NCBI RefSeq assembly: GCF_031624395.1
Contig: NZ_JAMQON010000001.1
Coordinates: 620,001-684,000, forward strand
Direction: 5' to 3'
Origin: Halomicroarcula saliterrae
Lineage (GTDB): Archaea > Halobacteriota > Halobacteria > Halobacteriales > Haloarculaceae
DNA: 64,000 bases
The translations under genes and the position numbers were made by a program. A model generated the notes under the pieces. It saw only the letters and a list, made by a program, of their open reading frames with translations, was not told the origin of the DNA and ran no database searches. Shown here piece after piece: positions 1 through 64,000 of the stretch (position 1 is its first letter; every line of letters starts with the position of its first letter).

Positions 1-460
1 CACCGCCGATGCGACCGGCGAGGCGGCGACCCATCACGTAGGTCGGTATCGCCGCGAGGGCGCCCATCACGGCCGGGGCGAAGAGGACGACCATCGCGAC
101 GGTGTGGTCGCTGGGCGAGCCCAGCCCGATGACGAGGGCGACCGTCCCGACGACCTGGTCCATCAGCGTGCCGAACTGGCCCGACCGGGTCCCGTACGGG
201 AAGTAGGTCCACGGGTCGAACGGCATCGTCGCCGGCCAGTTTTTCACCACGTACATCGTCGAGCGGTAGTGATACCACGGGTCGGTTCCGCTGAACAGCA
301 CCTCGCCGTCTACGATGTAGGCCGAGTAGTTCTGGACTCGATTCCACAACATGAACCCGAACACGAGGAGGAGGGCTGGTACGTGATACCATGCTTTGAC
401 CCTGTCCAGCGTGGACTCAGGTTCGGGGTTTTCGGCGGACGTCCCCCGTGAGTGACTCAT
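1..460 (-). CDS. aglB: Oligosaccharyltransferase AglB, N-terminal part (runs off left edge)
   Basis: AglB transfers the lipid-linked glycan onto Asn of extracellular sequons at the outer face of the membrane. Only about 153 N-terminal residues lie in the window. They show a charged N-terminus, a first membrane helix around residues 27-45, then the external loop with the catalytic metal-binding motif SGTDPWYHYR (Asp60), as in Stt3/AglB. A second hydrophobic stretch follows near residues 85-140. The start at 460 is the only ATG that keeps the family's short cytosolic N-terminus. It is divergent from the glycosyltransferase at 568, so the 107-bp gap holds both promoters. The rest of the gene is outside the window. 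Confidence 0.9.
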   Translation of the reverse strand, partial: MSHSRGTSAENPEPESTLDRVKAWYHVPALLLVFGFMLWNRVQNYSAYIVDGEVLFSGTDPWYHYRSTMYVVKNWPATMPFDPWTYFPYGTRSGQFGTLMDQVVGTVALVIGLGSPSDHTVAMVVLFAPAVMGALAAIPTYVMGRRLAGRIGG

Positions 461-567
461 TGGTCCCAGACACTGCCAAGGCGCGCATAAGCCTTTTGAC
501 CTAAGCTCGGTGACCGGTCCACCCCGGATGGAAACGCCTAACAGCACCGGTGGTTCATCTCCCCCAC

Positions 568-1503
568 ATGCGAGTCTCGGTCGTCCTGTGTACGCACACG
601 CTGGACCGCTACGATGACTGCCGTGCGGCGGCCGAGAGCGTCCTCGGGCAGCGCCACGAGGACGTGGAACTGGTGCTCGTCTCGGACGGGAACGACGCCC
701 TCTACGAGCGGTTCGAGGCCGACTTCGGCGACCGCGACGACGTGGTGTGTACCCGGACCGATGAGAACGTCGGCCTCGCGGCGGCCCGCAACACCGGCGC
801 TGCCGTCGCGACCGGCGACGTGTTCGCCTTCTTCGACGACGACGCCGTCGCGGACAGAGACTGGCTCGCGGAGCTCGTCTCCGTCTACGAACGGCGGGAC
901 GTGCCGGCCGCCGGGGGCCGGATGGTCCCGTACTGGGTCGCAGGTAAACCGGCCTTCCTCCCCGAGGAGTTCTACTGGCTCGTCGGCGTCACCCACCGCG
1001 GCTTCGGCCCCGACGGCGACCCGGACGAAGCCGGGGAAGTCAGGAACACGTTCGGTTCGAACATCTCCTTCAGGCGGGACGTCTACGAGTCGCTGGGCGG
1101 CTTCGAGAAGGAGATCGGCGGTCGGACCGGCGAGAAGAACCTCCAGGCCGAGGAGCCCGAACTCTGTGCCCGGATGCGTAGCGAGTACGGGCACGGGGTG
1201 TACTACACGCCCGACGCGCGGGTCGCCCACAAGATATTCGACTACCGGACCGACCCCGGCTGGCTCGTCGACCGGGCGTTCTGGCAGGGGTACTCGAAGC
1301 GGGGTATGGAGGTGCTCGTTCCCGAGTCGACCGGCGACGAGTCCGACTTCCTCCGCCAGCTGCTCTTCGAATCCGTGCCCGACCGCCTCGGCGACCTTGT
1401 CAGGTCCCCCTCGGTCGCGGGCGTCCTGCAACTGGTCGCGCTGTTCGTGCTGACCGGCTGTGTCGGCGCGGGCTATCTCTACGGCACCACGGTGTGGGGG
1501 TAA
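568..1503 (+). CDS. Family 2 glycosyltransferase (AglE/AglG/AglI type)
   Basis: This 311-residue GT-A enzyme would add a sugar to the dolichol-phosphate-linked N-glycan on the cytosolic face. It begins with the usual MRVSVVLCTHTLDRYDDC strand, has the FFDDDAV metal/nucleotide motif near residue 95, and ends with one membrane helix (about residues 285-308), as in the haloarchaeal Agl transferases. ATG 568 is preferred over the upstream GTG at 550 because it opens directly on the Rossmann-like strand. Its stop is one base before the next gene's ATG, so the two are likely co-transcribed. Donor and linkage cannot be read from sequence. Confidence 0.85.
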   Translation: MRVSVVLCTHTLDRYDDCRAAAESVLGQRHEDVELVLVSDGNDALYERFEADFGDRDDVVCTRTDENVGLAAARNTGAAVATGDVFAFFDDDAVADRDWLAELVSVYERRDVPAAGGRMVPYWVAGKPAFLPEEFYWLVGVTHRGFGPDGDPDEAGEVRNTFGSNISFRRDVYESLGGFEKEIGGRTGEKNLQAEEPELCARMRSEYGHGVYYTPDARVAHKIFDYRTDPGWLVDRAFWQGYSKRGMEVLVPESTGDESDFLRQLLFESVPDRLGDLVRSPSVAGVLQLVALFVLTGCVGAGYLYGTTVWG

Positions 1504-1504
1504 G

Positions 1505-2650
1505 ATGGCCGGCGACAGCCTCCCCGACGTCTGTGTAGTCACCCATCCCCTCGCCGCGGCCGGCGAGAACGCCACTCGAAGCCTGCTCGACATCCTGGCC
1601 GCGATTACCGGGGTGGCGCTCGTCACGGCGGACCTCCCGGCCGACTCGGAGATACGCGAGCGCCGTGAGCTCGTCGAGCTCACGCGGAAGGGGGCCGGGG
1701 ATTCGGTGCCGGTCGCGGCCGCCCGGTTCCTCCTGAACCAGCTCCGGATGTGTCGCGTGCTGGCCGACCGGGACGAGGAGGTCGTGTTGTTCTACGGCGC
1801 GACGTCGTATCTCCTGCCGATTCTGGCCGCGAAACTGCTCGGCAAGACGGTGCTCGTCGAGCCACGCGGCGACGTGCCCCTGACCCTGCGGCTCCACTGG
1901 GAACAGCGACTGCCCGACCCGGTGGCTCGCGCGCTCGCCGGCCTCGTGGGCGCGCTGGAACGCGCCGGCTTCGCCGTCGCCGACGGCGTGGTCACCTACA
2001 CGCCCGAGATGGCCCGCCAGCTCGACCTCCACCCAGAAGCGCCCGACGTGTATCCGACCGGGGCGCGGTACGTCCGCACAGACGAGTTCACCGTCGAACG
2101 ACCATACGCCGACCGCGACCGGGTCGTCGGCTTTCTGGGCCGGCTCGACGAGGAGAAGGGCATCCGGGAGCTCGCGGCCGTCGCGGCGTCGCTTCCCGAC
2201 GACGTGACCTTCCGCTTCATCGGTGACGGGGGGTTGCGGGAGTGGCTCGAAACCGAGCTGGCCGAGGAGATAGCGGCTGGGCGGGTGGAGCTGACCGGCT
2301 GGGTCGACCACGACGACGTGCCGGCCCAGCTGAACGACCTCGCCCTGCTCGTGATGCCGTCCCAGCCGACCGAGGGGCTCCCGACGACGATACTGGAGGC
2401 GCTCGCCTGCGGGACGCCGGTGCTCGCGTCGCCAGTTTCCGGCGTGCCCGACGTGGTCCGGGACGGCGAGACCGGGTTCCATATCCGGTCGCGGGCGCCC
2501 GACCGGCTCTCGGAGCAGCTCCGTCGAATCCTCGACGACGAGGACCTGGCGAGCACAAGCGCCACCGGTCGGGAACTCGTCGAGACGGAGTACTCCTTCG
2601 ACGCGGCACGCGACCGGTATCGGGCGATTCTCCGCGATAGCCGGCGGTAG
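1505..2650 (+). CDS. Family 4 glycosyltransferase (GT-B)
   Basis: This is a 381-residue retaining GT-B enzyme. The C-terminal domain has VGFLGRLDEEKGIRELA, the helix EWLETELAEEIAAGRVELTGWV, and the donor-binding block PTEGLPTTILEALACGTPVLASPVSG, whose two Glu residues (EG and ILEA) follow the EX7E pattern of the family. The start is ATG 1505, one base after the preceding stop; a longer reading from 1460 would overlap the upstream gene. It probably extends the glycan delivered to AglB or to the neighbouring nonulosonate pathway. The acceptor is unknown. Confidence 0.85.
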   Translation: MAGDSLPDVCVVTHPLAAAGENATRSLLDILAAITGVALVTADLPADSEIRERRELVELTRKGAGDSVPVAAARFLLNQLRMCRVLADRDEEVVLFYGATSYLLPILAAKLLGKTVLVEPRGDVPLTLRLHWEQRLPDPVARALAGLVGALERAGFAVADGVVTYTPEMARQLDLHPEAPDVYPTGARYVRTDEFTVERPYADRDRVVGFLGRLDEEKGIRELAAVAASLPDDVTFRFIGDGGLREWLETELAEEIAAGRVELTGWVDHDDVPAQLNDLALLVMPSQPTEGLPTTILEALACGTPVLASPVSGVPDVVRDGETGFHIRSRAPDRLSEQLRRILDDEDLASTSATGRELVETEYSFDAARDRYRAILRDSRR

Positions 2651-2706
2651 CCGTCGATGTCAACATCCGACAGGTATTTGTGACCCATCGCGCTATCCGC
2701 TGTTGA

Positions 2707-3900
2707 ATGACTGTCAACGTCGCTGTCGTAATGACCAGTAGGGGCAACTACGCCAGAATCGGCCCCGTGCTCCACGAGCTGTCAGACGACCCGGAGTTCG
2801 ACCTCGACATCATCAACGCGGGGGCGTCGATGATCCGCAAGTACGGCTCTCTCTCCGCGATTCTCCGCGATGACGGGCTCGAAATCTCGGAGGAGATGTA
2901 CAACGTTCTGGAGGGGGGTAATCCCGTCTCCTCCGCGAAGACGACCGGGCTGAGCATGGTCGAGTTCACGACGGTGCTCGACAATCTGGACCCCGACGTG
3001 GTCATCACCATCGCCGACCGCTACGAGACGATGGCGGTGACGCTCGCGGCCTGCTATCAGAACATCCCGATCGTCCACACGCAGGGCGGGGAGATAACGG
3101 GCTCTATCGACGAGAAGGTCAGACACGCGACGACGAAGCTGGCGGACTATCACATGGTCTCGACCGAGCGGAGCGCCGAGGTGGTCAATCGCTTAGGCGA
3201 GGACGAGGACCGAATCTACGAGGTCGGCTGTCCCTCTATCGACATCGCCGACGACATCGCCGAGAACGCCGACCCCGAGTACGACCCACAGGACGACTAC
3301 GGTGGCGTCGGCGAGGACATCGACGTGAGCGAGGACTACATCGTCATCCAGTACCACCCCGTCCCGACCCAGTACCAGTCCGAGTACGACAAGACATGGG
3401 AGCTCATCGAGGCCGTCGACGAGCTGGACGTCCAGGCGTTCTGGTTCTGGCCCAACATGGACGCCGGGACCGACAAGGTCTCCAAGGCGATTCGCGAGTA
3501 CCGGGACCAGCGCGAGCCGGACGACATCCGCTTTTACATCAACATGCGACCGACCCACTACCTCACCGTGGTCAACAACTCCGCCTGTCTGCTCGGCAAC
3601 TCCAGTGTCGGTATCCGGGAGTGTTCCCGGCTCGGTCAGCCGTCGGTCAACATCGGCGACCGACAGACCGGCCGCGAGCGGGGGCCGAACGTCATCGACG
3701 TGCCCTGTGAGACCGACGCCATCGTCGAGGCCGTCGAGACGCAACTCGACGCCGGGAGCTACGAGACCTCCTCGCTGTACGGCGACGGCGACGCGGCGAC
3801 GAAGATGGTCGACGCGATGCGTGAGATAGAGTACGAACTGAAGGGGTCGATGGACCCGACGCGGCTCGGCCTCTCGGAAATCGCCCCGCCGATGGACTGA
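2707..3900 (+). CDS. neuC: Hydrolysing UDP-sugar 2-epimerase, NeuC/LegG type
   Basis: First step of a nonulosonate pathway: it hydrolyses and epimerises UDP-GlcNAc (NeuC) or UDP-diNAc-bacillosamine (LegG) to a free ManNAc-type sugar. Visible blocks are TSRGNYARIGPVLHEL at the N-terminus, IADRYETMAVTLAACYQNIPIVHTQGGE (about residues 101-128), and GNSSVGIRECSRLGQPSVNIGDRQ followed by RERGPNVIDV in the C-terminal half. These are family-specific for NeuC/LegG rather than the non-hydrolysing WecB. Length (397 residues) is normal. It is followed one base later by neuA. Whether the substrate is GlcNAc or a bacillosamine derivative is not decidable here, since no LegB/C/H set is adjacent. Confidence 0.88.
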   Translation: MTVNVAVVMTSRGNYARIGPVLHELSDDPEFDLDIINAGASMIRKYGSLSAILRDDGLEISEEMYNVLEGGNPVSSAKTTGLSMVEFTTVLDNLDPDVVITIADRYETMAVTLAACYQNIPIVHTQGGEITGSIDEKVRHATTKLADYHMVSTERSAEVVNRLGEDEDRIYEVGCPSIDIADDIAENADPEYDPQDDYGGVGEDIDVSEDYIVIQYHPVPTQYQSEYDKTWELIEAVDELDVQAFWFWPNMDAGTDKVSKAIREYRDQREPDDIRFYINMRPTHYLTVVNNSACLLGNSSVGIRECSRLGQPSVNIGDRQTGRERGPNVIDVPCETDAIVEAVETQLDAGSYETSSLYGDGDAATKMVDAMREIEYELKGSMDPTRLGLSEIAPPMD

Positions 3901-3901
3901 T

Positions 3902-4579
3902 ATGGGTGACGTGCTCGGCCTGATACCCTGTCGCGGCGGCTCGAAGGGCATCAGGCGAAAGAACGTCCAGCCGGTCGCCGGCGAGCCGCTGCTTGCCCAC
4001 ACAGTCGAGGCCAGCCTCGCGGCCGACGCGATAGACCGCACCGTCGTCTCGACCGACGACGCCGAGATAGCCGCCGCCGCCCGCGAGGCCGGCGCGGACG
4101 TGCCCTTCGACCGTCCCGACGAGCTGGCGACCGACGAGGCGGCCATCGAGCCGGTCATCGAGCACGCTATCGAGCAGGTCCGCGAGGCCGACCGGGCGTA
4201 CGACACGCTCGTCTTGCTCCAGGCGACTTCGCCGCTCCGGACCGCAGACGACATCGACGCCGCGATGGAGCGCTACCGCGAGGCGGACGCCGACTCCCTC
4301 GTCGCCGTCTCGGAAGACCACAGCTACCGCTGGGGGGAGACCCCGGACGGCGCGGAGCGACTGAACTACGACAGCCGGAAGCGCCGCCAGGACAAGGCGC
4401 CCGAGTACGTCGAAAGCGGCGCGCTGTACGCCGTGGATATCCCGCAGTTCCTCGCCACCGGCGACCTCCAGACCGGCCGGACCGCGCTGTACGTGCTCGA
4501 CGAGATTTCGGCGCTGGATATCGACAGACCGTACGAGTTATGGCTGGCCGACAAGATACTCCGGGAGTGGAGACAATGA
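3902..4579 (+). CDS. neuA: CMP-nonulosonate synthetase, NeuA/LegF type
   Basis: Cytidylyltransferase that activates the nonulosonate with CTP to give CMP-sialic or CMP-legionaminic acid. It has the CTP-binding signature IPCRGGSKGIRRKN at residues 8-21 and the LLQATSPLRTADDID block around residue 105. At 225 residues it is the short, single-domain form. It starts one base after neuC stops and its TGA overlaps the ATG of neuB (ATGA), so the three genes form a translationally coupled operon. Confidence 0.9.
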   Translation: MGDVLGLIPCRGGSKGIRRKNVQPVAGEPLLAHTVEASLAADAIDRTVVSTDDAEIAAAAREAGADVPFDRPDELATDEAAIEPVIEHAIEQVREADRAYDTLVLLQATSPLRTADDIDAAMERYREADADSLVAVSEDHSYRWGETPDGAERLNYDSRKRRQDKAPEYVESGALYAVDIPQFLATGDLQTGRTALYVLDEISALDIDRPYELWLADKILREWRQ

Positions 4580-5592
4580 TTTCGTTCGACGGCGTCGACG
4601 TCGGTCCCGAGGCCAGACCCGTCGTCGTCGCCGAGGCCGGCGTGAACTTCCGAGACGACATCGACCTCGCGAAGGCGTTCATCGAAGAGGCCGCCGCGGC
4701 CGGCGCCGACGCGGTGAAGTTCCAGACCCACGTGCAAAGCGAGGAGATGGTCGAAAGCGAGATGCGCGAGCTCGACCTGGGCGGGCTCTACGACCGGATG
4801 GGCGTCTACGAGCTCTCGATGGCCGAACACCGCGAGCTCAAGGCCCACTGCGAGGACCACGGCGTGACCTTCCTCTCGACGCCGTTCTCTATCGCCGGCG
4901 TCGAGCGCCTGGAGGAGCTGGGCGTGGACGCCTACAAGGTCGGCTCGGGCGAGCTGACGAACCACAAGCTGTTGCGGACCATCGCCGAGACGGGCAAGCC
5001 GATGATCGTCTCGACGGGGATGCACAGCATGGACACCGTCCGCGAGACCGTCGCCCTGCTGGACGAGCACGCCGACTCGTTCGCGCTGCTGTACTGCGTT
5101 TCGGAGTACCCGACCGAGCCCGAGGACTTCAACCTCGGCGTCATCGACCGGATGGCCGAGGAGTTCGGCGTCCCCGTCGGCTTCTCGGACCACTCGACGG
5201 GCGTCGAGGCCGCCGCCGTCGCGATGGCCCGCGGCGCCGCGCTGGTCGAGAAACACTTCACCATCGACCGGCGCCTCCCCGGCGGCGACCAGGAGGTCTC
5301 CGTCGAGCCCGAGGAGCTGGCGAAGCTGGCCGAGTACGCGACGCTCTGTCACGTCACGAGAGACCGCGAGAAACAGCTCCGCGAGGACGAGGCCGCCATC
5401 GCCGACTGGGCCAGACACAGCGTCGTCACCGCCGCCGATATCGAGGCCGGCGAGACGTTCACCGACGAGACCCTCACGGCCAAACGGCCCGGGACCGGGA
5501 TTCCAGCCGACGAGTTCTACGACGTGGTCGGGAAGACCGCCGCCCGCGACCTCGACGCGAACACGGTCGTGCAGGCCGACGACGTGAACTGA
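4576..5592 (+). CDS. neuB: Nonulosonate synthase, NeuB/LegI type
   Basis: Condenses a ManNAc-type sugar with phosphoenolpyruvate to form the nine-carbon acid. The 338-residue protein has a TIM barrel (VVVAEAGVNFRDD, DAVKFQTHV, TPFSIAGV, YKVGSGE, STGMHS, PVGFSDHSTG, EKHFTIDRRLPGGDQ) and a C-terminal SAF/antifreeze-like domain (from about residue 282, RHSVVTAADIEAGE). ATG 4576 overlaps the neuA stop by four bases; starting at 4540 would run inside neuA. Operon position and order C-A-B make the pathway assignment strong; the exact sugar (Neu5Ac versus legionaminate) is open. Confidence 0.92.
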   Translation: MISFDGVDVGPEARPVVVAEAGVNFRDDIDLAKAFIEEAAAAGADAVKFQTHVQSEEMVESEMRELDLGGLYDRMGVYELSMAEHRELKAHCEDHGVTFLSTPFSIAGVERLEELGVDAYKVGSGELTNHKLLRTIAETGKPMIVSTGMHSMDTVRETVALLDEHADSFALLYCVSEYPTEPEDFNLGVIDRMAEEFGVPVGFSDHSTGVEAAAVAMARGAALVEKHFTIDRRLPGGDQEVSVEPEELAKLAEYATLCHVTRDREKQLREDEAAIADWARHSVVTAADIEAGETFTDETLTAKRPGTGIPADEFYDVVGKTAARDLDANTVVQADDVN

Positions 5593-5695
5593 GTCTCTCG
5601 GGCGGACACCACCGAGGCCAGGCCACCGGCCGCTCGGGTACGGTAATTCGGACATAACAGCTACATTTTTGTGCGTAAGCAGCGTCTATCAACCA

Positions 5696-7579
5696 ATGAC
5701 CGTCCGGGTTGGCGACGCCGAACTGGTCGAAGAGCTCCCCCGATCAGTGACGATTCGCGGTGAACCCTACATCCTCTCGTCGAGCGACGACGGCACGCCT
5801 GTCCTCCACGACGCCATCTGCCCCCATCAGGGCGGTACGGTGACCGTCGAATCGGAGAGCTGCCTCCGCTGTCCCCAGCACAACTGGGACTTCGACCCCG
5901 AGACCGGTGACAGCACCAACATCCCGGGCGAGGAGCTACGCACCTACGAGGTGACAGTTCGGGAGGACGGCCTCTACGCGGAGCTCCCGACATCGGCGGG
6001 GGGGACCCTCGAGTTCGCCACGGAGTCGACCGACGAGCGGCCGTCGGTCACGCTGGTCTCTCACGCCGCACTGCTCATCGAGTACGACGGGTTCACGCTG
6101 CTGACCGACCCGTGGATAGACGGCCCCGCGTTTCTCGGGGCGTGGACGCAGTATCCGCCCGCCCCGCACGACGTGTCGGACCTCGCCGACGAGGTCGACG
6201 CCATCTGGATCACCCACGAGCACTCCGACCACCTCCACCCGCCGACGCTCTCCCAGTTCGACCCCGAGACCCCCGTCTACGTCCCCGAGCTGAACTACCA
6301 GCGCCTGTCCGACAGGCTCGCCGATATCGGGCTGGAGAACGTCCACCGGCTCCCGACGGAGACGCCGTACCGGCTCGCCGACAACGTCGAGGCGGTCTGT
6401 TTCGAGTCGGGCAGTACCTGGAACGACAGCATCCTGCTGGTCGACTGTGGCGGCTTCCGGATACTCAACGTCAACGACGTCGGCGTCAACTGGGACGTTC
6501 AGGAGCACGTCGAGTCGGTCGACATGGTCGCGAGCGGGTTCGCCTTCGGTGCCTCGGGCTATCCGCTCACGTGGACCCACCTGAGCGACGACGAGAAGCG
6601 CTCGCTCGTCGACGACCGCAACCGGGGCCAGCTCGCCAAGTGCGAGCAGCTCGTCGACCTGTTCGACCCGTCTTACTTTCTCCCCTTCGCGAAGTTCTTC
6701 ACGCTTGCCCAGCCCGACCACGGGCGCTACCGCGAGCAGATGGAGAAGAACACGCCGGGCGACGTGGCCGACTACCTCGACGACGAGCCGGTGCGCGTGC
6801 TCGACCTCGTCCCCGGCGAGCGCTGGGCGGGGGCGGACGACAGCATCGACCGCGTCCCCGACCGCGAGCGGTTCTTCCGCGACGACGTCGAGGAGCGTCT
6901 CGGCCGGGAGGCCTACGAGGCGTTCACCCCGTTCGTCGACGAGCGCTTCGACCTGACCCACGGGGAGCTCCAGCGGTACTTCACCGAACTCGCCGGCTCC
7001 CGGCTCGCCGAGGAGATAGAGAGCCACGCGCTGACGCTGGAACTCGAGGGTGACGAGCGGACGCTGACCGGCTACGTCGAGTTCGACCGCGGCGACATCA
7101 CCTACACCGCGACCGAGACGCCGGTCGACCACGGCGACTCGGACGCGGCGACACACGTGATGATGCGAGTGCCCGGCCATCTCGTCCAGCACGTCGTCCG
7201 GGCCGACCTGTCGTGGGACGAGATACGCATCGGCTACTGGTCGGAGTCGAGCCGGGACCCGGACGAGTACAACCTCGCGTTCTGGCGGCTGCTACACGCC
7301 CCCTGGGAGGCCCGGACTGACACGTACCGCATCGCCGAGAGCTACGACATCTCGACCGAGCTGTCGGGCCGGACGATGGCCGACCTCGTCGAACAGGAAC
7401 AGGTCCAGGAGATACTGGAGCGGTACGGGCTCTTCTGTGCCGGCTGTCCGGCCGGGCTGGGCGAGGACATCCTCGAAGCCGCCAGAATCCACGGCCTCGA
7501 CAGGGAACAGGCCCGGACGCTGGTCACGGACATCGAGGCTGCCGTCGACGAGGCGCCCGGAGCCGCGGCCTCGGACTGA
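5696..7579 (+). CDS. CMAH-like CMP-nonulosonate hydroxylase: Rieske + MBL fold + DUF1858-like tail
   Basis: In animals CMAH hydroxylates the N-acetyl group of CMP-Neu5Ac to N-glycolyl. This 627-residue protein has a Rieske domain at about 1-100 (Cys42, His44, Cys59, His62; ICPHQGG and CPQHNWDFD). A metallo-beta-lactamase-like region follows with THEHSDHLHPPTL (His174, His176, Asp178, His179). CMAH-specific blocks recalled from the mammalian enzyme are matched: LLTDPWIDGPAF, GASGYPLTW and LSWDEIRIGYW followed by RDPDEY. Residues 561-620 form an extra domain with CAGCPAG (Cys581, Cys584), like DUF1858, which animal CMAH lacks. ATG 5696 was chosen because the Rieske strand begins there. It lies 103 bp after neuB on the same strand. 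The hydroxylase activity is inferred from homology and context, not shown. Confidence 0.8.
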   Translation: MTVRVGDAELVEELPRSVTIRGEPYILSSSDDGTPVLHDAICPHQGGTVTVESESCLRCPQHNWDFDPETGDSTNIPGEELRTYEVTVREDGLYAELPTSAGGTLEFATESTDERPSVTLVSHAALLIEYDGFTLLTDPWIDGPAFLGAWTQYPPAPHDVSDLADEVDAIWITHEHSDHLHPPTLSQFDPETPVYVPELNYQRLSDRLADIGLENVHRLPTETPYRLADNVEAVCFESGSTWNDSILLVDCGGFRILNVNDVGVNWDVQEHVESVDMVASGFAFGASGYPLTWTHLSDDEKRSLVDDRNRGQLAKCEQLVDLFDPSYFLPFAKFFTLAQPDHGRYREQMEKNTPGDVADYLDDEPVRVLDLVPGERWAGADDSIDRVPDRERFFRDDVEERLGREAYEAFTPFVDERFDLTHGELQRYFTELAGSRLAEEIESHALTLELEGDERTLTGYVEFDRGDITYTATETPVDHGDSDAATHVMMRVPGHLVQHVVRADLSWDEIRIGYWSESSRDPDEYNLAFWRLLHAPWEARTDTYRIAESYDISTELSGRTMADLVEQEQVQEILERYGLFCAGCPAGLGEDILEAARIHGLDREQARTLVTDIEAAVDEAPGAAASD

Positions 7580-7591
7580 CGGGACCGGCCG

Positions 7592-8947
7592 TCACTCGGT
7601 GACGACGTCGACGATACGCTCGGTCGCGTTCCCGAGTCGCACCGGCATCCGGGACTCGTCCCCGTCGTCCCGCCGCCCCGACAGCGCGTCGGCTATCGCC
7701 GGGGCCACCCGCGGCCCGTTGGTGAACGTGACGTTCGTCACCGGGGCCAGCGCGTCGAGGTCGTACTCCCAGAGGTCGGCGACGATGGCCGGCACCCCGA
7801 CGACGGCGCTCTCGATGAACGCCGTCGAGCCGTTCGTCACCGACACGCGCGAGGAGAGCAGGGCGTCGTCGATGTCGTCGAAGTCGGTGACGTACGACGC
7901 CCAGCCCCGCTCTTCGAACCACGCTGGGCTCTCCAGCGGGTGGAGCTTTATCGCGAGCGAATACCCCTCCCGCTCACAGAGGCCGACGACGTCCTCGACG
8001 AGTCGCTCGAAGTCGGCCTCGATGTCGCTGTCGACCGCGGCGTGTGACCCGCTCACGAAGAGCACGTCGTAGGTCGCCTCGCCCTTCTGCTCGCCTTTCC
8101 GTGCGAGCTGGTCGTGCCACGGGTTGCCGACGACTGCCATCCGGGAGTCGGGGTGGGCGTACTCCGCGAACAGCTCGCGCCACGGGTCGCCCCAGAGGAG
8201 ATAGGTGAGCGGGGCGAAAAACGGCGCCGCCATTATCCTCCCCGCGATCGGCTGCTGGAGCCCGTGCTGGTAGACGAACGTCCGGTCGGGCTCCGAGGCG
8301 GCGACGACGTACGGCATCGGCGAGAAGGTGTGTATCCGGGGGTCGCCGCTGACGAGCTCCCCGACGCTCTCGCGTTTGACCGTCTCCAGCAAGAGGAAGT
8401 TATAACAGAGCGAGAGCCGGCCGAGGGGAATCCCGGCCACCTTGCGCAGCCGGTAGACGAGGACGGCGGCGTACAGCGCGTTCCGGAGGACCCGCCAGAG
8501 CCGGAGATAGCCGTGGAGCGTCCGGTGGGAGGTCGTCGCGAACCCGTCTGCCTCCCACTCGTCCTGTCTCGTCTCCGCGGCCGGCGAACAGAGGAGCAAC
8601 ACGTCGTGGTCCCGCTCCCTGAGCGCACCGGCGACTTCGAGGAACGTCTCGGTGCGGTAGCCGCTCTGGGAGGACATGATAAAGAGGTGGCCGTCGGCCC
8701 CCAGCGAGGGGCGGCTGTCGTTTCCGACCAGCCGAGCCGCGAGTCCGCGCGCTCTCGCGAGGACGACGTAGCCCACCAACACGACGGGGAAGAACACGGC
8801 CGTGATGAACGGCACCTCGTCGTTCTCGGAGATGTCCCGGTCGTTTTCGAGGAGGTAGTTGATTCGGTAGGCGGCGTAGGCGAGCGGGTGGCGACGGAGG
8901 AAGGCCCCGGGCTCGTCCCCGTCGTCCGCGAGACGGTCCCGGCTCAT
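7592..8947 (-). CDS. GT-B glycosyltransferase with HP motif, candidate nonulosonate transferase
   Basis: A 451-residue protein with a hydrophobic helix near residues 45-68, suggesting membrane association, then two Rossmann-like halves. The C-terminal half has YDVLFVSGSHAAV, the HP motif SLAIKLHPLES and SVTNGSTAFIESAVVGVPAIVADL. An HP motif followed by a Ser/Thr block is typical of bacterial sialyl-, polysialyl- and Kdo-transferases, where it holds the CMP phosphate, but also of CDP-glycerol transferases. Its gene converges on the CMAH-like gene (12 bp apart) and abuts the sulfatase-like gene upstream (stop 8948). A role as CMP-nonulosonate transferase is therefore plausible but only inferred. 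Confidence 0.6.
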   Translation of the reverse strand: MSRDRLADDGDEPGAFLRRHPLAYAAYRINYLLENDRDISENDEVPFITAVFFPVVLVGYVVLARARGLAARLVGNDSRPSLGADGHLFIMSSQSGYRTETFLEVAGALRERDHDVLLLCSPAAETRQDEWEADGFATTSHRTLHGYLRLWRVLRNALYAAVLVYRLRKVAGIPLGRLSLCYNFLLLETVKRESVGELVSGDPRIHTFSPMPYVVAASEPDRTFVYQHGLQQPIAGRIMAAPFFAPLTYLLWGDPWRELFAEYAHPDSRMAVVGNPWHDQLARKGEQKGEATYDVLFVSGSHAAVDSDIEADFERLVEDVVGLCEREGYSLAIKLHPLESPAWFEERGWASYVTDFDDIDDALLSSRVSVTNGSTAFIESAVVGVPAIVADLWEYDLDALAPVTNVTFTNGPRVAPAIADALSGRRDDGDESRMPVRLGNATERIVDVVTE

Positions 8948-9883
8948 CTACTCGACGTAGCCGAGGTTGTGGAGGCGTTCTCTGACGACGTCTTCCCCCA
9001 TCGTCGTGCTCGAACGGGCGCCCTCGTCGGTGAACTCCCGCTCGGTCCCGTCGTCGATGACCGCCCAGGGGACCTCGACGAGCTCGGGACAGCGCAGCCC
9101 CGGCGGGTGGCCGTAGACGCGCACCGGCGGGAACGTGCGTTCGCCGAGCATGTTGCCGTGGTCGGACATGATGACGCTGCGACCGGGCAAGTGCTCGGCC
9201 AGTTCGACCGCGTGGTCGATGACGAAATCCAGCGTGTCGCCGTAGGCGTCCCAGGTCTCTTCTCTGGTCACCTCGCCGAGTTCGAGGGCGTGCCAGATGT
9301 TCCGCGGGTCCTCGCCCGCCGGCCCGGTGGTTTCGCCCGGGCGCCAGTGGGTCCGGAAGATGAGTTCGGGTCGGGGGACAAAGGGCATGTGGGGCTGGAC
9401 GAAGTGAGCGACGAGACGCTTGTCCGGGTGGTCCGCGTGGGCGTCTTTGGCCTCCTCGACGACCGGTTCGGGGAGAATCGAGACGCTATCCGGGTCGAAG
9501 TGGTCGGCCCACACCTCGCGCAGTTCGTGGAACGACTCCGGGGCCTCCTTCGAGGTGACCGGGTTCGCTGTCACGTACACCAGGTCGCCGAACTCCTCGC
9601 CGGCGAAGTTCTTCTGTGTCCACGGCGTCGTGTTGCTGGCGTTCGACGTCACGCGCTTGTACTCGTCGAAGCGGTCGAGGTCGACCCGCTCCTCGAAGAG
9701 GTCGGCCCGGCAGGCGTCGAGGACGAGCAGATTGTCCCACTCGTGGTCGAAGACGGACGTCCCCGCGTCGCCGTAGCCAAGCGAGTGGAGCGGACTCACG
9801 ACCTCCGCGAGAAAGTTGTGCCGAACCCAGTGGGGGTCGTTCCATTTCTCCGCGATTCGACGGAGGACGTATCCTGCGTTCAT
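8948..9883 (-). CDS. Sulfatase-like / alkaline phosphatase superfamily protein
   Basis: A 311-residue protein of the alkaline phosphatase superfamily. It has WDNLLVLDACRADLFEE (first metal-binding Asp), SNASNTTPWTQKNF where a Thr sits at the nucleophile position, HFVQPHMPFV and SDHGNMLGE for the second metal site. There is no CxPxR formylglycine motif, so a true sulfatase is unlikely; Thr nucleophiles occur in phosphoglycerol and phosphoethanolamine transferases. It ends in LHNLGYVE, the tail shared by its five relatives in the window, and is closest to the protein at 11638. No signal peptide is visible. Substrate unknown. Confidence 0.75.
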   Translation of the reverse strand: MNAGYVLRRIAEKWNDPHWVRHNFLAEVVSPLHSLGYGDAGTSVFDHEWDNLLVLDACRADLFEERVDLDRFDEYKRVTSNASNTTPWTQKNFAGEEFGDLVYVTANPVTSKEAPESFHELREVWADHFDPDSVSILPEPVVEEAKDAHADHPDKRLVAHFVQPHMPFVPRPELIFRTHWRPGETTGPAGEDPRNIWHALELGEVTREETWDAYGDTLDFVIDHAVELAEHLPGRSVIMSDHGNMLGERTFPPVRVYGHPPGLRCPELVEVPWAVIDDGTEREFTDEGARSSTTMGEDVVRERLHNLGYVE

Positions 9884-10032
9884 ACAGTACCAGTGCCTGT
9901 CGGCGCTACTGACGATATATGTATAACGGTTACGAAACAGTACCGCAGTTTCAGGCCGTCTGTCGGTCGGATTCGTCGTTTCGCACGCTCACGGGCCGCC
10001 CGGGGCCTGTAGCGCACTGCGTGGCCCGGCGG

Positions 10033-11469
10033 TCACCGAATGCGGGCATATCGGAGCAGGGTTGGCGGCGCCAACGCCACCGCTTTCTGCCGGATTCGCG
10101 GCGAGATACTCAGCAGGGCGACCGTGTACACCGCGGCCCCGGCGCCCACGAGCGAGATGGTCCCGACGAACCCGCCGGGCGCGAGGGGCTCTAGAGCGAC
10201 GACGCCGGCGAACATCAGGACGCTCGCGACCAGCTCCTCGCCGATTTCCCTGACCGGGACGCTCGGCCGCCCGACGAGTCGGCTGATGGCGACGTAGCTC
10301 AGGCCGAGGGTGACGCCCCCGGAGACGAGCGTCGCCGCGGCGGCCCCGTACCAGCCGAACTGCGAGACCAGAACGACGTTCAACACGACGTTCATGCTGA
10401 CGAGCAACAGGTCGATGCGGAGGACGATGTCGGGTCTGTCCAGCGCCTTGATGACCGAGACGATCTGTGAGGCGTAGGCGTCGAGTATGAGGGCGCCGAC
10501 CAGTATCACGAGGACCGTCGCGCCGCGGGAGAACTCGGTGTTGTAGATGCGCAACAGCTCGCTGCCCAGCGCCGCCGCACCGAACAGCCCGGGGATGAGA
10601 AAGAGGCCGGTGAACACGAGCCCCTCGTCGAGGTAGTGTTTGACCTGCTCGGTCTGTCCGGCGGTGCTGATGTCGCTGATCTCGGGGAACAGCGTCGAGC
10701 TGACGGAGTTCGAGAGGACGACCAGGAACGAGCCGAGCGTCCAGGCGACCTTGTAGATGCCGACCAGCGTCGGCGAGACGAAAAAGCCCAGCACGATGAT
10801 GTCCATGTAGTTGAACGCGTTGCCCTTCAGGCCGCCCGACCAGCCGCTCTTTGCGTACTCGACGAGCCGCTCGAAGTGGACCCGCTTCGGCCGGGTCGGC
10901 CCCAGACCGACGAAGTACAGGCCGACGAGCGAACTCACGACGAGGGCGACGGCGTGGCCCACGAAGAGGCCGGCAATCGTGTAGCCCACCAGCAGTAGCG
11001 CCACCTGAAACGCGGTTCGGAGAGTCCGCTCGACGAAACGCACCCAGCCGGCCTGGGCGACCTTCTTCTCCCCGTGGAGCGCCTCCCGGAGCGTGTTGAA
11101 CACGCCGTTGGTGACCAGGACCAGCGCGATGAACACCGCGATGGTGTCGCCGACGTATCGGTTGACCTGTCCCCGGAAGAGGACGACGAGCACGGCCGGC
11201 ACGGCGACCGACGTAAAATTCAACAGGACGCCGGCGGTGAAGTAGGCGTTCTCGTCTATCCCTTCGCTGACCCGCTTCTTGAGCGCCTCCTGAAAGCCCG
11301 ACAGCGGGACGTTGAGCCAGACGACGATAGACATCCCCAGCGCGTACACGCCGACGCCGTCGGCGCCGAGGATACGCGCGATTGCGAACGTCGCGACGAA
11401 GCCCGACACGGAGACGGCGACCTGCGAGACGAAGTGGATTGCCGCCGTGCGACCGAGTTTGAGAGCCAT
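10033..11469 (-). CDS. Polysaccharide/lipid-linked glycan flippase (MATE/Wzx, AglR-like)
   Basis: A 478-residue integral membrane protein with about 14 hydrophobic segments and the Wzx-type N-terminus GRTAAIHFVSQVAVSVSGFVATFAIARILGADG. It would move a lipid-linked glycan across the membrane, like haloarchaeal AglR. The order on the minus strand (flippase, sulfatase-like, GT-B) suggests an export and modification unit. A 149-bp gap separates it from the sulfatase-like gene. The second flippase in the window (54375) is only distantly similar, which fits two separate glycans. Confidence 0.85.
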   Translation of the reverse strand: MALKLGRTAAIHFVSQVAVSVSGFVATFAIARILGADGVGVYALGMSIVVWLNVPLSGFQEALKKRVSEGIDENAYFTAGVLLNFTSVAVPAVLVVLFRGQVNRYVGDTIAVFIALVLVTNGVFNTLREALHGEKKVAQAGWVRFVERTLRTAFQVALLLVGYTIAGLFVGHAVALVVSSLVGLYFVGLGPTRPKRVHFERLVEYAKSGWSGGLKGNAFNYMDIIVLGFFVSPTLVGIYKVAWTLGSFLVVLSNSVSSTLFPEISDISTAGQTEQVKHYLDEGLVFTGLFLIPGLFGAAALGSELLRIYNTEFSRGATVLVILVGALILDAYASQIVSVIKALDRPDIVLRIDLLLVSMNVVLNVVLVSQFGWYGAAAATLVSGGVTLGLSYVAISRLVGRPSVPVREIGEELVASVLMFAGVVALEPLAPGGFVGTISLVGAGAAVYTVALLSISPRIRQKAVALAPPTLLRYARIR

Positions 11470-11637
11470 AACCTACTCAGTGGAACTGCCCGTCGCCGCG
11501 GATACTGCCTTGGTTTGCCCTTTCGGTGTATAAGTCTCGTGGGATAGAACAGACACCGCCTTCGGGCGGCGACGGCGCTGCCAGCCGGTGCTGAGTAGAA
11601 GGGCTTATGCGACCCCTGGTCGTCGTTACGATGATTG

Positions 11638-12618
11638 ATGATTCCGGACCGGTACACGTTCAGTAACTTCAAACGGGCGGTGAAACAGCCCGGACTGCTC
11701 GTCGAGGAACTCGGGCGGCTCCCGTTTACGTTCCACGCGGTCGCCCAGAGCATCTACGCGGAGCGACACGGCTACGGCGAGGGCGACGCCGTGATACTGC
11801 CCGACGAGGACTGGGACAACCTCATCCTCATCGACGCCTGCCGGGCCGACCTCTTCGAGGAGACCATGGACACGTCCCGATACGACAGCTACTCGCGGGT
11901 CGTCTCCGTCGACAGCAACACGACGCCCTGGAGTATCAAGAACTTCAAGGACAGACAGCTCGGCGACACCGTCTTCGTCACCGGGAACCCCGCGCCGTCG
12001 AAGACCGTCCCCAACGACTTCCACGAGTTCATCGAGGTGTGGACGGACAAGGACGCCCACGACACGACTACCTACACCGTGCCGGCCGAATCGGTCTGTG
12101 AGTACACCCGCGACGCCGTCGAGCAGTACCCGGACAAGCGCGTTCTCGCACACTTCGTCCAGCCCCACTGCCCGTTCGTCCCCCGCGAGGACCTCGTCTT
12201 CCGGAACACCTGGGGCGACGCCGAGCGCATCGGCATCGAGGGCGGCGAGCCCGAACGGCCGTACAACGTCTGGGACGCGCTGGAGATGGGCGAGGTCGAC
12301 GCCGACACCGTGTGGGAGGGGTACAGAGAGAACCTGGAGTACGTCATGGAGCACGTCCACGACCTCGTCGAAGACCTGCCGGGCAAGACCGTCATCACGT
12401 CCGACCACGGCAACATGCTCGGCGAGCGGACTATCACCGGCCGGAAGGTGTACGGCCATCCCGGCGGGATGCGGATGAAAGACCTCGTCGAGGTCCCCTG
12501 GGCCGTCGTCGAGAACGGGCCCCGAAAGGAGATACGCGACGACGGCGTCCACTCCGAGGGGTCCGTCGAGTCCGACCTCATCGAGTCCCGGCTGGCCGCG
12601 CTCGGCTACGTCGAGTGA
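11638..12618 (+). CDS. Sulfatase-like / alkaline phosphatase superfamily protein
   Basis: A 326-residue paralogue of the protein at 8948, sharing WDNLILIDACRADLFEE, SNTTPWSIKNF, HFVQPHCPFVP, SDHGNMLGER, VPWAV and the tail LAALGYVE. The nucleophile position is Thr, not Cys or Ser in a CxPxR context. ATG 11638 is used; an in-frame TTG lies just before it. It is divergent from the flippase, with a shared 168-bp promoter region. Likely a phosphodiesterase or phosphotransferase acting on glycans; no export signal was seen, so action on the cytosolic side is the simplest reading. Confidence 0.75.
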   Translation: MIPDRYTFSNFKRAVKQPGLLVEELGRLPFTFHAVAQSIYAERHGYGEGDAVILPDEDWDNLILIDACRADLFEETMDTSRYDSYSRVVSVDSNTTPWSIKNFKDRQLGDTVFVTGNPAPSKTVPNDFHEFIEVWTDKDAHDTTTYTVPAESVCEYTRDAVEQYPDKRVLAHFVQPHCPFVPREDLVFRNTWGDAERIGIEGGEPERPYNVWDALEMGEVDADTVWEGYRENLEYVMEHVHDLVEDLPGKTVITSDHGNMLGERTITGRKVYGHPGGMRMKDLVEVPWAVVENGPRKEIRDDGVHSEGSVESDLIESRLAALGYVE

Positions 12619-12752
12619 CCGGCCCGGCGCCGGTTCCCGTCCCTCTCTCAGCTATCGGGCACCGCGTCCGGCGGTCCGAAAGCGCTTGACCGGGCACCGC
12701 GTCCAGCAGTCCGAAAGAGCTTACTTCGGCCCGATTGCTATATCTCCCTAAC

Positions 12753-13730
12753 ATGGTTCTCGTCGTTCTGGGTATCGACGCCCTCGACCCCGACCTCGTC
12801 GCGCAAGGGGAGTACCCGAATCTCACGCTCTCCGACCATCGGGCCATCGAGACGATAGACAGCATCGAGGGCGAACCGAGCACCCACGAGCTCTGGCCGA
12901 CGATTATCACCGGCCTCACGCCGGAGGAACACGGGCTCGTCCTCTCCGACGACGGCGTGGCGTGGGGGAACCCCGTGCTCGAATTCGGCAGCCGCGTCGC
13001 CGACGTCGTGCTCCCGGACGGGCTCCAGACCCGCATCGGCGCGTGGCTGCTGACGAACACGACCGCCGACGCCTTTCGCACGCCCAAGCGCTACTACGCC
13101 GAGAACGGTATCACGACCGTCTTCGACGACTGCGCGGCGACGCCGATCGGGATTCCGAACTACGTCGTCGACCCGGACGAGACGGACCGCGAACACCAGT
13201 TGCGCCAGAACATGGGCGAGCTGTTCCAGCGCGACCCCGACGCCCGCGGCGGCCACACCTCCGCGGACCCGATTTCCTTCTACGAGCAGTGTCTGGAGAT
13301 GGCGATGATTCGGTTGGCACGGGCCCGGCGCGCGCTGCGGGGCCACGAGTCCGAGCTCGTCTTCGCCTACACGAGCGGGCTGGACCTCGTCGGCCACGTC
13401 GCCTACGACCAGCCCGGCCTCCAGCGGTCGGCCTACGAGGAGCTCGACGACTTCGTCGGCGACGTTCGGGACGACCTCGGCGACGGCGACGAACTACTGC
13501 TGGTCAGCGACCACGGGCTACAGGAGGGCGTCCACACCCACGAGGCGATGGTGGCCGCGACCGACGGCGACCTCGTCGCCGACATCGAGAGCGTCACCGA
13601 CGTTCGCCGAGCCATCGAGGCGGAACTGGACCGCACCGACCACGTGCCCGAACGCCGCGTGCTGGACGAGACGGACGGCGCCGGCGGCGAGGCCGTCAGA
13701 GAGCAGCTGGAAAATCTGGGGTACATGTGA
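12753..13730 (+). CDS. Type I phosphodiesterase/alkaline phosphatase-like protein
   Basis: A 325-residue protein beginning VLVVLGIDALDPDLV (first metal Asp) with HELWPTIITGLTPEEHG, where the Thr of WPT would be the nucleophile, as in nucleotide pyrophosphatase/phosphodiesterases. Further metal ligands are in LDLVGHVAYD and LLVSDHGLQEGVHTHE. It ends LENLGYM, the shared family tail. ATG 12753 was chosen over the longer reading from 12735. Two bases after its stop the next member starts, so the three plus-strand members (11638, 12753, 13733) look like one transcription unit. Substrate unknown. Confidence 0.75.
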   Translation: MVLVVLGIDALDPDLVAQGEYPNLTLSDHRAIETIDSIEGEPSTHELWPTIITGLTPEEHGLVLSDDGVAWGNPVLEFGSRVADVVLPDGLQTRIGAWLLTNTTADAFRTPKRYYAENGITTVFDDCAATPIGIPNYVVDPDETDREHQLRQNMGELFQRDPDARGGHTSADPISFYEQCLEMAMIRLARARRALRGHESELVFAYTSGLDLVGHVAYDQPGLQRSAYEELDDFVGDVRDDLGDGDELLLVSDHGLQEGVHTHEAMVAATDGDLVADIESVTDVRRAIEAELDRTDHVPERRVLDETDGAGGEAVREQLENLGYM

Positions 13731-13732
13731 CG

Positions 13733-15193
13733 ATGACCGACGACCCGAACGTCCTGCTGGTGGTGCTCGACAGCGTCCGGGCGAGCAACTGTAGCCTCTA
13801 TGGTCACGCCAACGAGACGACGCCGTTTCTCGACGCCTTCGGGGCCGAACGGGCGACCGTCTACGACCAGGCCCGCGCGCCCGGCGCACGCAGCGTCACC
13901 AGCCACGCCAGCCTCTTTTCCGGCCTGCACGTCGCCGAACACGGCGTCGTCTCGGCGGCCGAGCGGCTGGACCCGACGCTGTCGGTGTTCCACAGGCTCC
14001 GCAGCGAGGGGTACGACACCGGCATCTTCACCGAGAACGACTGGCTGACGGCGGTCGACGTGGGGCTGAAAGACGGGTTCGACAAAGTTGTCGGCGCCCG
14101 GAACGTCCCGTTCCCGGACGGGCTGAACCCACACGAGTTCGTCTCGAACGAGGGGCAGGGCAACTACGCCGAGTTCGTCAAGACCGCCCTCTCCAGCGAC
14201 CGGCCCGCGCGCTCGCTGGCCAACGGGGTCGCGACGAAGCTCCAGTCGGACTACATGCGATATCTCCCCGGCAACGTCACAGCCTCGACGCCGGCGGACG
14301 TGTACGTCGACTCGTTTCTCGACTGGAGCGACGACAGCGACGGCCCGTGGGCGGCCTGCCTGAACCTGATGGACGCACACATCCCCTACGAGCCCGCCGA
14401 CGAGCACGACCTGTGGGGCGGCTCGAAGGCCAGCGCCCTCCAGTCCTCGTTTGCGGACCAGAAGTGGGTGTTCCACGGTGGCCAGAACCCGTGGTGGCAG
14501 AAGAGGGCCGTCGAGTCGCTGTACGACGGCGCCATCAGGCAGATGGACGCGGAGCTAGAGCGGTTGGTCGCCGCGCTCGAACGCCGGGGCGACCTCGACG
14601 ACACCCTGCTGGTCGTCACGAGCGACCACGGCGAGGGCTTCGGCGAGCCGAGCCGGCTACAGGACGGCGTCCGAGTGGCCGAACACGGCGTCGCAATCCA
14701 CGACGCCGTGGTCCACGTCCCCCTGCTCGTCAGGTACCCCGAGCAGGAGACGCCCGACCGAATCGAGCGCCCCGCGACGCTGACGGCGTTTCCCGACGTC
14801 GTCAATCGGCTGCGTGACGGCGAGGCCCCGAGCGACGGGTTCTGTCCGGACGAGCCGGTCGTGGCCACCGCCGTGGGACTCGACAAACCACTGCAAAAGC
14901 GCGCCGGCGACTACGTCGCGGACATCTCGCCGTGGATAGACGACAAGCGAGCGGTCTTCGAGTACGACGCGGAGGCGGGCCTCGTGAAAAAGTACTGCCG
15001 GGTCCGGGACACCGCGGCGACGGTCCACAGCCGGGACGCACAGAGCGCCTACCGCGTCGCCCGAACCGACGACGGTCGCGTCGAAGCGGCCTTCGACGAA
15101 CTGGAGCTGCTGGACGTCAGAACCGACGGCGAGGACCTGGACGACCTCGACGACGACACCTACGGCCGGCTCGAAGACCTCGGCTACGTCTGA
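13733..15193 (+). CDS. Sulfatase-like protein (Thr nucleophile type)
   Basis: A 486-residue sulfatase-fold protein. It opens with VLLVVLDSVRASNCSLYGH, the typical start of the fold, and has APGARSVTSHASLFSGLHVAEHG, in which Thr takes the nucleophile place. DAHIPYEP and VVTSDHGEGFGEP hold further metal ligands. The tail is LEDLGYV. A long open frame extends upstream to 12962, but that part is a shadow of the preceding gene; ATG 13733 is the true start. Its last ten bases overlap the convergent TrmB gene. It is closest in style to archaeal sulfatases beside S-layer glycosylation genes; the reaction is not established. Confidence 0.8.
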   Translation: MTDDPNVLLVVLDSVRASNCSLYGHANETTPFLDAFGAERATVYDQARAPGARSVTSHASLFSGLHVAEHGVVSAAERLDPTLSVFHRLRSEGYDTGIFTENDWLTAVDVGLKDGFDKVVGARNVPFPDGLNPHEFVSNEGQGNYAEFVKTALSSDRPARSLANGVATKLQSDYMRYLPGNVTASTPADVYVDSFLDWSDDSDGPWAACLNLMDAHIPYEPADEHDLWGGSKASALQSSFADQKWVFHGGQNPWWQKRAVESLYDGAIRQMDAELERLVAALERRGDLDDTLLVVTSDHGEGFGEPSRLQDGVRVAEHGVAIHDAVVHVPLLVRYPEQETPDRIERPATLTAFPDVVNRLRDGEAPSDGFCPDEPVVATAVGLDKPLQKRAGDYVADISPWIDDKRAVFEYDAEAGLVKKYCRVRDTAATVHSRDAQSAYRVARTDDGRVEAAFDELELLDVRTDGEDLDDLDDDTYGRLEDLGYV

Positions 15194-16026
15194 CCGGCGA
15201 TGCTCTCGTACTCCCACACCAGGTCGAAGTAGCGTTTCATCCCGGCGACGAAGGAGCCGTTCTCGGTGAGGGCCGCCTGCCGCATGTGGTCGGGCACGTC
15301 CGGCTCCTCGACCAGCAGGATGGCCTCCCCGCTGTCGTAGTCCATGCTCGGGTCGACGAGCGTGCCGCGCCAGGGGAGCTTCTCCGTGCTAAAGCGCACC
15401 CCGACCTCGGGCAGTTCCGTCGCGAGCCGGTCGACCATCTCCGACTGGACGGCCGCCTTCTCCGGCGGGAGCTCGTCGGGGTGGAGAAAGAGGACGGAGA
15501 CGTCGACGCCGCGGTCGACGGCCTCCGCCAGGGCGTGGTCGACGCTGTCCATGTAGGCGAAGCTGTTGGTGATGATGCCGAGCGTCGCCTCGGCGTCGCC
15601 GTAGAGCCGCCGCGTCTCGCGCTCGCTGGGCTCGCCCACGTCGACGACGTGGAACAGCTCCGCCGTCGGCGAGATGTCCTCGCTCGCCCGCTCGAACTGC
15701 GGGCCGTACTCCGCGAGGAAGGCGTCGCGTTCGCCCTCGATTGCGGTGGCGAAGGACTCGTAGGACTGGCGGCTGTTCTCGACGGCGCGGTCGAGTATCT
15801 CGTCGGGCGCTTTCGGCTGGTACTCCTTTGGCCGGCCGGGTATCACCTTGATGAACCCCCGGTCGGCCAGCGACTCCAGAACGCCGTAGATGCGGGCTTT
15901 CGGGATACCGCTCGCCTCCGCCAGGTTCGGTGCGGTGGTCCGCCCCAGCGCCAGCAACTGCTCGATGGCCGTCGTCTCGTACTCGGTCAGCCCAACGCGG
16001 TCGAACACGTCGGAACCGTTGGTCAT
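15184..16026 (-). CDS. TrmB family transcriptional regulator
   Basis: A 280-residue regulator. Residues 10-75 form the TrmB winged helix (LTEYETTAIEQLLALGRTTAPNLAEASGIPKARIYGVLESLADRG is spread over three helices and the wing). The C-terminal part is the TrmB sugar-binding/phospholipase-D-like domain, with LGIITNSFAYMD and VSVLFLHPDELPP. TrmB proteins sense sugars and control metabolism of carbohydrates, so this is a candidate local regulator of the glycan island. It overlaps the convergent sulfatase-like gene by ten bases and is divergent from the small protein gene at 16111. Confidence 0.85.
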   Translation of the reverse strand: MTNGSDVFDRVGLTEYETTAIEQLLALGRTTAPNLAEASGIPKARIYGVLESLADRGFIKVIPGRPKEYQPKAPDEILDRAVENSRQSYESFATAIEGERDAFLAEYGPQFERASEDISPTAELFHVVDVGEPSERETRRLYGDAEATLGIITNSFAYMDSVDHALAEAVDRGVDVSVLFLHPDELPPEKAAVQSEMVDRLATELPEVGVRFSTEKLPWRGTLVDPSMDYDSGEAILLVEEPDVPDHMRQAALTENGSFVAGMKRYFDLVWEYESIAGQT

Positions 16027-16072
16027 ACTCGTTGTTCGCCGTCCACAACGTAAAACGCGCGGGACCCGCCGG

Positions 16073-16083
16073 AAAGTTTTTAT
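16073..16083 (+). promoter_or_regulatory. TATA box for a leaderless small gene
   Basis: AAGTTTTTATC ends 28 nt before the GTG at 16111, the spacing expected of a haloarchaeal TATA box when transcription starts at the start codon. It supports the small gene at 16111 as real. The region also holds the divergent promoter of the TrmB gene. Confidence 0.5.
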
Positions 16084-16110
16084 CGGTTGTCGATATTAGT
16101 TACTCGCAAC

Positions 16111-16227
16111 GTGAGTAACCAGAAATCGGAGAGCCGCGAGCGCGACGACGCCCACCTGCAGGACATCGACGACGGCTGTGGCTGTGTCGAGGTGTGGGAA
16201 CACATGAGCGACGGTCGCGAGGACTAG
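16111..16227 (+). CDS. Small CxC protein, 38 residues, haloarchaeal type
   Basis: A GTG-started ORF encodes an acidic 38-residue protein with the central motif DIDDGCGCVEVWEHMS. Codon use is haloarchaeal, and a TATA-like box lies 28 nt upstream, so it is probably translated from a leaderless mRNA. Tiny proteins with a GCGC-x-E-x-WEH core are, from memory, common in haloarchaea; the two Cys could bind metal. Function unknown. It is divergent from the TrmB regulator. Confidence 0.6.
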   Translation: MSNQKSESRERDDAHLQDIDDGCGCVEVWEHMSDGRED

Positions 16228-16438
16228 CTACAGTCTCTCTGCGTCGGGCCCGTTTTCGCCACTCCTGAACGCTCTCGACTGCTAGCGATAGGTGGGGGAG
16301 CCGTGACTGATACCTCGCTTCGCTCACTAGCGACAGATAGGACCGTTCTGTCTTTCCACCGCCAGAAAGCCCTCGACGGCTCGCTAGCAACGGATGAGAT
16401 TGCTCTGCCTGCTCACAGCCCGAAAGCCCTCGGCTGCT

Positions 16439-16495
16439 CGCGGGCGCTGTGACGGATACCTCGCTTCGCTCGGTAGTGCCGCCACAGCGCCCGCG
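16439..16495. repeat. Inverted repeat, 13-bp perfect arms
   Basis: CGCGGGCGCTGTG (16439-16451) pairs perfectly with its complement at 16483-16495 across a 31-nt loop that contains one copy of the ATACCTCGCTTCGCTC repeat. Confidence 0.8.
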
Positions 16496-16581
16496 ACCCG
16501 CCTCGCCCTTTCAGTCCGCCAGGGACAGCAGCGGCGAGCGCGACGGAGCGCGCTCGCGAGTGGCTCCACCACACCTCCCCG

Positions 16582-16603
16582 GTCGCTCGCGTCCGCGAGC
16601 GAC
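16582..16603. repeat. Inverted repeat, 10-bp perfect arms
   Basis: GTCGCTCGCG and its perfect complement are separated by only two bases, giving a very tight hairpin or cruciform. Confidence 0.8.
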
Positions 16604-16637
16604 ACGCGTCCTGACCGCACAGCGGCCGGGAGCGAGT

Positions 16638-16656
16638 GGACCGGCAGTGCCGGTCC
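16638..16656. repeat. Inverted repeat, 9-bp perfect arms
   Basis: GGACCGGCA and TGCCGGTCC flank a single G. A near-perfect palindrome; it could be a protein-binding site or part of a larger RNA fold. Confidence 0.75.
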
Positions 16657-16716
16657 GGAGCGACCCGGGGAAGGGCAGGTCCGCGGTGCAGTCCCTCAAC
16701 GGACTGGAAGGGCGAA

Positions 16717-16788
16717 CCCGGTCGGCGCGGCTGCGCGGGCCCTATCCGAGCGCAGCGAGGATATCCCGCACAGCCGCGCCGACCGGGT
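16717..16788. repeat. Long inverted repeat, 23-bp arms
   Basis: The arm at 16717-16739 matches the reverse complement of 16766-16788 at 22 of 23 bases. The loop contains a second, smaller inverted repeat (TATCC...GGATA), so the whole 72 bases can fold into one extended hairpin. Confidence 0.85.
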
Positions 16789-16917
16789 GAGGGCTTCCGG
16801 GGGCACGGTATGAGCATCTGTGTGGCCAGTAGTAACTAGTCTGTCCGAGCGGGTGAGGGCTTCCAGAGTCCCAGTGTGAGCAGATGTGTGACCGAGAGTA
16901 ACGAGCCGTCGGAACCG
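16786..16917. repeat. Direct repeat, two 66-bp units
   Basis: Units 16786-16851 and 16852-16917 both begin GGGTGAGGGCTTCC and align at about 42 of the first 55 bases by my count. The second unit ends about 75 nt before aglJ, so the repeat sits in the aglJ upstream region. Confidence 0.7.
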
Positions 16918-16992
16918 TCGTCCCATTCGGTACACACGATTGGGAGCCGCGGACCCGCATTTATTTGGGTCCGCGTGGCAGACGTTCGGACA

Positions 16993-17988
16993 ATGGCCGA
17001 CCGTGACGATGTCTGCGTGTTGCTGCCCGCCTACAACGAGGCCGAAACTATCGAGTCAGTCATCGGCGGCTTCCGTGACCACGGGTTCGAGAACGTCCTC
17101 GTCGTCGACGGCGGGTCGACCGACGACACGTACGACCTCGCCGAGAGGGCCGGTGCGCGGGTCTTCGAGCAGACCGGCGAGGGGAAGGGACAGGCCATCC
17201 GCGAGGCCGTCGAGCGGTACGTCGACGCGCCGTTCGTGCTGATGGCCGACGCCGACGAGACCTACCGGGCGTCGGACGCCGACCGGATGCTCGAACCGCT
17301 GTTCGAGGGGCGGGCCGAACACGTCATCGGCGACCGGTTCGCCGACATGAAACCCGGCGCGATGACGCGGCTCAACCGCGTCGGCAACCGGGTCATCAAC
17401 GGGGCGTTCTCGTTCATCCACGGCCACGACTACGCCGACATCCTCTCGGGCTACCGCGCGTTCACGCGGGAGTCGTTCCTGCGGCTCGCGCTCTCGGCGG
17501 AGGGGTTCGGCATCGAGACGGAGATGGCCGTCGAGTGCGTCAAACACGGCGTCCGCACGGTCGTCGTCCCGATCACGTACGAACCCCGACCCGACGAGTC
17601 AGAGACGAACCTCCGGCCGGTTCGGGACGGCGGGCTCATCCTCGTGACGCTGTACCGGATGGCGAAGACGAACAACCCGCTCTTTTACTTCGGCAGCGTC
17701 GGGTTCGGGACCATCGCGATGGGGGTCACGCTGGGCGTCTACGTCCTCTACGACTGGTTCGCAAACAGCATCTCCCACGACGTCATCGCGACGGTCGGCG
17801 GTATCGCTATCGTGCTCGGTATCCAGCTGCTGATGTTCGGCGTCCTCTCGGACATGATAGTGACGGTCAACCGGGAGCAGACTCAGCAGCTCGAAAACAT
17901 CGCGAGCCGGCTGAACGACCAGCAGCGGCCGACCTCCGACGCGGTCGAGGAGGCCGACGCCCCGTCGCCCGAGAACCGCCAGGACTGA
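16993..17988 (+). CDS. aglJ: Polyprenyl-phosphate sugar synthase AglJ (GT2)
   Basis: AglJ charges dolichol phosphate with the first sugar of the N-glycan. Residues 1-225 form the GT2 domain: VCVLLPAYNEAETIESVI, VVDGGSTDDT, VLMADADETY, VIGDRFADM, ILSGYRAFTRESF. Two membrane helices follow (about residues 235-285). The block VRDGG(L)ILVTLYRMAKTNNPLFYFGS and QLLMFGVLSDMIVTVNREQT are hallmarks I recognise from haloarchaeal AglJ. ATG 16993 is preferred to the upstream reading from 16876, which runs through the repeat region. It is convergent with a sulfatase-like gene two bases away. Confidence 0.88.
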   Translation: MADRDDVCVLLPAYNEAETIESVIGGFRDHGFENVLVVDGGSTDDTYDLAERAGARVFEQTGEGKGQAIREAVERYVDAPFVLMADADETYRASDADRMLEPLFEGRAEHVIGDRFADMKPGAMTRLNRVGNRVINGAFSFIHGHDYADILSGYRAFTRESFLRLALSAEGFGIETEMAVECVKHGVRTVVVPITYEPRPDESETNLRPVRDGGLILVTLYRMAKTNNPLFYFGSVGFGTIAMGVTLGVYVLYDWFANSISHDVIATVGGIAIVLGIQLLMFGVLSDMIVTVNREQTQQLENIASRLNDQQRPTSDAVEEADAPSPENRQD

Positions 17989-17989
17989 G

Positions 17990-19333
17990 CTACTTGTACC
18001 CCAGCTGTTCGAGGCGGTCCTCGACGACGCCGGCCACCTCGGTCTCGCCGGCCTCCGCCGACGGCCACGGTGGGACGTTCGCGGTCAGTAGCTCGTGTTC
18101 TTCGAGGGGCAGTTCGACGACCGTCTCGTCGGGCAGCTCGTAGCCGACCTCGACGCCGTGGCCCTGCGACGCGATGAGCTTGTAGTCGCCGTGGTAGACG
18201 GCCTTCTTCTCGTGACCGTCGAGGCTCCCCTCGGTGAACATGAGCCGGTCCGACGGCGGCGTCTCGGTCAGTGAGTGGCCGGCGGCCGCGTCGAACTCGA
18301 TGCCGGTCACGTCGGCGAACGTGGCCGGGAGGTCGACGAGCGAGATGGGGCCGTCGAGCGGCCAGTCGGCGTTCGTCAGCAGCGGGACGCGGGCGACGGC
18401 CTCGTAGGGCGCGCCGCCGTGGTCGACACAGCCCGACCCGTCGAAGTGCTCGACGTCGAAGGCGACGTGTTCCCAGTGGGCCTCGCCGTGGTCGGCGGTG
18501 ACGACCAGCAGCGGGTCGTCGAGGGTCGATTCCAGCCCCTCGTCGAACCGTTCGATGGCGTCGTCGACGTAGTCCACGGACGCCCGGTAGAGGCGCTGTC
18601 GGTGGTCCCGGTAGCGCTGACACGCGCCCGTACAGTCCGTCTCGGTCTTGTACTCCCAGGTTGCCAGCCCCTCGATAGCGGTGTCGACGTCGTACTTCTC
18701 GACGTACTCCGCGGGCGGGTCCAGCGGGATGTGGGGGTCCGCGAGGTGGAGGAAGGCGAAGGTGCGCTCGCGGCCGCTGACCCACTCCAGATAGTCGGAG
18801 AGCACGTCGTCGGCGTCGGAGCTGAAGTTGTGGTAGAGCCGGTGTTTGTCGAACCGGCCGGAGATGGCGACGAAGGGCGTGTCGTGGCCGAACCCGCCGT
18901 AGGTCTCGTAGCCCGCGCCGGCGAGGGCCTCGGTGATGGTCACCCGGTCGTCGTCCATCCGTGGTGGGAGCCTGATACCGTCGGAGTCGTCGGGCTCGTC
19001 CGTCTGGCGCATCCCGCCGTGTTCGTGGGGGTAGACGCCGGCGAGCATCGACGAGACCGCGGGGAAGGTCCACGAGCCGGGCGTCGTCGCCGTGGTGCGG
19101 TTGAGGCCGGCGAGGAACGGCGTCGTCTCGTCGTCGACGTAGTCCGCGCGCAGGGCGTCGACGACGAGACAGACGATGTGGTCGGGCGCCGTGTCGGCCG
19201 CCGAGCGGTTCGGGAGGCTCTTGCCGGCGAACTGTTTGTCCGCCTGCCGCATCTGATAGTAGTCGTACGGGAGCGCGAGCGCCCGCTTTGCCGAGGGAGG
19301 GAGCGTGTTGATGAGCCGCCGCTTGATACCCAT
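17990..19333 (-). CDS. Sulfatase-like protein (Thr/Ser nucleophile type)
   Basis: A 447-residue sulfatase-fold protein with IVCLVVDALRADYV, TPGSWTFPAVSSMLAGVYPHEHG, LADPHIPLDPP, VVTADHGEAHWEH and the shared tail LEQLGYK. The canonical Cys of CxPxR is replaced by SWTFP, so formylglycine chemistry is unlikely. It has four Cys, two of them in TDCTGACQRY, unusual for haloarchaeal cytosolic proteins. Its gene converges on aglJ, again pairing this family with N-glycosylation. Substrate unknown. Confidence 0.78.
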   Translation of the reverse strand: MGIKRRLINTLPPSAKRALALPYDYYQMRQADKQFAGKSLPNRSAADTAPDHIVCLVVDALRADYVDDETTPFLAGLNRTTATTPGSWTFPAVSSMLAGVYPHEHGGMRQTDEPDDSDGIRLPPRMDDDRVTITEALAGAGYETYGGFGHDTPFVAISGRFDKHRLYHNFSSDADDVLSDYLEWVSGRERTFAFLHLADPHIPLDPPAEYVEKYDVDTAIEGLATWEYKTETDCTGACQRYRDHRQRLYRASVDYVDDAIERFDEGLESTLDDPLLVVTADHGEAHWEHVAFDVEHFDGSGCVDHGGAPYEAVARVPLLTNADWPLDGPISLVDLPATFADVTGIEFDAAAGHSLTETPPSDRLMFTEGSLDGHEKKAVYHGDYKLIASQGHGVEVGYELPDETVVELPLEEHELLTANVPPWPSAEAGETEVAGVVEDRLEQLGYK

Positions 19334-19392
19334 AGCTGTAGATTAAAGCGGGCGCATATTGGCTCTTCGACTGTGCTACGGTGTGGCGCCTC

Positions 19393-19719
19393 TCAGAACG
19401 GCACCAGCGCCCGGAGCTGTGTCAGCAGGCTGTTCGACGTGGACTCGCGCTTGCGCTCGAAGGTGGGATGGAGCGCGTTGAACAGGTCCTGTTCGGACTC
19501 GAACCGGGTCGCCGGGGCCGCTTCCAGCGCCTCGTCGACGGTGATGCTGTGGCCCGCGGAGTTGTAGGGGACCTCGATGTGGCCCGCCTGCTCCCGTACC
19601 TCGCGGGCGGTGGCGGGGTATTCGATCGACTCCTCGCCGAGTTTGGCGTCGAGCGCCGCGATGCCGAACTCGATAGCTGTTGGCTCCTCCGTGTCGTCGG
19701 CTGGTGGCTGTACTCCCAT
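19393..19719 (-). CDS. Conserved small haloarchaeal protein (DUF5789-like)
   Basis: A 108-residue acidic protein with the pattern ALDAKLGEESIEYPATAREVREQAGHIEVPYNSAG followed by a helix, TVDEALEAAP, and SEQDLFNALHPTF. From memory this resembles the haloarchaeal DUF5789 family, in which a short alpha-beta domain is predicted. No signal peptide or membrane segment. Stands alone between the sulfatase-like gene and the HxlR regulator. Function unknown. Confidence 0.65.
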   Translation of the reverse strand: MGVQPPADDTEEPTAIEFGIAALDAKLGEESIEYPATAREVREQAGHIEVPYNSAGHSITVDEALEAAPATRFESEQDLFNALHPTFERKRESTSNSLLTQLRALVPF

Positions 19720-19762
19720 CGTCTCTGGTGTGTGTCTTCGAGGGGGAAAAGGCTACGTTCGA

Positions 19763-20110
19763 CTAGTTCTCACAGGCGGTGAGCCACTCCTCCGCCCACG
19801 CCGTGATCTCGTCGAACACCGGACAGAGCGACTCCCCTTTGGGGGTGAGCCGGTAGTACGTCGCGACCGGCGCGTCCTCCTCCAGTCGGCGCTCGACGAA
19901 CCCGGTCTCCTGGAGGTCGTCAAGAACGCGCGAGAGCGTTCGCGAACTGGCCTCGGTCGCACGTTTGAGCTCGTTGAACCGCCGCTCGCCGTTCTGGAGC
20001 TCGTGGAGCACGACGAGTCGCCACTTCGACCCGACCTGTTCGAGCGATTCGACGACCGGGCAGACCTCCGCGCTTCCCTCCGCGTCCCGTGAGAACGTCT
20101 CTGATGACAT
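19763..20110 (-). CDS. HxlR-family winged-helix regulator
   Basis: A 115-residue HxlR regulator: CPVVESLEQVGSKWRLVVLHELQNGERRFNELKRATEASSRTLSRVLDDLQETGFVERR, then TYYRLTPKGESL. Such proteins act as dimers, often responding to redox or quinone-like stress through the N-terminal Cys (here the Cys of CPVVE). ATG 20110 matches the family start; a longer frame to 20323 runs back through the promoter. A perfect palindrome at 20153-20168 sits next to its TATA-like box, suggesting autoregulation and control of the divergent DoxX gene. Confidence 0.85.
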   Translation of the reverse strand: MSSETFSRDAEGSAEVCPVVESLEQVGSKWRLVVLHELQNGERRFNELKRATEASSRTLSRVLDDLQETGFVERRLEEDAPVATYYRLTPKGESLCPVFDEITAWAEEWLTACEN

Positions 20111-20143
20111 CGGTGTGACCTGGTATCTCCTATGTCCGGGAAG

Positions 20144-20151
20144 CGATAAAT
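20144..20151 (-). promoter_or_regulatory. TATA-like box of the HxlR gene
   Basis: Read on the minus strand this is TATTTATC, about 34 nt upstream of the ATG at 20110 and directly beside the palindrome at 20153-20168, so a bound regulator would block TBP/TFB. Confidence 0.5.
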
Positions 20152-20152
20152 A

Positions 20153-20168
20153 GGTTCGCATGCGAACC
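20153..20168. promoter_or_regulatory. Perfect 16-bp palindrome, candidate HxlR operator
   Basis: GGTTCGCATGCGAACC is identical on both strands. It lies in the region between the divergent HxlR and DoxX genes, abutting the HxlR TATA-like element at the BRE side. A dimeric winged-helix protein would fit such a site. Confidence 0.6.
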
Positions 20169-20246
20169 AAGTAACGTAATGATACCACAATCCGTGGCTC
20201 ACGCGAACCGACGCACCACTGCCCTTTCGACGGAGGTGACGGCCTG

Positions 20247-20666
20247 ATGGCCTTCGAGACCGCCGGAGCCGCCGAGCTGTTCCTGCTTGCCCGCGTCCTC
20301 TTCGGCGGCGTTCTGGCCTTCACGGGACTGAACCACTTCCTGAGTCCCGAGGGGATGATTCCCTACGCGGAGGCCAAGGGGCTGCCGGCGCCCGCCGCGT
20401 CGGTGTACGGTAGCGGCGGGCTGCTCGTCGTCAGCGGGCTCTTGCTCATCGTCGGCGCGTACCCGGTCGTCGCGGCCGGCGCGCTGGCGACTTTCCTGCT
20501 GGTTTCGGCGGTCACCATGCACGACTTCTGGGCCGCGCCCGAGGACCAGCAGCAAGACGAGATGACCCAGTTCCTGAAGAACGTCGCGATGGCGGGCGGC
20601 GCCGTCGCGCTGCTCGCCGTCGCGGGGACGGCCTGGCCCTACAGTCTCGGGCTCTCCGTCGTCTGA
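20247..20666 (+). CDS. DoxX-family membrane protein
   Basis: A 139-residue protein with four hydrophobic segments and the DoxX pattern ARVLFGGVLAFTGLNHFLSPEGMIPYAEAKGLPAPA, then SGGLLVVSGLLLIVGAYP and AVTMHDFWAAP. DoxX proteins are linked to quinone or thiosulfate redox chemistry and stress. Divergent from the HxlR gene with the palindrome between them, a common regulator-target pairing. Confidence 0.85.
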   Translation: MAFETAGAAELFLLARVLFGGVLAFTGLNHFLSPEGMIPYAEAKGLPAPAASVYGSGGLLVVSGLLLIVGAYPVVAAGALATFLLVSAVTMHDFWAAPEDQQQDEMTQFLKNVAMAGGAVALLAVAGTAWPYSLGLSVV

Positions 20667-20712
20667 GGCGCGGTCGCCAATTTCAAACCCCCCGGCCCCG
20701 ATGTTGAGTTGA

Positions 20713-22350
20713 ATGTTCCAGTCGTCGCTGGTGCCGCCGCTCGCCGCCGTGCCCGTCCGCCAGCTGGTCGTCGTCCTCGCCGTGCTCGCGGTGGGGGTCG
20801 CCGCCCGGCGCCTCGTCGGTGACCGCCTCGCCGCGCCGCTTCGCCGACGCCTCTTGCTCGGGGTCCCGTGGGGGACGCTGCTGACGGCGGCCGGGGTGCT
20901 GGCGATATACCTCTTCGTCCAGCGTGCGTTCTGGCACGCGGACCTGCTCGTGATACCGTTCCGGACGTGGTCGTACTTCTACCCGGTCGGGATGCTCATG
21001 GGCCCGTTCACTCACGGGAGTGTAAGCCACGTCACCGGCAATCTCATGGGGACGCTCGTCTACGGCACCGTCGTCGAGTACGTCTGGGGGCACTATCCCC
21101 AGCGACGGGGCGAGTCGTCGTTCGGGTCGCTCCGGACGAACCCGTTCGCCCGGATACTGGCCGTCCCGGTCGTGATGGTCGTCGTCGGCGTCTTTACCGG
21201 CGTGTTCGCGCTGGGGCCCATCGTCGGCTTTTCGGGCGTGGTGTTCGCACTGGCCGGCTTCGCGCTGGTGACGCGACCGTACCTGTTTCTGGGCGGGCTC
21301 CTCTCGAGTCAGGTCCTGGGGCTGGTCTACCGGGCGATTCTCTCGCCCGAGCCGACCGTCGGGGGGAGTATCCAGTACGTCACCCCCCCGTGGGCCAACA
21401 TCGCTATCCAGGGCCACGCTATCGGTCTGCTGGCCGGCGTCTTCCTCGGCACGATACTGCTGTACGTCCGGAGCGAGCGGCCCGACCCCTCGAAGGTGTT
21501 TTTCGCCACGCTGGTCTTCGCCGTGGTGCAGGGGCTCTGGGCGGTGTACCTCCCGCTTGGCGGCGGTCGGTACACGCTGTTTCGCTGGCTGGGGACGGCG
21601 CTCGTGTTCTTGCTCGCCCTGCTGGTCGCCGCCGCGACGATATACACCGACAGACGGGCGCTCCCCGACTTCGACGGCGGGTGGCCCTCGGTGGCGGGCT
21701 TCGCGCTGCTGGTCGCACTCGCCGCGCTCTGTCTCGGGTCGGTCCCGATAAACAGCGCGATGCTCGACGACGGCGACCTGCCGGAAGACGGCGTTCAGGT
21801 CCGCGATTACGTCGTCACGTACGAGGAAGACGTGCGGAACGCCTATTTCGACAGCATGCCGCTCCCGCAGACGGCCCCGTCTAACGTCACCGAGAGCGGC
21901 GTCGTCGTGGCCAGCGCCGACCGCGAGATATGGTGGGTCGCCGTCAGTCGGACACAGCTAGCGGTCAACGGGCGAGCGACCGTCGTCCTCGGCGGGCTGG
22001 ACTGGCGCGAGCCGGTCGCCGTCAACCGGACCGGCTGGTCGGTCTCGGGCAACGACAGCGTCTACAGCGTCGCTCTGACACCTGCGGGCCGACAGCCCGA
22101 AACCGTCTACCAGTCGTCGCCGTCGACCGTCGACGGGACCCTCGCCGGGCGGAACGTCACCCTCCGGCCGGTCGGTAGCGGCTTCGAGGTCGCGGTCCGA
22201 GAGAACGGGAGCGTCGTCGACAGGGGGCCGGTGCCGGCGAACCTCTCGACCCGGCGTATCGGCGGGCTCACCTTCGAGCGCAACCGCTCGCGGCTGTACG
22301 CGGGGACGAACGACACGCGACTCGTCGTCGCGAGAGCGCAGGGCGCCTGA
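20713..22350 (+). CDS. Rhomboid-type intramembrane protease with sequon-rich C-terminal domain
   Basis: A 545-residue membrane protein. The rhomboid core has FTHGSVSHVTGNLMG (His101, His106, Asn110), GFSG with catalytic Ser174, and GHAIGLLAG with His235, all in place. More hydrophobic segments follow to about residue 345. Residues 350-545 are a soluble domain that contains eight Asn-x-Ser/Thr sequons by my count (NVT, NRT, NDS, NVT, NGS, NLS, NRS, NDT), so it is probably extracellular and N-glycosylated. ATG 20713 is used because the earlier ATG at 20701 stops at once. It follows the DoxX gene by 46 bp. Confidence 0.85.
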   Translation: MFQSSLVPPLAAVPVRQLVVVLAVLAVGVAARRLVGDRLAAPLRRRLLLGVPWGTLLTAAGVLAIYLFVQRAFWHADLLVIPFRTWSYFYPVGMLMGPFTHGSVSHVTGNLMGTLVYGTVVEYVWGHYPQRRGESSFGSLRTNPFARILAVPVVMVVVGVFTGVFALGPIVGFSGVVFALAGFALVTRPYLFLGGLLSSQVLGLVYRAILSPEPTVGGSIQYVTPPWANIAIQGHAIGLLAGVFLGTILLYVRSERPDPSKVFFATLVFAVVQGLWAVYLPLGGGRYTLFRWLGTALVFLLALLVAAATIYTDRRALPDFDGGWPSVAGFALLVALAALCLGSVPINSAMLDDGDLPEDGVQVRDYVVTYEEDVRNAYFDSMPLPQTAPSNVTESGVVVASADREIWWVAVSRTQLAVNGRATVVLGGLDWREPVAVNRTGWSVSGNDSVYSVALTPAGRQPETVYQSSPSTVDGTLAGRNVTLRPVGSGFEVAVRENGSVVDRGPVPANLSTRRIGGLTFERNRSRLYAGTNDTRLVVARAQGA

Positions 22351-22358
22351 GCCCGGGG

Positions 22359-22985
22359 TCAGTGCCACTCGATGCGATACAGTTCGGCCGTGATACTCCG
22401 GCGTTCCTCGTCGTGGAACTCGAACTGGTGTGGCAGGTCGAACTCGGCGGCGAACCCGTGGGTCACGTCGCCGTCGTTGTCGGCCGCGAACGACTCGACG
22501 AAGTCGCCGCTGCCCTCGTTGTGCAGCGAGTAGGAGACGCTCGATATCTCCGCGGCGGTCGCCAGAAATCGCCGGTCGGCGTGTTCGTTGCCCGACTGGG
22601 CGCCAAAGGGCGGGTTCATCACGACTGTCGTCTCCGCGATCGGCGGACACACCGGCGCCCGCGTCGCGTCGGCGCGGACCCACGAGACCGAGGTGGTCGA
22701 CCCCACCTTCCGCTCGTTCGCCCGGGCCGTCGACAGCGGCCCCGGGTCGATGTCCACGCCCACGACCGTCTCGGGGCCACGCAGGGCCGCCGCGAGCGAG
22801 AGCATCCCGGTCCCACACCCCAGGTCGATGACCGTCCGGTCCTGTACGTCCCCTTCCAGGTCGGCTCTGTGGACCAGATGGGCCGCCAGCTCCGGTGGCG
22901 TCCGGTACTGTTCGAGGTCGGCCCGGGGGTCGGCGAACCCGGCGACGACACCGAGTTGCTGGGCGAGAGCGCTCTTTGTCGGCAT
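22359..22985 (-). CDS. METTL5-like SAM-dependent methyltransferase
   Basis: A 208-residue Class I methyltransferase: KSALAQQLGVVAGFADPRADLEQYRTPPELAAHL, SAM motif I VIDLGCGTGMLSLAAAL, VVGVDIDP, and the catalytic NPPFGAQ motif of N6-adenine methyltransferases. Archaeal relatives of METTL5 modify rRNA. ATG 22985 gives the family N-terminus MPTKSALAQQL; reading further upstream enters the histidine kinase gene. Probably downstream in a unit with that kinase, 50 bp apart. Confidence 0.85.
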   Translation of the reverse strand: MPTKSALAQQLGVVAGFADPRADLEQYRTPPELAAHLVHRADLEGDVQDRTVIDLGCGTGMLSLAAALRGPETVVGVDIDPGPLSTARANERKVGSTTSVSWVRADATRAPVCPPIAETTVVMNPPFGAQSGNEHADRRFLATAAEISSVSYSLHNEGSGDFVESFAADNDGDVTHGFAAEFDLPHQFEFHDEERRSITAELYRIEWH

Positions 22986-23035
22986 CAGAAGTAATACATC
23001 CGAATCATGTAAAAATGTTTGGAAATGCCTGATGG

Positions 23036-24958
23036 TTATCTCACGCGCGGAAGCTCGACGACGAACTCGGCCCCGCCGCTGTCGCTCTCCTGTGCCCGGA
23101 TACGCCCGCCGTAGCTCGCGACCATCGCGTCGACGAAGTAGAGCCCGAAGCCGGTCCCGCCCGAGTCGCTGCCCTTCTTGCCGCGCTCGAAGATGTCCTC
23201 CCGAACTGACTGTGCGATGCCCGGACCGTCGTCCGCGATTCGGACCGTCACGGTTTCCTCGTCCACCGTGACATCTACACTGATAGCGACGGTGTCGCCG
23301 TCTCCCGACCGACCGTGCTCTACGGCGTTGGTGAGGATGTTGCCGAACACGTCGTGCAGCAGGTCGTCCGCGGTCACGACGGCGTCGCTGTGGACCGAGA
23401 TGTCGACGGTCACCCCGGCGTCCATCGACGCCGCCCGCTGGGCGGCCGACTCGATGACCGGTGCCAGTTTCACCGGCTTCGTCTCCGCCGCGCCGTCGTC
23501 GGCCAGCCGGTGCAACACCGACCGGACCTTCCGCGTGAGTTCGGTGATGTCGTCGCTCCACTCGACGATGGTCTCGGCGTACCGCCGCTGGTCGCCCTCT
23601 AGCTCCTGTGACAGCAGGTCACCACGGGCTCTGATGACGTTCATCCCGTTGAGGATGTCGTGTCGGAGGATACTGTTGAAAAACTCCATCTGCTCGCGGC
23701 GCCGCTGGAGCGCTTCGTTGGACGCCTCCAACTGTGCCCGCTGGGCTTCGAGCGTCGTTTCCCGGGCCACACGGTCCAGTGCGGCGATCGCGGTACTGGA
23801 GAGAATCTCCAGCAGCCGCCGGTCGGGCCCCTCGAAGGGCTCGACGGCCGTCGAGCCGACACACAGCAACCCGTGGTCGCCGAGCGGGAGACACAGCAGC
23901 GTCCCCAGCGGAAGGCCGGACGCCGCCGGGCACGCCAGCTCGCCGTAGTCCTCGATGACGACCGGTGTCCCGGCGTCGAAGATGGCCTTCTCGTCGGACC
24001 CCGGCCCTATCTCGGGGAGGTCCTTGGCGATTTCCACGCCGGCCAAGTCGGTCGCCGTCTCCGTGGCCCCGATGGGTGAGAGGACGTCCGTGTCGGCGTC
24101 GTAGGACCACATCGCCGCTATCGGGCGGTCGATGATTCGCTTGGCGATGTCACAGACCCGCTCGGCGACCGCCGCCTCGGTGTGCGTGTACAGCAGGTCG
24201 TTCGTGGCCTCGCTGAGGGCGCCGACGCGTTCCTCGCGGCGTTTCAGCTCGGTGATGTTGCGCGCCACGCCGACGACCTGAACGAGCTCCCCGTCGTCGA
24301 AGACGGGCTGGTACCAGGTCTCGAACACCAGGTCGTCGATCGGCTGTGTCACCCGTATCTCCTCGCCGGAGAGCGCCCGCTCGGCGGCCTCGACGATATC
24401 CGGATACCCCGCGTACACGTCGAACAGCGACTGGCCGACAATCTCGCCTTGCTCCTGTCCGAGACTCTCCAGGCCTTTGCCGGCCGACCGCGTGAAGACG
24501 CCGTCCGGGTCGAGGGTGAACACGACGACCGGGAGGTTGTCGACCATCGTCCGTATCTGCTCGTCCCACTGTGCGTGCTCGCGCTCGCGCGCTCGCTGGT
24601 CCGAGCGGTCCCGGAGGAAGGCGACGACTCGCTCCGTGCCGTCGACGCTGATCCGCTTGAGCCTGACGTCGACTGAGAGCCGCTGGCCCTCGGGACCGAC
24701 GAGCTCCCACTCCGTGCAGTGTTCACCGTCGGCGACCGCCCGCTGGAGAGCCGACATCGCCCCTTCGGTGGCGGTCGCCGCCGAGCTGACGTCGCCGATG
24801 TCCGTCCCGAGCAGCTGTTCGCGGTCGAGTCCGACGAGGGCGCAGGCCGCCGGGTTCGCGTCCAGAACCCGGCCCGTCTCGGGGTCGTGTACCATGACCG
24901 GCTCCGGAGACGCGTCGAAGATAGCCCCGTAGAGGCGGTCGTCGATATCGGCGGTCAT
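23036..24958 (-). CDS. PAS-PAS-GAF sensor histidine kinase
   Basis: A 640-residue haloarchaeal kinase with no membrane segment. It has PAS domains at about 10-125 and 135-255, a GAF domain at about 265-410, then a dimerisation helix with phospho-acceptor His433 in SILRHDILNGMNV. The ATPase domain has N-box FGNILTNAVEHG, IADDGPGI and GGTGFGLYFV. Cytosolic sensing is implied. No response regulator gene is adjacent, which is common in haloarchaea. ATG 24958 is used. Confidence 0.9.
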   Translation of the reverse strand: MTADIDDRLYGAIFDASPEPVMVHDPETGRVLDANPAACALVGLDREQLLGTDIGDVSSAATATEGAMSALQRAVADGEHCTEWELVGPEGQRLSVDVRLKRISVDGTERVVAFLRDRSDQRAREREHAQWDEQIRTMVDNLPVVVFTLDPDGVFTRSAGKGLESLGQEQGEIVGQSLFDVYAGYPDIVEAAERALSGEEIRVTQPIDDLVFETWYQPVFDDGELVQVVGVARNITELKRREERVGALSEATNDLLYTHTEAAVAERVCDIAKRIIDRPIAAMWSYDADTDVLSPIGATETATDLAGVEIAKDLPEIGPGSDEKAIFDAGTPVVIEDYGELACPAASGLPLGTLLCLPLGDHGLLCVGSTAVEPFEGPDRRLLEILSSTAIAALDRVARETTLEAQRAQLEASNEALQRRREQMEFFNSILRHDILNGMNVIRARGDLLSQELEGDQRRYAETIVEWSDDITELTRKVRSVLHRLADDGAAETKPVKLAPVIESAAQRAASMDAGVTVDISVHSDAVVTADDLLHDVFGNILTNAVEHGRSGDGDTVAISVDVTVDEETVTVRIADDGPGIAQSVREDIFERGKKGSDSGGTGFGLYFVDAMVASYGGRIRAQESDSGGAEFVVELPRVR

Positions 24959-25021
24959 ACTGGGATGTCAGCGACGACTCACAAGTCAGTGTCCCTGTAG
25001 TTCTCAGCGACGAGAACGGTG

Positions 25022-26068
25022 CTACCAGGTGCCGTGGAACGTGTCGAATTCGAGCGAGTCGAGCGGTTTCTCGCCGACGGCGATCTCGTACTCGCCGGGC
25101 GTGAGCATCGGCTTCTTGAACTGCGGGCCGTCGTCGGTCGTGATACGGGGACAGCCCGTGTTGACGTAAGCGTCCATGCCGAAGTTCGTCAGCCGGTCCG
25201 GGGTGACCTCGTCCATCGTGATGAGGTAGGCGTCGTCGTTGTTCTCGACGATCTCCTCGGCCTGGTCCCAGCGGCCCTGGCCGATCTTCGTACAGAAGAT
25301 GACGCCCCACGACTCGGCGTCCATCGCGCGGTGGACGGCGCCGTAGCGCTGTTTCATGAACTTCTCCGTGTCGGCGATGGTGACGGCGTTGTTGACGGGG
25401 TCCGCGATAACGACGTTCTTGTCGGGGTGTTCCATCGCGAGTCCGAGCGGGTGGAACTTCCCGCCGCCGACGTAGAGAATCTGGTCGGCGTCGACGTCGG
25501 CGCTGGCGTAGTTACAGCCCAGCACCTGCCCCTCGTTGGTGAGCCGCTCGTCGCCGCGCTGGGTGTGGACGGTGTAGCCGCGCTCTTCGAGCCACTCGCG
25601 CATCTCGCCGAACTTGTTCATGTGCTGGGCCGTCGTCACGAGGCCGACGTCCGGGTCCTCGTCCGGGTCAGTGAGCTCCTCCTCGCGGGCCTGCTCCATG
25701 ATGGGCGTGACCTCGACGTTAGAGAACAGCGGGACGTAGATGATCTTGTCAGACTCCTTCATCGGCGAGTGACCGAAGTGGACGAACACGTCTGTGCGCC
25801 GCATCATGTAGGTGTCGAGGTCGCAGGCGCCGTAGCAGGGCTGGCCGGACATCATCACCTGGACGTCGTCGGGTAGTTCCGACCGGAGGTCGTCGGTCAC
25901 TGCCGGACCGCGCCGTTTCAGCCCCTCCGGGAACTGCAGGCCGACGGTCTCGGCGTCGCGCTCCTCGACGGCTTCGACGATGCGGTCTATCTCGTAGTCC
26001 CACTCTCGGTCGTGTTTCAGCGAGAGCCCCGTGTTTCGCAGGTCCCCATCGGTTCGCTCTTGGCTCAT
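25022..26068 (-). CDS. dph2: Diphthamide synthase subunit Dph2
   Basis: Archaeal Dph2 uses a radical-type [4Fe-4S]-SAM reaction to transfer 3-amino-3-carboxypropyl to a His of elongation factor 2. The 348-residue protein has the three cluster cysteines in separate repeats: Cys82 (CYGACD), Cys185 (LGCNYA) and Cys306 (NTGCPRI), with spacing like that of characterised archaeal Dph2. Also LQFPEGLKRRG and GGGKFHPLGLA. It stands alone, with a 230-bp gap before the next plus-strand gene. Confidence 0.93.
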   Translation of the reverse strand: MSQERTDGDLRNTGLSLKHDREWDYEIDRIVEAVEERDAETVGLQFPEGLKRRGPAVTDDLRSELPDDVQVMMSGQPCYGACDLDTYMMRRTDVFVHFGHSPMKESDKIIYVPLFSNVEVTPIMEQAREEELTDPDEDPDVGLVTTAQHMNKFGEMREWLEERGYTVHTQRGDERLTNEGQVLGCNYASADVDADQILYVGGGKFHPLGLAMEHPDKNVVIADPVNNAVTIADTEKFMKQRYGAVHRAMDAESWGVIFCTKIGQGRWDQAEEIVENNDDAYLITMDEVTPDRLTNFGMDAYVNTGCPRITTDDGPQFKKPMLTPGEYEIAVGEKPLDSLEFDTFHGTW

Positions 26069-26299
26069 TAGCCAGCTATACCGGTTCGAGTGGGATAACC
26101 TCGGCGCTTCCGGCCCGATGGTCGGTGGTCACGCTCGACAGGACGGCGGTTTCGCTCCGCCTGGCGACCACACGGGTCTGCCTCTCCCCGCTCGGAGTCC
26201 CGAATCGGAGCCAGCCTCCGTACTCGCACGAAACGGACGATAGTAGTTTCAAAGAATTTATATTATGATGCGGCGATGTATCTGCTGTCACGTTCAGCT

Positions 26300-26500
26300 A
26301 TGGTCTCTACCGAAGGCATTGCAACGTTCTTTTTCATGTTCCTCCTGGCTGCCCCGTTTCTGTTGTATCCTCGCGATATGGCCCGTCTTCGACTTCGCAA
26401 TGCGAGGGACCCGGCACCGGACGGCTGGGCTATTGTGAAGGCCAGACTATTCGGCGGTGGCCTGCTCGTTATGGGTGTGCTCGGATTGGCTATCTCTTGA
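26300..26500 (+). CDS. Small two-helix membrane protein
   Basis: A 66-residue protein with two hydrophobic segments (GIATFFFMFLLAAPFLLY and LFGGGLLVMGVLGLAI) joined by a basic, charged loop. An alternative ATG at 26276 would add eight residues; a TTTATA box at about 26258 fits either start with a short or no leader. No family recognised. The promoter plus haloarchaeal codon use support it as a real gene. Confidence 0.55.
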   Translation: MVSTEGIATFFFMFLLAAPFLLYPRDMARLRLRNARDPAPDGWAIVKARLFGGGLLVMGVLGLAIS

Positions 26501-26556
26501 CTCGGCACTGTTGCCGTTCGGCAAACCTATACCGCACGAGTCCCAACGCCGTGGTA

Positions 26557-26955
26557 ATGAGCATCGAGACCGAGAACGTCACCGAGGCCGACGGCGACCA
26601 CGTGGACCAGCTCGCGACCGAACTCGGCGAGAGCATCGCCGAGCTGCCGGTCTATCAGGAGTACCTGCAGGCCAAGGCGAAAGTCGAGAACGACGCCGAC
26701 GCCCAGCGCGCCATCGAGGAGTTCGAACAGCTCCGCGAGGAGTTCCAGATGGCCCGCCAGACCGGCCAAGCGACTCAGGAGGACCTCCGGAAGGTCCAAG
26801 AGGCCCAGGAGGAGCTCCACGACATCGCCTCGATGAGCGAGTATCTCGAAGTCCAGAACGAGCTCGAACTGCGCCTGCAGGAGATAAACGAACTCGTCTC
26901 CGACCAGCTGAAAGTCGACTTCGGCGAGAAGGCCGGCGGCTGCTGTCAGGACTGA
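26557..26955 (+). CDS. YlbF/YmcA family protein
   Basis: A 132-residue all-helical acidic protein: SIAELPVYQEYLQAKAKVENDADAQRAIEEFEQLREEFQMARQ, then a second helical hairpin and a GGCCQD end. This matches YlbF (DUF964), which in Bacillus forms part of a complex that tunes RNase Y; the archaeal role is unknown. ATG 26557 gives the family start; an upstream frame from 26497 is not supported by the family. Confidence 0.8.
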   Translation: MSIETENVTEADGDHVDQLATELGESIAELPVYQEYLQAKAKVENDADAQRAIEEFEQLREEFQMARQTGQATQEDLRKVQEAQEELHDIASMSEYLEVQNELELRLQEINELVSDQLKVDFGEKAGGCCQD

Positions 26956-27007
26956 GTCCCGCTTTTCCGCGGCGTTCCGGACGACGGCTTCTCTTCGAGA
27001 CCACGTA

Positions 27008-27136
27008 CCGTCCGGTTCGTCCGACGGGCTCCAGCTGGTGTTCGACAGCGGCAACCGCTTCGAGCGGTCCGTCGCCGAACGGCGGCCCGAGGGCCGTCTG
27101 AACGCCGTCGAGGTCGTCCCGGAGACCGGCACGTAG
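27008..27136 (+). pseudogene. Coding-like fragment without an obvious start
   Basis: The frame ending at TAG 27134-27136 reads DGLQLVFDSGNRFERSVAE and continues to VVPETGT, with third positions almost all G or C, as in real genes here. There is no ATG; GTG 27038 is the only candidate start and would give a 32-residue protein. It may be the end of a decayed gene or a short protein. Not recognised. Confidence 0.3.
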
Positions 27137-27256
27137 CGCCGATTCCGACCGGCTCGAAGCGGATTCTGGCGAGACGGCCGGCGGCTGTTCGACTCGGAGC
27201 CGCCCCTCTGTTCGGTGTGTCTTCGCCAGACATCGGTGGCGCTATCCGCGGGCGTG

Positions 27257-27565
27257 TCACCGCTCGAACTGCGTGAGGAAGACGCCGACGGCCACGAGGA
27301 GCGCGAAGGCGCGAATCCCGTCTCGAACCGGCAACACCGCGTCGAGGACAGGCCGTCCGAGCGGCGTAACTACACCGTAGAGGGAGACCCCGACGAGTCT
27401 GACGAGACTGGCGACGAACCCGGCACACAGCGTTCCCGCCGCGAATATCGCGACGGCGTAGAGTGAGTAGCGGGCGATTCGGGCGAGTGGAATCGGTTCG
27501 TCGGGGGCGACAGAGCGACCGATGTCCGTAGCCAGGACCCACCTGGCGTAGCTGCGGAGTGACAT
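27257..27565 (-). CDS. Small membrane protein of unknown function
   Basis: A 102-residue protein with SLRSYARWVLATDIGRSVAPDE at the N-terminus and two or three hydrophobic segments (YSLYAVAIFAAGTLCAGFVASLV, VVTPLGRPVLDAVL, AFALLVAVGVFL). ATG 27565 is preferred over the upstream ATG at 27592. No family recognised with confidence. It is divergent from the MBL hydrolase at 27729. Confidence 0.55.
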   Translation of the reverse strand: MSLRSYARWVLATDIGRSVAPDEPIPLARIARYSLYAVAIFAAGTLCAGFVASLVRLVGVSLYGVVTPLGRPVLDAVLPVRDGIRAFALLVAVGVFLTQFER

Positions 27566-27728
27566 ACACCGTCTCTCAACTGGTTCACACAAAAACGCAC
27601 CTGTCTCCGGGTGAGCACGTCCGTCCGACCGGCAGCGATACCGGTTCCAGATTACAGCGACGCCCGCGCGGTCTGTCTCTGACGAGCCCGTCGAAACTAC
27701 TTAGCCACGCCCCGTCCCAGACTCCGGT

Positions 27729-28559
27729 ATGACAGTCGACTCTGACTGGGAGGAGTGGCTCCTGCGCGCGGTCGAGGACGCCGACCCCGACGGGCTGGCG
27801 ATCTGGTATCTGGGCTGTAACGGGTTCATCGTCAAATCGAGCGGCGGCGCGACGATATTCATCGACCCCTATCTGGGTATCGGGGACCCGCCCCGGACCG
27901 TACGCATGGTCCCGGTGCCGTTCGACCCCACGGAGGTCCAGGAGGCCGACGCCGTCCTCGGCACCCACGAACACACCGACCACGTCCACGGGCCGTCGCA
28001 GGCGCCGATCCTCGCGAGTACCGGCGCCACCTACTACACGACCGACAGCGGCCACGAGGTGATTCACGAGGAGGCGTGGATGGACAACTGGTCGGTCACC
28101 GACGACCAACTCGAAGAGATAACCGAGGGCGACCGGCTGGAGTTTGGCGACCTGACCGTCCACGTCGAACCGGCCAACGACCCCGACGCCGAACACCCCG
28201 TCTCGTTCGTCTTCGAGCACGAGTCGGGCACGTTCTTCCACGGCGGCGACGCCCGTCCCGGGGCGTTCGAGTCAGTCGGTGACGCGTACGACATCGACCT
28301 GGGCGTGCTCGCTTTCGGCACGGTGGGGATGATTCCCGACTCCGAGACCGGCGAGCCCACCCGGACCAAGTGGTACAACGACGAGAACATGATAATCGAG
28401 GCGGCCAACGAACTGCAACTCGACACGCTCGTACCGAGCCACTGGGACATGTGGAAGGGAATGACTACCGAGCCGACAGTGTTGCACAACCACGCCCGCA
28501 GCTTCGACTATCCGGAGACGCTACAGATCGTCGAAATCGGGGACAGAATCGACCTCTGA
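27729..28559 (+). CDS. Metallo-beta-lactamase fold hydrolase, UlaG-like
   Basis: A 276-residue MBL-fold protein: IWYLGCNGFIVKSSGGATIFIDPYLG, then THEHTDHVHGP with the HxHxDH metal motif complete, HGGDARPG and LVPSHWDMWKGM. This layout resembles L-ascorbate-6-phosphate lactonase UlaG. The true substrate is unknown, and no sugar-phosphate operon surrounds it. ATG 27729 is the family start. Confidence 0.8.
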   Translation: MTVDSDWEEWLLRAVEDADPDGLAIWYLGCNGFIVKSSGGATIFIDPYLGIGDPPRTVRMVPVPFDPTEVQEADAVLGTHEHTDHVHGPSQAPILASTGATYYTTDSGHEVIHEEAWMDNWSVTDDQLEEITEGDRLEFGDLTVHVEPANDPDAEHPVSFVFEHESGTFFHGGDARPGAFESVGDAYDIDLGVLAFGTVGMIPDSETGEPTRTKWYNDENMIIEAANELQLDTLVPSHWDMWKGMTTEPTVLHNHARSFDYPETLQIVEIGDRIDL

Positions 28560-28609
28560 GCGGTCGCCGGGCGTGGTAATCGCTCACAAACCGGCGGCGC
28601 CGGAGTACC

Positions 28610-28616
28610 TTTATTA
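28610..28616 (+). promoter_or_regulatory. TATA box of the coiled-coil gene
   Basis: TTTATTA ends 25 nt before ATG 28641, the classic spacing for a leaderless haloarchaeal transcript. It is the ordinary type of promoter, in contrast to the ATAACAA sites further right. Confidence 0.55.
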
Positions 28617-28640
28617 CTTGAGGGGTACGGAGTACCATAC

Positions 28641-29816
28641 ATGAGTGATTCGCAAGCGTATGAGGCGATTACCGTCGCCTCTGATGGGGTTACCGTCACC
28701 AAGCGATTCGAGGCCGACGAGTTCCCCGTCCCCGCCATCGCGTTCAACGTCGTGTCGAAACGGTCCGAGACAGTCAGTATCCGGCTGGTCGACAGCGTCC
28801 CCGACGACGTGGCCGTCGAGGACCTGGGCTTTCACCCCGAGTACGGCTCGGAGTTCTGGGACATCAACGACGACCAGATAACCTTCGAGAAGGAGATCGA
28901 GTCCGACAGCGACTACACGACGGTGTACGGCATCCGGGCGACGGGGACCGACGACGTCGAGAAGTTCCTCACCGAGCCACAGATAGAGAGCGTCGACCCG
29001 CCGCTGGACGAGGACGAGGCCGACCTCGTCGGCGGCGGCAACAACGCCGTCAAGGACGTCATCGCGGGCGAGTCAGACAGCGTTCCCGGCCTCGAGGACG
29101 ACGAGGACGAGGACATCGAAACGCTGAATCTGAAAGACCCCAACAGCGAGGCGGCCGGGGCGACGGAGGGCGACGATACGGAGGCCGAGACGACGGAGAG
29201 CGACGCCGAGGGCCCCGAACCGGCCACGGGCAACGTCGTCGCGGCGATGGCCAACGAGATTCGCCAGAACAACGTCTCGGCACAGGACGTGAAGCTGCTC
29301 AAGCGGGCGCTCGACGCCGTCTCACAGGACAGCGACCCCGAGGGCGGGGTCAACACGGCCCGTATCAACCGCATCCAGAACGACATCGCGGATCTGCGCG
29401 CGTACACGGACGCGCTCGAAGAGTTCCTCGCCGAGAACGGCACCGGCGACGAGGTCATCGAGGAGTTCAACGAGCGCCTCGACAGCTTCGATAGCCAGCT
29501 CAACTCCTTCGAGAGCCAGCTCGACTTCTTCGAGACGGAGATCGACAGCGCGACCTCGGCTGTGGCGACAGCCACCGACGAAATCGAGGAACTCGACGGC
29601 GAGGTCGGTTCGCTGGAGAACGGCCTCGACGATGTCGAGGGCACCGTCGACAGTATCGAGGGCGACCTCTCGGCGCTCGAGGCCGAAATCGACGACGTGC
29701 GCGAGGAGATCGGCGAGGGCGAACTGGACGAACGGCTCTCCGAGGTCGAAGAGGAGATAGTCCAGCTCAAAGAGTGGCGCGAGCAGCTCTCCTCGGTCAT
29801 CGGCGGCGGCGAGTAA
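28641..29816 (+). CDS. Beta-domain plus long coiled-coil protein
   Basis: A 391-residue very acidic protein. Residues 1-115 look like a beta-sandwich (AYEAITVASDGVTVTKRFEADEFPVPAIAF..., DLGFHPEYGSEFW). Residues 120-195 are a low-complexity acidic linker. A short helical part (NVVAAMANEIRQNNVSAQDVKLLKRAL) follows, and from about 245 to the end it is a heptad-rich coiled coil (repeated FDSQLNSFESQLDFFETEID, VGSLENGLDDVEGTV). No export signal is visible. Similar proteins occur in haloarchaea, but I know no function. It lies just before the HisG-like gene, which has its own TATA box. Confidence 0.7.
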   Translation: MSDSQAYEAITVASDGVTVTKRFEADEFPVPAIAFNVVSKRSETVSIRLVDSVPDDVAVEDLGFHPEYGSEFWDINDDQITFEKEIESDSDYTTVYGIRATGTDDVEKFLTEPQIESVDPPLDEDEADLVGGGNNAVKDVIAGESDSVPGLEDDEDEDIETLNLKDPNSEAAGATEGDDTEAETTESDAEGPEPATGNVVAAMANEIRQNNVSAQDVKLLKRALDAVSQDSDPEGGVNTARINRIQNDIADLRAYTDALEEFLAENGTGDEVIEEFNERLDSFDSQLNSFESQLDFFETEIDSATSAVATATDEIEELDGEVGSLENGLDDVEGTVDSIEGDLSALEAEIDDVREEIGEGELDERLSEVEEEIVQLKEWREQLSSVIGGGE

Positions 29817-29824
29817 CCGAACTG

Positions 29825-29832
29825 GTTTTATC
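29825..29832 (+). promoter_or_regulatory. TATA box of the HisG-like gene
   Basis: TTTTATCC ends 24 nt before ATG 29856, indicating a separate, leaderless transcript for the HisG-like gene. Confidence 0.5.
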
Positions 29833-29855
29833 CGCGCCCACGGTTGATTGGGCTA

Positions 29856-30752
29856 ATGACGACGACCAGAGTGGCCGTGCCCCGCAAAGGGCGGCCTCTC
29901 GAAGCCGTACTGGAACGGCTCGCGGCCCGGACCGGAACGACCGAGCTGGCCGACGACATCATCTCGACGCTGCGCTACGAGAAAGACCTGACCAAGGGTA
30001 ACCAGTCCGCGGACCACGACGTCTACCACCGACTCGCTTCGTACTCCGACCTCGGGACCCCGGCCCGGCCCGAGTTTACACTCTTGCGGGACGACCGCGA
30101 GGGGATGCCGCGCCGTATCGTCTTCGACAGCGTGACGGTCCCGACGGACCACGGCGAGGTCCAGCTCGTCGGGCGCGAGGAACCGTTCCGTGCGCTGCGG
30201 ACACACGAGTTCGCGCTCGGGTTCGACAGCGCCGACCTCGTGCTGGAGGAGGTCGTCGAGCTCCAGCAAGAGGCCCTGCGGACCATCGGCGAGATAAACG
30301 ACCGCATCGACCCGCTGGACACCGACGTTCGGGTGGTCACCGGGCTCGGCGACACGGTGTATCACACGTTGCTGGCAAAGCCCGCGGTTCTCGATACGCA
30401 ACAGGGGGCACTGGACCGGGAGTTCGTCCGGAACTACGCGGGCGATATCTGCATCTCCCCGCGGTACGAGCGGCTCATCGAGGCCGTTCTCGGGACGGGA
30501 GCCCTCGACGATATCACGTTCACCTACCCCGAGTCCGGGCAGGAGGAGGAGGCCGCGATAGCCGAGACCGGGCTCGGGGTGTATCTGACCGTCACCGGGT
30601 CGACCGCGCGGGAGTACGACCTCGAACTCGGCGAACAGCTGTTCCCCAGCGAGACAGTCCTCCTGGAGAACGACACCGAGCGGACACCGACGACGGGTCG
30701 CGTCGCGGAGCTTTTCAGCGAACCCACCGAGACGGCGCTCCGGTCGCTCTGA
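29856..30752 (+). CDS. HisG-like (ATP phosphoribosyltransferase-fold) protein
   Basis: A 298-residue protein whose start RVAVPRKGRPLEAVLERLAARTG matches the HisG N-terminus (IALPNKGRL...). Further similarity is in FRALRTHEFALGFDSADLVLEE (HisG: ...ADLGITGEDLV.E) and in LTVTGSTAREYDLELGEQLFPSETVLLEN (HisG: DLVSTGxTLRxNGL...ESxAVLI.N). The acidic residue that precedes the PRPP-binding STG loop in HisG is Tyr here (VYLTVTGS), so catalysis may be lost or changed. No other his gene is near. Probably a paralogue with a new role. Confidence 0.6.
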   Translation: MTTTRVAVPRKGRPLEAVLERLAARTGTTELADDIISTLRYEKDLTKGNQSADHDVYHRLASYSDLGTPARPEFTLLRDDREGMPRRIVFDSVTVPTDHGEVQLVGREEPFRALRTHEFALGFDSADLVLEEVVELQQEALRTIGEINDRIDPLDTDVRVVTGLGDTVYHTLLAKPAVLDTQQGALDREFVRNYAGDICISPRYERLIEAVLGTGALDDITFTYPESGQEEEAAIAETGLGVYLTVTGSTAREYDLELGEQLFPSETVLLENDTERTPTTGRVAELFSEPTETALRSL

Positions 30753-31025
30753 TCGGTCACGGAGCGACGGTCAGTCAACCGCTACCGTCTCGTCGGATGA
30801 CTACTCGCTAGCGCGGCCAGAGCCATCCGCCGACCAACTGGGCACCACCGTCGCTGTCGGGGCGGCTGCGTTTCCCGGCTATTGGGACGGACAGCACCGG
30901 TAATTGTCGCTGTCAGCCGGGTAACGACGCTGTAACAAATGGGTATCCGGCGCTCGGTTTGTTCGTAACGTTGCCGTCGACCCGCGGAGGAACAGCACCA
31001 CGAGCAATCAAAGGCGACGTATGCG

Positions 31026-31550
31026 ATGGATCAAAACAACACCGAACTCACACGCGACCGTATCTTCGATATCCTCAGTAGTCCACGCAGACGGTACGTG
31101 CTCTACTTCCTGCGAACGGAGCCCAACCCCATCCAGTTGACTGATCTGGCCGAGCACGTCGCCGCCTGGGAGAACGACACGACCGTCGAGGACCTGTCGA
31201 CCCAGCAGCGAAAACGGGTCTACGTCTCGCTGTATCAGACGCATCTGCCGAAACTGGCGGAGTCCGGACTCGTCAACTACGACGAGGAGTCCGGGGACGT
31301 CTCTATCGCTTCGAAGGCGAGCGAGATCGACCCGCTGCTGGGCGAGCAACAGTCACAGCCGGCGTGGTACATCTACTACTTCGGACTGGCCGTGTTGAGT
31401 ACGCTCCTGATCGTGGCGTCGGTCGCCGGCCTCGGTATCTCACAGGGGCTCCTCGCTGTGGGGATTGTTGGAGCGTTCGTCCTTCTGACCGTCGTCCACG
31501 TGGTGTACGAGTGGCGAAAGCAGGCACCGCCGGCGGAGTTCCGTGAATGA
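31026..31550 (+). CDS. DUF7344-type winged-helix protein with two membrane helices
   Basis: A 174-residue haloarchaeal protein: RIFDILSSPRRRYVLYFLRTEPNPIQLTDLAEHVAAWEN, then STQQRKRVYVSLYQTHLPKLAESGLVNYDEESGDV, the DUF7344 winged-helix signature. It is followed by two membrane helices (about residues 115-160). A membrane-tethered DNA-binding regulator is likely. ATG 31026 is used. A micro-protein gene (31557-31664) converges on it, and a close paralogue lies at 61053. Confidence 0.8.
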   Translation: MDQNNTELTRDRIFDILSSPRRRYVLYFLRTEPNPIQLTDLAEHVAAWENDTTVEDLSTQQRKRVYVSLYQTHLPKLAESGLVNYDEESGDVSIASKASEIDPLLGEQQSQPAWYIYYFGLAVLSTLLIVASVAGLGISQGLLAVGIVGAFVLLTVVHVVYEWRKQAPPAEFRE

Positions 31551-31556
31551 GGTCGT

Positions 31557-31664
31557 TCATTCGGCGTCGTCCGGGAGCAGCTGTTCGGGTGTGCGCAGAT
31601 ACGTCGGCGTGTTCGCGAACTCCGTCATGCGCTCGAGTTCCTTGTCGGTAATGTGTTCTGGCAT
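31557..31664 (-). CDS. Micro-protein with EFANTP...PEQLLP signature
   Basis: A 35-residue ORF starting MPEHITDKELERMTEFANTP and ending R-TPEQLLPDDAE. Alignment with the 46-residue protein at 60479 shows shared His4, Thr6, an Arg, EFA(N/D)TP and R-x-PEQLLP at matching spacing. Such agreement between two tiny ORFs argues they are real genes. A second ATG lies one codon upstream (31667). It is six bases from the stop of a DUF7344 gene. Function unknown; no family known to me. Confidence 0.6.
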   Translation of the reverse strand: MPEHITDKELERMTEFANTPTYLRTPEQLLPDDAE

Positions 31665-31815
31665 CATACAGGTGCTCCACTGGGGAGTCGTTAGTAATTG
31701 AGTTCATAGCTGGGAGAATGTAGTTTGTACTACCCCGCCACTGCGTCGGTCGACGGCCGGACCCGACTCTCCCAATCCGCGGGATAAGCCCGGTGAGAGC
31801 GCCGGTATAGGAAGG

Positions 31816-31822
31816 ATAACAA
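31816..31822 (+). promoter_or_regulatory. ATAACAA site upstream of leader ORF 31849
   Basis: GATAACAATG. The heptamer ends 27 nt before GTG 31849, which starts a 13-codon leader ORF whose stop abuts the start of the gene at 31891. First of the twelve exact copies in the window. Confidence 0.6.
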
Positions 31823-31848
31823 TGTGTCGTTCACCCGGTAGCGCTCCC

Positions 31849-31890
31849 GTGTACCTGACTACTGCCGGCGGCTGGAGGTGTCGTCACTAG
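31849..31890 (+). CDS. Putative leader peptide MYLTTAGGWRCRH
   Basis: A GTG-started 13-codon ORF that begins 27 nt after an ATAACAA site and ends with TAG directly abutting the ATG of the next gene (TAGATG). The position suggests a leaderless transcript in which translation of the leader is coupled to the downstream gene. The peptide itself resembles nothing I know. Confidence 0.4.
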   Translation: MYLTTAGGWRCRH

Positions 31891-32466
31891 ATGTGGCCGT
31901 GGGAACATCTCGCAGTCGGCTACGTCGTGTTCTCGATGTGGTGTCGCGCGACCGGGCGTGACCGGCCCGGGACAGGCGCTGTCGTCGCGGTCGCGGTCGG
32001 GTCGCAGTTCCCGGACCTCGTCGACAAACCCCTGGGATGGGGCACCACGCTGTTGCCGTCGGGCACCTCTCTCGCGCACTCGCTGCTCGTGGCGCTCCCG
32101 GTCGCCGTAGTGGCCGTGGCGCTCGGGCGCTGGCTCGCTCGACCGACGGTCGGGGTCGCGTTCGCCCTGTCGTATCTCGCCCATCTCCCGGGCGACGTGG
32201 TGTATCCACTCCTACTGGGGGACGAGCCGAAACTCGCCTTCCTGCTGTGGCCGGTCGTGCCCGCCGAGCCGACCCCACCGACGGCCGTCTTCGGCCGCGC
32301 GGGCAAACTGTTCGGCGAGTTTCTGGCGGCGCTCTCGACGCCGGCCGGAACCGCGTTCCTCGTCGTCGAGGCGGTGCTTCTGGGCACCGCTGTCCTGCTC
32401 TGGCGGGCGGATGGCCACCCGGGACTCGAACTGTTCCGTCGTCGCTCGGCCGACAGAACCAGCTAA
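31891..32466 (+). CDS. YdjM-like membrane-bound metal-dependent hydrolase
   Basis: A 191-residue membrane protein with WPWEHLAVGYVVFSMW (His6), SQFPDLVDKPLGW (Asp) and SLAHSLLVALP, YLAHLPGDVVYPL. The H...D...H pattern and four to five hydrophobic segments match YdjM/DUF457 proteins. ATG 31891 immediately follows the stop of a leader ORF. The family is linked to membrane phospholipid or DNA-damage contexts; the substrate here is unknown. Confidence 0.75.
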   Translation: MWPWEHLAVGYVVFSMWCRATGRDRPGTGAVVAVAVGSQFPDLVDKPLGWGTTLLPSGTSLAHSLLVALPVAVVAVALGRWLARPTVGVAFALSYLAHLPGDVVYPLLLGDEPKLAFLLWPVVPAEPTPPTAVFGRAGKLFGEFLAALSTPAGTAFLVVEAVLLGTAVLLWRADGHPGLELFRRRSADRTS

Positions 32467-32517
32467 CCCACCGGAAAATTTATCTCCGGATGGATTTTTG
32501 TTGTGTTTAGTAGAAAA

Positions 32518-32868
32518 ATGAGTGGTCCGGACCCAACGCACACGCTCGGCGACCACCCGAACACCGACGCGGCCGAGTGTGTGGGCGACGACGGCCCGAC
32601 GTACAATCCGAGAACCGACACGTACGTCGGGACGTTCGACGTAGAGTCGGCGAGTGTCGCCGTGATGGAAGCGCTCGCCGCTATCAGACACTGTGAACCC
32701 ACGGAGCTCGAACCGCTGTACGACTCGGTCGACCCCGACGCGCTCGACCGACTGGTCGAGTCCTCGTCGAACGGTGTCCGGGTGACGGTACACATCGACG
32801 GCTTCGAGGTCGTCGTCACCGGCGACTGTCGGCTCGAAATCACCCCGCCCTCGGAACCGTCTATCTGA
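32518..32868 (+). CDS. HalOD1 output-domain protein
   Basis: A 116-residue acidic protein with YNPRTDTYVGTFDVESASVAVMEALAAIRHCEPTELEPLYDSVDPDALDRLVESS and VTVHIDGFEVVVTGDCRLEI, the HalOD1 domain found in haloarchaeal signalling. Single-domain versions are common. ATG 32518 is preferred over the ATG-like start at 32503; an AATTTATC box lies near 32475. Confidence 0.8.
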   Translation: MSGPDPTHTLGDHPNTDAAECVGDDGPTYNPRTDTYVGTFDVESASVAVMEALAAIRHCEPTELEPLYDSVDPDALDRLVESSSNGVRVTVHIDGFEVVVTGDCRLEITPPSEPSI

Positions 32869-32968
32869 CCGCCCCCCTCCCGGCAGGCTGACGCTACTGC
32901 GCGGGAGCGTCGCGCAGGCCCGTTTTTATCCACTGTGTTACGATTACGGGGCGGTCCGGACTCCGGGC

Positions 32969-33325
32969 GTGAGACAGACGTTTCGTGAAGAGGCGGTGTA
33001 CGTCTCCGGCTCCCGACTCCGGTGTGACCACCTGCTGTGGGGTCTCGTGCTCGCCGCCGCCGCCGGTGACCTGGTGTTGACGCTTTTCGGGCTGTCGCTG
33101 TGTTTCACAGAGGCCAACCCGGTCGCGCGCGCGGTGCTCGACGTCGGCGGTGGCGCTGGGCTGCTGGCCCTGAAACTGACCGCGGTGGCGCTTCTCTTCG
33201 CTATCTATCAGCACGTGCGGCCGCTGTACCGCCGCGCGGCCCTGGTCGCGTTCTTCGTCCCGCAACTGCTCGCCGTCGGACACAACAGCCTCTTGCTCGC
33301 GCAGTACGCCGCCGCCTGCCCGTAG
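32969..33325 (+). CDS. DUF5658-like small membrane protein
   Basis: A 118-residue protein starting at GTG 32969, with three to four hydrophobic segments and LLWGLVLAAAAGDLVLTLFGLSLCFTEANPVARAVLD. The ...GD...T..G...G..E.NP pattern matches DUF5658 of archaeal and bacterial membranes. A TTTTTATCC box lies near 32930. Convergent with the gene at 33330, four bases away. Function unknown. Confidence 0.7.
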   Translation: MRQTFREEAVYVSGSRLRCDHLLWGLVLAAAAGDLVLTLFGLSLCFTEANPVARAVLDVGGGAGLLALKLTAVALLFAIYQHVRPLYRRAALVAFFVPQLLAVGHNSLLLAQYAAACP

Positions 33326-33329
33326 CGAC

Positions 33330-33863
33330 TCAGGCCGACTCGTCGATCAGCACCCGCTCGCCCGCGGGCGTCCGCTGTCGCGTCAGGTAGGAGACGAGGT
33401 CTTCCGGCGTGTACGCTGTCCCGTCGACGACACACGGGAAGACGGCCGCGAGCGAGTCGCGCTCGTAGAGGGCGATACACCGGCACGGGGGGACGATTCG
33501 ACGGAAGGCGCCCTCGCTGTACTCGGTGGTCACGTTCGAGACGCGGAAGAAGGGCGAAATCGAGAACTGGCTGTCGGCCGCGAGGTCGTAGAACTCCTCT
33601 ATGGAGTCGACGATGCGCTGCCCGCTACCGACCTCGGAGAGCGGGCTCCCCGTGCAGATACTGTTACCCCAGACGAGCAGGTCGACGCCGTCGAGCACGT
33701 CCCGTTCGGCGAGGGTATCGAGCCCGTCGACGAGCCGGTCCTGACCGTCCTTACAGGCGACCGGCGCGAGGGACTTGACGAACACGGTCGCCGAGAGGTC
33801 TGTGTCCGTCGAAGGTACGAGTGTATCGAGTGTTGCCGGGTCGAGCGAATCGTCTGTTCTCAT
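33330..33863 (-). CDS. Haloarchaeal conserved protein with C-terminal PCRCIALYE block
   Basis: A 177-residue protein: FVKSLAPVACKDGQDRLVDGLDTLAERDVLDGVDLLVWGNSICTGSP, then FYDLAADSQFSISPFFRV and IVPPCRCIALYERDSLAAVFPCVVDGTAYTPEDLVSYL. I recognise this as a recurring haloarchaeal family, often annotated as HTH-domain or hypothetical; five Cys are notable. ATG 33863 is preferred over the ATG at 33872. Function unknown. Confidence 0.65.
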   Translation of the reverse strand: MRTDDSLDPATLDTLVPSTDTDLSATVFVKSLAPVACKDGQDRLVDGLDTLAERDVLDGVDLLVWGNSICTGSPLSEVGSGQRIVDSIEEFYDLAADSQFSISPFFRVSNVTTEYSEGAFRRIVPPCRCIALYERDSLAAVFPCVVDGTAYTPEDLVSYLTRQRTPAGERVLIDESA

Positions 33864-34363
33864 TTGTAACACGTAGCGATGGCTCGACAGTCGTCATAAA
33901 CAGGTAGGACGTTTTCGACGGATAGACGTATCTTACCGGCTGTGAACGGTAGATTGGGGGAGAGCGTCAACGCAGACCGGACGACGACGGCCGCCGTCGT
34001 GATTGGCCGTAGTGGGGGTGGGGTGGGTGAGTTGGCAAGGGATGGACCGGTGGCCAGTATATGCGGATGTTTGCTCTCCCCGCGACTGGACTAACTTGTC
34101 ACAGTCGCATTGTTATTCCGTCGTTAGTCCGGGTAGGCCCCGTCATACGTGCTGTCGAGCGCGTGCCGTACGGGGTACTCGCCAGTCGCCCCAGCGGAAG
34201 GTGCTGGATAACTACGGCTATCTCCCCGTTCACCTCACTGTGATGCTCACGTCAATACGTCACACGCCAGGCCAGCTCGCAGTGGTAGCGCTCGGACCGT
34301 CGCTTCTCAGGGCCCGGACCACTGCAGAGTGATGACCGAGAGCGACCGCTGGGAGTGTGACAG
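33864..34363. other. Gene-poor stretch with one isolated ATAACAA site
   Basis: No ORF in these 500 bases looks coding: the longest plus-strand frame (34003-34332) has poor codon bias and a Cys/Arg-rich, unrecognisable product. The stretch carries a minus-oriented ATAACAA site at 34110-34116 with no clear gene downstream, so an unannotated transcript is possible. Confidence 0.6.
34110..34116 (-). promoter_or_regulatory. ATAACAA site without an assigned gene
   Basis: TTGTTAT on the plus strand. The minus-strand gene at 33863 starts about 250 nt away, too far for a direct promoter without a long leader. Confidence 0.35.
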
Positions 34364-34702
34364 ATGGTAATCGACGACGAGCCGGTGGCCGCCCCGGGGG
34401 GGCCACCGTCTGAGCGACTGGAGCTACTGGCATCGAAGCGCCGGCAGACACTGCTCGAAGTGCTCTCGGACTCCGCCGAAGACGTCCACACTCTCGAATC
34501 GCTGGCGACAGCGATCGCCCAGACCGAACAGGGGACGGAGCTCGGAGCGCGGCCGCCCCGCCGGGTGTGTCTCTTCCTCCATCACGTCCACCTCCCCAAG
34601 CTCGACGACGCCGACATCGTCGACTACGACCCACAGCACAAGCTCGTCGAGTACACCGGCGACGGGCGGATAGAGCGCTTGCTCGCCTCCACTGGCCGGT
34701 GA
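34364..34702 (+). CDS. DUF7344-type winged-helix protein, no membrane part
   Basis: A 112-residue soluble member: LELLASKRRQTLLEVLSDSAEDVHTLESLATAIAQTEQG, then RRVCLFLHHVHLPKLDDADIVDYDPQHKLVEYTG. It is the same domain as in the proteins at 31026 and 61053 but lacks their membrane helices. A DNA-binding role is likely. It is convergent with the FemAB-like gene, and two tandem hairpins lie between them. Confidence 0.75.
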   Translation: MVIDDEPVAAPGGPPSERLELLASKRRQTLLEVLSDSAEDVHTLESLATAIAQTEQGTELGARPPRRVCLFLHHVHLPKLDDADIVDYDPQHKLVEYTGDGRIERLLASTGR

Positions 34703-34716
34703 CCGCCAGTCGGGCC

Positions 34717-34768
34717 GTCGTCGGCGGATAGCCGACAGATTGGCTGTCGTCGGCGGATAGCCGACAGA
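34717..34768. repeat. Two tandem hairpins between convergent genes
   Basis: Two identical 23-bp copies (34717-34739 and 34746-34768, 29-bp period) each contain GTCGGC-GGATA-GCCGAC, a 6-bp stem with a 5-nt loop. They lie between the stops at 34702 and 34776, where a two-way terminator or mRNA-end structure would be expected. Confidence 0.7.
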
Positions 34769-34775
34769 CACTAAC

Positions 34776-35777
34776 TCACGTGAGTCGGCGATACAGCCGC
34801 GCGGCGGTCCCGACCCCGGCCGAGCTCCGTTCCAGCGAGTGATACGTCCGGAGCGCCGGGGCGAACTTGGATTTGTACCGCGAGAGCCGGGGGTCGTTGG
34901 CACCGACGAGGTCGTAGGCGCCGACGCCCCGCGACGTGGCCTCGCGCAACACCACCCAGTGCAGCAGGTCGTTGACGTCGTGTTCGGTCTGCTGCTTTGC
35001 CGTCCCCTGCCAGTTGTAGACGCGCTCGCCGTCGTCGAGTACGAGCGAGCCGCCGACGAACTCACCGTCGACGGTGCAGGCGTACGGCCGGAGATACCCC
35101 TCGGGCAGCGCCTCGTACAGCGCCCGGACGAAGTCGGTCGACAGCGGGAACTCGATGTCCTGTTGCTCGTGGCGGTCCTGTACCTGCGTGATGATCCGCC
35201 CGACCGCGTCCGCCCCTGCTTCGGACACCGAGCAGTGTTCCTGTGCGTCCCGGACGTTCGAGCGCGCGTCGCGGCTGAACCGGTCTTTCAGTGTCTCGGG
35301 CTCGGTGTCGAGTTCGACGACGTAGGAGAACCGGGGCGTCTCCTCGAACTGTGCCCAGTCGAACGGGCGGGGGTCTGGCGCTCCGACCGACGTTCGGACG
35401 TGGACGTACGCCGGGTCGTGGTGTTCGTCGAGCCACGAGAGGCTCCCGTCGATGAGCCGTCTGCGGCGCTTTTCGGTACTGTAGGGCTTCATCCCCGGCT
35501 GGGACACCACGACCGGGCCGAGATAGGGCACCTTCTGTTCGGGCGGGGGCGAAAACGCCGCGGTTAGCGGCCCCTTCGACACTGTAAACAGCGGGAACAG
35601 CCCGACTGGTTCCTGGCCCTTGTAGGCCATCAGCGGGTGGAGCCCGGCGTCCGCGTAGTCGGCAAACACCTCCAGAGCCTCGAAGCGATGGAACGGCGTC
35701 CGCTCGGGCGTCCGTTCCAGAGCGTCGTTCCACGTCGCCGCCTCGTCCCGCGTGAGTTCGGTGAGCTCTATGCCCAT
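34776..35777 (-). CDS. FemAB/FemX-like aminoacyltransferase (GNAT fold)
   Basis: A 333-residue protein with the two-lobed FemAB layout: WNDALERTPERTPFHRFEALEVF, KGQEPVGLFPLF, FSPPPEQKVPYLGPVV, DRFSRDARSNVRDAQEH, GGSLVLDDGERVYNWQGTAKQQTEHDVNDLLHW and YDLVGANDPRLSRYKSKFAP. It is clearly paralogous to the protein at 50519. Bacterial relatives add amino acids to peptidoglycan, which archaea lack, so decoration of an amino sugar is a reasonable inference. ATG 35777 is used. Confidence 0.75.
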   Translation of the reverse strand: MGIELTELTRDEAATWNDALERTPERTPFHRFEALEVFADYADAGLHPLMAYKGQEPVGLFPLFTVSKGPLTAAFSPPPEQKVPYLGPVVVSQPGMKPYSTEKRRRRLIDGSLSWLDEHHDPAYVHVRTSVGAPDPRPFDWAQFEETPRFSYVVELDTEPETLKDRFSRDARSNVRDAQEHCSVSEAGADAVGRIITQVQDRHEQQDIEFPLSTDFVRALYEALPEGYLRPYACTVDGEFVGGSLVLDDGERVYNWQGTAKQQTEHDVNDLLHWVVLREATSRGVGAYDLVGANDPRLSRYKSKFAPALRTYHSLERSSAGVGTAARLYRRLT

Positions 35778-35933
35778 CTATCGGCCCCCCGCCGTAGGTG
35801 TGAGACAGTCGTATACCGGCATTGGTCGGTTGAACCGTCGCGAGGACCTCCGGTAAGTATAACCGCCTTACCGGCCACCCGGTGCCGTCCCGCGGCGACG
35901 CGCGTTCGTACGGCCGGTCCCGGTACGATAGCT

Positions 35934-35940
35934 ATAACAA
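35934..35940 (+). promoter_or_regulatory. ATAACAA site upstream of leader ORF 35973
   Basis: CTATAACAAAAC. The heptamer ends 33 nt before ATG 35973 of a 21-codon leader ORF, which leads into the DUF1616 gene. Confidence 0.6.
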
Positions 35941-35972
35941 AACGACGCGTCCCGATATCCCCAACCCGTACT

Positions 35973-36038
35973 ATGTCTGTGGCCAGGACCGGACGAGAGC
36001 CGGTGTCGACGCCCCGAACACGGGTGACTGCTCGGTGA
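35973..36038 (+). CDS. Putative 21-residue leader peptide
   Basis: A short ORF (MSVARTGREP...) whose TGA overlaps the GTG start of the DUF1616 gene in the four-base pattern GTGA, so ribosomes ending here could restart directly. It is Arg/Thr-rich, unlike the acidic proteome, which argues for a regulatory rather than protein role. Confidence 0.4.
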   Translation: MSVARTGREPVSTPRTRVTAR

Positions 36039-37114
36039 GCGCGCCGGAGACGGCCCGCCGAATGGTGAAGTCGACGCTAGAGCTCGTCCCGCTCGATATC
36101 GTTATCGTCCTCGCGTACGTGGCGTTCGCAACGGCCGCTGTCGGCGCCGGCGACGGCTCTATCGCGCAGTTTCTCGTCGGCGTCGGGCTGGTCCTCTTCG
36201 CGCCCGGCTACGCCGTCGTCGCGGCGTTGTTCCCGGAACGACCCCGCCGACGTGAGGCCCGACCCCCAACCAGCGTCCTCGCGCTCACACGACCCCACGA
36301 CGGGGTGTTGATACGGGAGCGACTGGCGCTTTCGTTCGGCGTGAGCGTGCTGTCGATTCCGATTTTCGCGGTCGTGCTGGGCGCCGCCGGCGTCCCGCTG
36401 ACGCTGGAATCGACGCTCTGGGCCGTCTGGACGACCGTGGTCCTCGGCGCCATCGTCGGGACGGTCCGGCGGTTCGCGCTCCCGGAGGGGCGACGCTTCG
36501 ACCTGCGGTCGGCCGCCCGGCGCGTAGGGACTCCCCGCCCGCTCGCCGACGACTCGGCGACTACGCTGCTGACTGTCGGGCTCTGCTGTGTGGTCGTCCT
36601 CGCGCTGGGCGCGTTCACCGTCGCTATCGCCGGTCCGACGCAGTCGATGTCCTACACCAGCGCCTCCGTGCTGACGCCCGGCTCGGACGGCGAGCCGGTG
36701 GCGAGTGGCTACCCGCTCAACGTCTCGCGGGGTGAGTCGTATCCGCTCGTCGTCCGTGTCACCAACAACTACGAGACTGCGGCCGACTACACCGTCGTCG
36801 CACGGCTCCAGCGGGTCGACGGACAGACGGTCCGGACCGGTGAGGAGGTGTGGCGGGGGAGACAGCGCCTCGGCGTGAACGAGACGTGGACCCGGAACCA
36901 CACCGTGACGCCGACCATGGCCGGGCAGGACCTCCGGCTCACGTACTTCGTCTACCGCGGTGCAGTCCCCGAGAACGTCAGCACCGCGACGGCCGACAAG
37001 GTGCTGTATCTCCGAGTGGACGTGTTCCCGGGCGGAGGGGCGGCGGGGACGCAGTCGTCCGGCGGTCCGTCCGCTCGACCCCGGTCGCCGGGCGGTGGCG
37101 GCGCCGGCGGCTGA
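36035..37114 (+). CDS. DUF1616 membrane protein
   Basis: A 359-residue protein starting at GTG 36035. It has hydrophobic segments at about residues 18-60, 105-155 and 190-215, with LVGVGLVLFAPGYAVVAALFPE and ERLALSFGVSVLSIPIFAVVLG, the DUF1616 signature. Residues 220-345 form an outside domain with four sequons (NVS, NET, NHT, NVS), then a Gly-rich tail. DUF1616 proteins often sit in archaeal exopolysaccharide clusters. ATG 36062 is an alternative start, but the GTGA overlap with the leader ORF favours GTG. Confidence 0.75.
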   Translation: MSAPETARRMVKSTLELVPLDIVIVLAYVAFATAAVGAGDGSIAQFLVGVGLVLFAPGYAVVAALFPERPRRREARPPTSVLALTRPHDGVLIRERLALSFGVSVLSIPIFAVVLGAAGVPLTLESTLWAVWTTVVLGAIVGTVRRFALPEGRRFDLRSAARRVGTPRPLADDSATTLLTVGLCCVVVLALGAFTVAIAGPTQSMSYTSASVLTPGSDGEPVASGYPLNVSRGESYPLVVRVTNNYETAADYTVVARLQRVDGQTVRTGEEVWRGRQRLGVNETWTRNHTVTPTMAGQDLRLTYFVYRGAVPENVSTATADKVLYLRVDVFPGGGAAGTQSSGGPSARPRSPGGGGAGG

Positions 37115-37402
37115 CTAGGGACGGGAGCGCCGGCACCGGGGCCGGCGGCTGAGAGGCTCGGGACACCCGCCCCGGCGCCGCTGTGTCGAAAATCGCTACA
37201 GCAACCGCTGTGCGGTCTGTGGACGAACGCAGCGACAGTGCGCTGTCAGGGGTCTCCGGAACCACTCTGTCACTGACTCTCGGGGTCGGATGGATGTCGG
37301 GTTCACGGGACCGCCGGCGCGGGGTCCGGCTGGGTACCGGTCGGGTTCAGAAGAGCGCGGTAGCGTTATCGCGACCCCTTCGACGGTCGACGAGTGGCCC
37401 GC
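37115..37402. other. Non-coding gap between convergent genes
   Basis: These 288 bases separate the DUF1616 gene from the Gfo/Idh gene, which point towards each other. I see no gene or motif of note; the left end is GC-rich with repeated GCCGGCGGCTGA elements at about 37102 and 37139. Confidence 0.5.
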
Positions 37403-38512
37403 TTACGTGCCATCGGTACTCAGCGGGACGGTCTGTTCCTCGTCGGCGTCGTCCGCCGTTTCCCTGATGGCCTCCATGATTCGCAGCGTCCACGTCCCCT
37501 CTGTCACTGGGACCGGCATCGAGTCGCCGCGCTGTATCGCTTCGACCTCCTCGCTGAACTGGTAGCTGTGGGAGTCGAGGTTCCGGACCGACTCCCAGTC
37601 CTCGTCGATACTGCGGCGAGCCACGGCCACGAGGTTCTCGGCCGTCCCCCGGATGCGGCCGAGGATGTGGTCGACGTTGGCCATCGCCCGGTTCTTCGGC
37701 GAGGCCTGGTAGTCGCGGTCGAGGACGGTCACCGACTGGGAGACGACGTCGATTTCGAGGCTCCCGCGGTCGCCGTGTATCTGGATGGTCTTGTGTGGCA
37801 CGTCGCTTGCCACCACCGTCCCGCTACAGAGCACGCCGTCGTCGGTGGTGTAGTGAAACTGGACGCTGTCGTAATCGAACTCCTGTTTGTAATCGTGTTT
37901 CAGCGACGAACTCGCCTGAATCGACTCCGGGCTGGACGGATAGCCGCCGAGGTTCAGCACCATGTATATCGGGTGGGGGAGCCCCTCCTCGAACTCGCCG
38001 CCGGGGAGCTCGAAGGCCCACGCGCCCCGGCGCACGTCGTCCGGGAACGTCTCGCCGGCGTACAGCAGGTCGACCGACCGGAGCTCGCCGATGGTCCCGT
38101 TCTCGATGTAGGTCCGTGCTTTCCGCATCGCCGGCGAGAAGTTGTGGTTGTGGACGACCGACACCGTCGCGTCGTGTTCTTCGGCGAGCCGTTCCAGTTC
38201 CTGTGCCTCCTCGACGGACTCGGTGACCGGCTTCTCTATCAGGACGGGGATGCCGTCCTCGATAGCCATCCGGGCCAGTTCGAGATGCGTGCCCACGGGC
38301 GTACAGAGGTGAATCCAGTCCAGCGACTCCCGTGCGAGCATCCCCTCGAAGTCCGCGTACGCGTTGATGTCGTACTCGGTGGCTTTCTCCCTGGCACGCG
38401 ATTCGTCGAGATCGCAGATTGCGACGAGGTTCGTCTCCGGGCACTGTTCGAGTCCGGAGAGGTGGTAATCGGACACCACACCGCCGCCGACGACCGCAGT
38501 TTCCAGTGTCAT
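37403..38512 (-). CDS. Gfo/Idh/MocA-family NAD(P)-dependent sugar dehydrogenase
   Basis: A 369-residue oxidoreductase: LETAVVGGGVVSDYHLSGL (Rossmann GGGxxS), AICDLDE, HLCTPVGTHLELARMAIEDGIPVLIEKPV with the catalytic Lys of EKP, then the GFO_IDH_MocA C-terminal sheet with GLPHPIYMVLNLGG. It would oxidise a nucleotide sugar or a sugar in the island. One of three members; it is divergent from the GT2 gene and has its own ATAACAA site 28 nt upstream of its ATG. Confidence 0.85.
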   Translation of the reverse strand: MTLETAVVGGGVVSDYHLSGLEQCPETNLVAICDLDESRAREKATEYDINAYADFEGMLARESLDWIHLCTPVGTHLELARMAIEDGIPVLIEKPVTESVEEAQELERLAEEHDATVSVVHNHNFSPAMRKARTYIENGTIGELRSVDLLYAGETFPDDVRRGAWAFELPGGEFEEGLPHPIYMVLNLGGYPSSPESIQASSSLKHDYKQEFDYDSVQFHYTTDDGVLCSGTVVASDVPHKTIQIHGDRGSLEIDVVSQSVTVLDRDYQASPKNRAMANVDHILGRIRGTAENLVAVARRSIDEDWESVRNLDSHSYQFSEEVEAIQRGDSMPVPVTEGTWTLRIMEAIRETADDADEEQTVPLSTDGT

Positions 38513-38539
38513 CGTAACATCACCCCGCGTCTGAATATA

Positions 38540-38546
38540 TTGTTAT
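38540..38546 (-). promoter_or_regulatory. ATAACAA site of the Gfo/Idh gene
   Basis: CTATAACAATAT on the minus strand. It ends 28 nt before ATG 38512, the same spacing as at 58905, fitting a core-promoter role on a leaderless transcript. Confidence 0.65.
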
Positions 38547-38666
38547 AGCCGGGATGCCCCGGGGTAGCGGTCCGCTACCCAGAGGTCGCTCGGCCGACAC
38601 GCCCGCAGAAACTTGGAATACTGATACGTATCTCCGGATTCCGAGTAACTGGCGCGAAAGACAGAT

Positions 38667-38673
38667 ATAACAA
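38667..38673 (+). promoter_or_regulatory. ATAACAA site upstream of leader ORF 38704
   Basis: GATATAACAATG. It ends 31 nt before ATG 38704, the start of an 11-codon leader ORF coupled to the GT2 gene. Confidence 0.6.
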
Positions 38674-38703
38674 TGACTGGACAAGTCGACGGCTGAACCG
38701 AGA

Positions 38704-38739
38704 ATGGTCGCCAACTGTGTACACGAGGTGTGGTCGTGA
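38704..38739 (+). CDS. Putative leader peptide MVANCVHEVWS
   Basis: An 11-codon ORF whose TGA shares its last A with the ATG of the GT2 gene (TGATG), a well-known coupling arrangement. It follows an ATAACAA site by 31 nt. Confidence 0.4.
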   Translation: MVANCVHEVWS

Positions 38740-39758
38740 TGTACGACGGTGCAACGGTCGCCGTGGTCGTGCCGGCGTACAACGAATCCGGACTGGTCGG
38801 CAGCGTCATCGAGACGGTGCCGGGGTACGTCGACCGGGTGTACGTTGTCGAGGACGGCTCCACCGACGACACGTGGGAGGAAATCCGGCAGACCGCCCGC
38901 CGCGTCAACGCCGCGACGGAGCCCGACGCGGGGTTCGACCGTCGCGTCGTTCCCATCCGCCACGAGGAGAACCGCGGTGTCGGCGGCGCTATCAAGACCG
39001 GCTACCTCGCCGCTCGCGACGACCGAATCGACGTGACCGCGGTGATGGGCGGGGACGCACAGATGCGGCCCGAGCTGCTGGAGGGCGTCATCGCACCCGT
39101 CGTCGACGGCGAGGCCGACTACGTCAAGGGCAATCGACTGCTCGACGCCGACCACCGCGAGGGGATGCCGACGTTTCGCTACGTCGGGAACCGAATCCTG
39201 ACGTGGCTGACCAGAATCGCCAGCGGCTACTGGACCGTCGGCGACCCGCAGAACGGGTACACCGCTATCTCCCTCGACGCGCTGGAGCGGGCCGGTATCG
39301 AGGGGATGTACGAGTACTACGGCTACTGCAACGACCTCCTGGTCAGGCTCAACGTCGCCGGGCTCCGCGTGCTCGACGTCCCTCGGCCGGCGAACTACGG
39401 GGAGGAGGAGAGTCACATCGACTACCGCTCGTACATCCCCCGCGTCTCGGTGATGCTGTTCCGGGGGTTCCTCCGGCGGCTCTGGCGGAAACACGTGGTG
39501 GACGACGCCCATCCGATGGCCGCGCTCTACGGCGCGTCCGCGGCGTCTGTCTGTTATGCCGTCGCCCGCACACTGCGTCGCGGCGGGGACGGCGGACGCT
39601 CCCGGCTCCTCGCGACGCTGCTCGCGAGCGGCCTGTTCCTGGTCGCGGCCCTCCTGCTGGACCGCACACACGACGCCACGCTCGACCAGCGACGTGAGAC
39701 CGTCACGCGCAGTACGCCGACACAGTCGCCCGCGCCGAGGTCGGTCGAACAGGACTGA
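38739..39758 (+). CDS. Family 2 glycosyltransferase, polyprenyl-phosphate type
   Basis: A 339-residue GT2 enzyme: VAVVVPAYNESGLVGSVIETVPGYVDRVYVVEDGSTDDTWEE, AVMGGDAQMRPE, VKGNRL and GDPQNGYTAISLDAL. This is the DPM1/GtrB-like pattern for making polyprenyl-phosphate sugars or initiating a lipid-linked glycan. One or two hydrophobic segments lie in the C-terminal third (about residues 300-315). ATG 38739 is chosen because the leader ORF stop overlaps it; GTG 38730 is also in frame. Confidence 0.82.
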   Translation: MYDGATVAVVVPAYNESGLVGSVIETVPGYVDRVYVVEDGSTDDTWEEIRQTARRVNAATEPDAGFDRRVVPIRHEENRGVGGAIKTGYLAARDDRIDVTAVMGGDAQMRPELLEGVIAPVVDGEADYVKGNRLLDADHREGMPTFRYVGNRILTWLTRIASGYWTVGDPQNGYTAISLDALERAGIEGMYEYYGYCNDLLVRLNVAGLRVLDVPRPANYGEEESHIDYRSYIPRVSVMLFRGFLRRLWRKHVVDDAHPMAALYGASAASVCYAVARTLRRGGDGGRSRLLATLLASGLFLVAALLLDRTHDATLDQRRETVTRSTPTQSPAPRSVEQD

Positions 39759-39818
39759 GCGAGTGCCGCCGTCTCCACAGGAGTATCTTATCACCGTGGC
39801 CGAGCGGACACGCTGGGA

Positions 39819-39825
39819 ATAACAA
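39819..39825 (+). promoter_or_regulatory. ATAACAA site of the lipoprotein beta-helix gene
   Basis: GAATAACAATAG. It ends 26 nt before GTG 39851, consistent with a leaderless start there; the earlier in-frame GTG at 39830 would be too close. Confidence 0.6.
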
Positions 39826-39850
39826 TAGCGTGACCGCCGTTTGTCCGGAT

Positions 39851-41245
39851 GTGACCCCTGATTGGACACGACGGCAACTCGTTTCGAGACTCGGTGGGGT
39901 AGCCCTGCTCGGCGCGCTTGCCGGGTGTCCCAGCCCCGATGCCCCCGATATCGACGCCCCGCCCGGCCCCGACGGCGGGGCGCCACGGACCGAACCACCG
40001 GCCGGACAGCGGGACCGCCCGGTACCCTCGGCGTACGACAGCGTCGTCGACATCACCGAGGCCGGTGCCGACCCCGAGGGCGAGGAGTCGATCGTCTCGA
40101 CGCTCTCGGATATCGACACCGACAACACGCTCGTTCGGTTCCCCCCGGGAACCTACCACATGGACGATACGTGGGGCCCTTCGGGTGCCGAGCGTCTGGG
40201 CCTCTACGGCCCGGAAGCGACCATCACCACCGTCGAGGAGTTCACCGGGCCGCTGTTCAGCCTCGGCACCGACAGCGAGGTGAAGAACCTCTTTGTCGGC
40301 GGCTTCACGTTCGACTTCACGCCCTCGAACACCGGTCCCAGACCCATCAACGCCAGCGTACGCAGAAACATGCGGGTCTCGAACGTCACCGTCCGCGGCG
40401 CGCTCGACCTCGACCAGGACGGGATGCGCTTCGGCGTGAGCGACGCGGACGGTACCGGCCTCGTCTGGAACATGCGACTCCCCGACGGCGGCGACCCGGA
40501 GTACAAGAACACCGGCTGTTACGTCGGCGAGAACCACGTGGGCACGCTCGTCTTCCAGAACTGCCGTATCAACGGGTTCCCGGACAACGGCCTGTACGCC
40601 TCGCCGGCGAAGGGCCGCGTCAACGTCGTCGGCGGCCGGTATCTGAACAGCGGCGTCTCCAACATCCGCGTCAGCGGCCCGTCGACGGTCAAGGGCGTCA
40701 TCGTCCGCTGTGACGAGAGCCGCGACGGCATCGAGAACATGCGGGGCATCCGGCTCCGGGGCGGCCGTGACATCGTCGTCGAGAACAGCCGCCTCGTCTT
40801 CGATTCGGTCACCTCCAGCGACGGCGCCATCACCTGTGCCGAGTGGCTCGACGCGGCGACCGTCCGGAACACCCACATCACGGTTCACGCCGACGACGTG
40901 GCGGGAATCCGGGCCAAACCACCGAACGGGTCGGGACAGCAAACCCGGACGCACCCGATTCAGATCCGGAACGTCCGCATCGACGGCTCGGCGAACAGCG
41001 GCGCAGCCGTCCGCATCAGCGAGCGCGCCGGGACACTGCTCTCGAACCTCTGTATCTGCCAGCACGGGGCCGACCGGGACGGCATCGTCGTCTCCGACGC
41101 GAGCGGGACGACCGTTCGCGGGTCGAACATCTCCGTCTCGGGGCAGCCACTGGCCACCGAGGGGCGCTCGATCACACGGAAGAACCTCTCTTTGCAGTCG
41201 ACCCAGACCGGCGACCGGTCCTGTTCCTGTACGCAGAACCGCTAG
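39851..41245 (+). CDS. Tat-exported lipoprotein with right-handed beta-helix
   Basis: A 464-residue surface protein. The N-terminus TPDWTRRQLVSRLGGVALLGALAGC has a twin-arginine signal and a lipobox Cys, as for haloarchaeal Tat lipoproteins. A Pro/Asp-rich linker follows. From about residue 60, repeated short strands (VRGALDLDQDGMRFG, FQNCRINGFPDNGLYAS, VVGGRYLNSGVSNIRV, VVENSRLVFDSVTSS, IQIRNVRIDGSANSG) form a pectate-lyase-like beta-helix. It may bind or cleave polysaccharide. It overlaps the convergent gene at 41242 by four bases. Confidence 0.8.
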   Translation: MTPDWTRRQLVSRLGGVALLGALAGCPSPDAPDIDAPPGPDGGAPRTEPPAGQRDRPVPSAYDSVVDITEAGADPEGEESIVSTLSDIDTDNTLVRFPPGTYHMDDTWGPSGAERLGLYGPEATITTVEEFTGPLFSLGTDSEVKNLFVGGFTFDFTPSNTGPRPINASVRRNMRVSNVTVRGALDLDQDGMRFGVSDADGTGLVWNMRLPDGGDPEYKNTGCYVGENHVGTLVFQNCRINGFPDNGLYASPAKGRVNVVGGRYLNSGVSNIRVSGPSTVKGVIVRCDESRDGIENMRGIRLRGGRDIVVENSRLVFDSVTSSDGAITCAEWLDAATVRNTHITVHADDVAGIRAKPPNGSGQQTRTHPIQIRNVRIDGSANSGAAVRISERAGTLLSNLCICQHGADRDGIVVSDASGTTVRGSNISVSGQPLATEGRSITRKNLSLQSTQTGDRSCSCTQNR

Positions 41246-42852
41246 CCGTCCTCGGAGATGTAGCCGAGATGTGCGAGCCGCTCGGCCACGTCGTGGTCCT
41301 CGCGCGTCGCGCCCGACATCCCCTCGTACGGCGGATACTGCTCGACCGGCGACGGCGTGACCACGGGGAGGGGCGTGCCGTCCATCCGGGCCGGACGGGG
41401 CACCTCAAGCACCGAGAGGACCGTCGGCGCCACGTCGAACAGATGTGCGTCCGCCAGTGACGCGGTCTCGTCGACACCCGCGCCGCTGACGGCCACGACC
41501 CCGTCGCGCTTGTGGTTCCAGGACTCCCGCGGCGTCCCGAAGTGGTCCCCCAGCAGGGAGCCGTTGAGGAAGTTCTGGAACGCCCGGGGGACCACCACGA
41601 TGTCCGGCGCCGCCTCGGTGTAGGGCCCCTCGAAGACGGCCTCTCTGGGCGCGACGCGGTCGAAGACCGGTCGCCCGTCCGGGTCAGTCAGCTCCCGGAG
41701 TCGCCCGACGATGTCGCTGCGCACCGCGTCGTACTCCTCGGTGGCGACGACGCCCGCGGGCTCCCGTCCCTCGACGTTCAGGCGGATACCCAGCTCGATG
41801 CGGTCGCGCATGTACGCCTCTGAGGCCGGGAAATCCACCTGCTCAGTGCCGGCACGGACGGCGTCGGTCGGGGCGAGCGTGGCCACGGGCTCGGCCAGGC
41901 CCAGCGGTTCGAGCGCCCGCTGGATGCGCTGGCTCGTCAGGCCGACCCGCGCCAGCAGCTCCACACCGCGTTCGGCCACGCCCCGGTCCGGCGTCCCGCC
42001 CTCCTCGCCCTGCTGGAGGCGTTGCCGGGCGATGGCGTCCCAGGACGGCATCCCCTCGCCCTCGGCGGTCGTCTCGACGTGTCCCCAGTCCCGGAGGAAC
42101 TCGTTGAGGCGGACCTCGTACCCCTCGTACTCCCCGATTCCGTGATCGCTGACCACGACGACGGTGTCCGGGTCGGTCGCGTCGAGGGCCGTCTCGACGG
42201 CGTCGTCCACCGCGCCGAAGACGCACTCGACGGCCTCGCGGTCCTCCGGGCGGCGGTGAAAGACGGTGTCGGTCTGCTGGAACTCCAGGAAGCCGAAGTC
42301 GGGCTCGAAGCGGTCGGCGAGGTAGGCGAAGGCGTCGCCCCGGGACCTCGCGTGGGCCGCGATGTCCGGTAAGGCCGCCTTTCCCGGGGTGTCCATCGGT
42401 CCGTAGACGGTGTACTCACCGGTGGCGTCGCGAACGTCGCGGAGAATTCCCTCCGGATGCCCGGGCGGGTCCTCGGGCGAGATGTACCCGGGGAGCACCG
42501 CCCCGTCGATGGCCCGTGCGGGCGCCGTGACGGGGACGTTCACGACGACGCTGCTGTGTCCCCGCTGGTCGAGGAGCTCCCAGAGGGCGTGTGCGCGGAC
42601 GTCCGTCGCGTCGACCACGTCGTGGTCGTACCCGTCGAACGTGAGGAAGCCGTACACACCGTGTTTCCCCGGATTGACGCCGGTGTACAGCGACGGCCAC
42701 GCGCTCGGTGTCCACGGTGGCAGCTGCGAGGTGAGCGGCCCGGTGGCACTTCGCTCGAACAGCGATTCGAGGGTCGGCACGACAGCGTCGTCGACGAGCG
42801 AGTCGAGTACTGGGACCGACACGCCGTCGAGCCCGAGTAGCAGTGTCCGCAT
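41242..42852 (-). CDS. Alkaline phosphatase superfamily phosphodiesterase
   Basis: A 536-residue protein: LLLGLDGVSVPVLDSL, PPWTPSAWPSLYTGVNPGKHGVYGF with Thr/Ser at the nucleophile position, FLEFQQTDTVFHR, VVVSDHGIGEYEG and a later HFGTPRESWNHKRDGVVAVSG metal-ligand block. It resembles the archaeal type I phosphodiesterases that occur in glycan clusters and ends with LAHLGYISEDG, a variant of the LGY tail. ATG 42852 is used, with an in-frame GTG one codon earlier. Its ATAACAA site lies 29 nt upstream. Confidence 0.8.
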   Translation of the reverse strand: MRTLLLGLDGVSVPVLDSLVDDAVVPTLESLFERSATGPLTSQLPPWTPSAWPSLYTGVNPGKHGVYGFLTFDGYDHDVVDATDVRAHALWELLDQRGHSSVVVNVPVTAPARAIDGAVLPGYISPEDPPGHPEGILRDVRDATGEYTVYGPMDTPGKAALPDIAAHARSRGDAFAYLADRFEPDFGFLEFQQTDTVFHRRPEDREAVECVFGAVDDAVETALDATDPDTVVVVSDHGIGEYEGYEVRLNEFLRDWGHVETTAEGEGMPSWDAIARQRLQQGEEGGTPDRGVAERGVELLARVGLTSQRIQRALEPLGLAEPVATLAPTDAVRAGTEQVDFPASEAYMRDRIELGIRLNVEGREPAGVVATEEYDAVRSDIVGRLRELTDPDGRPVFDRVAPREAVFEGPYTEAAPDIVVVPRAFQNFLNGSLLGDHFGTPRESWNHKRDGVVAVSGAGVDETASLADAHLFDVAPTVLSVLEVPRPARMDGTPLPVVTPSPVEQYPPYEGMSGATREDHDVAERLAHLGYISEDG

Positions 42853-42880
42853 CACCTGTACATCGCCGCGCCGAAATGCT

Positions 42881-42887
42881 TTGTTAT
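42881..42887 (-). promoter_or_regulatory. ATAACAA site of the phosphodiesterase gene
   Basis: AGATAACAAAGC on the minus strand, ending 29 nt before ATG 42852. Confidence 0.65.
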
Positions 42888-43119
42888 CTTACACTTATCC
42901 GACGGGGACGGCCCGGAATTGATGGCTGCAGTGACTGTATGTCTGATTTACACGTTATTCGCGTACCGGGCGTACGGTTAAATTATGGCTGTGAGTTCCC
43001 AAACGAAAGGCGGCTGGTACGCACCCGGTATGCAAGCTCGCGATATCCCGCAGTAACTAGGAACACCATACTGACAAGGTGGCCAGAATGCCTTTTCCGG
43101 TAGGCATATCCTGACGGGT

Positions 43120-44631
43120 ATGGCAGATAACCGCCGTGACGAGCCAGCTGGGAAAGCACATCGTACCAATCGACGGACGTTCATCCGAGGCGTCGGCATC
43201 ACGGCCGCAGTCGCGGCCGTGGGCACGGCGTCCACGGGCGCCGCTTTCGGTGCCGACACCACCGTCGACCTGGGCGAGGAAGGGCTGCGTAACGGCGACT
43301 TAATCGACCCGTACCTCGACCGGCACTTCGCTGACGGCACCGAGGTACGGATTCCGGCCGGCGAGTACGACTACACCGGCGAGGGTCTGGGCGGCGACAG
43401 GGCCGACTGCGCGCTCGTCGGGTCCCCCGACGGCGTCACGTTCAACCGCCCCGAGGACCCGGAAGTCGAAGTCCGCCCGAGCATCATGGCGACGGCGGGG
43501 ACGGTCCGCATCGAGAACATCACCATCCGCGGGAAACGCGGCGAGGCCCAGTCCCGCTGGCGCGTCGGCGCCGAGGAGGGCGCCACGATGGAGGTGTTCA
43601 ACGTGAACGTCCCCGACGGCACCATCGACGGGTCGGACTCGACGGGGCTCTACGCCGGTTCGGACCACGCGGGGACGCTCCACTGCCGGGCCTGTTACTT
43701 CGAGAACATGGGCAACGTCGCGATGTACGTCTCGGACGCGTACACGGGTGGGGACGGGAAAGTCCTCGTCGAGGACTGCGTCTTCCGGAACATCAACTCC
43801 TCGATGGTTCGCTTTGCGCCCTCCGACAGCGTCGTTCGAGGCTGTTACTTCGAGGGGACCGAGGAACCGCCCGCCGACCACACCGGCGGCACCACGCTCC
43901 GCGGCATCAAGGTCGACGACGCCGGCACCAGCGCCCTCATCGAGGACTGTGACTTCTACTTCACGCGCGGGAGCAACCCGATTCGGCTCCACTATCGCGG
44001 CGAGGGCGGCTCCGGAACCGTTCGGAACGTCCGCATCTACAACGACGGCGACAGCGACGCCGTACAGCAGGACTGGGAGACCGAGGGTAACTGGGCGGGG
44101 GAGAACATCCATCTCACCGGGAGCGGGAACCTCGACGTCCCGGCCCACTTCGAGACCGTCACCGGCGGGGACGCCGAGGCGCCGACCACGGACTACAGCG
44201 TCTGGACGCCGGTCGACGACGAGCCGGGTAGTGAGAGTGCTACCTCGGGGGGAAACGGGACGCCGAAGGCGGCCGTCCCTGCGGACGGTGAGACGCTGTC
44301 GGTCGACGACGGTATCACCACGCGGACTCTCACGGCCCGCGCGAGCGACAGCACCGCCGGGCCCGCGTCGCTCCCGAACCGTCTGGAAATCGACGGCACC
44401 GGCGACGCCGAGGAGAACGCCCACTACGATTTCGCGGTCAGTGGCGAGCTCTCGCTCGACGAGGGCCGCACCGTCGTCGGCAGCGGCGAGACTCTGTGGC
44501 TGACCGGCGACATGAGTTCCGGCTCCGTCAGCGGCCACGTCCGCAACGGCGTGGACGCGTTCTTCTACAGCGGCACACTCGACCGCCTCGAAATCGACGG
44601 CGACGCCGACATCAACGTCTTCCACGGCTGA
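43120..44631 (+). CDS. Tat-exported right-handed beta-helix protein
   Basis: A 503-residue protein with the Tat signal NRRTFIRGVGITAAVAAVGTASTGAAFGA and a probable cleavage after AFGA; there is no lipobox, unlike the neighbour at 39851. The body has beta-helix rungs (VRIENITIRGKRGEAQSR, VFNVNVPDGTIDGSDSTG, VLVEDCVFRNINSS, VVRGCYFEGTEE, ALIEDCDFYFTRGSN). From about residue 400, a second domain has LEIDGTGDAEENAHYDFAVSGEL, a pattern I associate with haloarchaeal surface beta-helix proteins. Probably polysaccharide-binding or lyase-like. No exact ATAACAA site precedes it. Confidence 0.8.
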   Translation: MADNRRDEPAGKAHRTNRRTFIRGVGITAAVAAVGTASTGAAFGADTTVDLGEEGLRNGDLIDPYLDRHFADGTEVRIPAGEYDYTGEGLGGDRADCALVGSPDGVTFNRPEDPEVEVRPSIMATAGTVRIENITIRGKRGEAQSRWRVGAEEGATMEVFNVNVPDGTIDGSDSTGLYAGSDHAGTLHCRACYFENMGNVAMYVSDAYTGGDGKVLVEDCVFRNINSSMVRFAPSDSVVRGCYFEGTEEPPADHTGGTTLRGIKVDDAGTSALIEDCDFYFTRGSNPIRLHYRGEGGSGTVRNVRIYNDGDSDAVQQDWETEGNWAGENIHLTGSGNLDVPAHFETVTGGDAEAPTTDYSVWTPVDDEPGSESATSGGNGTPKAAVPADGETLSVDDGITTRTLTARASDSTAGPASLPNRLEIDGTGDAEENAHYDFAVSGELSLDEGRTVVGSGETLWLTGDMSSGSVSGHVRNGVDAFFYSGTLDRLEIDGDADINVFHG

Positions 44632-44633
44632 CC

Positions 44634-44834
44634 ATGGTGACGAAGACAGAGTGGGAACAGGTCCCGGAGGACCCCGACCCACACGAGAACCTCGGATACG
44701 AGATCGAGGAGCTGACCGTCATCCGGTCCGAGACGAACGACCAGTTCGTCTTCTTGCCGGCCGAGGAGTCCCACCTGCTGGAGGAGGCGTTCATCGTCGC
44801 CACGGCGGACGCCCTCGTCGAGCTAGAGCAGTAA
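44634..44834 (+). CDS. Small conserved haloarchaeal protein
   Basis: A 66-residue acidic protein, TKTEWEQVPEDPDPHENLGYEIEELTVI, then NDQFVFLPAEESHLLEEAFIVA. I recall similar short haloarchaeal proteins with DPDPxxxLGY and FLPxxE but know no function. ATG 44634 is two bases after the beta-helix stop, so it is likely co-transcribed. Confidence 0.6.
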   Translation: MVTKTEWEQVPEDPDPHENLGYEIEELTVIRSETNDQFVFLPAEESHLLEEAFIVATADALVELEQ

Positions 44835-44892
44835 GTCGGCGATAACTAAGCCTGTGACTCCGGTTCTGTCGTGCGGTGTCGGAGCCGCTTCG

Positions 44893-45765
44893 ATGACATA
44901 CAGTGATTACATCCGCGGCGACGAGGTCACGCTCGCCGTCGCCCCGACCGGCTACCGCTACTCGACGGACGTCAACGACTCGCTCCCCGTCACACCCGAG
45001 CGCGTGGCGACACACGTCTACGAGTCGATGGCTCTGGGCGCGACGGTCGCGCATCTCCACGGGCGCGACAGCGACGGGGCCCCCGACCCGGAGCGCCTGC
45101 CCGCCTTCGGCAGCGCGGTCCGGGAGCTGTGTGACGACGATATCCTGCTCGAATACGCCACCGCCCCGGACTGCCCGCTCGGCGATTTCCTCGCCGTCCT
45201 CGATTCGGCGCCCGTGCCCGCCCTCGCGACCGTCCGTCCGGGACCGACCCGGCACGGCTACCGGTCGGCCGCGGCGACGAGCCGGCGCGATACCGAACAG
45301 CTCGTCCGCGCGCTCGTCGACCGCGGCATCACACCGAACCTCCTCGTCACCGGCGGCCCGGACCTCCACGAGGTCGCCCGGCTCCGCGAGGCGTCGGTCC
45401 TCCCCGACCCGCCGGTGATAACGGTGAAACTGGGCGCGCCGGCGGGGGCCGTGGGCACGCCGCAGTCACTGCTCGCCCTCCTCGGTGCGGTCCCCGAGGA
45501 CGCCCACTGCTTCGTCCGGGCGACCGGCCCGAACCAGTACCCGCTGACGACGCTCGCGTTCTTCCTCGGTGCCCACCCGATGGTCGGGATGGAGGACAAC
45601 CTCTTTTTCGCCCCCGACCGACCCGTCGACCGAAACGCCCAGCTCGTCCGGACCGTGGCCCAGCTCGCCCAGCGCTCCCTCCGGGAGGTCGCAGCGGCCG
45701 ACCACGCGAACGACCGGCTCACGCTGTCTGGGACTCGCACCGAACACGACGATGTCGAAGCCTAA
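44893..45765 (+). CDS. Beta-keto acid cleavage enzyme (BKACE) family
   Basis: A 290-residue TIM-barrel enzyme: VTLAVAPTGYRYSTDVNDSLPVTPERVATHVYESMALGATVAHLHGRD, with the Zn-binding HLH, then ITVKLGAPAG and GAHPMVGMEDNLFF (Glu ligand). BKACE enzymes cleave beta-keto acids with acetyl-CoA. Substrate unknown; it is an odd companion for glycan genes. ATG 44893 gives the family start; GTG 44854 is also in frame. An ATAACTA variant lies at 44842. Confidence 0.8.
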   Translation: MTYSDYIRGDEVTLAVAPTGYRYSTDVNDSLPVTPERVATHVYESMALGATVAHLHGRDSDGAPDPERLPAFGSAVRELCDDDILLEYATAPDCPLGDFLAVLDSAPVPALATVRPGPTRHGYRSAAATSRRDTEQLVRALVDRGITPNLLVTGGPDLHEVARLREASVLPDPPVITVKLGAPAGAVGTPQSLLALLGAVPEDAHCFVRATGPNQYPLTTLAFFLGAHPMVGMEDNLFFAPDRPVDRNAQLVRTVAQLAQRSLREVAAADHANDRLTLSGTRTEHDDVEA

Positions 45766-45827
45766 CGCCCCCGCTCGTCGCTAAGGCGGTGTATATCTTA
45801 CTTTCCGGAGGTCTCTCTCCGCATACG

Positions 45828-46604
45828 ATGGATGCAGTGATACTCGCGGCCGGCCAGGGGACTCGACTCCGCCCACTTACCGACGACAAGCCCAAGGGAA
45901 TGGTCGAGGTGGACGGCAAACCGATACTCACACACTGCTTCGACCAGCTCATCGAGCTCGGCGCCGACGAGCTCTACGTCGTCGTGGGGTATCGGAAACA
46001 GGACATCATCAACCACTACGAAGACGAGTACAAGGGCGTGCCGATAACGTACACGCACCAGCGCGAACAGAAGGGGCTGGCACACGCCCTGCTCACCGTC
46101 GAGGAGCATATCGACGAGGACTTCATGCTCATGCTGGGGGACAACATCTTCCAGGCCAATCTCAACGACGTGGTCAACCGCCAGCAAGAGGAGCGGGCCG
46201 ACGCCGCCTTCCTCGTCGAGGAGGTCCCCTGGGAGGAGGCCTCCCGCTACGGCGTCTGTGACACGAACAAGTACGGCGAGATTACCGAGGTCCTCGAGAA
46301 ACCCGAAGAGCCGCCGTCGAATCTCGTGATGACCGGCTTCTACACGTTCACGCCGGCTATCTTCCACGCCTGTCAGCTCGTCCAGCCCTCCAACCGCGAC
46401 GAGTACGAGATATCCGACGCCATCGACCTGCTGCTTCACTCCGGTCGGACCATCGACGCTATCCGGATGAACGGCTGGCGAAACGACATCGGTTACCCCG
46501 AAGACCGCGACGAGGCCGAACAGCGCCTCCGTGGCGAACTCGACAGCGACGAGGACCACTCGGAGACAACCGAGGACGACGCCGCGTCCGTGGCGTCCGA
46601 GTAA
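45828..46604 (+). CDS. aglF: UTP-sugar-1-phosphate uridylyltransferase, AglF-like
   Basis: A 258-residue sugar nucleotidyltransferase: DAVILAAGQGTRLRPLTDDKPKGMVEVDGKPILTHCFDQL, with the GxGTRLRPLT loop and PKG Lys, then MLMLGDNIF, EKPEEPPSNLVMTGFYTFTPAIFHAC and GWRNDIGYPED. It is very close, from memory, to Haloferax AglF, which makes the UDP-sugar for N-glycosylation. It may supply UDP-glucose or a related donor to this island. ATG 45828 starts directly at the motif. Confidence 0.85.
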   Translation: MDAVILAAGQGTRLRPLTDDKPKGMVEVDGKPILTHCFDQLIELGADELYVVVGYRKQDIINHYEDEYKGVPITYTHQREQKGLAHALLTVEEHIDEDFMLMLGDNIFQANLNDVVNRQQEERADAAFLVEEVPWEEASRYGVCDTNKYGEITEVLEKPEEPPSNLVMTGFYTFTPAIFHACQLVQPSNRDEYEISDAIDLLLHSGRTIDAIRMNGWRNDIGYPEDRDEAEQRLRGELDSDEDHSETTEDDAASVASE

Positions 46605-46639
46605 CCCGCCGCTGTCCACTGACCCGCCGGCGGTCGGGA

Positions 46640-47581
46640 CTACACGGCGGAGACGTCTTCTGGCTTCGTGCGGGCGGCCACCGTCCGCATCGTCTCGACG
46701 GTGAGGTCGGTCTCCTCGCGGACGCTGTCGATGTGGGCACAGATGTCCCGCAGGCGGGTGAGGTCGGCCTCGGTCGTCAGGTTGTTGGGATGGAGCCAGA
46801 GGTGACAGATGTCCTCGCCGGCGGCGGCCGCGTCGACGCCGAGCTTGGCCTGTCTGACTATCGGGTCGCCCACCGTCGCCGAGAGGAGGCGCCGGGCGGG
46901 CCCCTCGAAGCCGAACAGGTACAGCGACGCGGGGATGTTCACCAGCCCGTACTCGTCGACGGTCGGCTCCACGAGCGGCGGCGGGTCGGTCACCACCGTC
47001 GCCGCTGCGAGCTTCCGGAGCGGTCCCGTGTAGGGGCCGTCACCCGCTGTGTCGGGCACGTGGCCCCGGTAGCACGTAAAGCCCATCTGGGCGAGCATCT
47101 CGCGGTGGCCCACGCGGTTGCGCGGGAAGACGAAGGAGTCCATCGAGAGGCCCGCGGCCTCCGCGGCCTCGATGGCCCGGTCGCACTCGGCGCGCGCGAG
47201 GGGCTTGGTGGCGTAGTCGGCATCGAACTCGACGTGGGAGTAGGTGTGTGAGCCGATATCGTGGTCGACCTCGCTCTCGACGAGCGCCTCGACGAGCTCC
47301 GGGGCGAAGCGGTACTGCTCGTCCATCGGGTCGTCGCCGCGCTCGTGAGCGAACCATCCCGAAGGGGAGGGGTGGCCGACGTGAGCGCCGTTGCACTCGC
47401 GCTCGAACAGGTGGCCGACGACGGCCCACGTCGCCGGTATCCGGAACTCCGCGAGGAGCTCCGCCAGCCGCTCCCAGCCCCAGCGTGAGCGCTCGATTCG
47501 GTCGGTCGGTCGGTCCGCGACCGCGTGGTCGTGGAACCCCCAACCGAGTTCAGCGTCGATGGAGATGACGACTGTTCCCAT
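46640..47581 (-). CDS. Polysaccharide deacetylase (NodB-like)
   Basis: A 313-residue protein: VVISIDAELGWGFHDH (motif 1 Asp), HDIGSHTYSHVEFDADY (motif 2, SHxxSH-type), VFPRNRVGHREML (motif 3), then HLWLHPNNL. This resembles the haloarchaeal NodB-like deacetylases in glycan clusters, which remove N-acetyl groups from sugars. It lacks a signal, so a nucleotide- or lipid-linked substrate is likely. A variant TATAACT lies 29 nt upstream of ATG 47581. Confidence 0.82.
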   Translation of the reverse strand: MGTVVISIDAELGWGFHDHAVADRPTDRIERSRWGWERLAELLAEFRIPATWAVVGHLFERECNGAHVGHPSPSGWFAHERGDDPMDEQYRFAPELVEALVESEVDHDIGSHTYSHVEFDADYATKPLARAECDRAIEAAEAAGLSMDSFVFPRNRVGHREMLAQMGFTCYRGHVPDTAGDGPYTGPLRKLAAATVVTDPPPLVEPTVDEYGLVNIPASLYLFGFEGPARRLLSATVGDPIVRQAKLGVDAAAAGEDICHLWLHPNNLTTEADLTRLRDICAHIDSVREETDLTVETMRTVAARTKPEDVSAV

Positions 47582-47706
47582 TTGTTCCCGAGTGACCCCG
47601 CCCCGTCTAAGTTATACCGCGGGATTATCGACCCGCCGAACGGGTAGCGCGACACTACGGCGCGGCTACGGCGGCGGTTGCGGGCCGCTCGCACGACAGG
47701 TAGAGT

Positions 47707-47713
47707 ATAACAA
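47707..47713 (+). promoter_or_regulatory. ATAACAA site upstream of leader ORF 47750
   Basis: GTATAACAAAGC. It lies 37 nt before ATG 47750, which opens a leader ORF overlapping the acyltransferase gene. Confidence 0.5.
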
Positions 47714-47749
47714 AGCCCTGAACTGTCGGAAATCCCGGACTGAGTTCAG

Positions 47750-47824
47750 ATGACCGGTACGAACTGCAGCCAGAAACGGCCAGTGACGGAGCAAGCGCCG
47801 CGGCGAGGGCTTAACCATGAGTAA
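47750..47824 (+). CDS. Putative 24-residue leader peptide
   Basis: A short ORF starting MTGTNCSQKRP. It ends ...CAT GAG TAA, overlapping the acyltransferase start (ATG 47817) by eight bases. The same eight-base arrangement is present at 61900. Confidence 0.4.
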   Translation: MTGTNCSQKRPVTEQAPRRGLNHE

Positions 47825-48398
47825 GTGCCAGATCGGCGAGGGCTGTCGCATCGCGGAGTCGGCGGATATCCTCCCCCCGGAGGGCGGCCAGTCCCCGGCC
47901 CGAATCGGGTCCGACTCGGTCGTCCGTGCGGGCTCGATAATCTATCCGGACGTGGTCGCCGGCGACCGACTACAGACCGGTCACCACGCCGTCGTTCGGG
48001 AGGAGACGACCGTCGGCCACGACTGCGTCGTCGGCTCGCAGGTGGTCGTCGACGGCCGGAGCGATATCGGCGACGAGGTGAGCATGCAGACCGGGGCGTA
48101 CGTCCCCTCGGAGACGACTATCCGCGACCGCGTGTTTCTCGGCCCGCGGGCCGTCCTGACGAACGACCCGTATCCGCTCCGACAGGGGGCCGACCTCGCG
48201 GGGCCGGTCCTCGAAGACGACGTCACCGTCGGCGCCAACGCCACGGTGTTGCCCGGCGTCACCGTCGGGGAGCGTTCCTTCGTCGCGGCGGGCGCGGTCG
48301 TCACCGAGGACGTGCCCCCGTCGACGCTCGCCATCGGGACGCCCGCGAAACACCGCCCGCTGCCGGAGAAACTGGCGGTCGCCAACGCCTATCGATGA
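47817..48398 (+). CDS. Left-handed beta-helix (hexapeptide) acyltransferase
   Basis: A 193-residue protein made of hexapeptide repeats (IGSDSVVRAGSIIYPDVVAGDRLQTGHH, TTIRDRVFLGPRAVLTND, VTVGANATVLPGVTVGERSFVAAGAVVTEDVP). It is like WbpD/WlbB-type N-acetyltransferases that acetylate the amino group made by a DegT enzyme. That fits the Gfo/Idh and DegT genes further right. Overlaps a leader ORF at its start. Confidence 0.83.
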   Translation: MSKCQIGEGCRIAESADILPPEGGQSPARIGSDSVVRAGSIIYPDVVAGDRLQTGHHAVVREETTVGHDCVVGSQVVVDGRSDIGDEVSMQTGAYVPSETTIRDRVFLGPRAVLTNDPYPLRQGADLAGPVLEDDVTVGANATVLPGVTVGERSFVAAGAVVTEDVPPSTLAIGTPAKHRPLPEKLAVANAYR

Positions 48399-48444
48399 GC
48401 CGGGTTGCCACGCTCGCGACTCGCGGGTGGGCGACGACCCCGCG

Positions 48445-49482
48445 ATGAACGTCCACTTCGAGGTGGGGCATCCGGCGCACGTCCACCTGTTCAAACACGC
48501 CATCGGCGAACTCGCGGACCGGGGTCACGAGACGCTCGTCACGGCCCGGGAGAAGGAAGTGACGACGGACCTGCTCGACGCCTACGGCATCGACTACCAG
48601 GTGCTCTCGGAGCAGAGCGACACCACGCCCGGACTCCTGCTGGAGTGGGCGATGCGGGAGCTGAAGCTCATCCGTGCCATCCGGCGGTTCGACTCGGACG
48701 TGGTCGTGAGTCACCTCAGTCCGGTCGCGGCGCAGGCGGCCACTCTCACGGGGACGCCCAGTGTCACCTTCACCGACGACGAGGTGGCGACCCGCTCGCT
48801 CTCGAAGCTCACCATCCCGTTCACCTCGAAGGTGTGTACGCCGGCGTGTTTCGAGATGGAGTTCGGTACGAAACACCGACGCTACGACGGCTACCACGAG
48901 CTCGCCTACCTGCATCCGGACCGGTACGCGCCGGACCCGGCCCGGCTCCGGGACCACGGCGTCGCGGTGGACGAACCCTACTACGTGCTCCGGTTCGTCT
49001 CGTGGGCGGCCCACCACGACGTCGGCGAGTCCGGCATCAGCACCGAGGGCAAGCGCGAACTCGTCGAGTACCTCTCACAGGGGGGCGAGGTGTACATCAC
49101 CAGCGAGTCGCCGCTGCCGCCCGCCTTCGAGGCACACCGGCTCCCGGTTCCCCCGGAGCTGATTCACGACCTGTTGTTCTACGCCGACGGCTACGTCGGG
49201 GACTCACAGACCATGGCCATCGAGGCCGGGGTGCTGGGCACGCCCGCCATCCGGACGAACTCCTTCGTCGGGAACTCGGACCTCTCGACGTTCCGCGAGC
49301 TGGAGTCCCACGGGCTCGTCTACAACCTCAACGAGGAGCGAGCCGCCATCGAGAAGATGAAGGAGTTCGTCGAGGACCCCGAGACCGCGGCCAAGTGGGA
49401 GCGCCGTCGGTCACAGCTCCTGGCGGAGCGCCAGGACGTGACCGACGTGGTCGTCGAGGAGACGCTCGGAGCGGCCGGATGA
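48445..49482 (+). CDS. DUF354 family GT-B-like protein
   Basis: A 345-residue protein: NVHFEVGHPAHVHLFKHAIGELADRGHETLVTAREK, SVTFTDDE, then YYVLRFVSWAAHHD and YADGYVGDSQTMAIEAGVLGTPAIRTNSFVGNSDLSTF. This is the DUF354 fold, related to GT-B transferases and UDP-GlcNAc epimerases, common in archaeal surface glycan loci. Reaction unknown. ATG 48445 gives the family N-terminus. It overlaps the next gene by ATGA. Confidence 0.8.
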   Translation: MNVHFEVGHPAHVHLFKHAIGELADRGHETLVTAREKEVTTDLLDAYGIDYQVLSEQSDTTPGLLLEWAMRELKLIRAIRRFDSDVVVSHLSPVAAQAATLTGTPSVTFTDDEVATRSLSKLTIPFTSKVCTPACFEMEFGTKHRRYDGYHELAYLHPDRYAPDPARLRDHGVAVDEPYYVLRFVSWAAHHDVGESGISTEGKRELVEYLSQGGEVYITSESPLPPAFEAHRLPVPPELIHDLLFYADGYVGDSQTMAIEAGVLGTPAIRTNSFVGNSDLSTFRELESHGLVYNLNEERAAIEKMKEFVEDPETAAKWERRRSQLLAERQDVTDVVVEETLGAAG

Positions 49483-50372
49483 GCGGTGAGTGGGTTCCCG
49501 AGGGCCACGAGTTCGCGCTGTGTCTCACCCACGACATCGACCGGCCGTACAAGACCTACCAGTCGCTGTTCTACGCGCTGACCCGCCGCGACCCCACGCA
49601 CTTGCTCGACCTCGCGCCCGGCCGACGGCCCTACTGGACGTTCCCCGAACTGCTCGCCTTCGAGCGCGAGCAGGGGGTCCGGTCGGCGTTCTACGTCCTC
49701 GACGAGCAGTCCCTCTTTGCCAACCGGCCACCGAGGGAGTGGCTCACGATGGAGGGGTGGCAGCTCTACGCCGGGCGCTACGACATCGAGGACGAGCCTA
49801 TCCGCGACCTGCTCGTCAGGCTCCGGCAGGGCGGCTGGGAGGTCGGCCTCCACGGCTCCTACGAGGCCGTCGACGACCGCGAGCGCCTGCGGAGCGAGAA
49901 GCGCCGCCTGGAGTCCGTTCTGGGCGAGCCCGTCGTCGGCGGTCGCCAGCACTACCTCCAACTCGAACGGCCCGAGACGTGGGAACACTACCGGGCCATC
50001 GGTCTGGGGTACGACACGACGCTCGGCAGTCCCGACGAGTACGGGTTCACCGACGGCTACCGGCCGTTCCGGCCCTTCGACGACGAGTTCGTCGTCTTCC
50101 CGCTGACGGTGATGGAGGGCGCACTGCCCGACCCCGGCGAGGCGTTCGACCGGTCGTGGGCCGAACTCGACTCGCTGCTGTCCGAAGCCGAGGAACACGA
50201 CGCCGTGATGACGGCGCTATGGCATCCGCGCCACTTCAGCCGCGACCACCCGGGGTACGGGCGGCTCTACCGCCGGCTGGTCAGGTCGGCGCTGGACCGC
50301 GGCGCGTGGGTCGGTCCACCGGGCGAGCTGTACGCCCTCCGGCAGTCGTCGCCGGTCACCCCGGACGAGTGA
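49479..50372 (+). CDS. Polysaccharide deacetylase-like protein
   Basis: A 297-residue protein: FALCLTHDIDRPYKTYQSLFYALT (THDID replaces motif 1), SAFYVLDEQSLF, WEVGLHGSYEAVDDRERLRSEKRRLESVLG, GLGYDTTLGS and ALWHPRHFS. This is the branch of NodB-like enzymes with a THD(V/I)D motif and GLHGS, seen in EPS loci. ATG 49479 overlaps the preceding stop (ATGA). The long frame extending upstream to 48405 is a shadow of the DUF354 gene. Confidence 0.8.
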   Translation: MSGEWVPEGHEFALCLTHDIDRPYKTYQSLFYALTRRDPTHLLDLAPGRRPYWTFPELLAFEREQGVRSAFYVLDEQSLFANRPPREWLTMEGWQLYAGRYDIEDEPIRDLLVRLRQGGWEVGLHGSYEAVDDRERLRSEKRRLESVLGEPVVGGRQHYLQLERPETWEHYRAIGLGYDTTLGSPDEYGFTDGYRPFRPFDDEFVVFPLTVMEGALPDPGEAFDRSWAELDSLLSEAEEHDAVMTALWHPRHFSRDHPGYGRLYRRLVRSALDRGAWVGPPGELYALRQSSPVTPDE

Positions 50373-50518
50373 CGGCCGAGTTATCGACCCGGCGGCCCCG
50401 GTGCGACCGTCCATACCCTGTAACTCCCTGTGCGGCCACTGTCCGCCACGCTCCGAGGGCGTTCCCGATAAGGTCCAGATAATCAAGAGCGTCCCCCGCC
50501 GAGGTCGACGCGAGCAAC

Positions 50519-51520
50519 ATGCGCGTCGAACGACTGTCTCTTTCGGAGTGGGCGGAGACGCTCCCGGACACTGGCTACGAGGTGTTTCACACGCCGGCGG
50601 CGCTGTCGGCCATCGAGGCTCACACCGACGGTGAGCTCCGCCTCTTCGGCGGATTCAAGGGGGAACAGCCGGTGGGCCTGCTGCCGGTCGTCGAACAGTC
50701 CCGGGCCGTCGGGCGGACCGTCATGTCGCCGCCGCCGGCGATGAACGTCCCCCGACTGGGCCCCATCGTGATGCCGACGAGCCCGAAGCAACGCAAGCGA
50801 GAACGGGTGAACCGGAAGTTCGTCGAGGCCGTGCTGGCGGAACTGAACACCGACGGGCCGATGTCGCTCGTCCGGCTGCTGACGATGTGTGGCTACACCG
50901 ACCCCAGACCGTTTCTGTGGGCCGACTTCGACCTCAAGACGAAGTACACGTATCTGGTCGATCTGGCCGACACGGACCCCGACAGCGTCCTGGCCTCCTT
51001 CAGCAAGAGCCTCAGACGGGACGTCAGGAACGCCCGAGAGAGCGACGTGACAGTCGACGCCGAGGGCATGGCGGCGACGCGGACCGTCTTCGAGCGGACC
51101 CGGGACCGCTACGCCGAACAGGACCGCGGGTTCCCGCTCTCGTGGGAGTACGTCAGCGACCTCGTCGCGGGCCTCGACGACCGCGCCCGGACCTACGTCG
51201 CCCGCGGCCCCGACGGCGAGTTCCTCTCCGGGGTGACGGCGCTGTTCGGGCCGGACATGGCCTACTTCTGGCAGGGCGGCACCCGAGCCGAACACGACGT
51301 CGCGGTCAACAGCCTGCTGCACTGGCGGATAATCGAGGACGTGCTCACCGACCCGACCTTCGAGCGCGTCGGCGCCTACGACCTGATGGGGGCAAACACC
51401 GAGCGGCTCTGTGACTACAAGGGCAAGTTCGCCGGGGAGCTCGTGCCCTACTACGCCGTCGAGACCGACAGCCCGGCGATGAATCTGGCCAAGTCCGCCT
51501 TCAGTGCGGTGAAACGATGA
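50519..51520 (+). CDS. FemAB/FemX-like aminoacyltransferase (GNAT fold)
   Basis: A 333-residue paralogue of the protein at 34776: GYEVFHTPAALSAI, FKGEQPVGLLPVV, MSPPPAMNVPRLGPIV, FSKSLRRDVRNARESDV, FLSGVTALFGPDMAYFWQGGTRAEHDVAVNSLLHWR and YDLMGANTERLCDYKGKFAGEL. Same fold, same length. It overlaps the following GT4 gene by ATGA, so it works in the same transcription unit. Probable transfer of an aminoacyl or acyl group to a sugar; not proven. Confidence 0.77.
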   Translation: MRVERLSLSEWAETLPDTGYEVFHTPAALSAIEAHTDGELRLFGGFKGEQPVGLLPVVEQSRAVGRTVMSPPPAMNVPRLGPIVMPTSPKQRKRERVNRKFVEAVLAELNTDGPMSLVRLLTMCGYTDPRPFLWADFDLKTKYTYLVDLADTDPDSVLASFSKSLRRDVRNARESDVTVDAEGMAATRTVFERTRDRYAEQDRGFPLSWEYVSDLVAGLDDRARTYVARGPDGEFLSGVTALFGPDMAYFWQGGTRAEHDVAVNSLLHWRIIEDVLTDPTFERVGAYDLMGANTERLCDYKGKFAGELVPYYAVETDSPAMNLAKSAFSAVKR

Positions 51521-52470
51521 CGGACCTGCGGGTGTTGAACCTCACCACCAACGAGAGCTCCCAGTTCTTCCAGGCACAGGTCGAGGAACTGCAGCGCCGC
51601 GGCGTCGAGTCGACGACGCTGTCGGTGCCCGGTGAGAACCACTCGCAGTCGGTCGACGCCGACACGGACGGGAGCCGGTCGGTGTGGGACTACGCCCGGT
51701 TTTACCCGTCGGTGCTCGCCCACTCGCTCGACGGCTACGACCTCGTCCACGCCAACTACGGCCTCACCGCGCCGATGGCCGTCGCACAGCCGCGGCTCCC
51801 GGTGGTCCTGTCGCTGTGGGGCTCCGATCTGATGGGGCGGTACGGCCCCCTGACGAAACGGGTCGCCCCGTTCTGTGACGAGGTCATCGTCATGTCGGAG
51901 GGGATGGCCGAGGTCTACGGCGAGTCGTGTCGCGTCATCCCCCACGGCGTCGATCTGGACCTCTTCGAGCCGATGGACCGGGACGCGGCCCGCGAGACGG
52001 TCGGGTGGCCGACGGACGAACGCATCGTCCTCTTCCCGTATCCGCCCAAACGCGAGGTGAAGAACTACCCGCGGGCCCGCGACATCGTCGGCCGGGTGCA
52101 GGACCGCCTCGACCGGCCGGTGTCGCTCCGGACCGCGACCGACGTTCCCCACGAGCGGATGGCGTCCTACTTCAACGCGGCCGACGCGCTCGTCATGACC
52201 TCCCGCCGCGAGGGGTCGCCCAACACGGTCAAGGAGGCGATGGCGTGTAACCTCCCGGTGGTCTCGACCGACGTCGGCGACGTTCGCCATCGGCTGGGAC
52301 CCGTCGAGCCGTCCACGGTCAGCGACGACGACGACGAACTCGTCGCGGGACTGGTCGAGATACTCCGGGCCGGGGAGCGCTCCAACGGCCGCGAGCACGC
52401 GACCGAAATCGGCGTCGAACAGATGGGCGCGCGACTGCTCTCGGTGTACGAGTCGGTCGCCGCGCAGTGA
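51517..52470 (+). CDS. Family 4 glycosyltransferase (GT-B)
   Basis: A 317-residue GT4 enzyme: DLVHANYGLTAPMAVAQPRLPVVLSLWGSDLMG, VIPHGVDLDLFEP, LFPYPPKREVKNY and SRREGSPNTVKEAMACNLPVVSTDVGDVRHR, with the EX7E donor motif (Glu of REGSP and Glu of KEAM). It would add a sugar to the EPS repeat unit. ATG 51517 overlaps the FemAB-like stop. Confidence 0.85.
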   Translation: MTDLRVLNLTTNESSQFFQAQVEELQRRGVESTTLSVPGENHSQSVDADTDGSRSVWDYARFYPSVLAHSLDGYDLVHANYGLTAPMAVAQPRLPVVLSLWGSDLMGRYGPLTKRVAPFCDEVIVMSEGMAEVYGESCRVIPHGVDLDLFEPMDRDAARETVGWPTDERIVLFPYPPKREVKNYPRARDIVGRVQDRLDRPVSLRTATDVPHERMASYFNAADALVMTSRREGSPNTVKEAMACNLPVVSTDVGDVRHRLGPVEPSTVSDDDDELVAGLVEILRAGERSNGREHATEIGVEQMGARLLSVYESVAAQ

Positions 52471-52504
52471 GCCGAAACACCTCCATACCGGCCACAACCC
52501 GTCA

Positions 52505-52511
52505 ATAACAA
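52505..52511 (+). promoter_or_regulatory. ATAACAA site of the polymerase-like gene
   Basis: TCAATAACAATG. It lies 38 nt before ATG 52549; a ten-codon ORF starting at the embedded ATG (52511) stops six bases before that gene. Confidence 0.5.
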
Positions 52512-52548
52512 TGGCTGACGACCGACCAGCAACGCCCAGATAGCCGCC

Positions 52549-54378
52549 ATGTCCTCGCTCAGACGCCGACACGTCGCGGTCCTTCTCGCCGGGTATCTCG
52601 CGTACACCGTCGGCCTCGTCGTCGCCGCCCGCTCCCAGCCCACGGGGTACGAGATATCGGTATACAGCGCCAGCCCAGCGGCGTTCTGGGTCGGGGCCGC
52701 CGTCGCCCTCCTCGCGGCGATGACTGTGGGGCTGAACGCGGCGGCGACCACGCTGCGGAGTCGCCTCGCCCTGTTGCTCGGCGCGCTCGTCGGCATCTCG
52801 GTGGCGATACTACCCACTATCCGGGACTACTACTACTACGGGGCCGGTGACGCGCTCTCCTATCTCGGCTGGACGCGCCTGATAGCCGAGGGACAGCTCA
52901 ACCCCGCCGAGTTCCTCTATCCCGGTATCAACAGCATCGCGGTCGTCCTGACAGCGGTGACAGGGCTGCCCCCGCGGCGGACACTCCCGCTCGTCGTCCC
53001 CGTCTTCCTCGCAATCTACATCCTGTTCACGGCGCTGTGTGTCACACGGCTCGCCGCCCGGTCGAAGGCCGCCGCCGTCGGGACGTTCTTCGCGCTCCTT
53101 TTCTTGCCCATCAACAACATCCACACCTACATCTTCCCGTACCCGACCAGCGCGGCCATCTTCTTCACGCCGTTCGCGCTGTATCTCCTGATCCGCTACG
53201 TCGGGGAACGCGACACGCTGGTGTCGGTCCGTGGCTACGACGTCGCGACGCCGCTGGGCGTCCTGCTGACGCTCGCCGGCATCGCGGCGATTCTCATCCA
53301 CCCCCAGTCGGGCTCGAACGTCCTGCTCATCATCGGCGCCGGCTTCGGGCTGCAGTTGCTCGCGCGGGTCTACGGAGCCTTCTGGCCGGCCGGGCGGCTG
53401 ACCGACCACCGGTCCCTGGCCCCACAGACCGCGCTCGTCGGGCTCTTTTTCGCCCTCTGGATACCGCGGTTCAACCGGGCGACCGGCACCGTCAGCGCGG
53501 TGGTCAACGGCCTGCTGTACGGCGCGAACCCCGGCGACGAGATATCGACGGTCGGCTCCTCGCTGTCGACGCTGGGCAGCGGCATCGGCGAGCTGTTCGT
53601 CAAGATATTCCTCGTGAGCGCCGTCCTCTCGGTCGTCGCCGGCGCCGTGATGCTGTGGGCGGTGGCCGGCGGCCTCGACGAGCGGTACCCGGACCGCAAC
53701 AGCCTGCTGCGGTACGTCGCCTTCGGATTCGTCCCCGTGTTCACGCTGTTTGGCCTGTTCTACGTCACGAGCGTGACGCGCCAGCCGTTCCGCTATCTCG
53801 GCTTCATCATGGTGTTCGTCACGGTCCTCGTGGCCGTCGCCGTCACCGACGGGATTCCGTTCTCGCTCTCCCTGTCGAGCCGGAACTGGCAACTCGCCGT
53901 CGGCGTCGCCCTCGTGGTCATGCTCGTCCCGCAGGCCATGGTCATCCACCAGTCGCCGTACATGTACAAGGACTCGGACCACGTCCCGGAGACGTACATG
54001 GAGGGCCACGTCACCTCCTTCGAGCAGCGCGACCCCGAGGTCTACTTTGCGGGGCCACGCGGCGGGCCGCGCCGGTACGTCGATGCGTACTACGGGACGA
54101 CGACGACTGACTTCACGCCCGGGGGGAAGGAGTTCCCCGGGAAGGAGGCGATGATACCGTTCTCCGTCTTCGGCAACAACACCACGCAGTACTACTCGCG
54201 GTGTCGGTACGTCCCCCTCACGTCGAGTGACTACCAGCGCGAGATCGGGCTCTACGAGGGGTTCAGATACTCGGCGGACGCGTTCCGGTCGTTCAGGCAG
54301 AACCCGAACGTCAACCGCGTCCAGACCAACGGTGACTACAGGCTCTACTACGTCCGCGGGTCGGACTGTGGTCGATGA
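52549..54378 (+). CDS. Large membrane protein, candidate polymerase or GT-C transferase
   Basis: A 609-residue integral membrane protein with about 12 hydrophobic segments up to residue 465, then a 145-residue outside domain rich in Tyr and charged residues. The first outer loop has PTIRDYYYYGAGDALSYLGWTRLIAEGQLNPAEFLYPG, where GDAxSYLGW sits like the acidic loop motif of GT-C enzymes. It could polymerise the EPS repeat (Wzy-like) or transfer a lipid-linked sugar. Placement directly before a flippase (ATGA overlap) supports an assembly role. Not a family I can name with certainty. Confidence 0.65.
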   Translation: MSSLRRRHVAVLLAGYLAYTVGLVVAARSQPTGYEISVYSASPAAFWVGAAVALLAAMTVGLNAAATTLRSRLALLLGALVGISVAILPTIRDYYYYGAGDALSYLGWTRLIAEGQLNPAEFLYPGINSIAVVLTAVTGLPPRRTLPLVVPVFLAIYILFTALCVTRLAARSKAAAVGTFFALLFLPINNIHTYIFPYPTSAAIFFTPFALYLLIRYVGERDTLVSVRGYDVATPLGVLLTLAGIAAILIHPQSGSNVLLIIGAGFGLQLLARVYGAFWPAGRLTDHRSLAPQTALVGLFFALWIPRFNRATGTVSAVVNGLLYGANPGDEISTVGSSLSTLGSGIGELFVKIFLVSAVLSVVAGAVMLWAVAGGLDERYPDRNSLLRYVAFGFVPVFTLFGLFYVTSVTRQPFRYLGFIMVFVTVLVAVAVTDGIPFSLSLSSRNWQLAVGVALVVMLVPQAMVIHQSPYMYKDSDHVPETYMEGHVTSFEQRDPEVYFAGPRGGPRRYVDAYYGTTTTDFTPGGKEFPGKEAMIPFSVFGNNTTQYYSRCRYVPLTSSDYQREIGLYEGFRYSADAFRSFRQNPNVNRVQTNGDYRLYYVRGSDCGR

Positions 54379-55844
54379 CCCTCGCCGACCGCATCGCCGC
54401 CGGGTTCAAGCTGACTATGGTGGGCCGGGTGGTCCACGCGGCCGCGAACGGCGCGCTCTTGCTGGTCTTGACGCGGTATCTGCTCGAACCCGACCAGTAC
54501 GGGCTGCTGTACTTCGCTATCTCGGTGGTCGGTATCGCCGAGCTGTTCGGGACGCTCGGCGTCCCGAACGCCACGGCTCGGTACGTCAACGAGTATCTGG
54601 AAAAAGACGAGCGGCAGGTCCGCTACATCATCCGCTGGTCGCTGGCTATCATCCTCGCGGTCGCGCTCTCCGTCTCGGTCGTCGTCTCCCTCGCCGGCGG
54701 CGTTCTGGCCGACCTGCTCGGTCGGCCCGCGGTCGCCCCGGTGTTGACCGTCGGCGGGCTCTACATCGCGGGGCGCTCGCTCATCGGGTACCTGAAGTCC
54801 GTCTTCCAGGCGTTCAACCGCGTCGGCTACAGCGCCGGGCTGACGGTGGTAAACAGCGTCACCCGGCTGGCGGTCACGACCGGGCTCGTCGTGCTGGGGT
54901 ACGGCGTCACCGGCGCGATGGCCGGCTACGTCGTGGGCTTTTTCGTCGCCGTCGCCGTCGGGCTGGTGGCGCTGTACGCGAACTTCTACCGCTCGCTCCC
55001 GCCGACGGAGACGCCGGAGAGCGACCTCCGCGGTCGCATCGCCCGCTACAGCGTCCCGACGGCGGCCACCCGCGCGAGCGTGGTCCTCGACAGCAAAATC
55101 GACACCGTCCTCGTCGGCATCCTGGCGACACCGGCGGCGGTGGCGTTCTACACGCTGGCCCGCCAGATAGCGGACCTCTGTATCGCGCCCGCCCAGTCGC
55201 TCGGCTTTACCATCACACCGACGCTCGGCGAACAGTCGGCCGCCGAGAACTCCGACACCGCCGGCCGTATCTACGGCGAGTCGCTGCGGAACGTCCTCCT
55301 GCTGTACGTCCCCGCGGCGGCCGGGCTCGTCGTCGTCGCCGAGCCGACCATCCGCTACGTCGTCGGCACCGAGTATCTCGGTGCCGTGGCGCTGGTCCAG
55401 CTGTACGCCCTCTTCGTCGTCGTCAGGGCCGTCCACAAGATAACCGGGTCGGCCCTCGACTATCTCGGACTCGCCCAGATCCGGGCTATCGCCCGCGGGA
55501 CCAGCGCGGGCGGTAACTTCCTCCTGAACCTCCTGCTCATCCCACCGCTGGGCGCGCTGGGGGCCGGTATCGCGACGGTCATCACCTACAGCGCCTACAC
55601 CGGCGTCAACGTCTACTACATCCACCGCGAGCTCCAGTTCGACATCGGGGGCGTGGCCAGTGACCTGGCCCGGGTCGCCGCTATCGCGCTCGTCATGGTC
55701 GGCGTGGTGGTCTCGGTGTTGCCACACGTCCACGGCATCGTCTCGCTCGCGGCCGTCATCGCCACTGGCGGCGCCGTCTGGGCGACCCTCGCTGTCGCCA
55801 GCGGGCTGGTCGAACCGAGCGCTGTGCTCTCGTTTATCACGTGA
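54375..55844 (+). CDS. Polysaccharide flippase (Wzx-like, MATE superfamily)
   Basis: A 489-residue membrane protein with about 14 hydrophobic segments and the Wzx pattern VGRVVHAAANGALLLVLTRYLLEPDQYGLLYFAISVVGIAELFGTLGV. It would move the lipid-linked repeat unit outwards. It overlaps the polymerase-like gene by ATGA. Distinct from the flippase at 10033. Confidence 0.87.
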   Translation: MTLADRIAAGFKLTMVGRVVHAAANGALLLVLTRYLLEPDQYGLLYFAISVVGIAELFGTLGVPNATARYVNEYLEKDERQVRYIIRWSLAIILAVALSVSVVVSLAGGVLADLLGRPAVAPVLTVGGLYIAGRSLIGYLKSVFQAFNRVGYSAGLTVVNSVTRLAVTTGLVVLGYGVTGAMAGYVVGFFVAVAVGLVALYANFYRSLPPTETPESDLRGRIARYSVPTAATRASVVLDSKIDTVLVGILATPAAVAFYTLARQIADLCIAPAQSLGFTITPTLGEQSAAENSDTAGRIYGESLRNVLLLYVPAAAGLVVVAEPTIRYVVGTEYLGAVALVQLYALFVVVRAVHKITGSALDYLGLAQIRAIARGTSAGGNFLLNLLLIPPLGALGAGIATVITYSAYTGVNVYYIHRELQFDIGGVASDLARVAAIALVMVGVVVSVLPHVHGIVSLAAVIATGGAVWATLAVASGLVEPSAVLSFIT

Positions 55845-55927
55845 CAGGGGCACGATACCGACGGTCGCAGTACCGATACTCGGACAGGCGCTCTATAACT
55901 ACACGCCCGGTTGTGTAAGGCTGGTCC

Positions 55928-56779
55928 ATGCCTTCGGTCGCATTCATGGGGAGTCACCCCCTCGGCGAACGCTGTCTCGAAGAACTCACCAGCCGGGACG
56001 CCTTCGACGTCGAACTGGTCGTCACCTACGGCCCCAACGAGGACACCTGGTGGGACGGCTGTCTGTACGACCGCGCCAAGCAACTGGGCCACCGCGTCGT
56101 CACGCGCTCGTCGGAGCGCGTCGTGCTCAAACACGACATCGACTACCTGGTCAGCGTCTACTATCCCGACATCCTCGGCGAGGAGCTGCTCGACCACCCC
56201 AACGTCGCCCCTCTGAACCTCCACCAGGCCGAACTCCCCCGGTATCGCGGGAGCAACGTCTTCTCCCACGCCATCATGAACGCCCGCGACGACGACCACT
56301 GGCGCTACGGCACCACGCTGCACGTGATGGCACCGGAGGTCGACGCCGGTGACATCGTCGCCCGTCGGTTCGTCCCGATAGAGGAGACCGACACGGCGCG
56401 GATGCTGTACGACCGCGTCACCGACGCTTCCGCCGAGCTGTTCCGCGAACAGCTCACGACGCTCCGGGACGGTGACGTCCACCGGGTGGCGACGCCCCAG
56501 TCGGCCTACAACGGGGAGCGGTACTTCTACACGAAAGAGAGTCTGGACGGCGAGAAAGCGATTCCGGCCGAGCGGCTGGCCGACGACGACGAGTCGACCC
56601 AGCTCGCGGTGTACGACAAGATTCGCGCGCTGGACTTCCCGCCGTTCCAGCCCGCCTACACGGAGCTCGCCGGGAACCGCGTCTATCTGACGGCGACCGA
56701 CTACAGCGACCTCTTCGAGGGGGCGTCGGTGCCGAGTCTCGGCGTCGAGACCGACGCGGTGCCGGTCTCGGGGAACTAG
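55928..56779 (+). CDS. Sugar N-formyltransferase (Fmt/ArnA-like fold)
   Basis: A 283-residue formyltransferase: VAFMGSHPLGERCLEEL, YYPDILGEELL, then LNLHQAELPRYRGSNVFSHAI with the catalytic Asn and His, and HVMAPEVDAGDIVARR with the catalytic Asp. The NxH...D set is that of N10-formyl-THF-dependent enzymes. With Gfo/Idh and DegT genes converging on it, it most likely formylates an amino sugar made by them; methionyl-tRNA formylation is unlikely in archaea. A TATAACTA element ends 28 nt before ATG 55928. Confidence 0.8.
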   Translation: MPSVAFMGSHPLGERCLEELTSRDAFDVELVVTYGPNEDTWWDGCLYDRAKQLGHRVVTRSSERVVLKHDIDYLVSVYYPDILGEELLDHPNVAPLNLHQAELPRYRGSNVFSHAIMNARDDDHWRYGTTLHVMAPEVDAGDIVARRFVPIEETDTARMLYDRVTDASAELFREQLTTLRDGDVHRVATPQSAYNGERYFYTKESLDGEKAIPAERLADDDESTQLAVYDKIRALDFPPFQPAYTELAGNRVYLTATDYSDLFEGASVPSLGVETDAVPVSGN

Positions 56780-57780
56780 AACTGCTCGACGGCGTTCGTC
56801 CGGTCGACGGGGACGACGCTCTTCTTGCGGGCCGACTCCTCGGCGTATTCGAGCGTCTCGACCGCGCGGGCACCGACGGCCCCGTCGGCGGGTGGCTGCT
56901 CCCCCTTTTTGCTGGCCTCGATGAACGCCGAGACCTCCATCTTCAGCGGCTCGCGCTTGTCCGTGTTGTGGGAAATCGCGCCGTCGTTGCGCGATTTGAG
57001 CCCGTCGTCGGGGTCCGAGAACACTTCGGCGTCGAACAGTTCGAGCTTGGTGTTTTGCAGATAGTCGACGTAGGCCGAGCGGTTCGACCCCACGACCACG
57101 AGGTCGCGCTTCTTGTCGAAGACCGGCACCTGCCACGAGGAGTTGATGACGCCGCTGGTGTTGCCGTATTCCAGCGTGATGGTGGCCGTCTCGACGATGT
57201 TCTCACGGACGAACGAGTCGAGCTGGCCGTGGACGGTGTCGGGACGGCGACCCAGCAGGTAGTCGTAGATGTCCACGTCGTGGACCGCGAGCGAGTACAG
57301 CACGCCCGTGGTGGTCCGGGGGACCCGGAACGAAAAGCGCCGGGTCTGGAGATACTTGATGCGGCCCAGCTCCCCCCGGTCGATGCGTCGCTTCAGCGCG
57401 ACGAGCGCGGGGTGATACCGGAAGATGTGGCCCACGCCGAGCGTACAGTCGTTGTCCTCGGCGGCCTCCACGATGTCCCAGGCGTCCCGGGAGGTGAGTG
57501 CGAGCGGTTTCTCGACGAGGAGGTCGATACCCCGCTCCAGCATCGACAACCCGACCGTCCGGTGTGTCGTCGAGGGCGTCGCGACCGTCGCCGCGTCCAC
57601 GTCGAGGTTCCCGATGTCGGTCACGTAGGGGAGGTCGTAGGTCTCGGCCAGCGAGGAGGCCCGCCCCTCGTCGGTGTCACAGAGCACGACCTCGTCGAGC
57701 TCGCCATCGTCCATCAGTTCCTTCGCGACGCGGACGTGGTTTTTCCCCCAGTAACCGGTGCCGACGACGCCGTATCTCAT
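56776..57780 (-). CDS. Gfo/Idh/MocA-family UDP-sugar dehydrogenase (WlbA-like)
   Basis: A 334-residue oxidoreductase: YGVVGTGYWGKNHVRVAKEL, TVATPSTTHRTVGLSMLERGIDLLVEKPL with catalytic Lys, GHIFRYHPALVALK, and LAVHDVDIYDYLLG with the active-site His. The style resembles WlbA/WbpB, which oxidises UDP-GlcNAcA C3 for the partner aminotransferase. Its ATG overlaps the end of the DegT gene (57777) and its stop overlaps the convergent formyltransferase gene, both by four bases. Confidence 0.85.
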   Translation of the reverse strand: MRYGVVGTGYWGKNHVRVAKELMDDGELDEVVLCDTDEGRASSLAETYDLPYVTDIGNLDVDAATVATPSTTHRTVGLSMLERGIDLLVEKPLALTSRDAWDIVEAAEDNDCTLGVGHIFRYHPALVALKRRIDRGELGRIKYLQTRRFSFRVPRTTTGVLYSLAVHDVDIYDYLLGRRPDTVHGQLDSFVRENIVETATITLEYGNTSGVINSSWQVPVFDKKRDLVVVGSNRSAYVDYLQNTKLELFDAEVFSDPDDGLKSRNDGAISHNTDKREPLKMEVSAFIEASKKGEQPPADGAVGARAVETLEYAEESARKKSVVPVDRTNAVEQF

Positions 57781-58877
57781 TCGTAGAACCCCCTGATGGC
57801 CGCACAGACGCGGTCGATCTCTTCGTCGGTGATGCGGGGGTGCATCGGGAGCGAGAGGATGCGGTCACAGAGCCGCTCGGTCTCCGGCAAGTCGGGCACC
57901 CCGTCGAGATAGGACCGCATCGCCGGTGTCTGGTGGACCGGCGGGTCGTAGTGAACGCCGGTCCCGATACCCTGCTCTTCCAGCGCGGCTCGTAGTTCGT
58001 CCCGGTCGGGCACCTGGACGACGAAGAGGTGGTACACGTGCGAGGCGTCCTCGCGCTCGGTCGGGAGTTCGACCGCGTCCACGTCGGCCAGCCGGTCGCG
58101 ATACCGCCGGGCCGCCGCCGCCCGGTCGGCGTTCCAGTCCGCCAGATGCGAGAGCTGTTCGATGCCGACGGCCGCACTGACCTCGTCGAGCCGGTGGTTC
58201 AGCCCCAGCCGCACGTGGTTCCCGTCGGCGTCGCGCCCGTGGTTGCGGAGCTCTCTGGCCGCCCGAGCGAGGTCGGCGTCGTCCGTGACGAGCATGCCGC
58301 CGTCGCCGGCGACGGTCATGTTCTTCGAGGGGTAGAAGCTGAAACAGCCGGCGTCCCCGAAGCTGCCCACCGGGTCGCCCCGGTAGGTCGCGCCGTGGGC
58401 CTGACAGCTGTCCTCGAACACCCGCAGGTCGTACCGCTCGGCGATGGTCGTAATCGGGCCCATCGCCGCCGGCTGACCGTAGAGATGGACCGGGGCCACC
58501 GCGGCCGCGTCCTCGTGGGCCGCGGCCTTCCGGGCGAGGTCCGTCTCGTCGATGGTGTAGGTCTCCGGGTCCACGTCGACGAACACCGGTTCGGCACCGA
58601 GCTCGACGACGGGGCTGACCGTCGCGAAGAAGGTGTGTGACGGGACCAGTACAGTGTCCCCGTCACCGATGCCGGCGGCCTTCATGGCGAGGTACAGCGC
58701 CGCTGTCCCGCTGCTGACACCGACGGCGTGACCGACGTCACAGGTGTCGGCGAACTGTTCTTCGAGCGCTTCGACGCGCGGACCTTTGACGTACCGACGC
58801 GAGTCGAGCACCTCGGTCGCACTGTCGACGATATCGTCGTCGACGTATACATCTGTAAACGGGACCTGTTCCGTCAT
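57777..58877 (-). CDS. DegT/DnrJ/EryC1 sugar aminotransferase
   Basis: A 366-residue PLP enzyme: VPFTDVYVDDDIVDSATEVLDSRRYVKG, VSSGTAALYLAMKAAGIGDGDTV, FEDSCQAHGATYRGDPVGSFGDAGCFSFYPSKNM with the PLP Lys in the SKN motif, and LRNHGRD. It would aminate the 3-keto sugar made by the Gfo/Idh partner. Close to the enzyme at 61900, with which it shares the long block around the PLP Lys. An ATAACAA site lies 28 nt before ATG 58877. Confidence 0.9.
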   Translation of the reverse strand: MTEQVPFTDVYVDDDIVDSATEVLDSRRYVKGPRVEALEEQFADTCDVGHAVGVSSGTAALYLAMKAAGIGDGDTVLVPSHTFFATVSPVVELGAEPVFVDVDPETYTIDETDLARKAAAHEDAAAVAPVHLYGQPAAMGPITTIAERYDLRVFEDSCQAHGATYRGDPVGSFGDAGCFSFYPSKNMTVAGDGGMLVTDDADLARAARELRNHGRDADGNHVRLGLNHRLDEVSAAVGIEQLSHLADWNADRAAAARRYRDRLADVDAVELPTEREDASHVYHLFVVQVPDRDELRAALEEQGIGTGVHYDPPVHQTPAMRSYLDGVPDLPETERLCDRILSLPMHPRITDEEIDRVCAAIRGFYE

Positions 58878-58904
58878 CAGAGACGGCTAACGGAGAGCGA
58901 CCTA

Positions 58905-58911
58905 TTGTTAT
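58905..58911 (-). promoter_or_regulatory. ATAACAA site of the DegT-Gfo operon
   Basis: TTATAACAATAGG on the minus strand, ending 28 nt before ATG 58877. It is the cleanest example of the motif. Confidence 0.7.
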
Positions 58912-59180
58912 AATGACCGTTCGATATCGAGGCGAAACTGGGCAAATAGATTAGTTCAGAAAGGTGTGTAAAATCCCGCGAATTCGGGTGGGTGCTTTCC
59001 AGCTGAAAACACCATACGAAACAGAGATATTGGGAAAAATTTGGCGTTTGTTTGGGTCGCTATCTTGGGAAATTGATAACAAAATAGACATATTAGAGTT
59101 CGGCCCGATTTCGCCGAATAGTTGACTTTCCATACACTATTGTCCTACTAACTTTTCAACTATTCTTCGAAGCCGCTGGT
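58912..59180. other. AT-rich intergenic island
   Basis: About 270 bases with clearly lower GC than the rest of the window (runs such as GGGAAAAATTTGG and TGATAACAAAATAG). It holds a plus-strand ATAACAA site at 59076. A 60-codon minus-strand frame (58951-59133) is open but has no haloarchaeal codon bias. It may be a regulatory region for the ATP-grasp gene or a fragment of foreign DNA. Confidence 0.6.
59076..59082 (+). promoter_or_regulatory. ATAACAA site upstream of the ATP-grasp gene
   Basis: TGATAACAAAAT inside the AT-rich island, 99 nt before ATG 59181. If it is used, the transcript would have a leader of about 70 nt. Confidence 0.4.
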
Positions 59181-60374
59181 ATGGGAGTGCAAGCCACCTC
59201 GGAAGACGCCATCGTCGTCATCTCGAATCAGGCGCCGGCGTCGGTGAACATCATCCGGTCACTGGGCCGCCGTGGCGTCCGGACTATCGGCGCAGCCGAC
59301 AGGACTCGGACGCCGGCTATCGCGTCGCGGTACTGCGACGAGTCGGTCCAGTTGCCCGACCCGTTCTCGGACATCCACGCGTATCGGGACGCGCTGCTCG
59401 ACCTGGCCCGGCGGCCGGACGTTCGGACCATCGCGCCCGTGCGCGAACCTGACGTCTACGTCCTCTCGAAGTACCGCGACGCCTTCGGAGACCACGTGGC
59501 GACGCTGTGGCCGGACGCGGAGACACTCGCACAAGCACACGACAGAATCGCGCTCGTCGACGCGGCCCGGGAGGCCGGCGTCGCGGTCCCGGAGACCGAA
59601 CTGCTGACCGACGTCGACGACTGGGACGGCCGAAACATCGTCAAAGGCCGCTACGGCTTTCTGGCCGACCGTTACGTCGAGGACATCGACCCGGAGGCGA
59701 ACCGCGATATGGCGGGTACGCAGTACATCGAACCCGGCGAGAGCCCCGACGTCGAGGGGCTCGTCGACCGGATGGGACACGTCCCCATCGTTCAGGAGTA
59801 CGTCGAGGGGACCGAGTTCACCATCCGCGCGCTGTACGACCGCGGCGAGGCGGTGGTGTCGACCCAGAAGGCGCTCCGGCGCGGAATGAAATACCCGCGC
59901 GGCCCGAGCGTCTACCACGAGGCCGTGGACATCCCGGCGCTGGAGGACGCCGGGCTGGCCATCCTCGACGAGCTGGACTGGCACGGGCTGGCCTCCGTCG
60001 GGTTCATCCGCGACAGGGAGACGGGGACGTTCAAACTGCTGGAAATCAACCCCCGGTTCTGGGCCTCCCTCCCCTGTGATATCCACGCCGGCGTCGACTA
60101 CCCCTACTACTACTGGCAGCTGGCCAACGGGGCCTCGGGCCCGTTCGACCCGGCGTACCGACCGGGGACGGCGTCGCATTTCCTTCGAGGCGAGATAGTC
60201 CACCTCCACAGCGTCCTCACGGAGGAGTACCCCTACGTCACCCGCCCGTCGGTGGCCGAAACCCTCGGCGGCATGGGCCAGTCGCTCCTCGAACAGCCCA
60301 ACTTCGACTTTTTCAGCCTCGACGACCCGCGCCCGTTCGTCCGTGACACGCTCAACATGGTGTTGCCTGACTGA
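59181..60374 (+). CDS. ATP-grasp ligase (carboxylate-amine ligase type)
   Basis: A 397-residue ATP-grasp protein: AIVVISNQAPASVNIIRSLGRRGVRTIGAADR, then NIVKGRYGFLAD (ATP-binding Lys), PIVQEYVEGTEFTIRALYDRG (EYVEG hinge), and GTFKLLEINPRFWASL with the metal-binding Glu and Asn. Such enzymes couple a carboxylate to an amine through an acyl phosphate. In an EPS island, an amide on a sugar acid or amino sugar is a likely product. Substrates cannot be read. Confidence 0.8.
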   Translation: MGVQATSEDAIVVISNQAPASVNIIRSLGRRGVRTIGAADRTRTPAIASRYCDESVQLPDPFSDIHAYRDALLDLARRPDVRTIAPVREPDVYVLSKYRDAFGDHVATLWPDAETLAQAHDRIALVDAAREAGVAVPETELLTDVDDWDGRNIVKGRYGFLADRYVEDIDPEANRDMAGTQYIEPGESPDVEGLVDRMGHVPIVQEYVEGTEFTIRALYDRGEAVVSTQKALRRGMKYPRGPSVYHEAVDIPALEDAGLAILDELDWHGLASVGFIRDRETGTFKLLEINPRFWASLPCDIHAGVDYPYYYWQLANGASGPFDPAYRPGTASHFLRGEIVHLHSVLTEEYPYVTRPSVAETLGGMGQSLLEQPNFDFFSLDDPRPFVRDTLNMVLPD

Positions 60375-60478
60375 GCACCCTCTCCGGTCGTGCGGTCGGA
60401 ACCGCCCGGACCGCAAGCTCCCCTTATTCCGGATAGCTCCTGAATTACGAAGTGGATGGATGATTTCACTGAGGCTGT

Positions 60479-60619
60479 ATGAGTGGTCACCTGACTTCCG
60501 ACGAGTGGCGACGCATCAACGAGTTCGCGGACACACCGAAACACCGCCGTCGCCCGGAACAGTTGCTGCCCGAGGGATGTCTCCCAGACGAGGAGTCGAC
60601 CGACGCCGTCGACGGGTAA
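60479..60619 (+). CDS. Micro-protein with EFADTP...PEQLLP signature
   Basis: A 46-residue ORF starting MSGHLTSDEWRRINEFADTP and continuing R-RPEQLLPEGCLPDEE. It aligns with the 35-residue protein at 31557 through His4, Thr6, an Arg, EFA(N/D)TP and R-x-PEQLLP, with an 11-residue longer tail including one Cys. It is 105 bases after the ATP-grasp stop and converges on a winged-helix gene seven bases away. No known family. Confidence 0.6.
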   Translation: MSGHLTSDEWRRINEFADTPKHRRRPEQLLPEGCLPDEESTDAVDG

Positions 60620-60625
60620 CCGGCG

Positions 60626-60907
60626 TCACAGCATGTTCTCGGCCTCGATGGTCTCCCACACTTCGAGGCCCTCGTCCGTGATACCGTACACCCGCCCTTT
60701 GCGGCGGTTCTCGGAGACGAGCAGCGTCACGAGGTCGGCGTCGCGGAGCTCCTGTAGCGCCCGCGAGACGTGGGCGATACTGAGGTCCGTCTCGTCCGCG
60801 ATGAGCGACGGCGTCGCGGGGCCGTCCGAGAGTCTGCGGAGCGTCGCGATGCGGTAGCGGGAGCTGATGACGTAGCTGATGTCGTCCCACGGGTCGGGTT
60901 CGCTCAT
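60626..60907 (-). CDS. Winged-helix transcriptional regulator
   Basis: A 93-residue protein: WDDISYVISSRYRIATLRRLSDGPATPSLIADETDLSIAHVSRALQELRDADLVTLLVSENRRKGRVYGITDEGLEVWETI, a compact MarR/ArsR-type winged helix common in haloarchaea. ATG 60907 gives a tight start; the frame extending to 61153 is not family-like. It is convergent with the micro-protein gene. Candidate local regulator. Confidence 0.8.
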   Translation of the reverse strand: MSEPDPWDDISYVISSRYRIATLRRLSDGPATPSLIADETDLSIAHVSRALQELRDADLVTLLVSENRRKGRVYGITDEGLEVWETIEAENML

Positions 60908-61052
60908 CGGGGCTCCCCTCCGTGTACGCGCAGGCCATACCTGTTCAGTTCGATGCGTCTGCTCGTTCGCCAGGGTGTGTCTGTATCCATGAGGGTGCAA
61001 TGTGGCGTGCCAGCGCTGCTCGGTCGGCCGGACCGACGTTGTCGCGTGTCGT

Positions 61053-61583
61053 TCATCGGAATCGGAGCTCCGGTGGTCGGCTGTTCCGACGGTGCCGTTT
61101 GTCAGCGAACTGTACGACTGTGACTGACAGCAAGGTGAGGACGACACCGACAAGCAGCGCCGTCGGCGACAGCGTCATCAGCACCGGGGCGTCGATGGTC
61201 CAGCCCACGAACAGTGACACAGCGACCACCGACACGGCCCCGTTCAGTCGGCCCCATCGTCGCGAGGGCTGGACCGTCCGGAGGTACTCGTCGATATCAG
61301 TCGTCGCAGCCGTCTGGCTGACCGTGCCAGCGCTCGCGTCGTACTCGGCCAACCCCGCTGCCTCCAGTTTGGGGACGTGTGTTTGGTACAATGACACATA
61401 AATCCGTTTCCGCTCGCCGGTGCTGACCGCTTCGGGACCGACTCCGGCCTCCTGAGCGCCGATTCCGGCGGCGAGGGTCGTCATCGAGACCGGCTCGTCG
61501 TGCTCCCGGAGTGCCGAGAGCACGAACCGTCGTCGGCTGTTGCTCAGAACCTCGTACACCGTATCGACAGGGGCCTGTGTCAT
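61053..61583 (-). CDS. DUF7344-type winged-helix protein with two membrane helices
   Basis: A 176-residue paralogue of the protein at 31026: VYEVLSNSRRRFVLSALREHDEPVSMTTLAAGIGAQEAG, then STGERKRIYVSLYQTHVPKLEAAGLAEYDASAGTV and two membrane helices (about residues 112-158). A membrane-tethered regulator is likely. Both long copies lie close to a micro-protein of the PEQLLP type. Confidence 0.8.
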   Translation of the reverse strand: MTQAPVDTVYEVLSNSRRRFVLSALREHDEPVSMTTLAAGIGAQEAGVGPEAVSTGERKRIYVSLYQTHVPKLEAAGLAEYDASAGTVSQTAATTDIDEYLRTVQPSRRWGRLNGAVSVVAVSLFVGWTIDAPVLMTLSPTALLVGVVLTLLSVTVVQFADKRHRRNSRPPELRFR

Positions 61584-61832
61584 TCGTTTCTCTACGTGGG
61601 TGCGGACTGTCCCGCCTCGAAGCCACTGTTGGGAGATAAACAGGTGGACCCACCTTTGTTACGTATCACATATACCGGATACAGAGTGGGTATCTCCGGC
61701 AAAACGAACCGGAACTCACGTGGACGGGAACTGGCTGACTCCCGCCTGCTACCGACCCCGTATGGCACGAAACGCGACGTTTCTCAGTGCAAGGCGCACA
61801 TAACAATGCCGATACTTTGCTTGCCGAAAACC
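61584..61832. other. Upstream region of the second DegT-Gfo unit
   Basis: Divergent promoter region between the DUF7344 gene and the DegT unit. It carries the ATAACAA site at 61800-61806; no gene is seen. The left part has GATAAACAGG near 61637 and TATACCGG near 61670. Confidence 0.5.
61800..61806 (+). promoter_or_regulatory. ATAACAA site upstream of leader ORF 61833
   Basis: ACATAACAATGC. It ends 27 nt before GTG 61833, the start of a 24-codon leader ORF that overlaps the DegT gene. Confidence 0.6.
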
Positions 61833-61907
61833 GTGATAGCAGTCCAATCGAAGCCGACTGGACGAGTCGGTATATTCCCTGATATGGCGGTGAAGCGGCA
61901 TGACTGA
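61833..61907 (+). CDS. Putative 24-residue leader peptide
   Basis: A GTG-started ORF whose end ...CAT GAC TGA overlaps the DegT start (ATG 61900) by eight bases, exactly as at 47817. The GTG is 27 nt after the ATAACAA site. The frame is also open upstream to an ATG inside the motif (61805). Confidence 0.4.
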   Translation: MIAVQSKPTGRVGIFPDMAVKRHD

Positions 61908-63006
61908 CACACAGGTGGACGGGCCAACCATGTCGATCGCGTCGCCGGACGTAGGCCGGGAGGAACTCCACCGCATCCACGACGTTCTCCGCTCCGGTCA
62001 ACTCAGCGGTGGCGACGAGGTCGACACCTTCGGCGCCGAGTTCGCGGAGTACTGTGGCGTCGACTACGGTGTTCCGACCACGAACGGGACGACGGCCCTC
62101 CACGCGGCGCTGGCCGCGCTGGACGTCGGTAGCGGGGACACGGTTCTGACGACGCCGTTCTCGTTTATCGCGACGGCCAACGCTATCAGACACGTCGGTG
62201 CGCGGCCGCTGTTTGCGGACATCGACCCGGAGACGTACAACCTGGACCCCGACAGTGTGGCTGGGGCTATCGACGACGCCGACGGCGGTATCGACGCCGT
62301 ACTCGCCGTCCACCTCTATGGCTGTCCCGCCCCGCTGGCCGAGCTACGGGACATCGCGGACCGTCACGACGCGGCCCTCGTCGAGGACTGCGCGCAGGCC
62401 CACGGCGCGACCTACCGGGGCGACCCGGTGGGCAGCTTCGGGGACGCCGGCTGTTTCAGCTTCTACCCCACGAAGAACATGACCACGGGCGAAGGCGGCA
62501 TGGTCGTCACGGACGACGAAGCCGTCGCGGACCGGCTCGGGAGCTTCATCGACCACGGGCGGAGCCCCGACGGCGGGTACGACCGCGTCGGCCACAACTT
62601 CCGCATGACCGATATCTGTGCGGCCATCGGTCGCGTCCAGCTCTCGAAACTCGACGACTACGTCGCCGCCAGGCGCGAGCACGCGAGACAGTTCGACAGC
62701 GCGGTCACCGGGACCGCCATCGACACGCCGGTCGAGCCCGACCACTGTGAGCACGCCTACCACCAGTACACGGTCCGGTGTGACGACCGCGCAGCGCTGC
62801 AGTCCCATCTGGAGAGCTACGGCGTCGATTCTGCGGTGTACTACCCGACGCCGATACACCGACAGCCGGCCTACGACGACGTGGACGCCGCGCTTCCGGT
62901 CGCCGAACGCGCCGCGTCAGAGGTCCTCTCTATACCGGTCCATCCCGACCTCTCGCCGCGGGACGTCCGGGCAATCTCGCTCGCACTCACGGAGTATCCA
63001 GCATGA
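61900..63006 (+). CDS. DegT/DnrJ/EryC1 sugar aminotransferase (second copy)
   Basis: A 368-residue PLP enzyme: VPTTNGTTALHAALAALDVGSGDTVLTTPFSFIATANAIRHVGARPLFADIDPETYNLD, VEDCAQAHGATYRGDPVGSFGDAGCFSFYPTKNM with the PLP Lys, and DHGRSPDGGYDRVGHNFRMTD. It is the partner of the Gfo/Idh gene that follows (4-bp overlap). ATG 61900 is favoured by the overlap with the leader ORF; an internal ATG at 61930 (SIASPDVGREEL) is possible. Confidence 0.88.
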   Translation: MTDTQVDGPTMSIASPDVGREELHRIHDVLRSGQLSGGDEVDTFGAEFAEYCGVDYGVPTTNGTTALHAALAALDVGSGDTVLTTPFSFIATANAIRHVGARPLFADIDPETYNLDPDSVAGAIDDADGGIDAVLAVHLYGCPAPLAELRDIADRHDAALVEDCAQAHGATYRGDPVGSFGDAGCFSFYPTKNMTTGEGGMVVTDDEAVADRLGSFIDHGRSPDGGYDRVGHNFRMTDICAAIGRVQLSKLDDYVAARREHARQFDSAVTGTAIDTPVEPDHCEHAYHQYTVRCDDRAALQSHLESYGVDSAVYYPTPIHRQPAYDDVDAALPVAERAASEVLSIPVHPDLSPRDVRAISLALTEYPA

Positions 63007-63998
63007 CCGAGCCGCTGTCTGCCGGCGTCGTCGGGGTGGGGAGTATGGGAACACACCACGCGCGGGTGTACAACGAGCTCCAGGGCGTGGAACTGGCGGG
63101 CATCGCCGACGCCGACCAGGAGGCGGCGAGGCAGGTCGCGGCGGAGTACGGGACCGCGGTGTACGAGCTCGAAACGCTGCTCGACCGCGTCGACATGGTC
63201 TCTATCGCCGTCCCGACGCGCTTTCACTACGACGTGGCGTCCCGCGCCATCGACGCCGGCGTCTCCCTCCTCGTCGAGAAGCCCTTCGTCGACGACCCGG
63301 AGAAGGGCCACGAACTCATCGACCGGGCCCGGTCGGCCGGCGTGACTCTCCAGGTGGGTCACATCGAGCGGTTCAACCCCGTCGTCGACGTGCTCAAAGA
63401 CGTGCTCGCCGGCGTCGAGCCGATCGCGGCCTCGGCCCGTCGGCTGGGGCCGCCGGTCTCCCGGGACGTGAACGACGACGTGGTGATGGACCTGATGATT
63501 CACGACATCGACATCGCCTGTGCGCTCTTCGGCGGGGAGGTGGCCGGCGTCACCGCCATCGGCGCCTGCGAGGGCGACTACACGGACGCACAGATAGCGT
63601 TCGACGGCGGGACGCTCTGCTCGCTGACGGCGAGTCGGGTGACACAGGAGCGCATCCGGGACCTCTCGGTCACGGCGAGAGAGTGTCACGTCAACGTCGA
63701 CTTCATGGACCAGTCCGTCCGCATCTACCGGCATTCGGACCCCTCGTATCACACCGAGGACGGCGACGTACGCTACAGTCAGGAGAGCATCATCGAGCGC
63801 CCCGCCGTCGAGAGCGACGAGCCGCTCAAACGCGAGCTGCGTTCGTTCGTCGACTGCGTACGCGACGGGACGACCCCGCGGACCACCGGAGCCGACGGGC
63901 TCCACGCGATGTTGCTCGCCGACGAGATAAGCGAGATAGCCGACTCGCGGACCCTCGCACAGGAGGAGGTGAGCGTCAGTGACCGCAGCACGATCTGA
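63003..63998 (+). CDS. Gfo/Idh/MocA-family sugar dehydrogenase (third copy)
   Basis: A 331-residue oxidoreductase: SAGVVGVGSMGTHHARVYNEL, SIAVPTRFHYDVASRAIDAGVSLLVEKPF with catalytic Lys, GHIERFNPVVDVLKDVL and LMIHDIDIACALFGGE. It resembles UDP-GlcNAc 3-dehydrogenases used in making 3-amino sugars. It starts with an ATGA overlap on the DegT gene. The pair duplicates the function of 56776-58877 but in reversed gene order. Confidence 0.86.
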   Translation: MTEPLSAGVVGVGSMGTHHARVYNELQGVELAGIADADQEAARQVAAEYGTAVYELETLLDRVDMVSIAVPTRFHYDVASRAIDAGVSLLVEKPFVDDPEKGHELIDRARSAGVTLQVGHIERFNPVVDVLKDVLAGVEPIAASARRLGPPVSRDVNDDVVMDLMIHDIDIACALFGGEVAGVTAIGACEGDYTDAQIAFDGGTLCSLTASRVTQERIRDLSVTARECHVNVDFMDQSVRIYRHSDPSYHTEDGDVRYSQESIIERPAVESDEPLKRELRSFVDCVRDGTTPRTTGADGLHAMLLADEISEIADSRTLAQEEVSVSDRSTI

Positions 63999-64000
63999 AC
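63979..64000 (+). CDS. Possible start of a further gene (runs off right edge)
   Basis: GTG 63979 opens an uninterrupted frame (MTAARSE...) to the window edge and overlaps the Gfo/Idh stop by 20 bases. Such an overlap would fit this tightly packed operon, but seven codons are too few to judge. Confidence 0.2.

Follow-up and report, generated by a model that had tools for sequence, protein, structure and literature searches.

The window analysed here, a 64,000-nucleotide stretch of the Halomicroarcula saliterrae genome, carries a gene at positions 5696–7579 of the + strand that encodes an acidic, ATG-initiated protein of 627 residues. We favoured the ATG at 5696 over an upstream TTG at 5669 because both full-length relatives begin there too. 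The open reading frame, the start of the relatives, an alignment with mouse CMAH and a tree identify the gene as that of a CMAH-type Rieske–MBL hydroxylase; CMAH is the animal enzyme that converts Neu5Ac to Neu5Gc. Upstream, all on the + strand, lie neuC, for a hydrolysing UDP-GlcNAc 2-epimerase (2707–3900; TIGR03568, 341.9 bits versus a cut-off of 235.9), a neuA-like gene for a CMP-nonulosonate cytidylyltransferase (3902–4579; TIGR03584, 130 bits, below cut-off), and neuB, for a nonulosonate synthase (4540–5592; TIGR03569, 323.8 bits, below the cut-off of 399.65). The coordinates of neuC, neuA and neuB confirm the initial annotation, which had placed the gene 103 bp behind a nonulosonate operon on the same strand: the gap from the end of neuB is 103 bp. 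Scanning the coding strand for promoters of the bacterial type yielded no useful result.

The neuCAB genes are surrounded by an aglG-type glucuronosyltransferase gene of haloarchaeal N-glycosylation (550–1503, + strand; NF041394, 471.5 bits, cut-off 440), a polysaccharide flippase gene (10033–11469, − strand; PF01943, E 6.6e-14) and further glycan genes, and the locus is therefore a glycosylation island. Sulfatase/phosphodiesterase-like genes repeat within the island (8951–9883, − strand; 11635–12618 and 12735–13730, + strand); the first two of these have homologues in the corresponding island of Halorubrum salsamenti and no Pfam match.

The protein begins with a Rieske [2Fe-2S] domain (5717–5947, + strand, residues 8–84; PF00355, E 5e-10), in which the motif CPHQGG...CPQH supplies the ligands C42, H44, C59 and H62. 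These ligands are invariant across the three full-length haloarchaeal proteins and the provisional mouse CMAH sequence that served as a reference. An MBL-fold dimetal domain with the HxHxDH motif follows directly C-terminal of it (6047–6835, + strand, residues ~118–380; PF12706 (Lactamase_B_2), E 2.4e-10; HEHSDH at 174–179 and D261), and is also seen in an AlphaFold2 model and its Foldseek matches; DPWIDGPAF (138–146) and GASGYPLTW (285–293) are found here. An SCP2-like C-terminal domain (6950–7315, + strand, residues ~419–540), delineated by a domain model and its SCP2 matches, contains WDEIRIG, as part of LSWDEIRIG (505–513), and RDPDEY (520–525). Every motif listed in the initial annotation, from the Rieske ligands to RDPDEY, was thus located in the reading frame. 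That annotation had overlooked a further domain at the C-terminus, a DUF1858/TIGR03980-like redox-disulfide domain (7385–7510, + strand, residues 564–605; C581-A-G-C584; TIGR03980, E 8.4e-9, below its cut-off). Its CxGC is kept in all four haloarchaeal members, and no counterpart was found in the aligned part of the provisional mouse CMAH. Fused to the hydroxylase, this tail (7385–7510) may be an electron entry point.

The mouse CMAH reference was a provisional sequence, verified in part with published data on the cat and dog enzymes. With the offset held constant, it agreed with 11 of the 17 wild-type cat CMAH residues given in the literature, compared with at most three at every other offset tried; all four dog CMAH primers translated to stretches of it, and the published 342-bp amplicon size was predicted exactly from two dog primer sites (PMC6147723, PMC6842231). 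The final portion of the tail in this sequence was unreliable and was left out of the main alignment and the trees. The initial annotation had claimed a whole-length alignment with mammalian CMAH, and this was borne out: identity to the provisional mouse sequence was 24% over 551 residues, and the local alignment covered the full length and scored 56 SD above shuffles. Taken part by part, the scores were 11 SD for the Rieske domain, 37 SD for the MBL domain and 13 SD (13.2) for the C-terminal domain. By the same measure the provisional mouse C-terminus scored 4.1 SD with an MBL-only protein, and in NamH the shuffle test detected nothing that matches the C-terminal region of CMAH. In a set that also held 22 haloarchaeal MBL-only proteins and 12 NamH-like proteins from actinobacteria, provisional mouse CMAH matched the haloarchaeal trio best, over the entire protein and in every one of the shared three domains. 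Membership in the CMAH-type family is well supported. CMAH was absent among the PDB matches in a sequence search.

The AlphaFold2 model, built with 26 related sequences, had a mean pLDDT of 81 and a pTM of 0.71. The top Foldseek match was the diiron monooxygenase FrsH, followed closely by NAPE-PLD and CmlA. VIA-align 2 placed several MBL hydrolases (Z ~21–22, one 22.3) above CmlA (19.6; rmsd 4.2 over 235 residues) and FrsH (19.1); these alignments all fall within residues ~100–411. The presence of two diiron monooxygenases, FrsH and CmlA, among the solved structures closest to the MBL fold counts in favour of an oxygenase. Because hydrolases outscore both in VIA-align 2, the MBL fold alone cannot tell oxygenase from hydrolase, and the Rieske domain is the better discriminator. 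A reading of the protein as a hydrolase or esterase-like enzyme of the MBL fold, with the Rieske domain as an accessory and glycans or their intermediates as substrates, could account for the many hydrolases among the top structural neighbours and for the existence of haloarchaeal MBL-only relatives devoid of Rieske; we nevertheless consider it very unlikely, since the Rieske centre is intact, with four ligands, in three of three full-length members and would serve no obvious function in a hydrolase, every domain is closest to CMAH in sequence, and the top Foldseek match is a monooxygenase. The generic stand-alone MBL hydrolase class (UlaG/YhfI-like) was also set aside, as a Rieske domain with all its ligands is present. 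Modelled alone (pLDDT 75), the C-terminal domain resembled sterol carrier protein 2 (best VIA Z 8.5, rmsd 3.2, 110 residues).

Trees were built from the MBL and C-terminal parts, with animal CMAH represented by the one provisional, partly verified mouse sequence. Mouse and haloarchaeal CMAH grouped together, with support of 92/97 when distant outgroups were included and 99/92 when they were omitted, and rival groupings were just rejected (p-AU 0.047 and 0.048); the support is only moderate because the branches are long. In the phylogeny, which the initial annotation had proposed as a check, the haloarchaeal protein thus joined mouse CMAH, apart from NamH and the MBL-only proteins (99/92). The split between mouse and haloarchaeal CMAH is deep (~4 changes per column) and the GC content of the window copy equals that of its neighbours, so that a recent transfer from animals is unsupported. 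NamH identity was ruled out by a reversed domain order and a separate clade: the 12 actinobacterial NamH-like proteins have the MBL domain first and the Rieske centre at the C-terminal end, in agreement with the published description of NamH (PMC10050696). CMAH has been described as a distant homologue of bacterial N-glycolylmuramic acid genes (PMC6481270). In the haloarchaeal MBL-only family (~450–480 aa) the MBL domain is joined to a C-terminal region like that of CMAH, and there is no Rieske domain; at 1e-15 some two dozen of the 391 Halobacteria have a member (for example G000:C2:490133 (L002, L150), L013, L014, L019 and L142). The family is possibly another sugar-modifying enzyme.

The gene was present in 4 of 391 Halobacteria: the window genome, H. 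salsamenti (G344) and two further genomes, G127 and G180. The H. salsamenti island repeats aglG, neuC (68%), neuA (57%), neuB (52%), the CMAH gene (60%), the flippase (36%) and the sulfatase-like genes. In a tree of the higher-scoring NeuBs, those of the window and H. salsamenti were sisters, apart from the other 31 haloarchaeal NeuBs (SH-aLRT 100). NeuB occurred in all four carriers, compared with 76 of the 391 Halobacteria (P = 0.0013; P = 0.007 with the window genome omitted because it was chosen for this gene). Domain order, per-domain matches, the tree, the repeated island and the co-occurrence with NeuB together uphold the earlier view of a CMAH-type protein linked to nonulosonate synthesis.

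In G127 the gene (8987–10864 of L038) is intact and stands outside any nonulosonate cluster, with a GC content of 52.8% in a neighbourhood of 65.7%, and looks recently acquired; the nonulosonate set of this genome (L152) comprises PseB/LegB-, aminotransferase- and NeuD-type genes, has no plain neuCAB and looks legionaminic-type. The G180 copy (17525–18565 of L039) is an N-truncated remnant that starts from residue ~240 and has no Rieske part; it is flanked by a GNAT acetyltransferase gene and a DUF4910 gene, close to the end of a contig, in a genome with a pseudaminic-type nonulosonate set. This patchy occurrence (4 of 391), together with the remnant in G180 and the isolated low-GC copy in G127, might be taken to mean that a mobile glycan island merely carries the gene along, decaying or unexpressed. 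Such a status is highly improbable, however, for the copies of the window, H. salsamenti and G127, which are intact and keep the catalytic residues invariant at ~60% identity, indicating that selection has acted; the window copy, moreover, shares the GC content of its surroundings.

Further full-length relatives were found neither in IMG/VR, nor on plasmids (with the window protein and the provisional mouse protein as queries), nor in a phylum sample of 393 genomes. The 246 Actinomycetota searched held no full-length relative, and NamH-like, other MBL and Rieske-only proteins instead. Among 146 genomes of the window organism's family only the G180 remnant was found besides the window gene, and neither the 26 genomes of the G127 family nor the 52 of the H. 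salsamenti genus added a full-length copy. A scan of all genomes returned H. salsamenti as the only full-length relative, with patterns that would miss distant bacterial CMAHs because they derive from one sequence.

Among solved structures, neuC comes closest to a bifunctional UDP-GlcNAc 2-epimerase/ManNAc kinase, in its epimerase half, and neuB to a SiaC N-acetylneuraminate synthase. Of LegB, LegC and LegH, which the legionaminic pathway has in addition to LegG, LegI and LegF, LegC was searched for genome-wide; in the four carriers it gave no match over the cut-off, which is strict for haloarchaea because the LegC-like genes of the Leg-type set in G127 also fall below it. At 1e-20 no LegC-type aminotransferase turned up anywhere in the H. 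salsamenti genome, a result that speaks for Neu5Ac over legionaminic acid. The window genome had only two LegC-type (DegT) hits at 1e-20 (57.8–58.9 and 61.9–63.0 kb of the window), each beside a UDP-GlcNAc 3-dehydrogenase-like gene. On this pairing and on the lack of a LegC match over that strict cut-off, a legionaminic pathway in the window was considered unlikely; the pairs probably belong to a 3-amino sugar pathway. Taken together, the solved relatives of neuC and neuB and the LegC result favour Neu5Ac as the predicted sugar of the linked islands. The regions 55928–58877 and 61900–63995, which hold the two DegT aminotransferase/UDP-GlcNAc 3-dehydrogenase-like pairs, also contain a formyltransferase-like gene, an observation of note since Halorubrum sp. 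PV6 carries an N-formyl nonulosonate.

We propose that the protein is probably an O2-dependent CMP-Neu5Ac N-acetyl hydroxylase that yields CMP-Neu5Gc, a function read from its sequence and gene context. In the MBL-fold domain a dimetal site, probably diiron, would receive electrons from the N-terminal Rieske cluster and activate O2, and the N-acetyl methyl of CMP-activated sialic acid would be hydroxylated, turning CMP-Neu5Ac into CMP-Neu5Gc. The CMP-sialic acid would be supplied by the adjacent neuC, neuA and neuB, and the N-glycolyl sialic acid would then become part of the S-layer or N-linked glycan to which the surrounding island belongs. The probable source of electrons is a host reductase, perhaps via the C-terminal CxxC domain. 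We infer metals, reaction, substrate, product and electron route from the family. Of the initial proposal that archaea have the parts to make an N-glycolyl-type nonulosonate, the family and the neuCAB linkage have held up, and the chemical steps stand as a fair prediction from the family.

Besides the low identity (24%) to a mouse sequence that is itself provisional, and the ambiguity of the MBL fold, two observations count against Neu5Gc formation. G127, one of the three full-length carriers, has the gene away from its nonulosonate genes and a legionaminic-looking set, and the archaeal nonulosonate reported from Halorubrum sp. PV6 is N-formyl-legionaminic acid, not Neu5Gc (PMC6137143). A CMAH-family hydroxylase might instead act on another nucleotide sugar (CMP-legionaminic acid or a UDP-N-acetyl sugar) or at another position of the nonulosonate. 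NamH, likewise a Rieske and MBL enzyme, acts on a muramic acid precursor (PMC10050696); the G127 genome holds the gene and, apart from it, nonulosonate genes of PseB/LegB, aminotransferase and NeuD type, with no plain neuCAB; and the best model for the window neuA is PseF, although below its cut-off. Both linked islands, however, are short neuC–neuA–neuB sets, and one of the two genomes is free of a LegC-type aminotransferase, so that we regard another substrate as unlikely, if a serious contender to the conversion of CMP-Neu5Ac.

More tentatively, and with somewhat less than even confidence, we suggest that some haloarchaea make Neu5Gc through a CMAH with its own redox-disulfide domain, and that CMAH would be an old enzyme which archaea and animals have in common, not one that animals invented. 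A 2018 survey by Peri et al. reportedly traced CMAH homologues to two green algae and to a small number of prokaryotes, and for this reason we do not claim the existence of a prokaryotic CMAH as new. What appears to be new is that the gene is linked to neuCAB in an archaeon, that a second genus repeats this linkage, and that the protein carries an additional CxxC redox domain. If the proposal is true, a complete-looking archaeal route would contradict the statement, in a 2021 paper, that CMAH acts only in deuterostomes and that Neu5Gc is not naturally made by prokaryotes (PMC7845648). It would also offer a salt-tolerant enzyme for a family that lacked a solved structure in the PDB sequence search, add an N-acyl modification to archaeal glycans besides the known N-formyl-legionaminic acid, and bear on the source of animal CMAH.

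Among known systems, the N-acetylmuramic acid hydroxylase NamH of mycobacteria and their relatives is also an MBL-fold and Rieske enzyme that converts an N-acetyl to an N-glycolyl sugar (PMC10050696, PMC6481270). It has an N-terminal MBL domain and a C-terminal Rieske domain and forms a separate clade, whereas the window protein has the opposite order. The haloarchaeal MBL-only proteins share the MBL domain and a C-terminal IGSH..PDxYER that distantly resembles the CMAH tail, but have neither the Rieske domain nor the DUF1858-like tail and form a clade of their own. With the diiron beta-hydroxylases CmlA and FrsH the protein would share an MBL-fold domain that serves as an O2-activating diiron site; these enzymes have no Rieske domain, and their substrates are carrier-bound amino acids of natural product pathways. 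Deuterostome CMAH shares the identical order of Rieske, MBL-fold and C-terminal domains, the ligand motifs together with DPW..GPAF, HxHSDHL, GAS, WD..IG and R-PD-Y, and the pathway place after CMP activation of sialic acid. The mammalian enzyme takes its electrons from cytochrome b5; the haloarchaeal protein, only ~24% identical and acidic, differs from deuterostome CMAH in carrying an extra C-terminal CxxC redox-disulfide domain.
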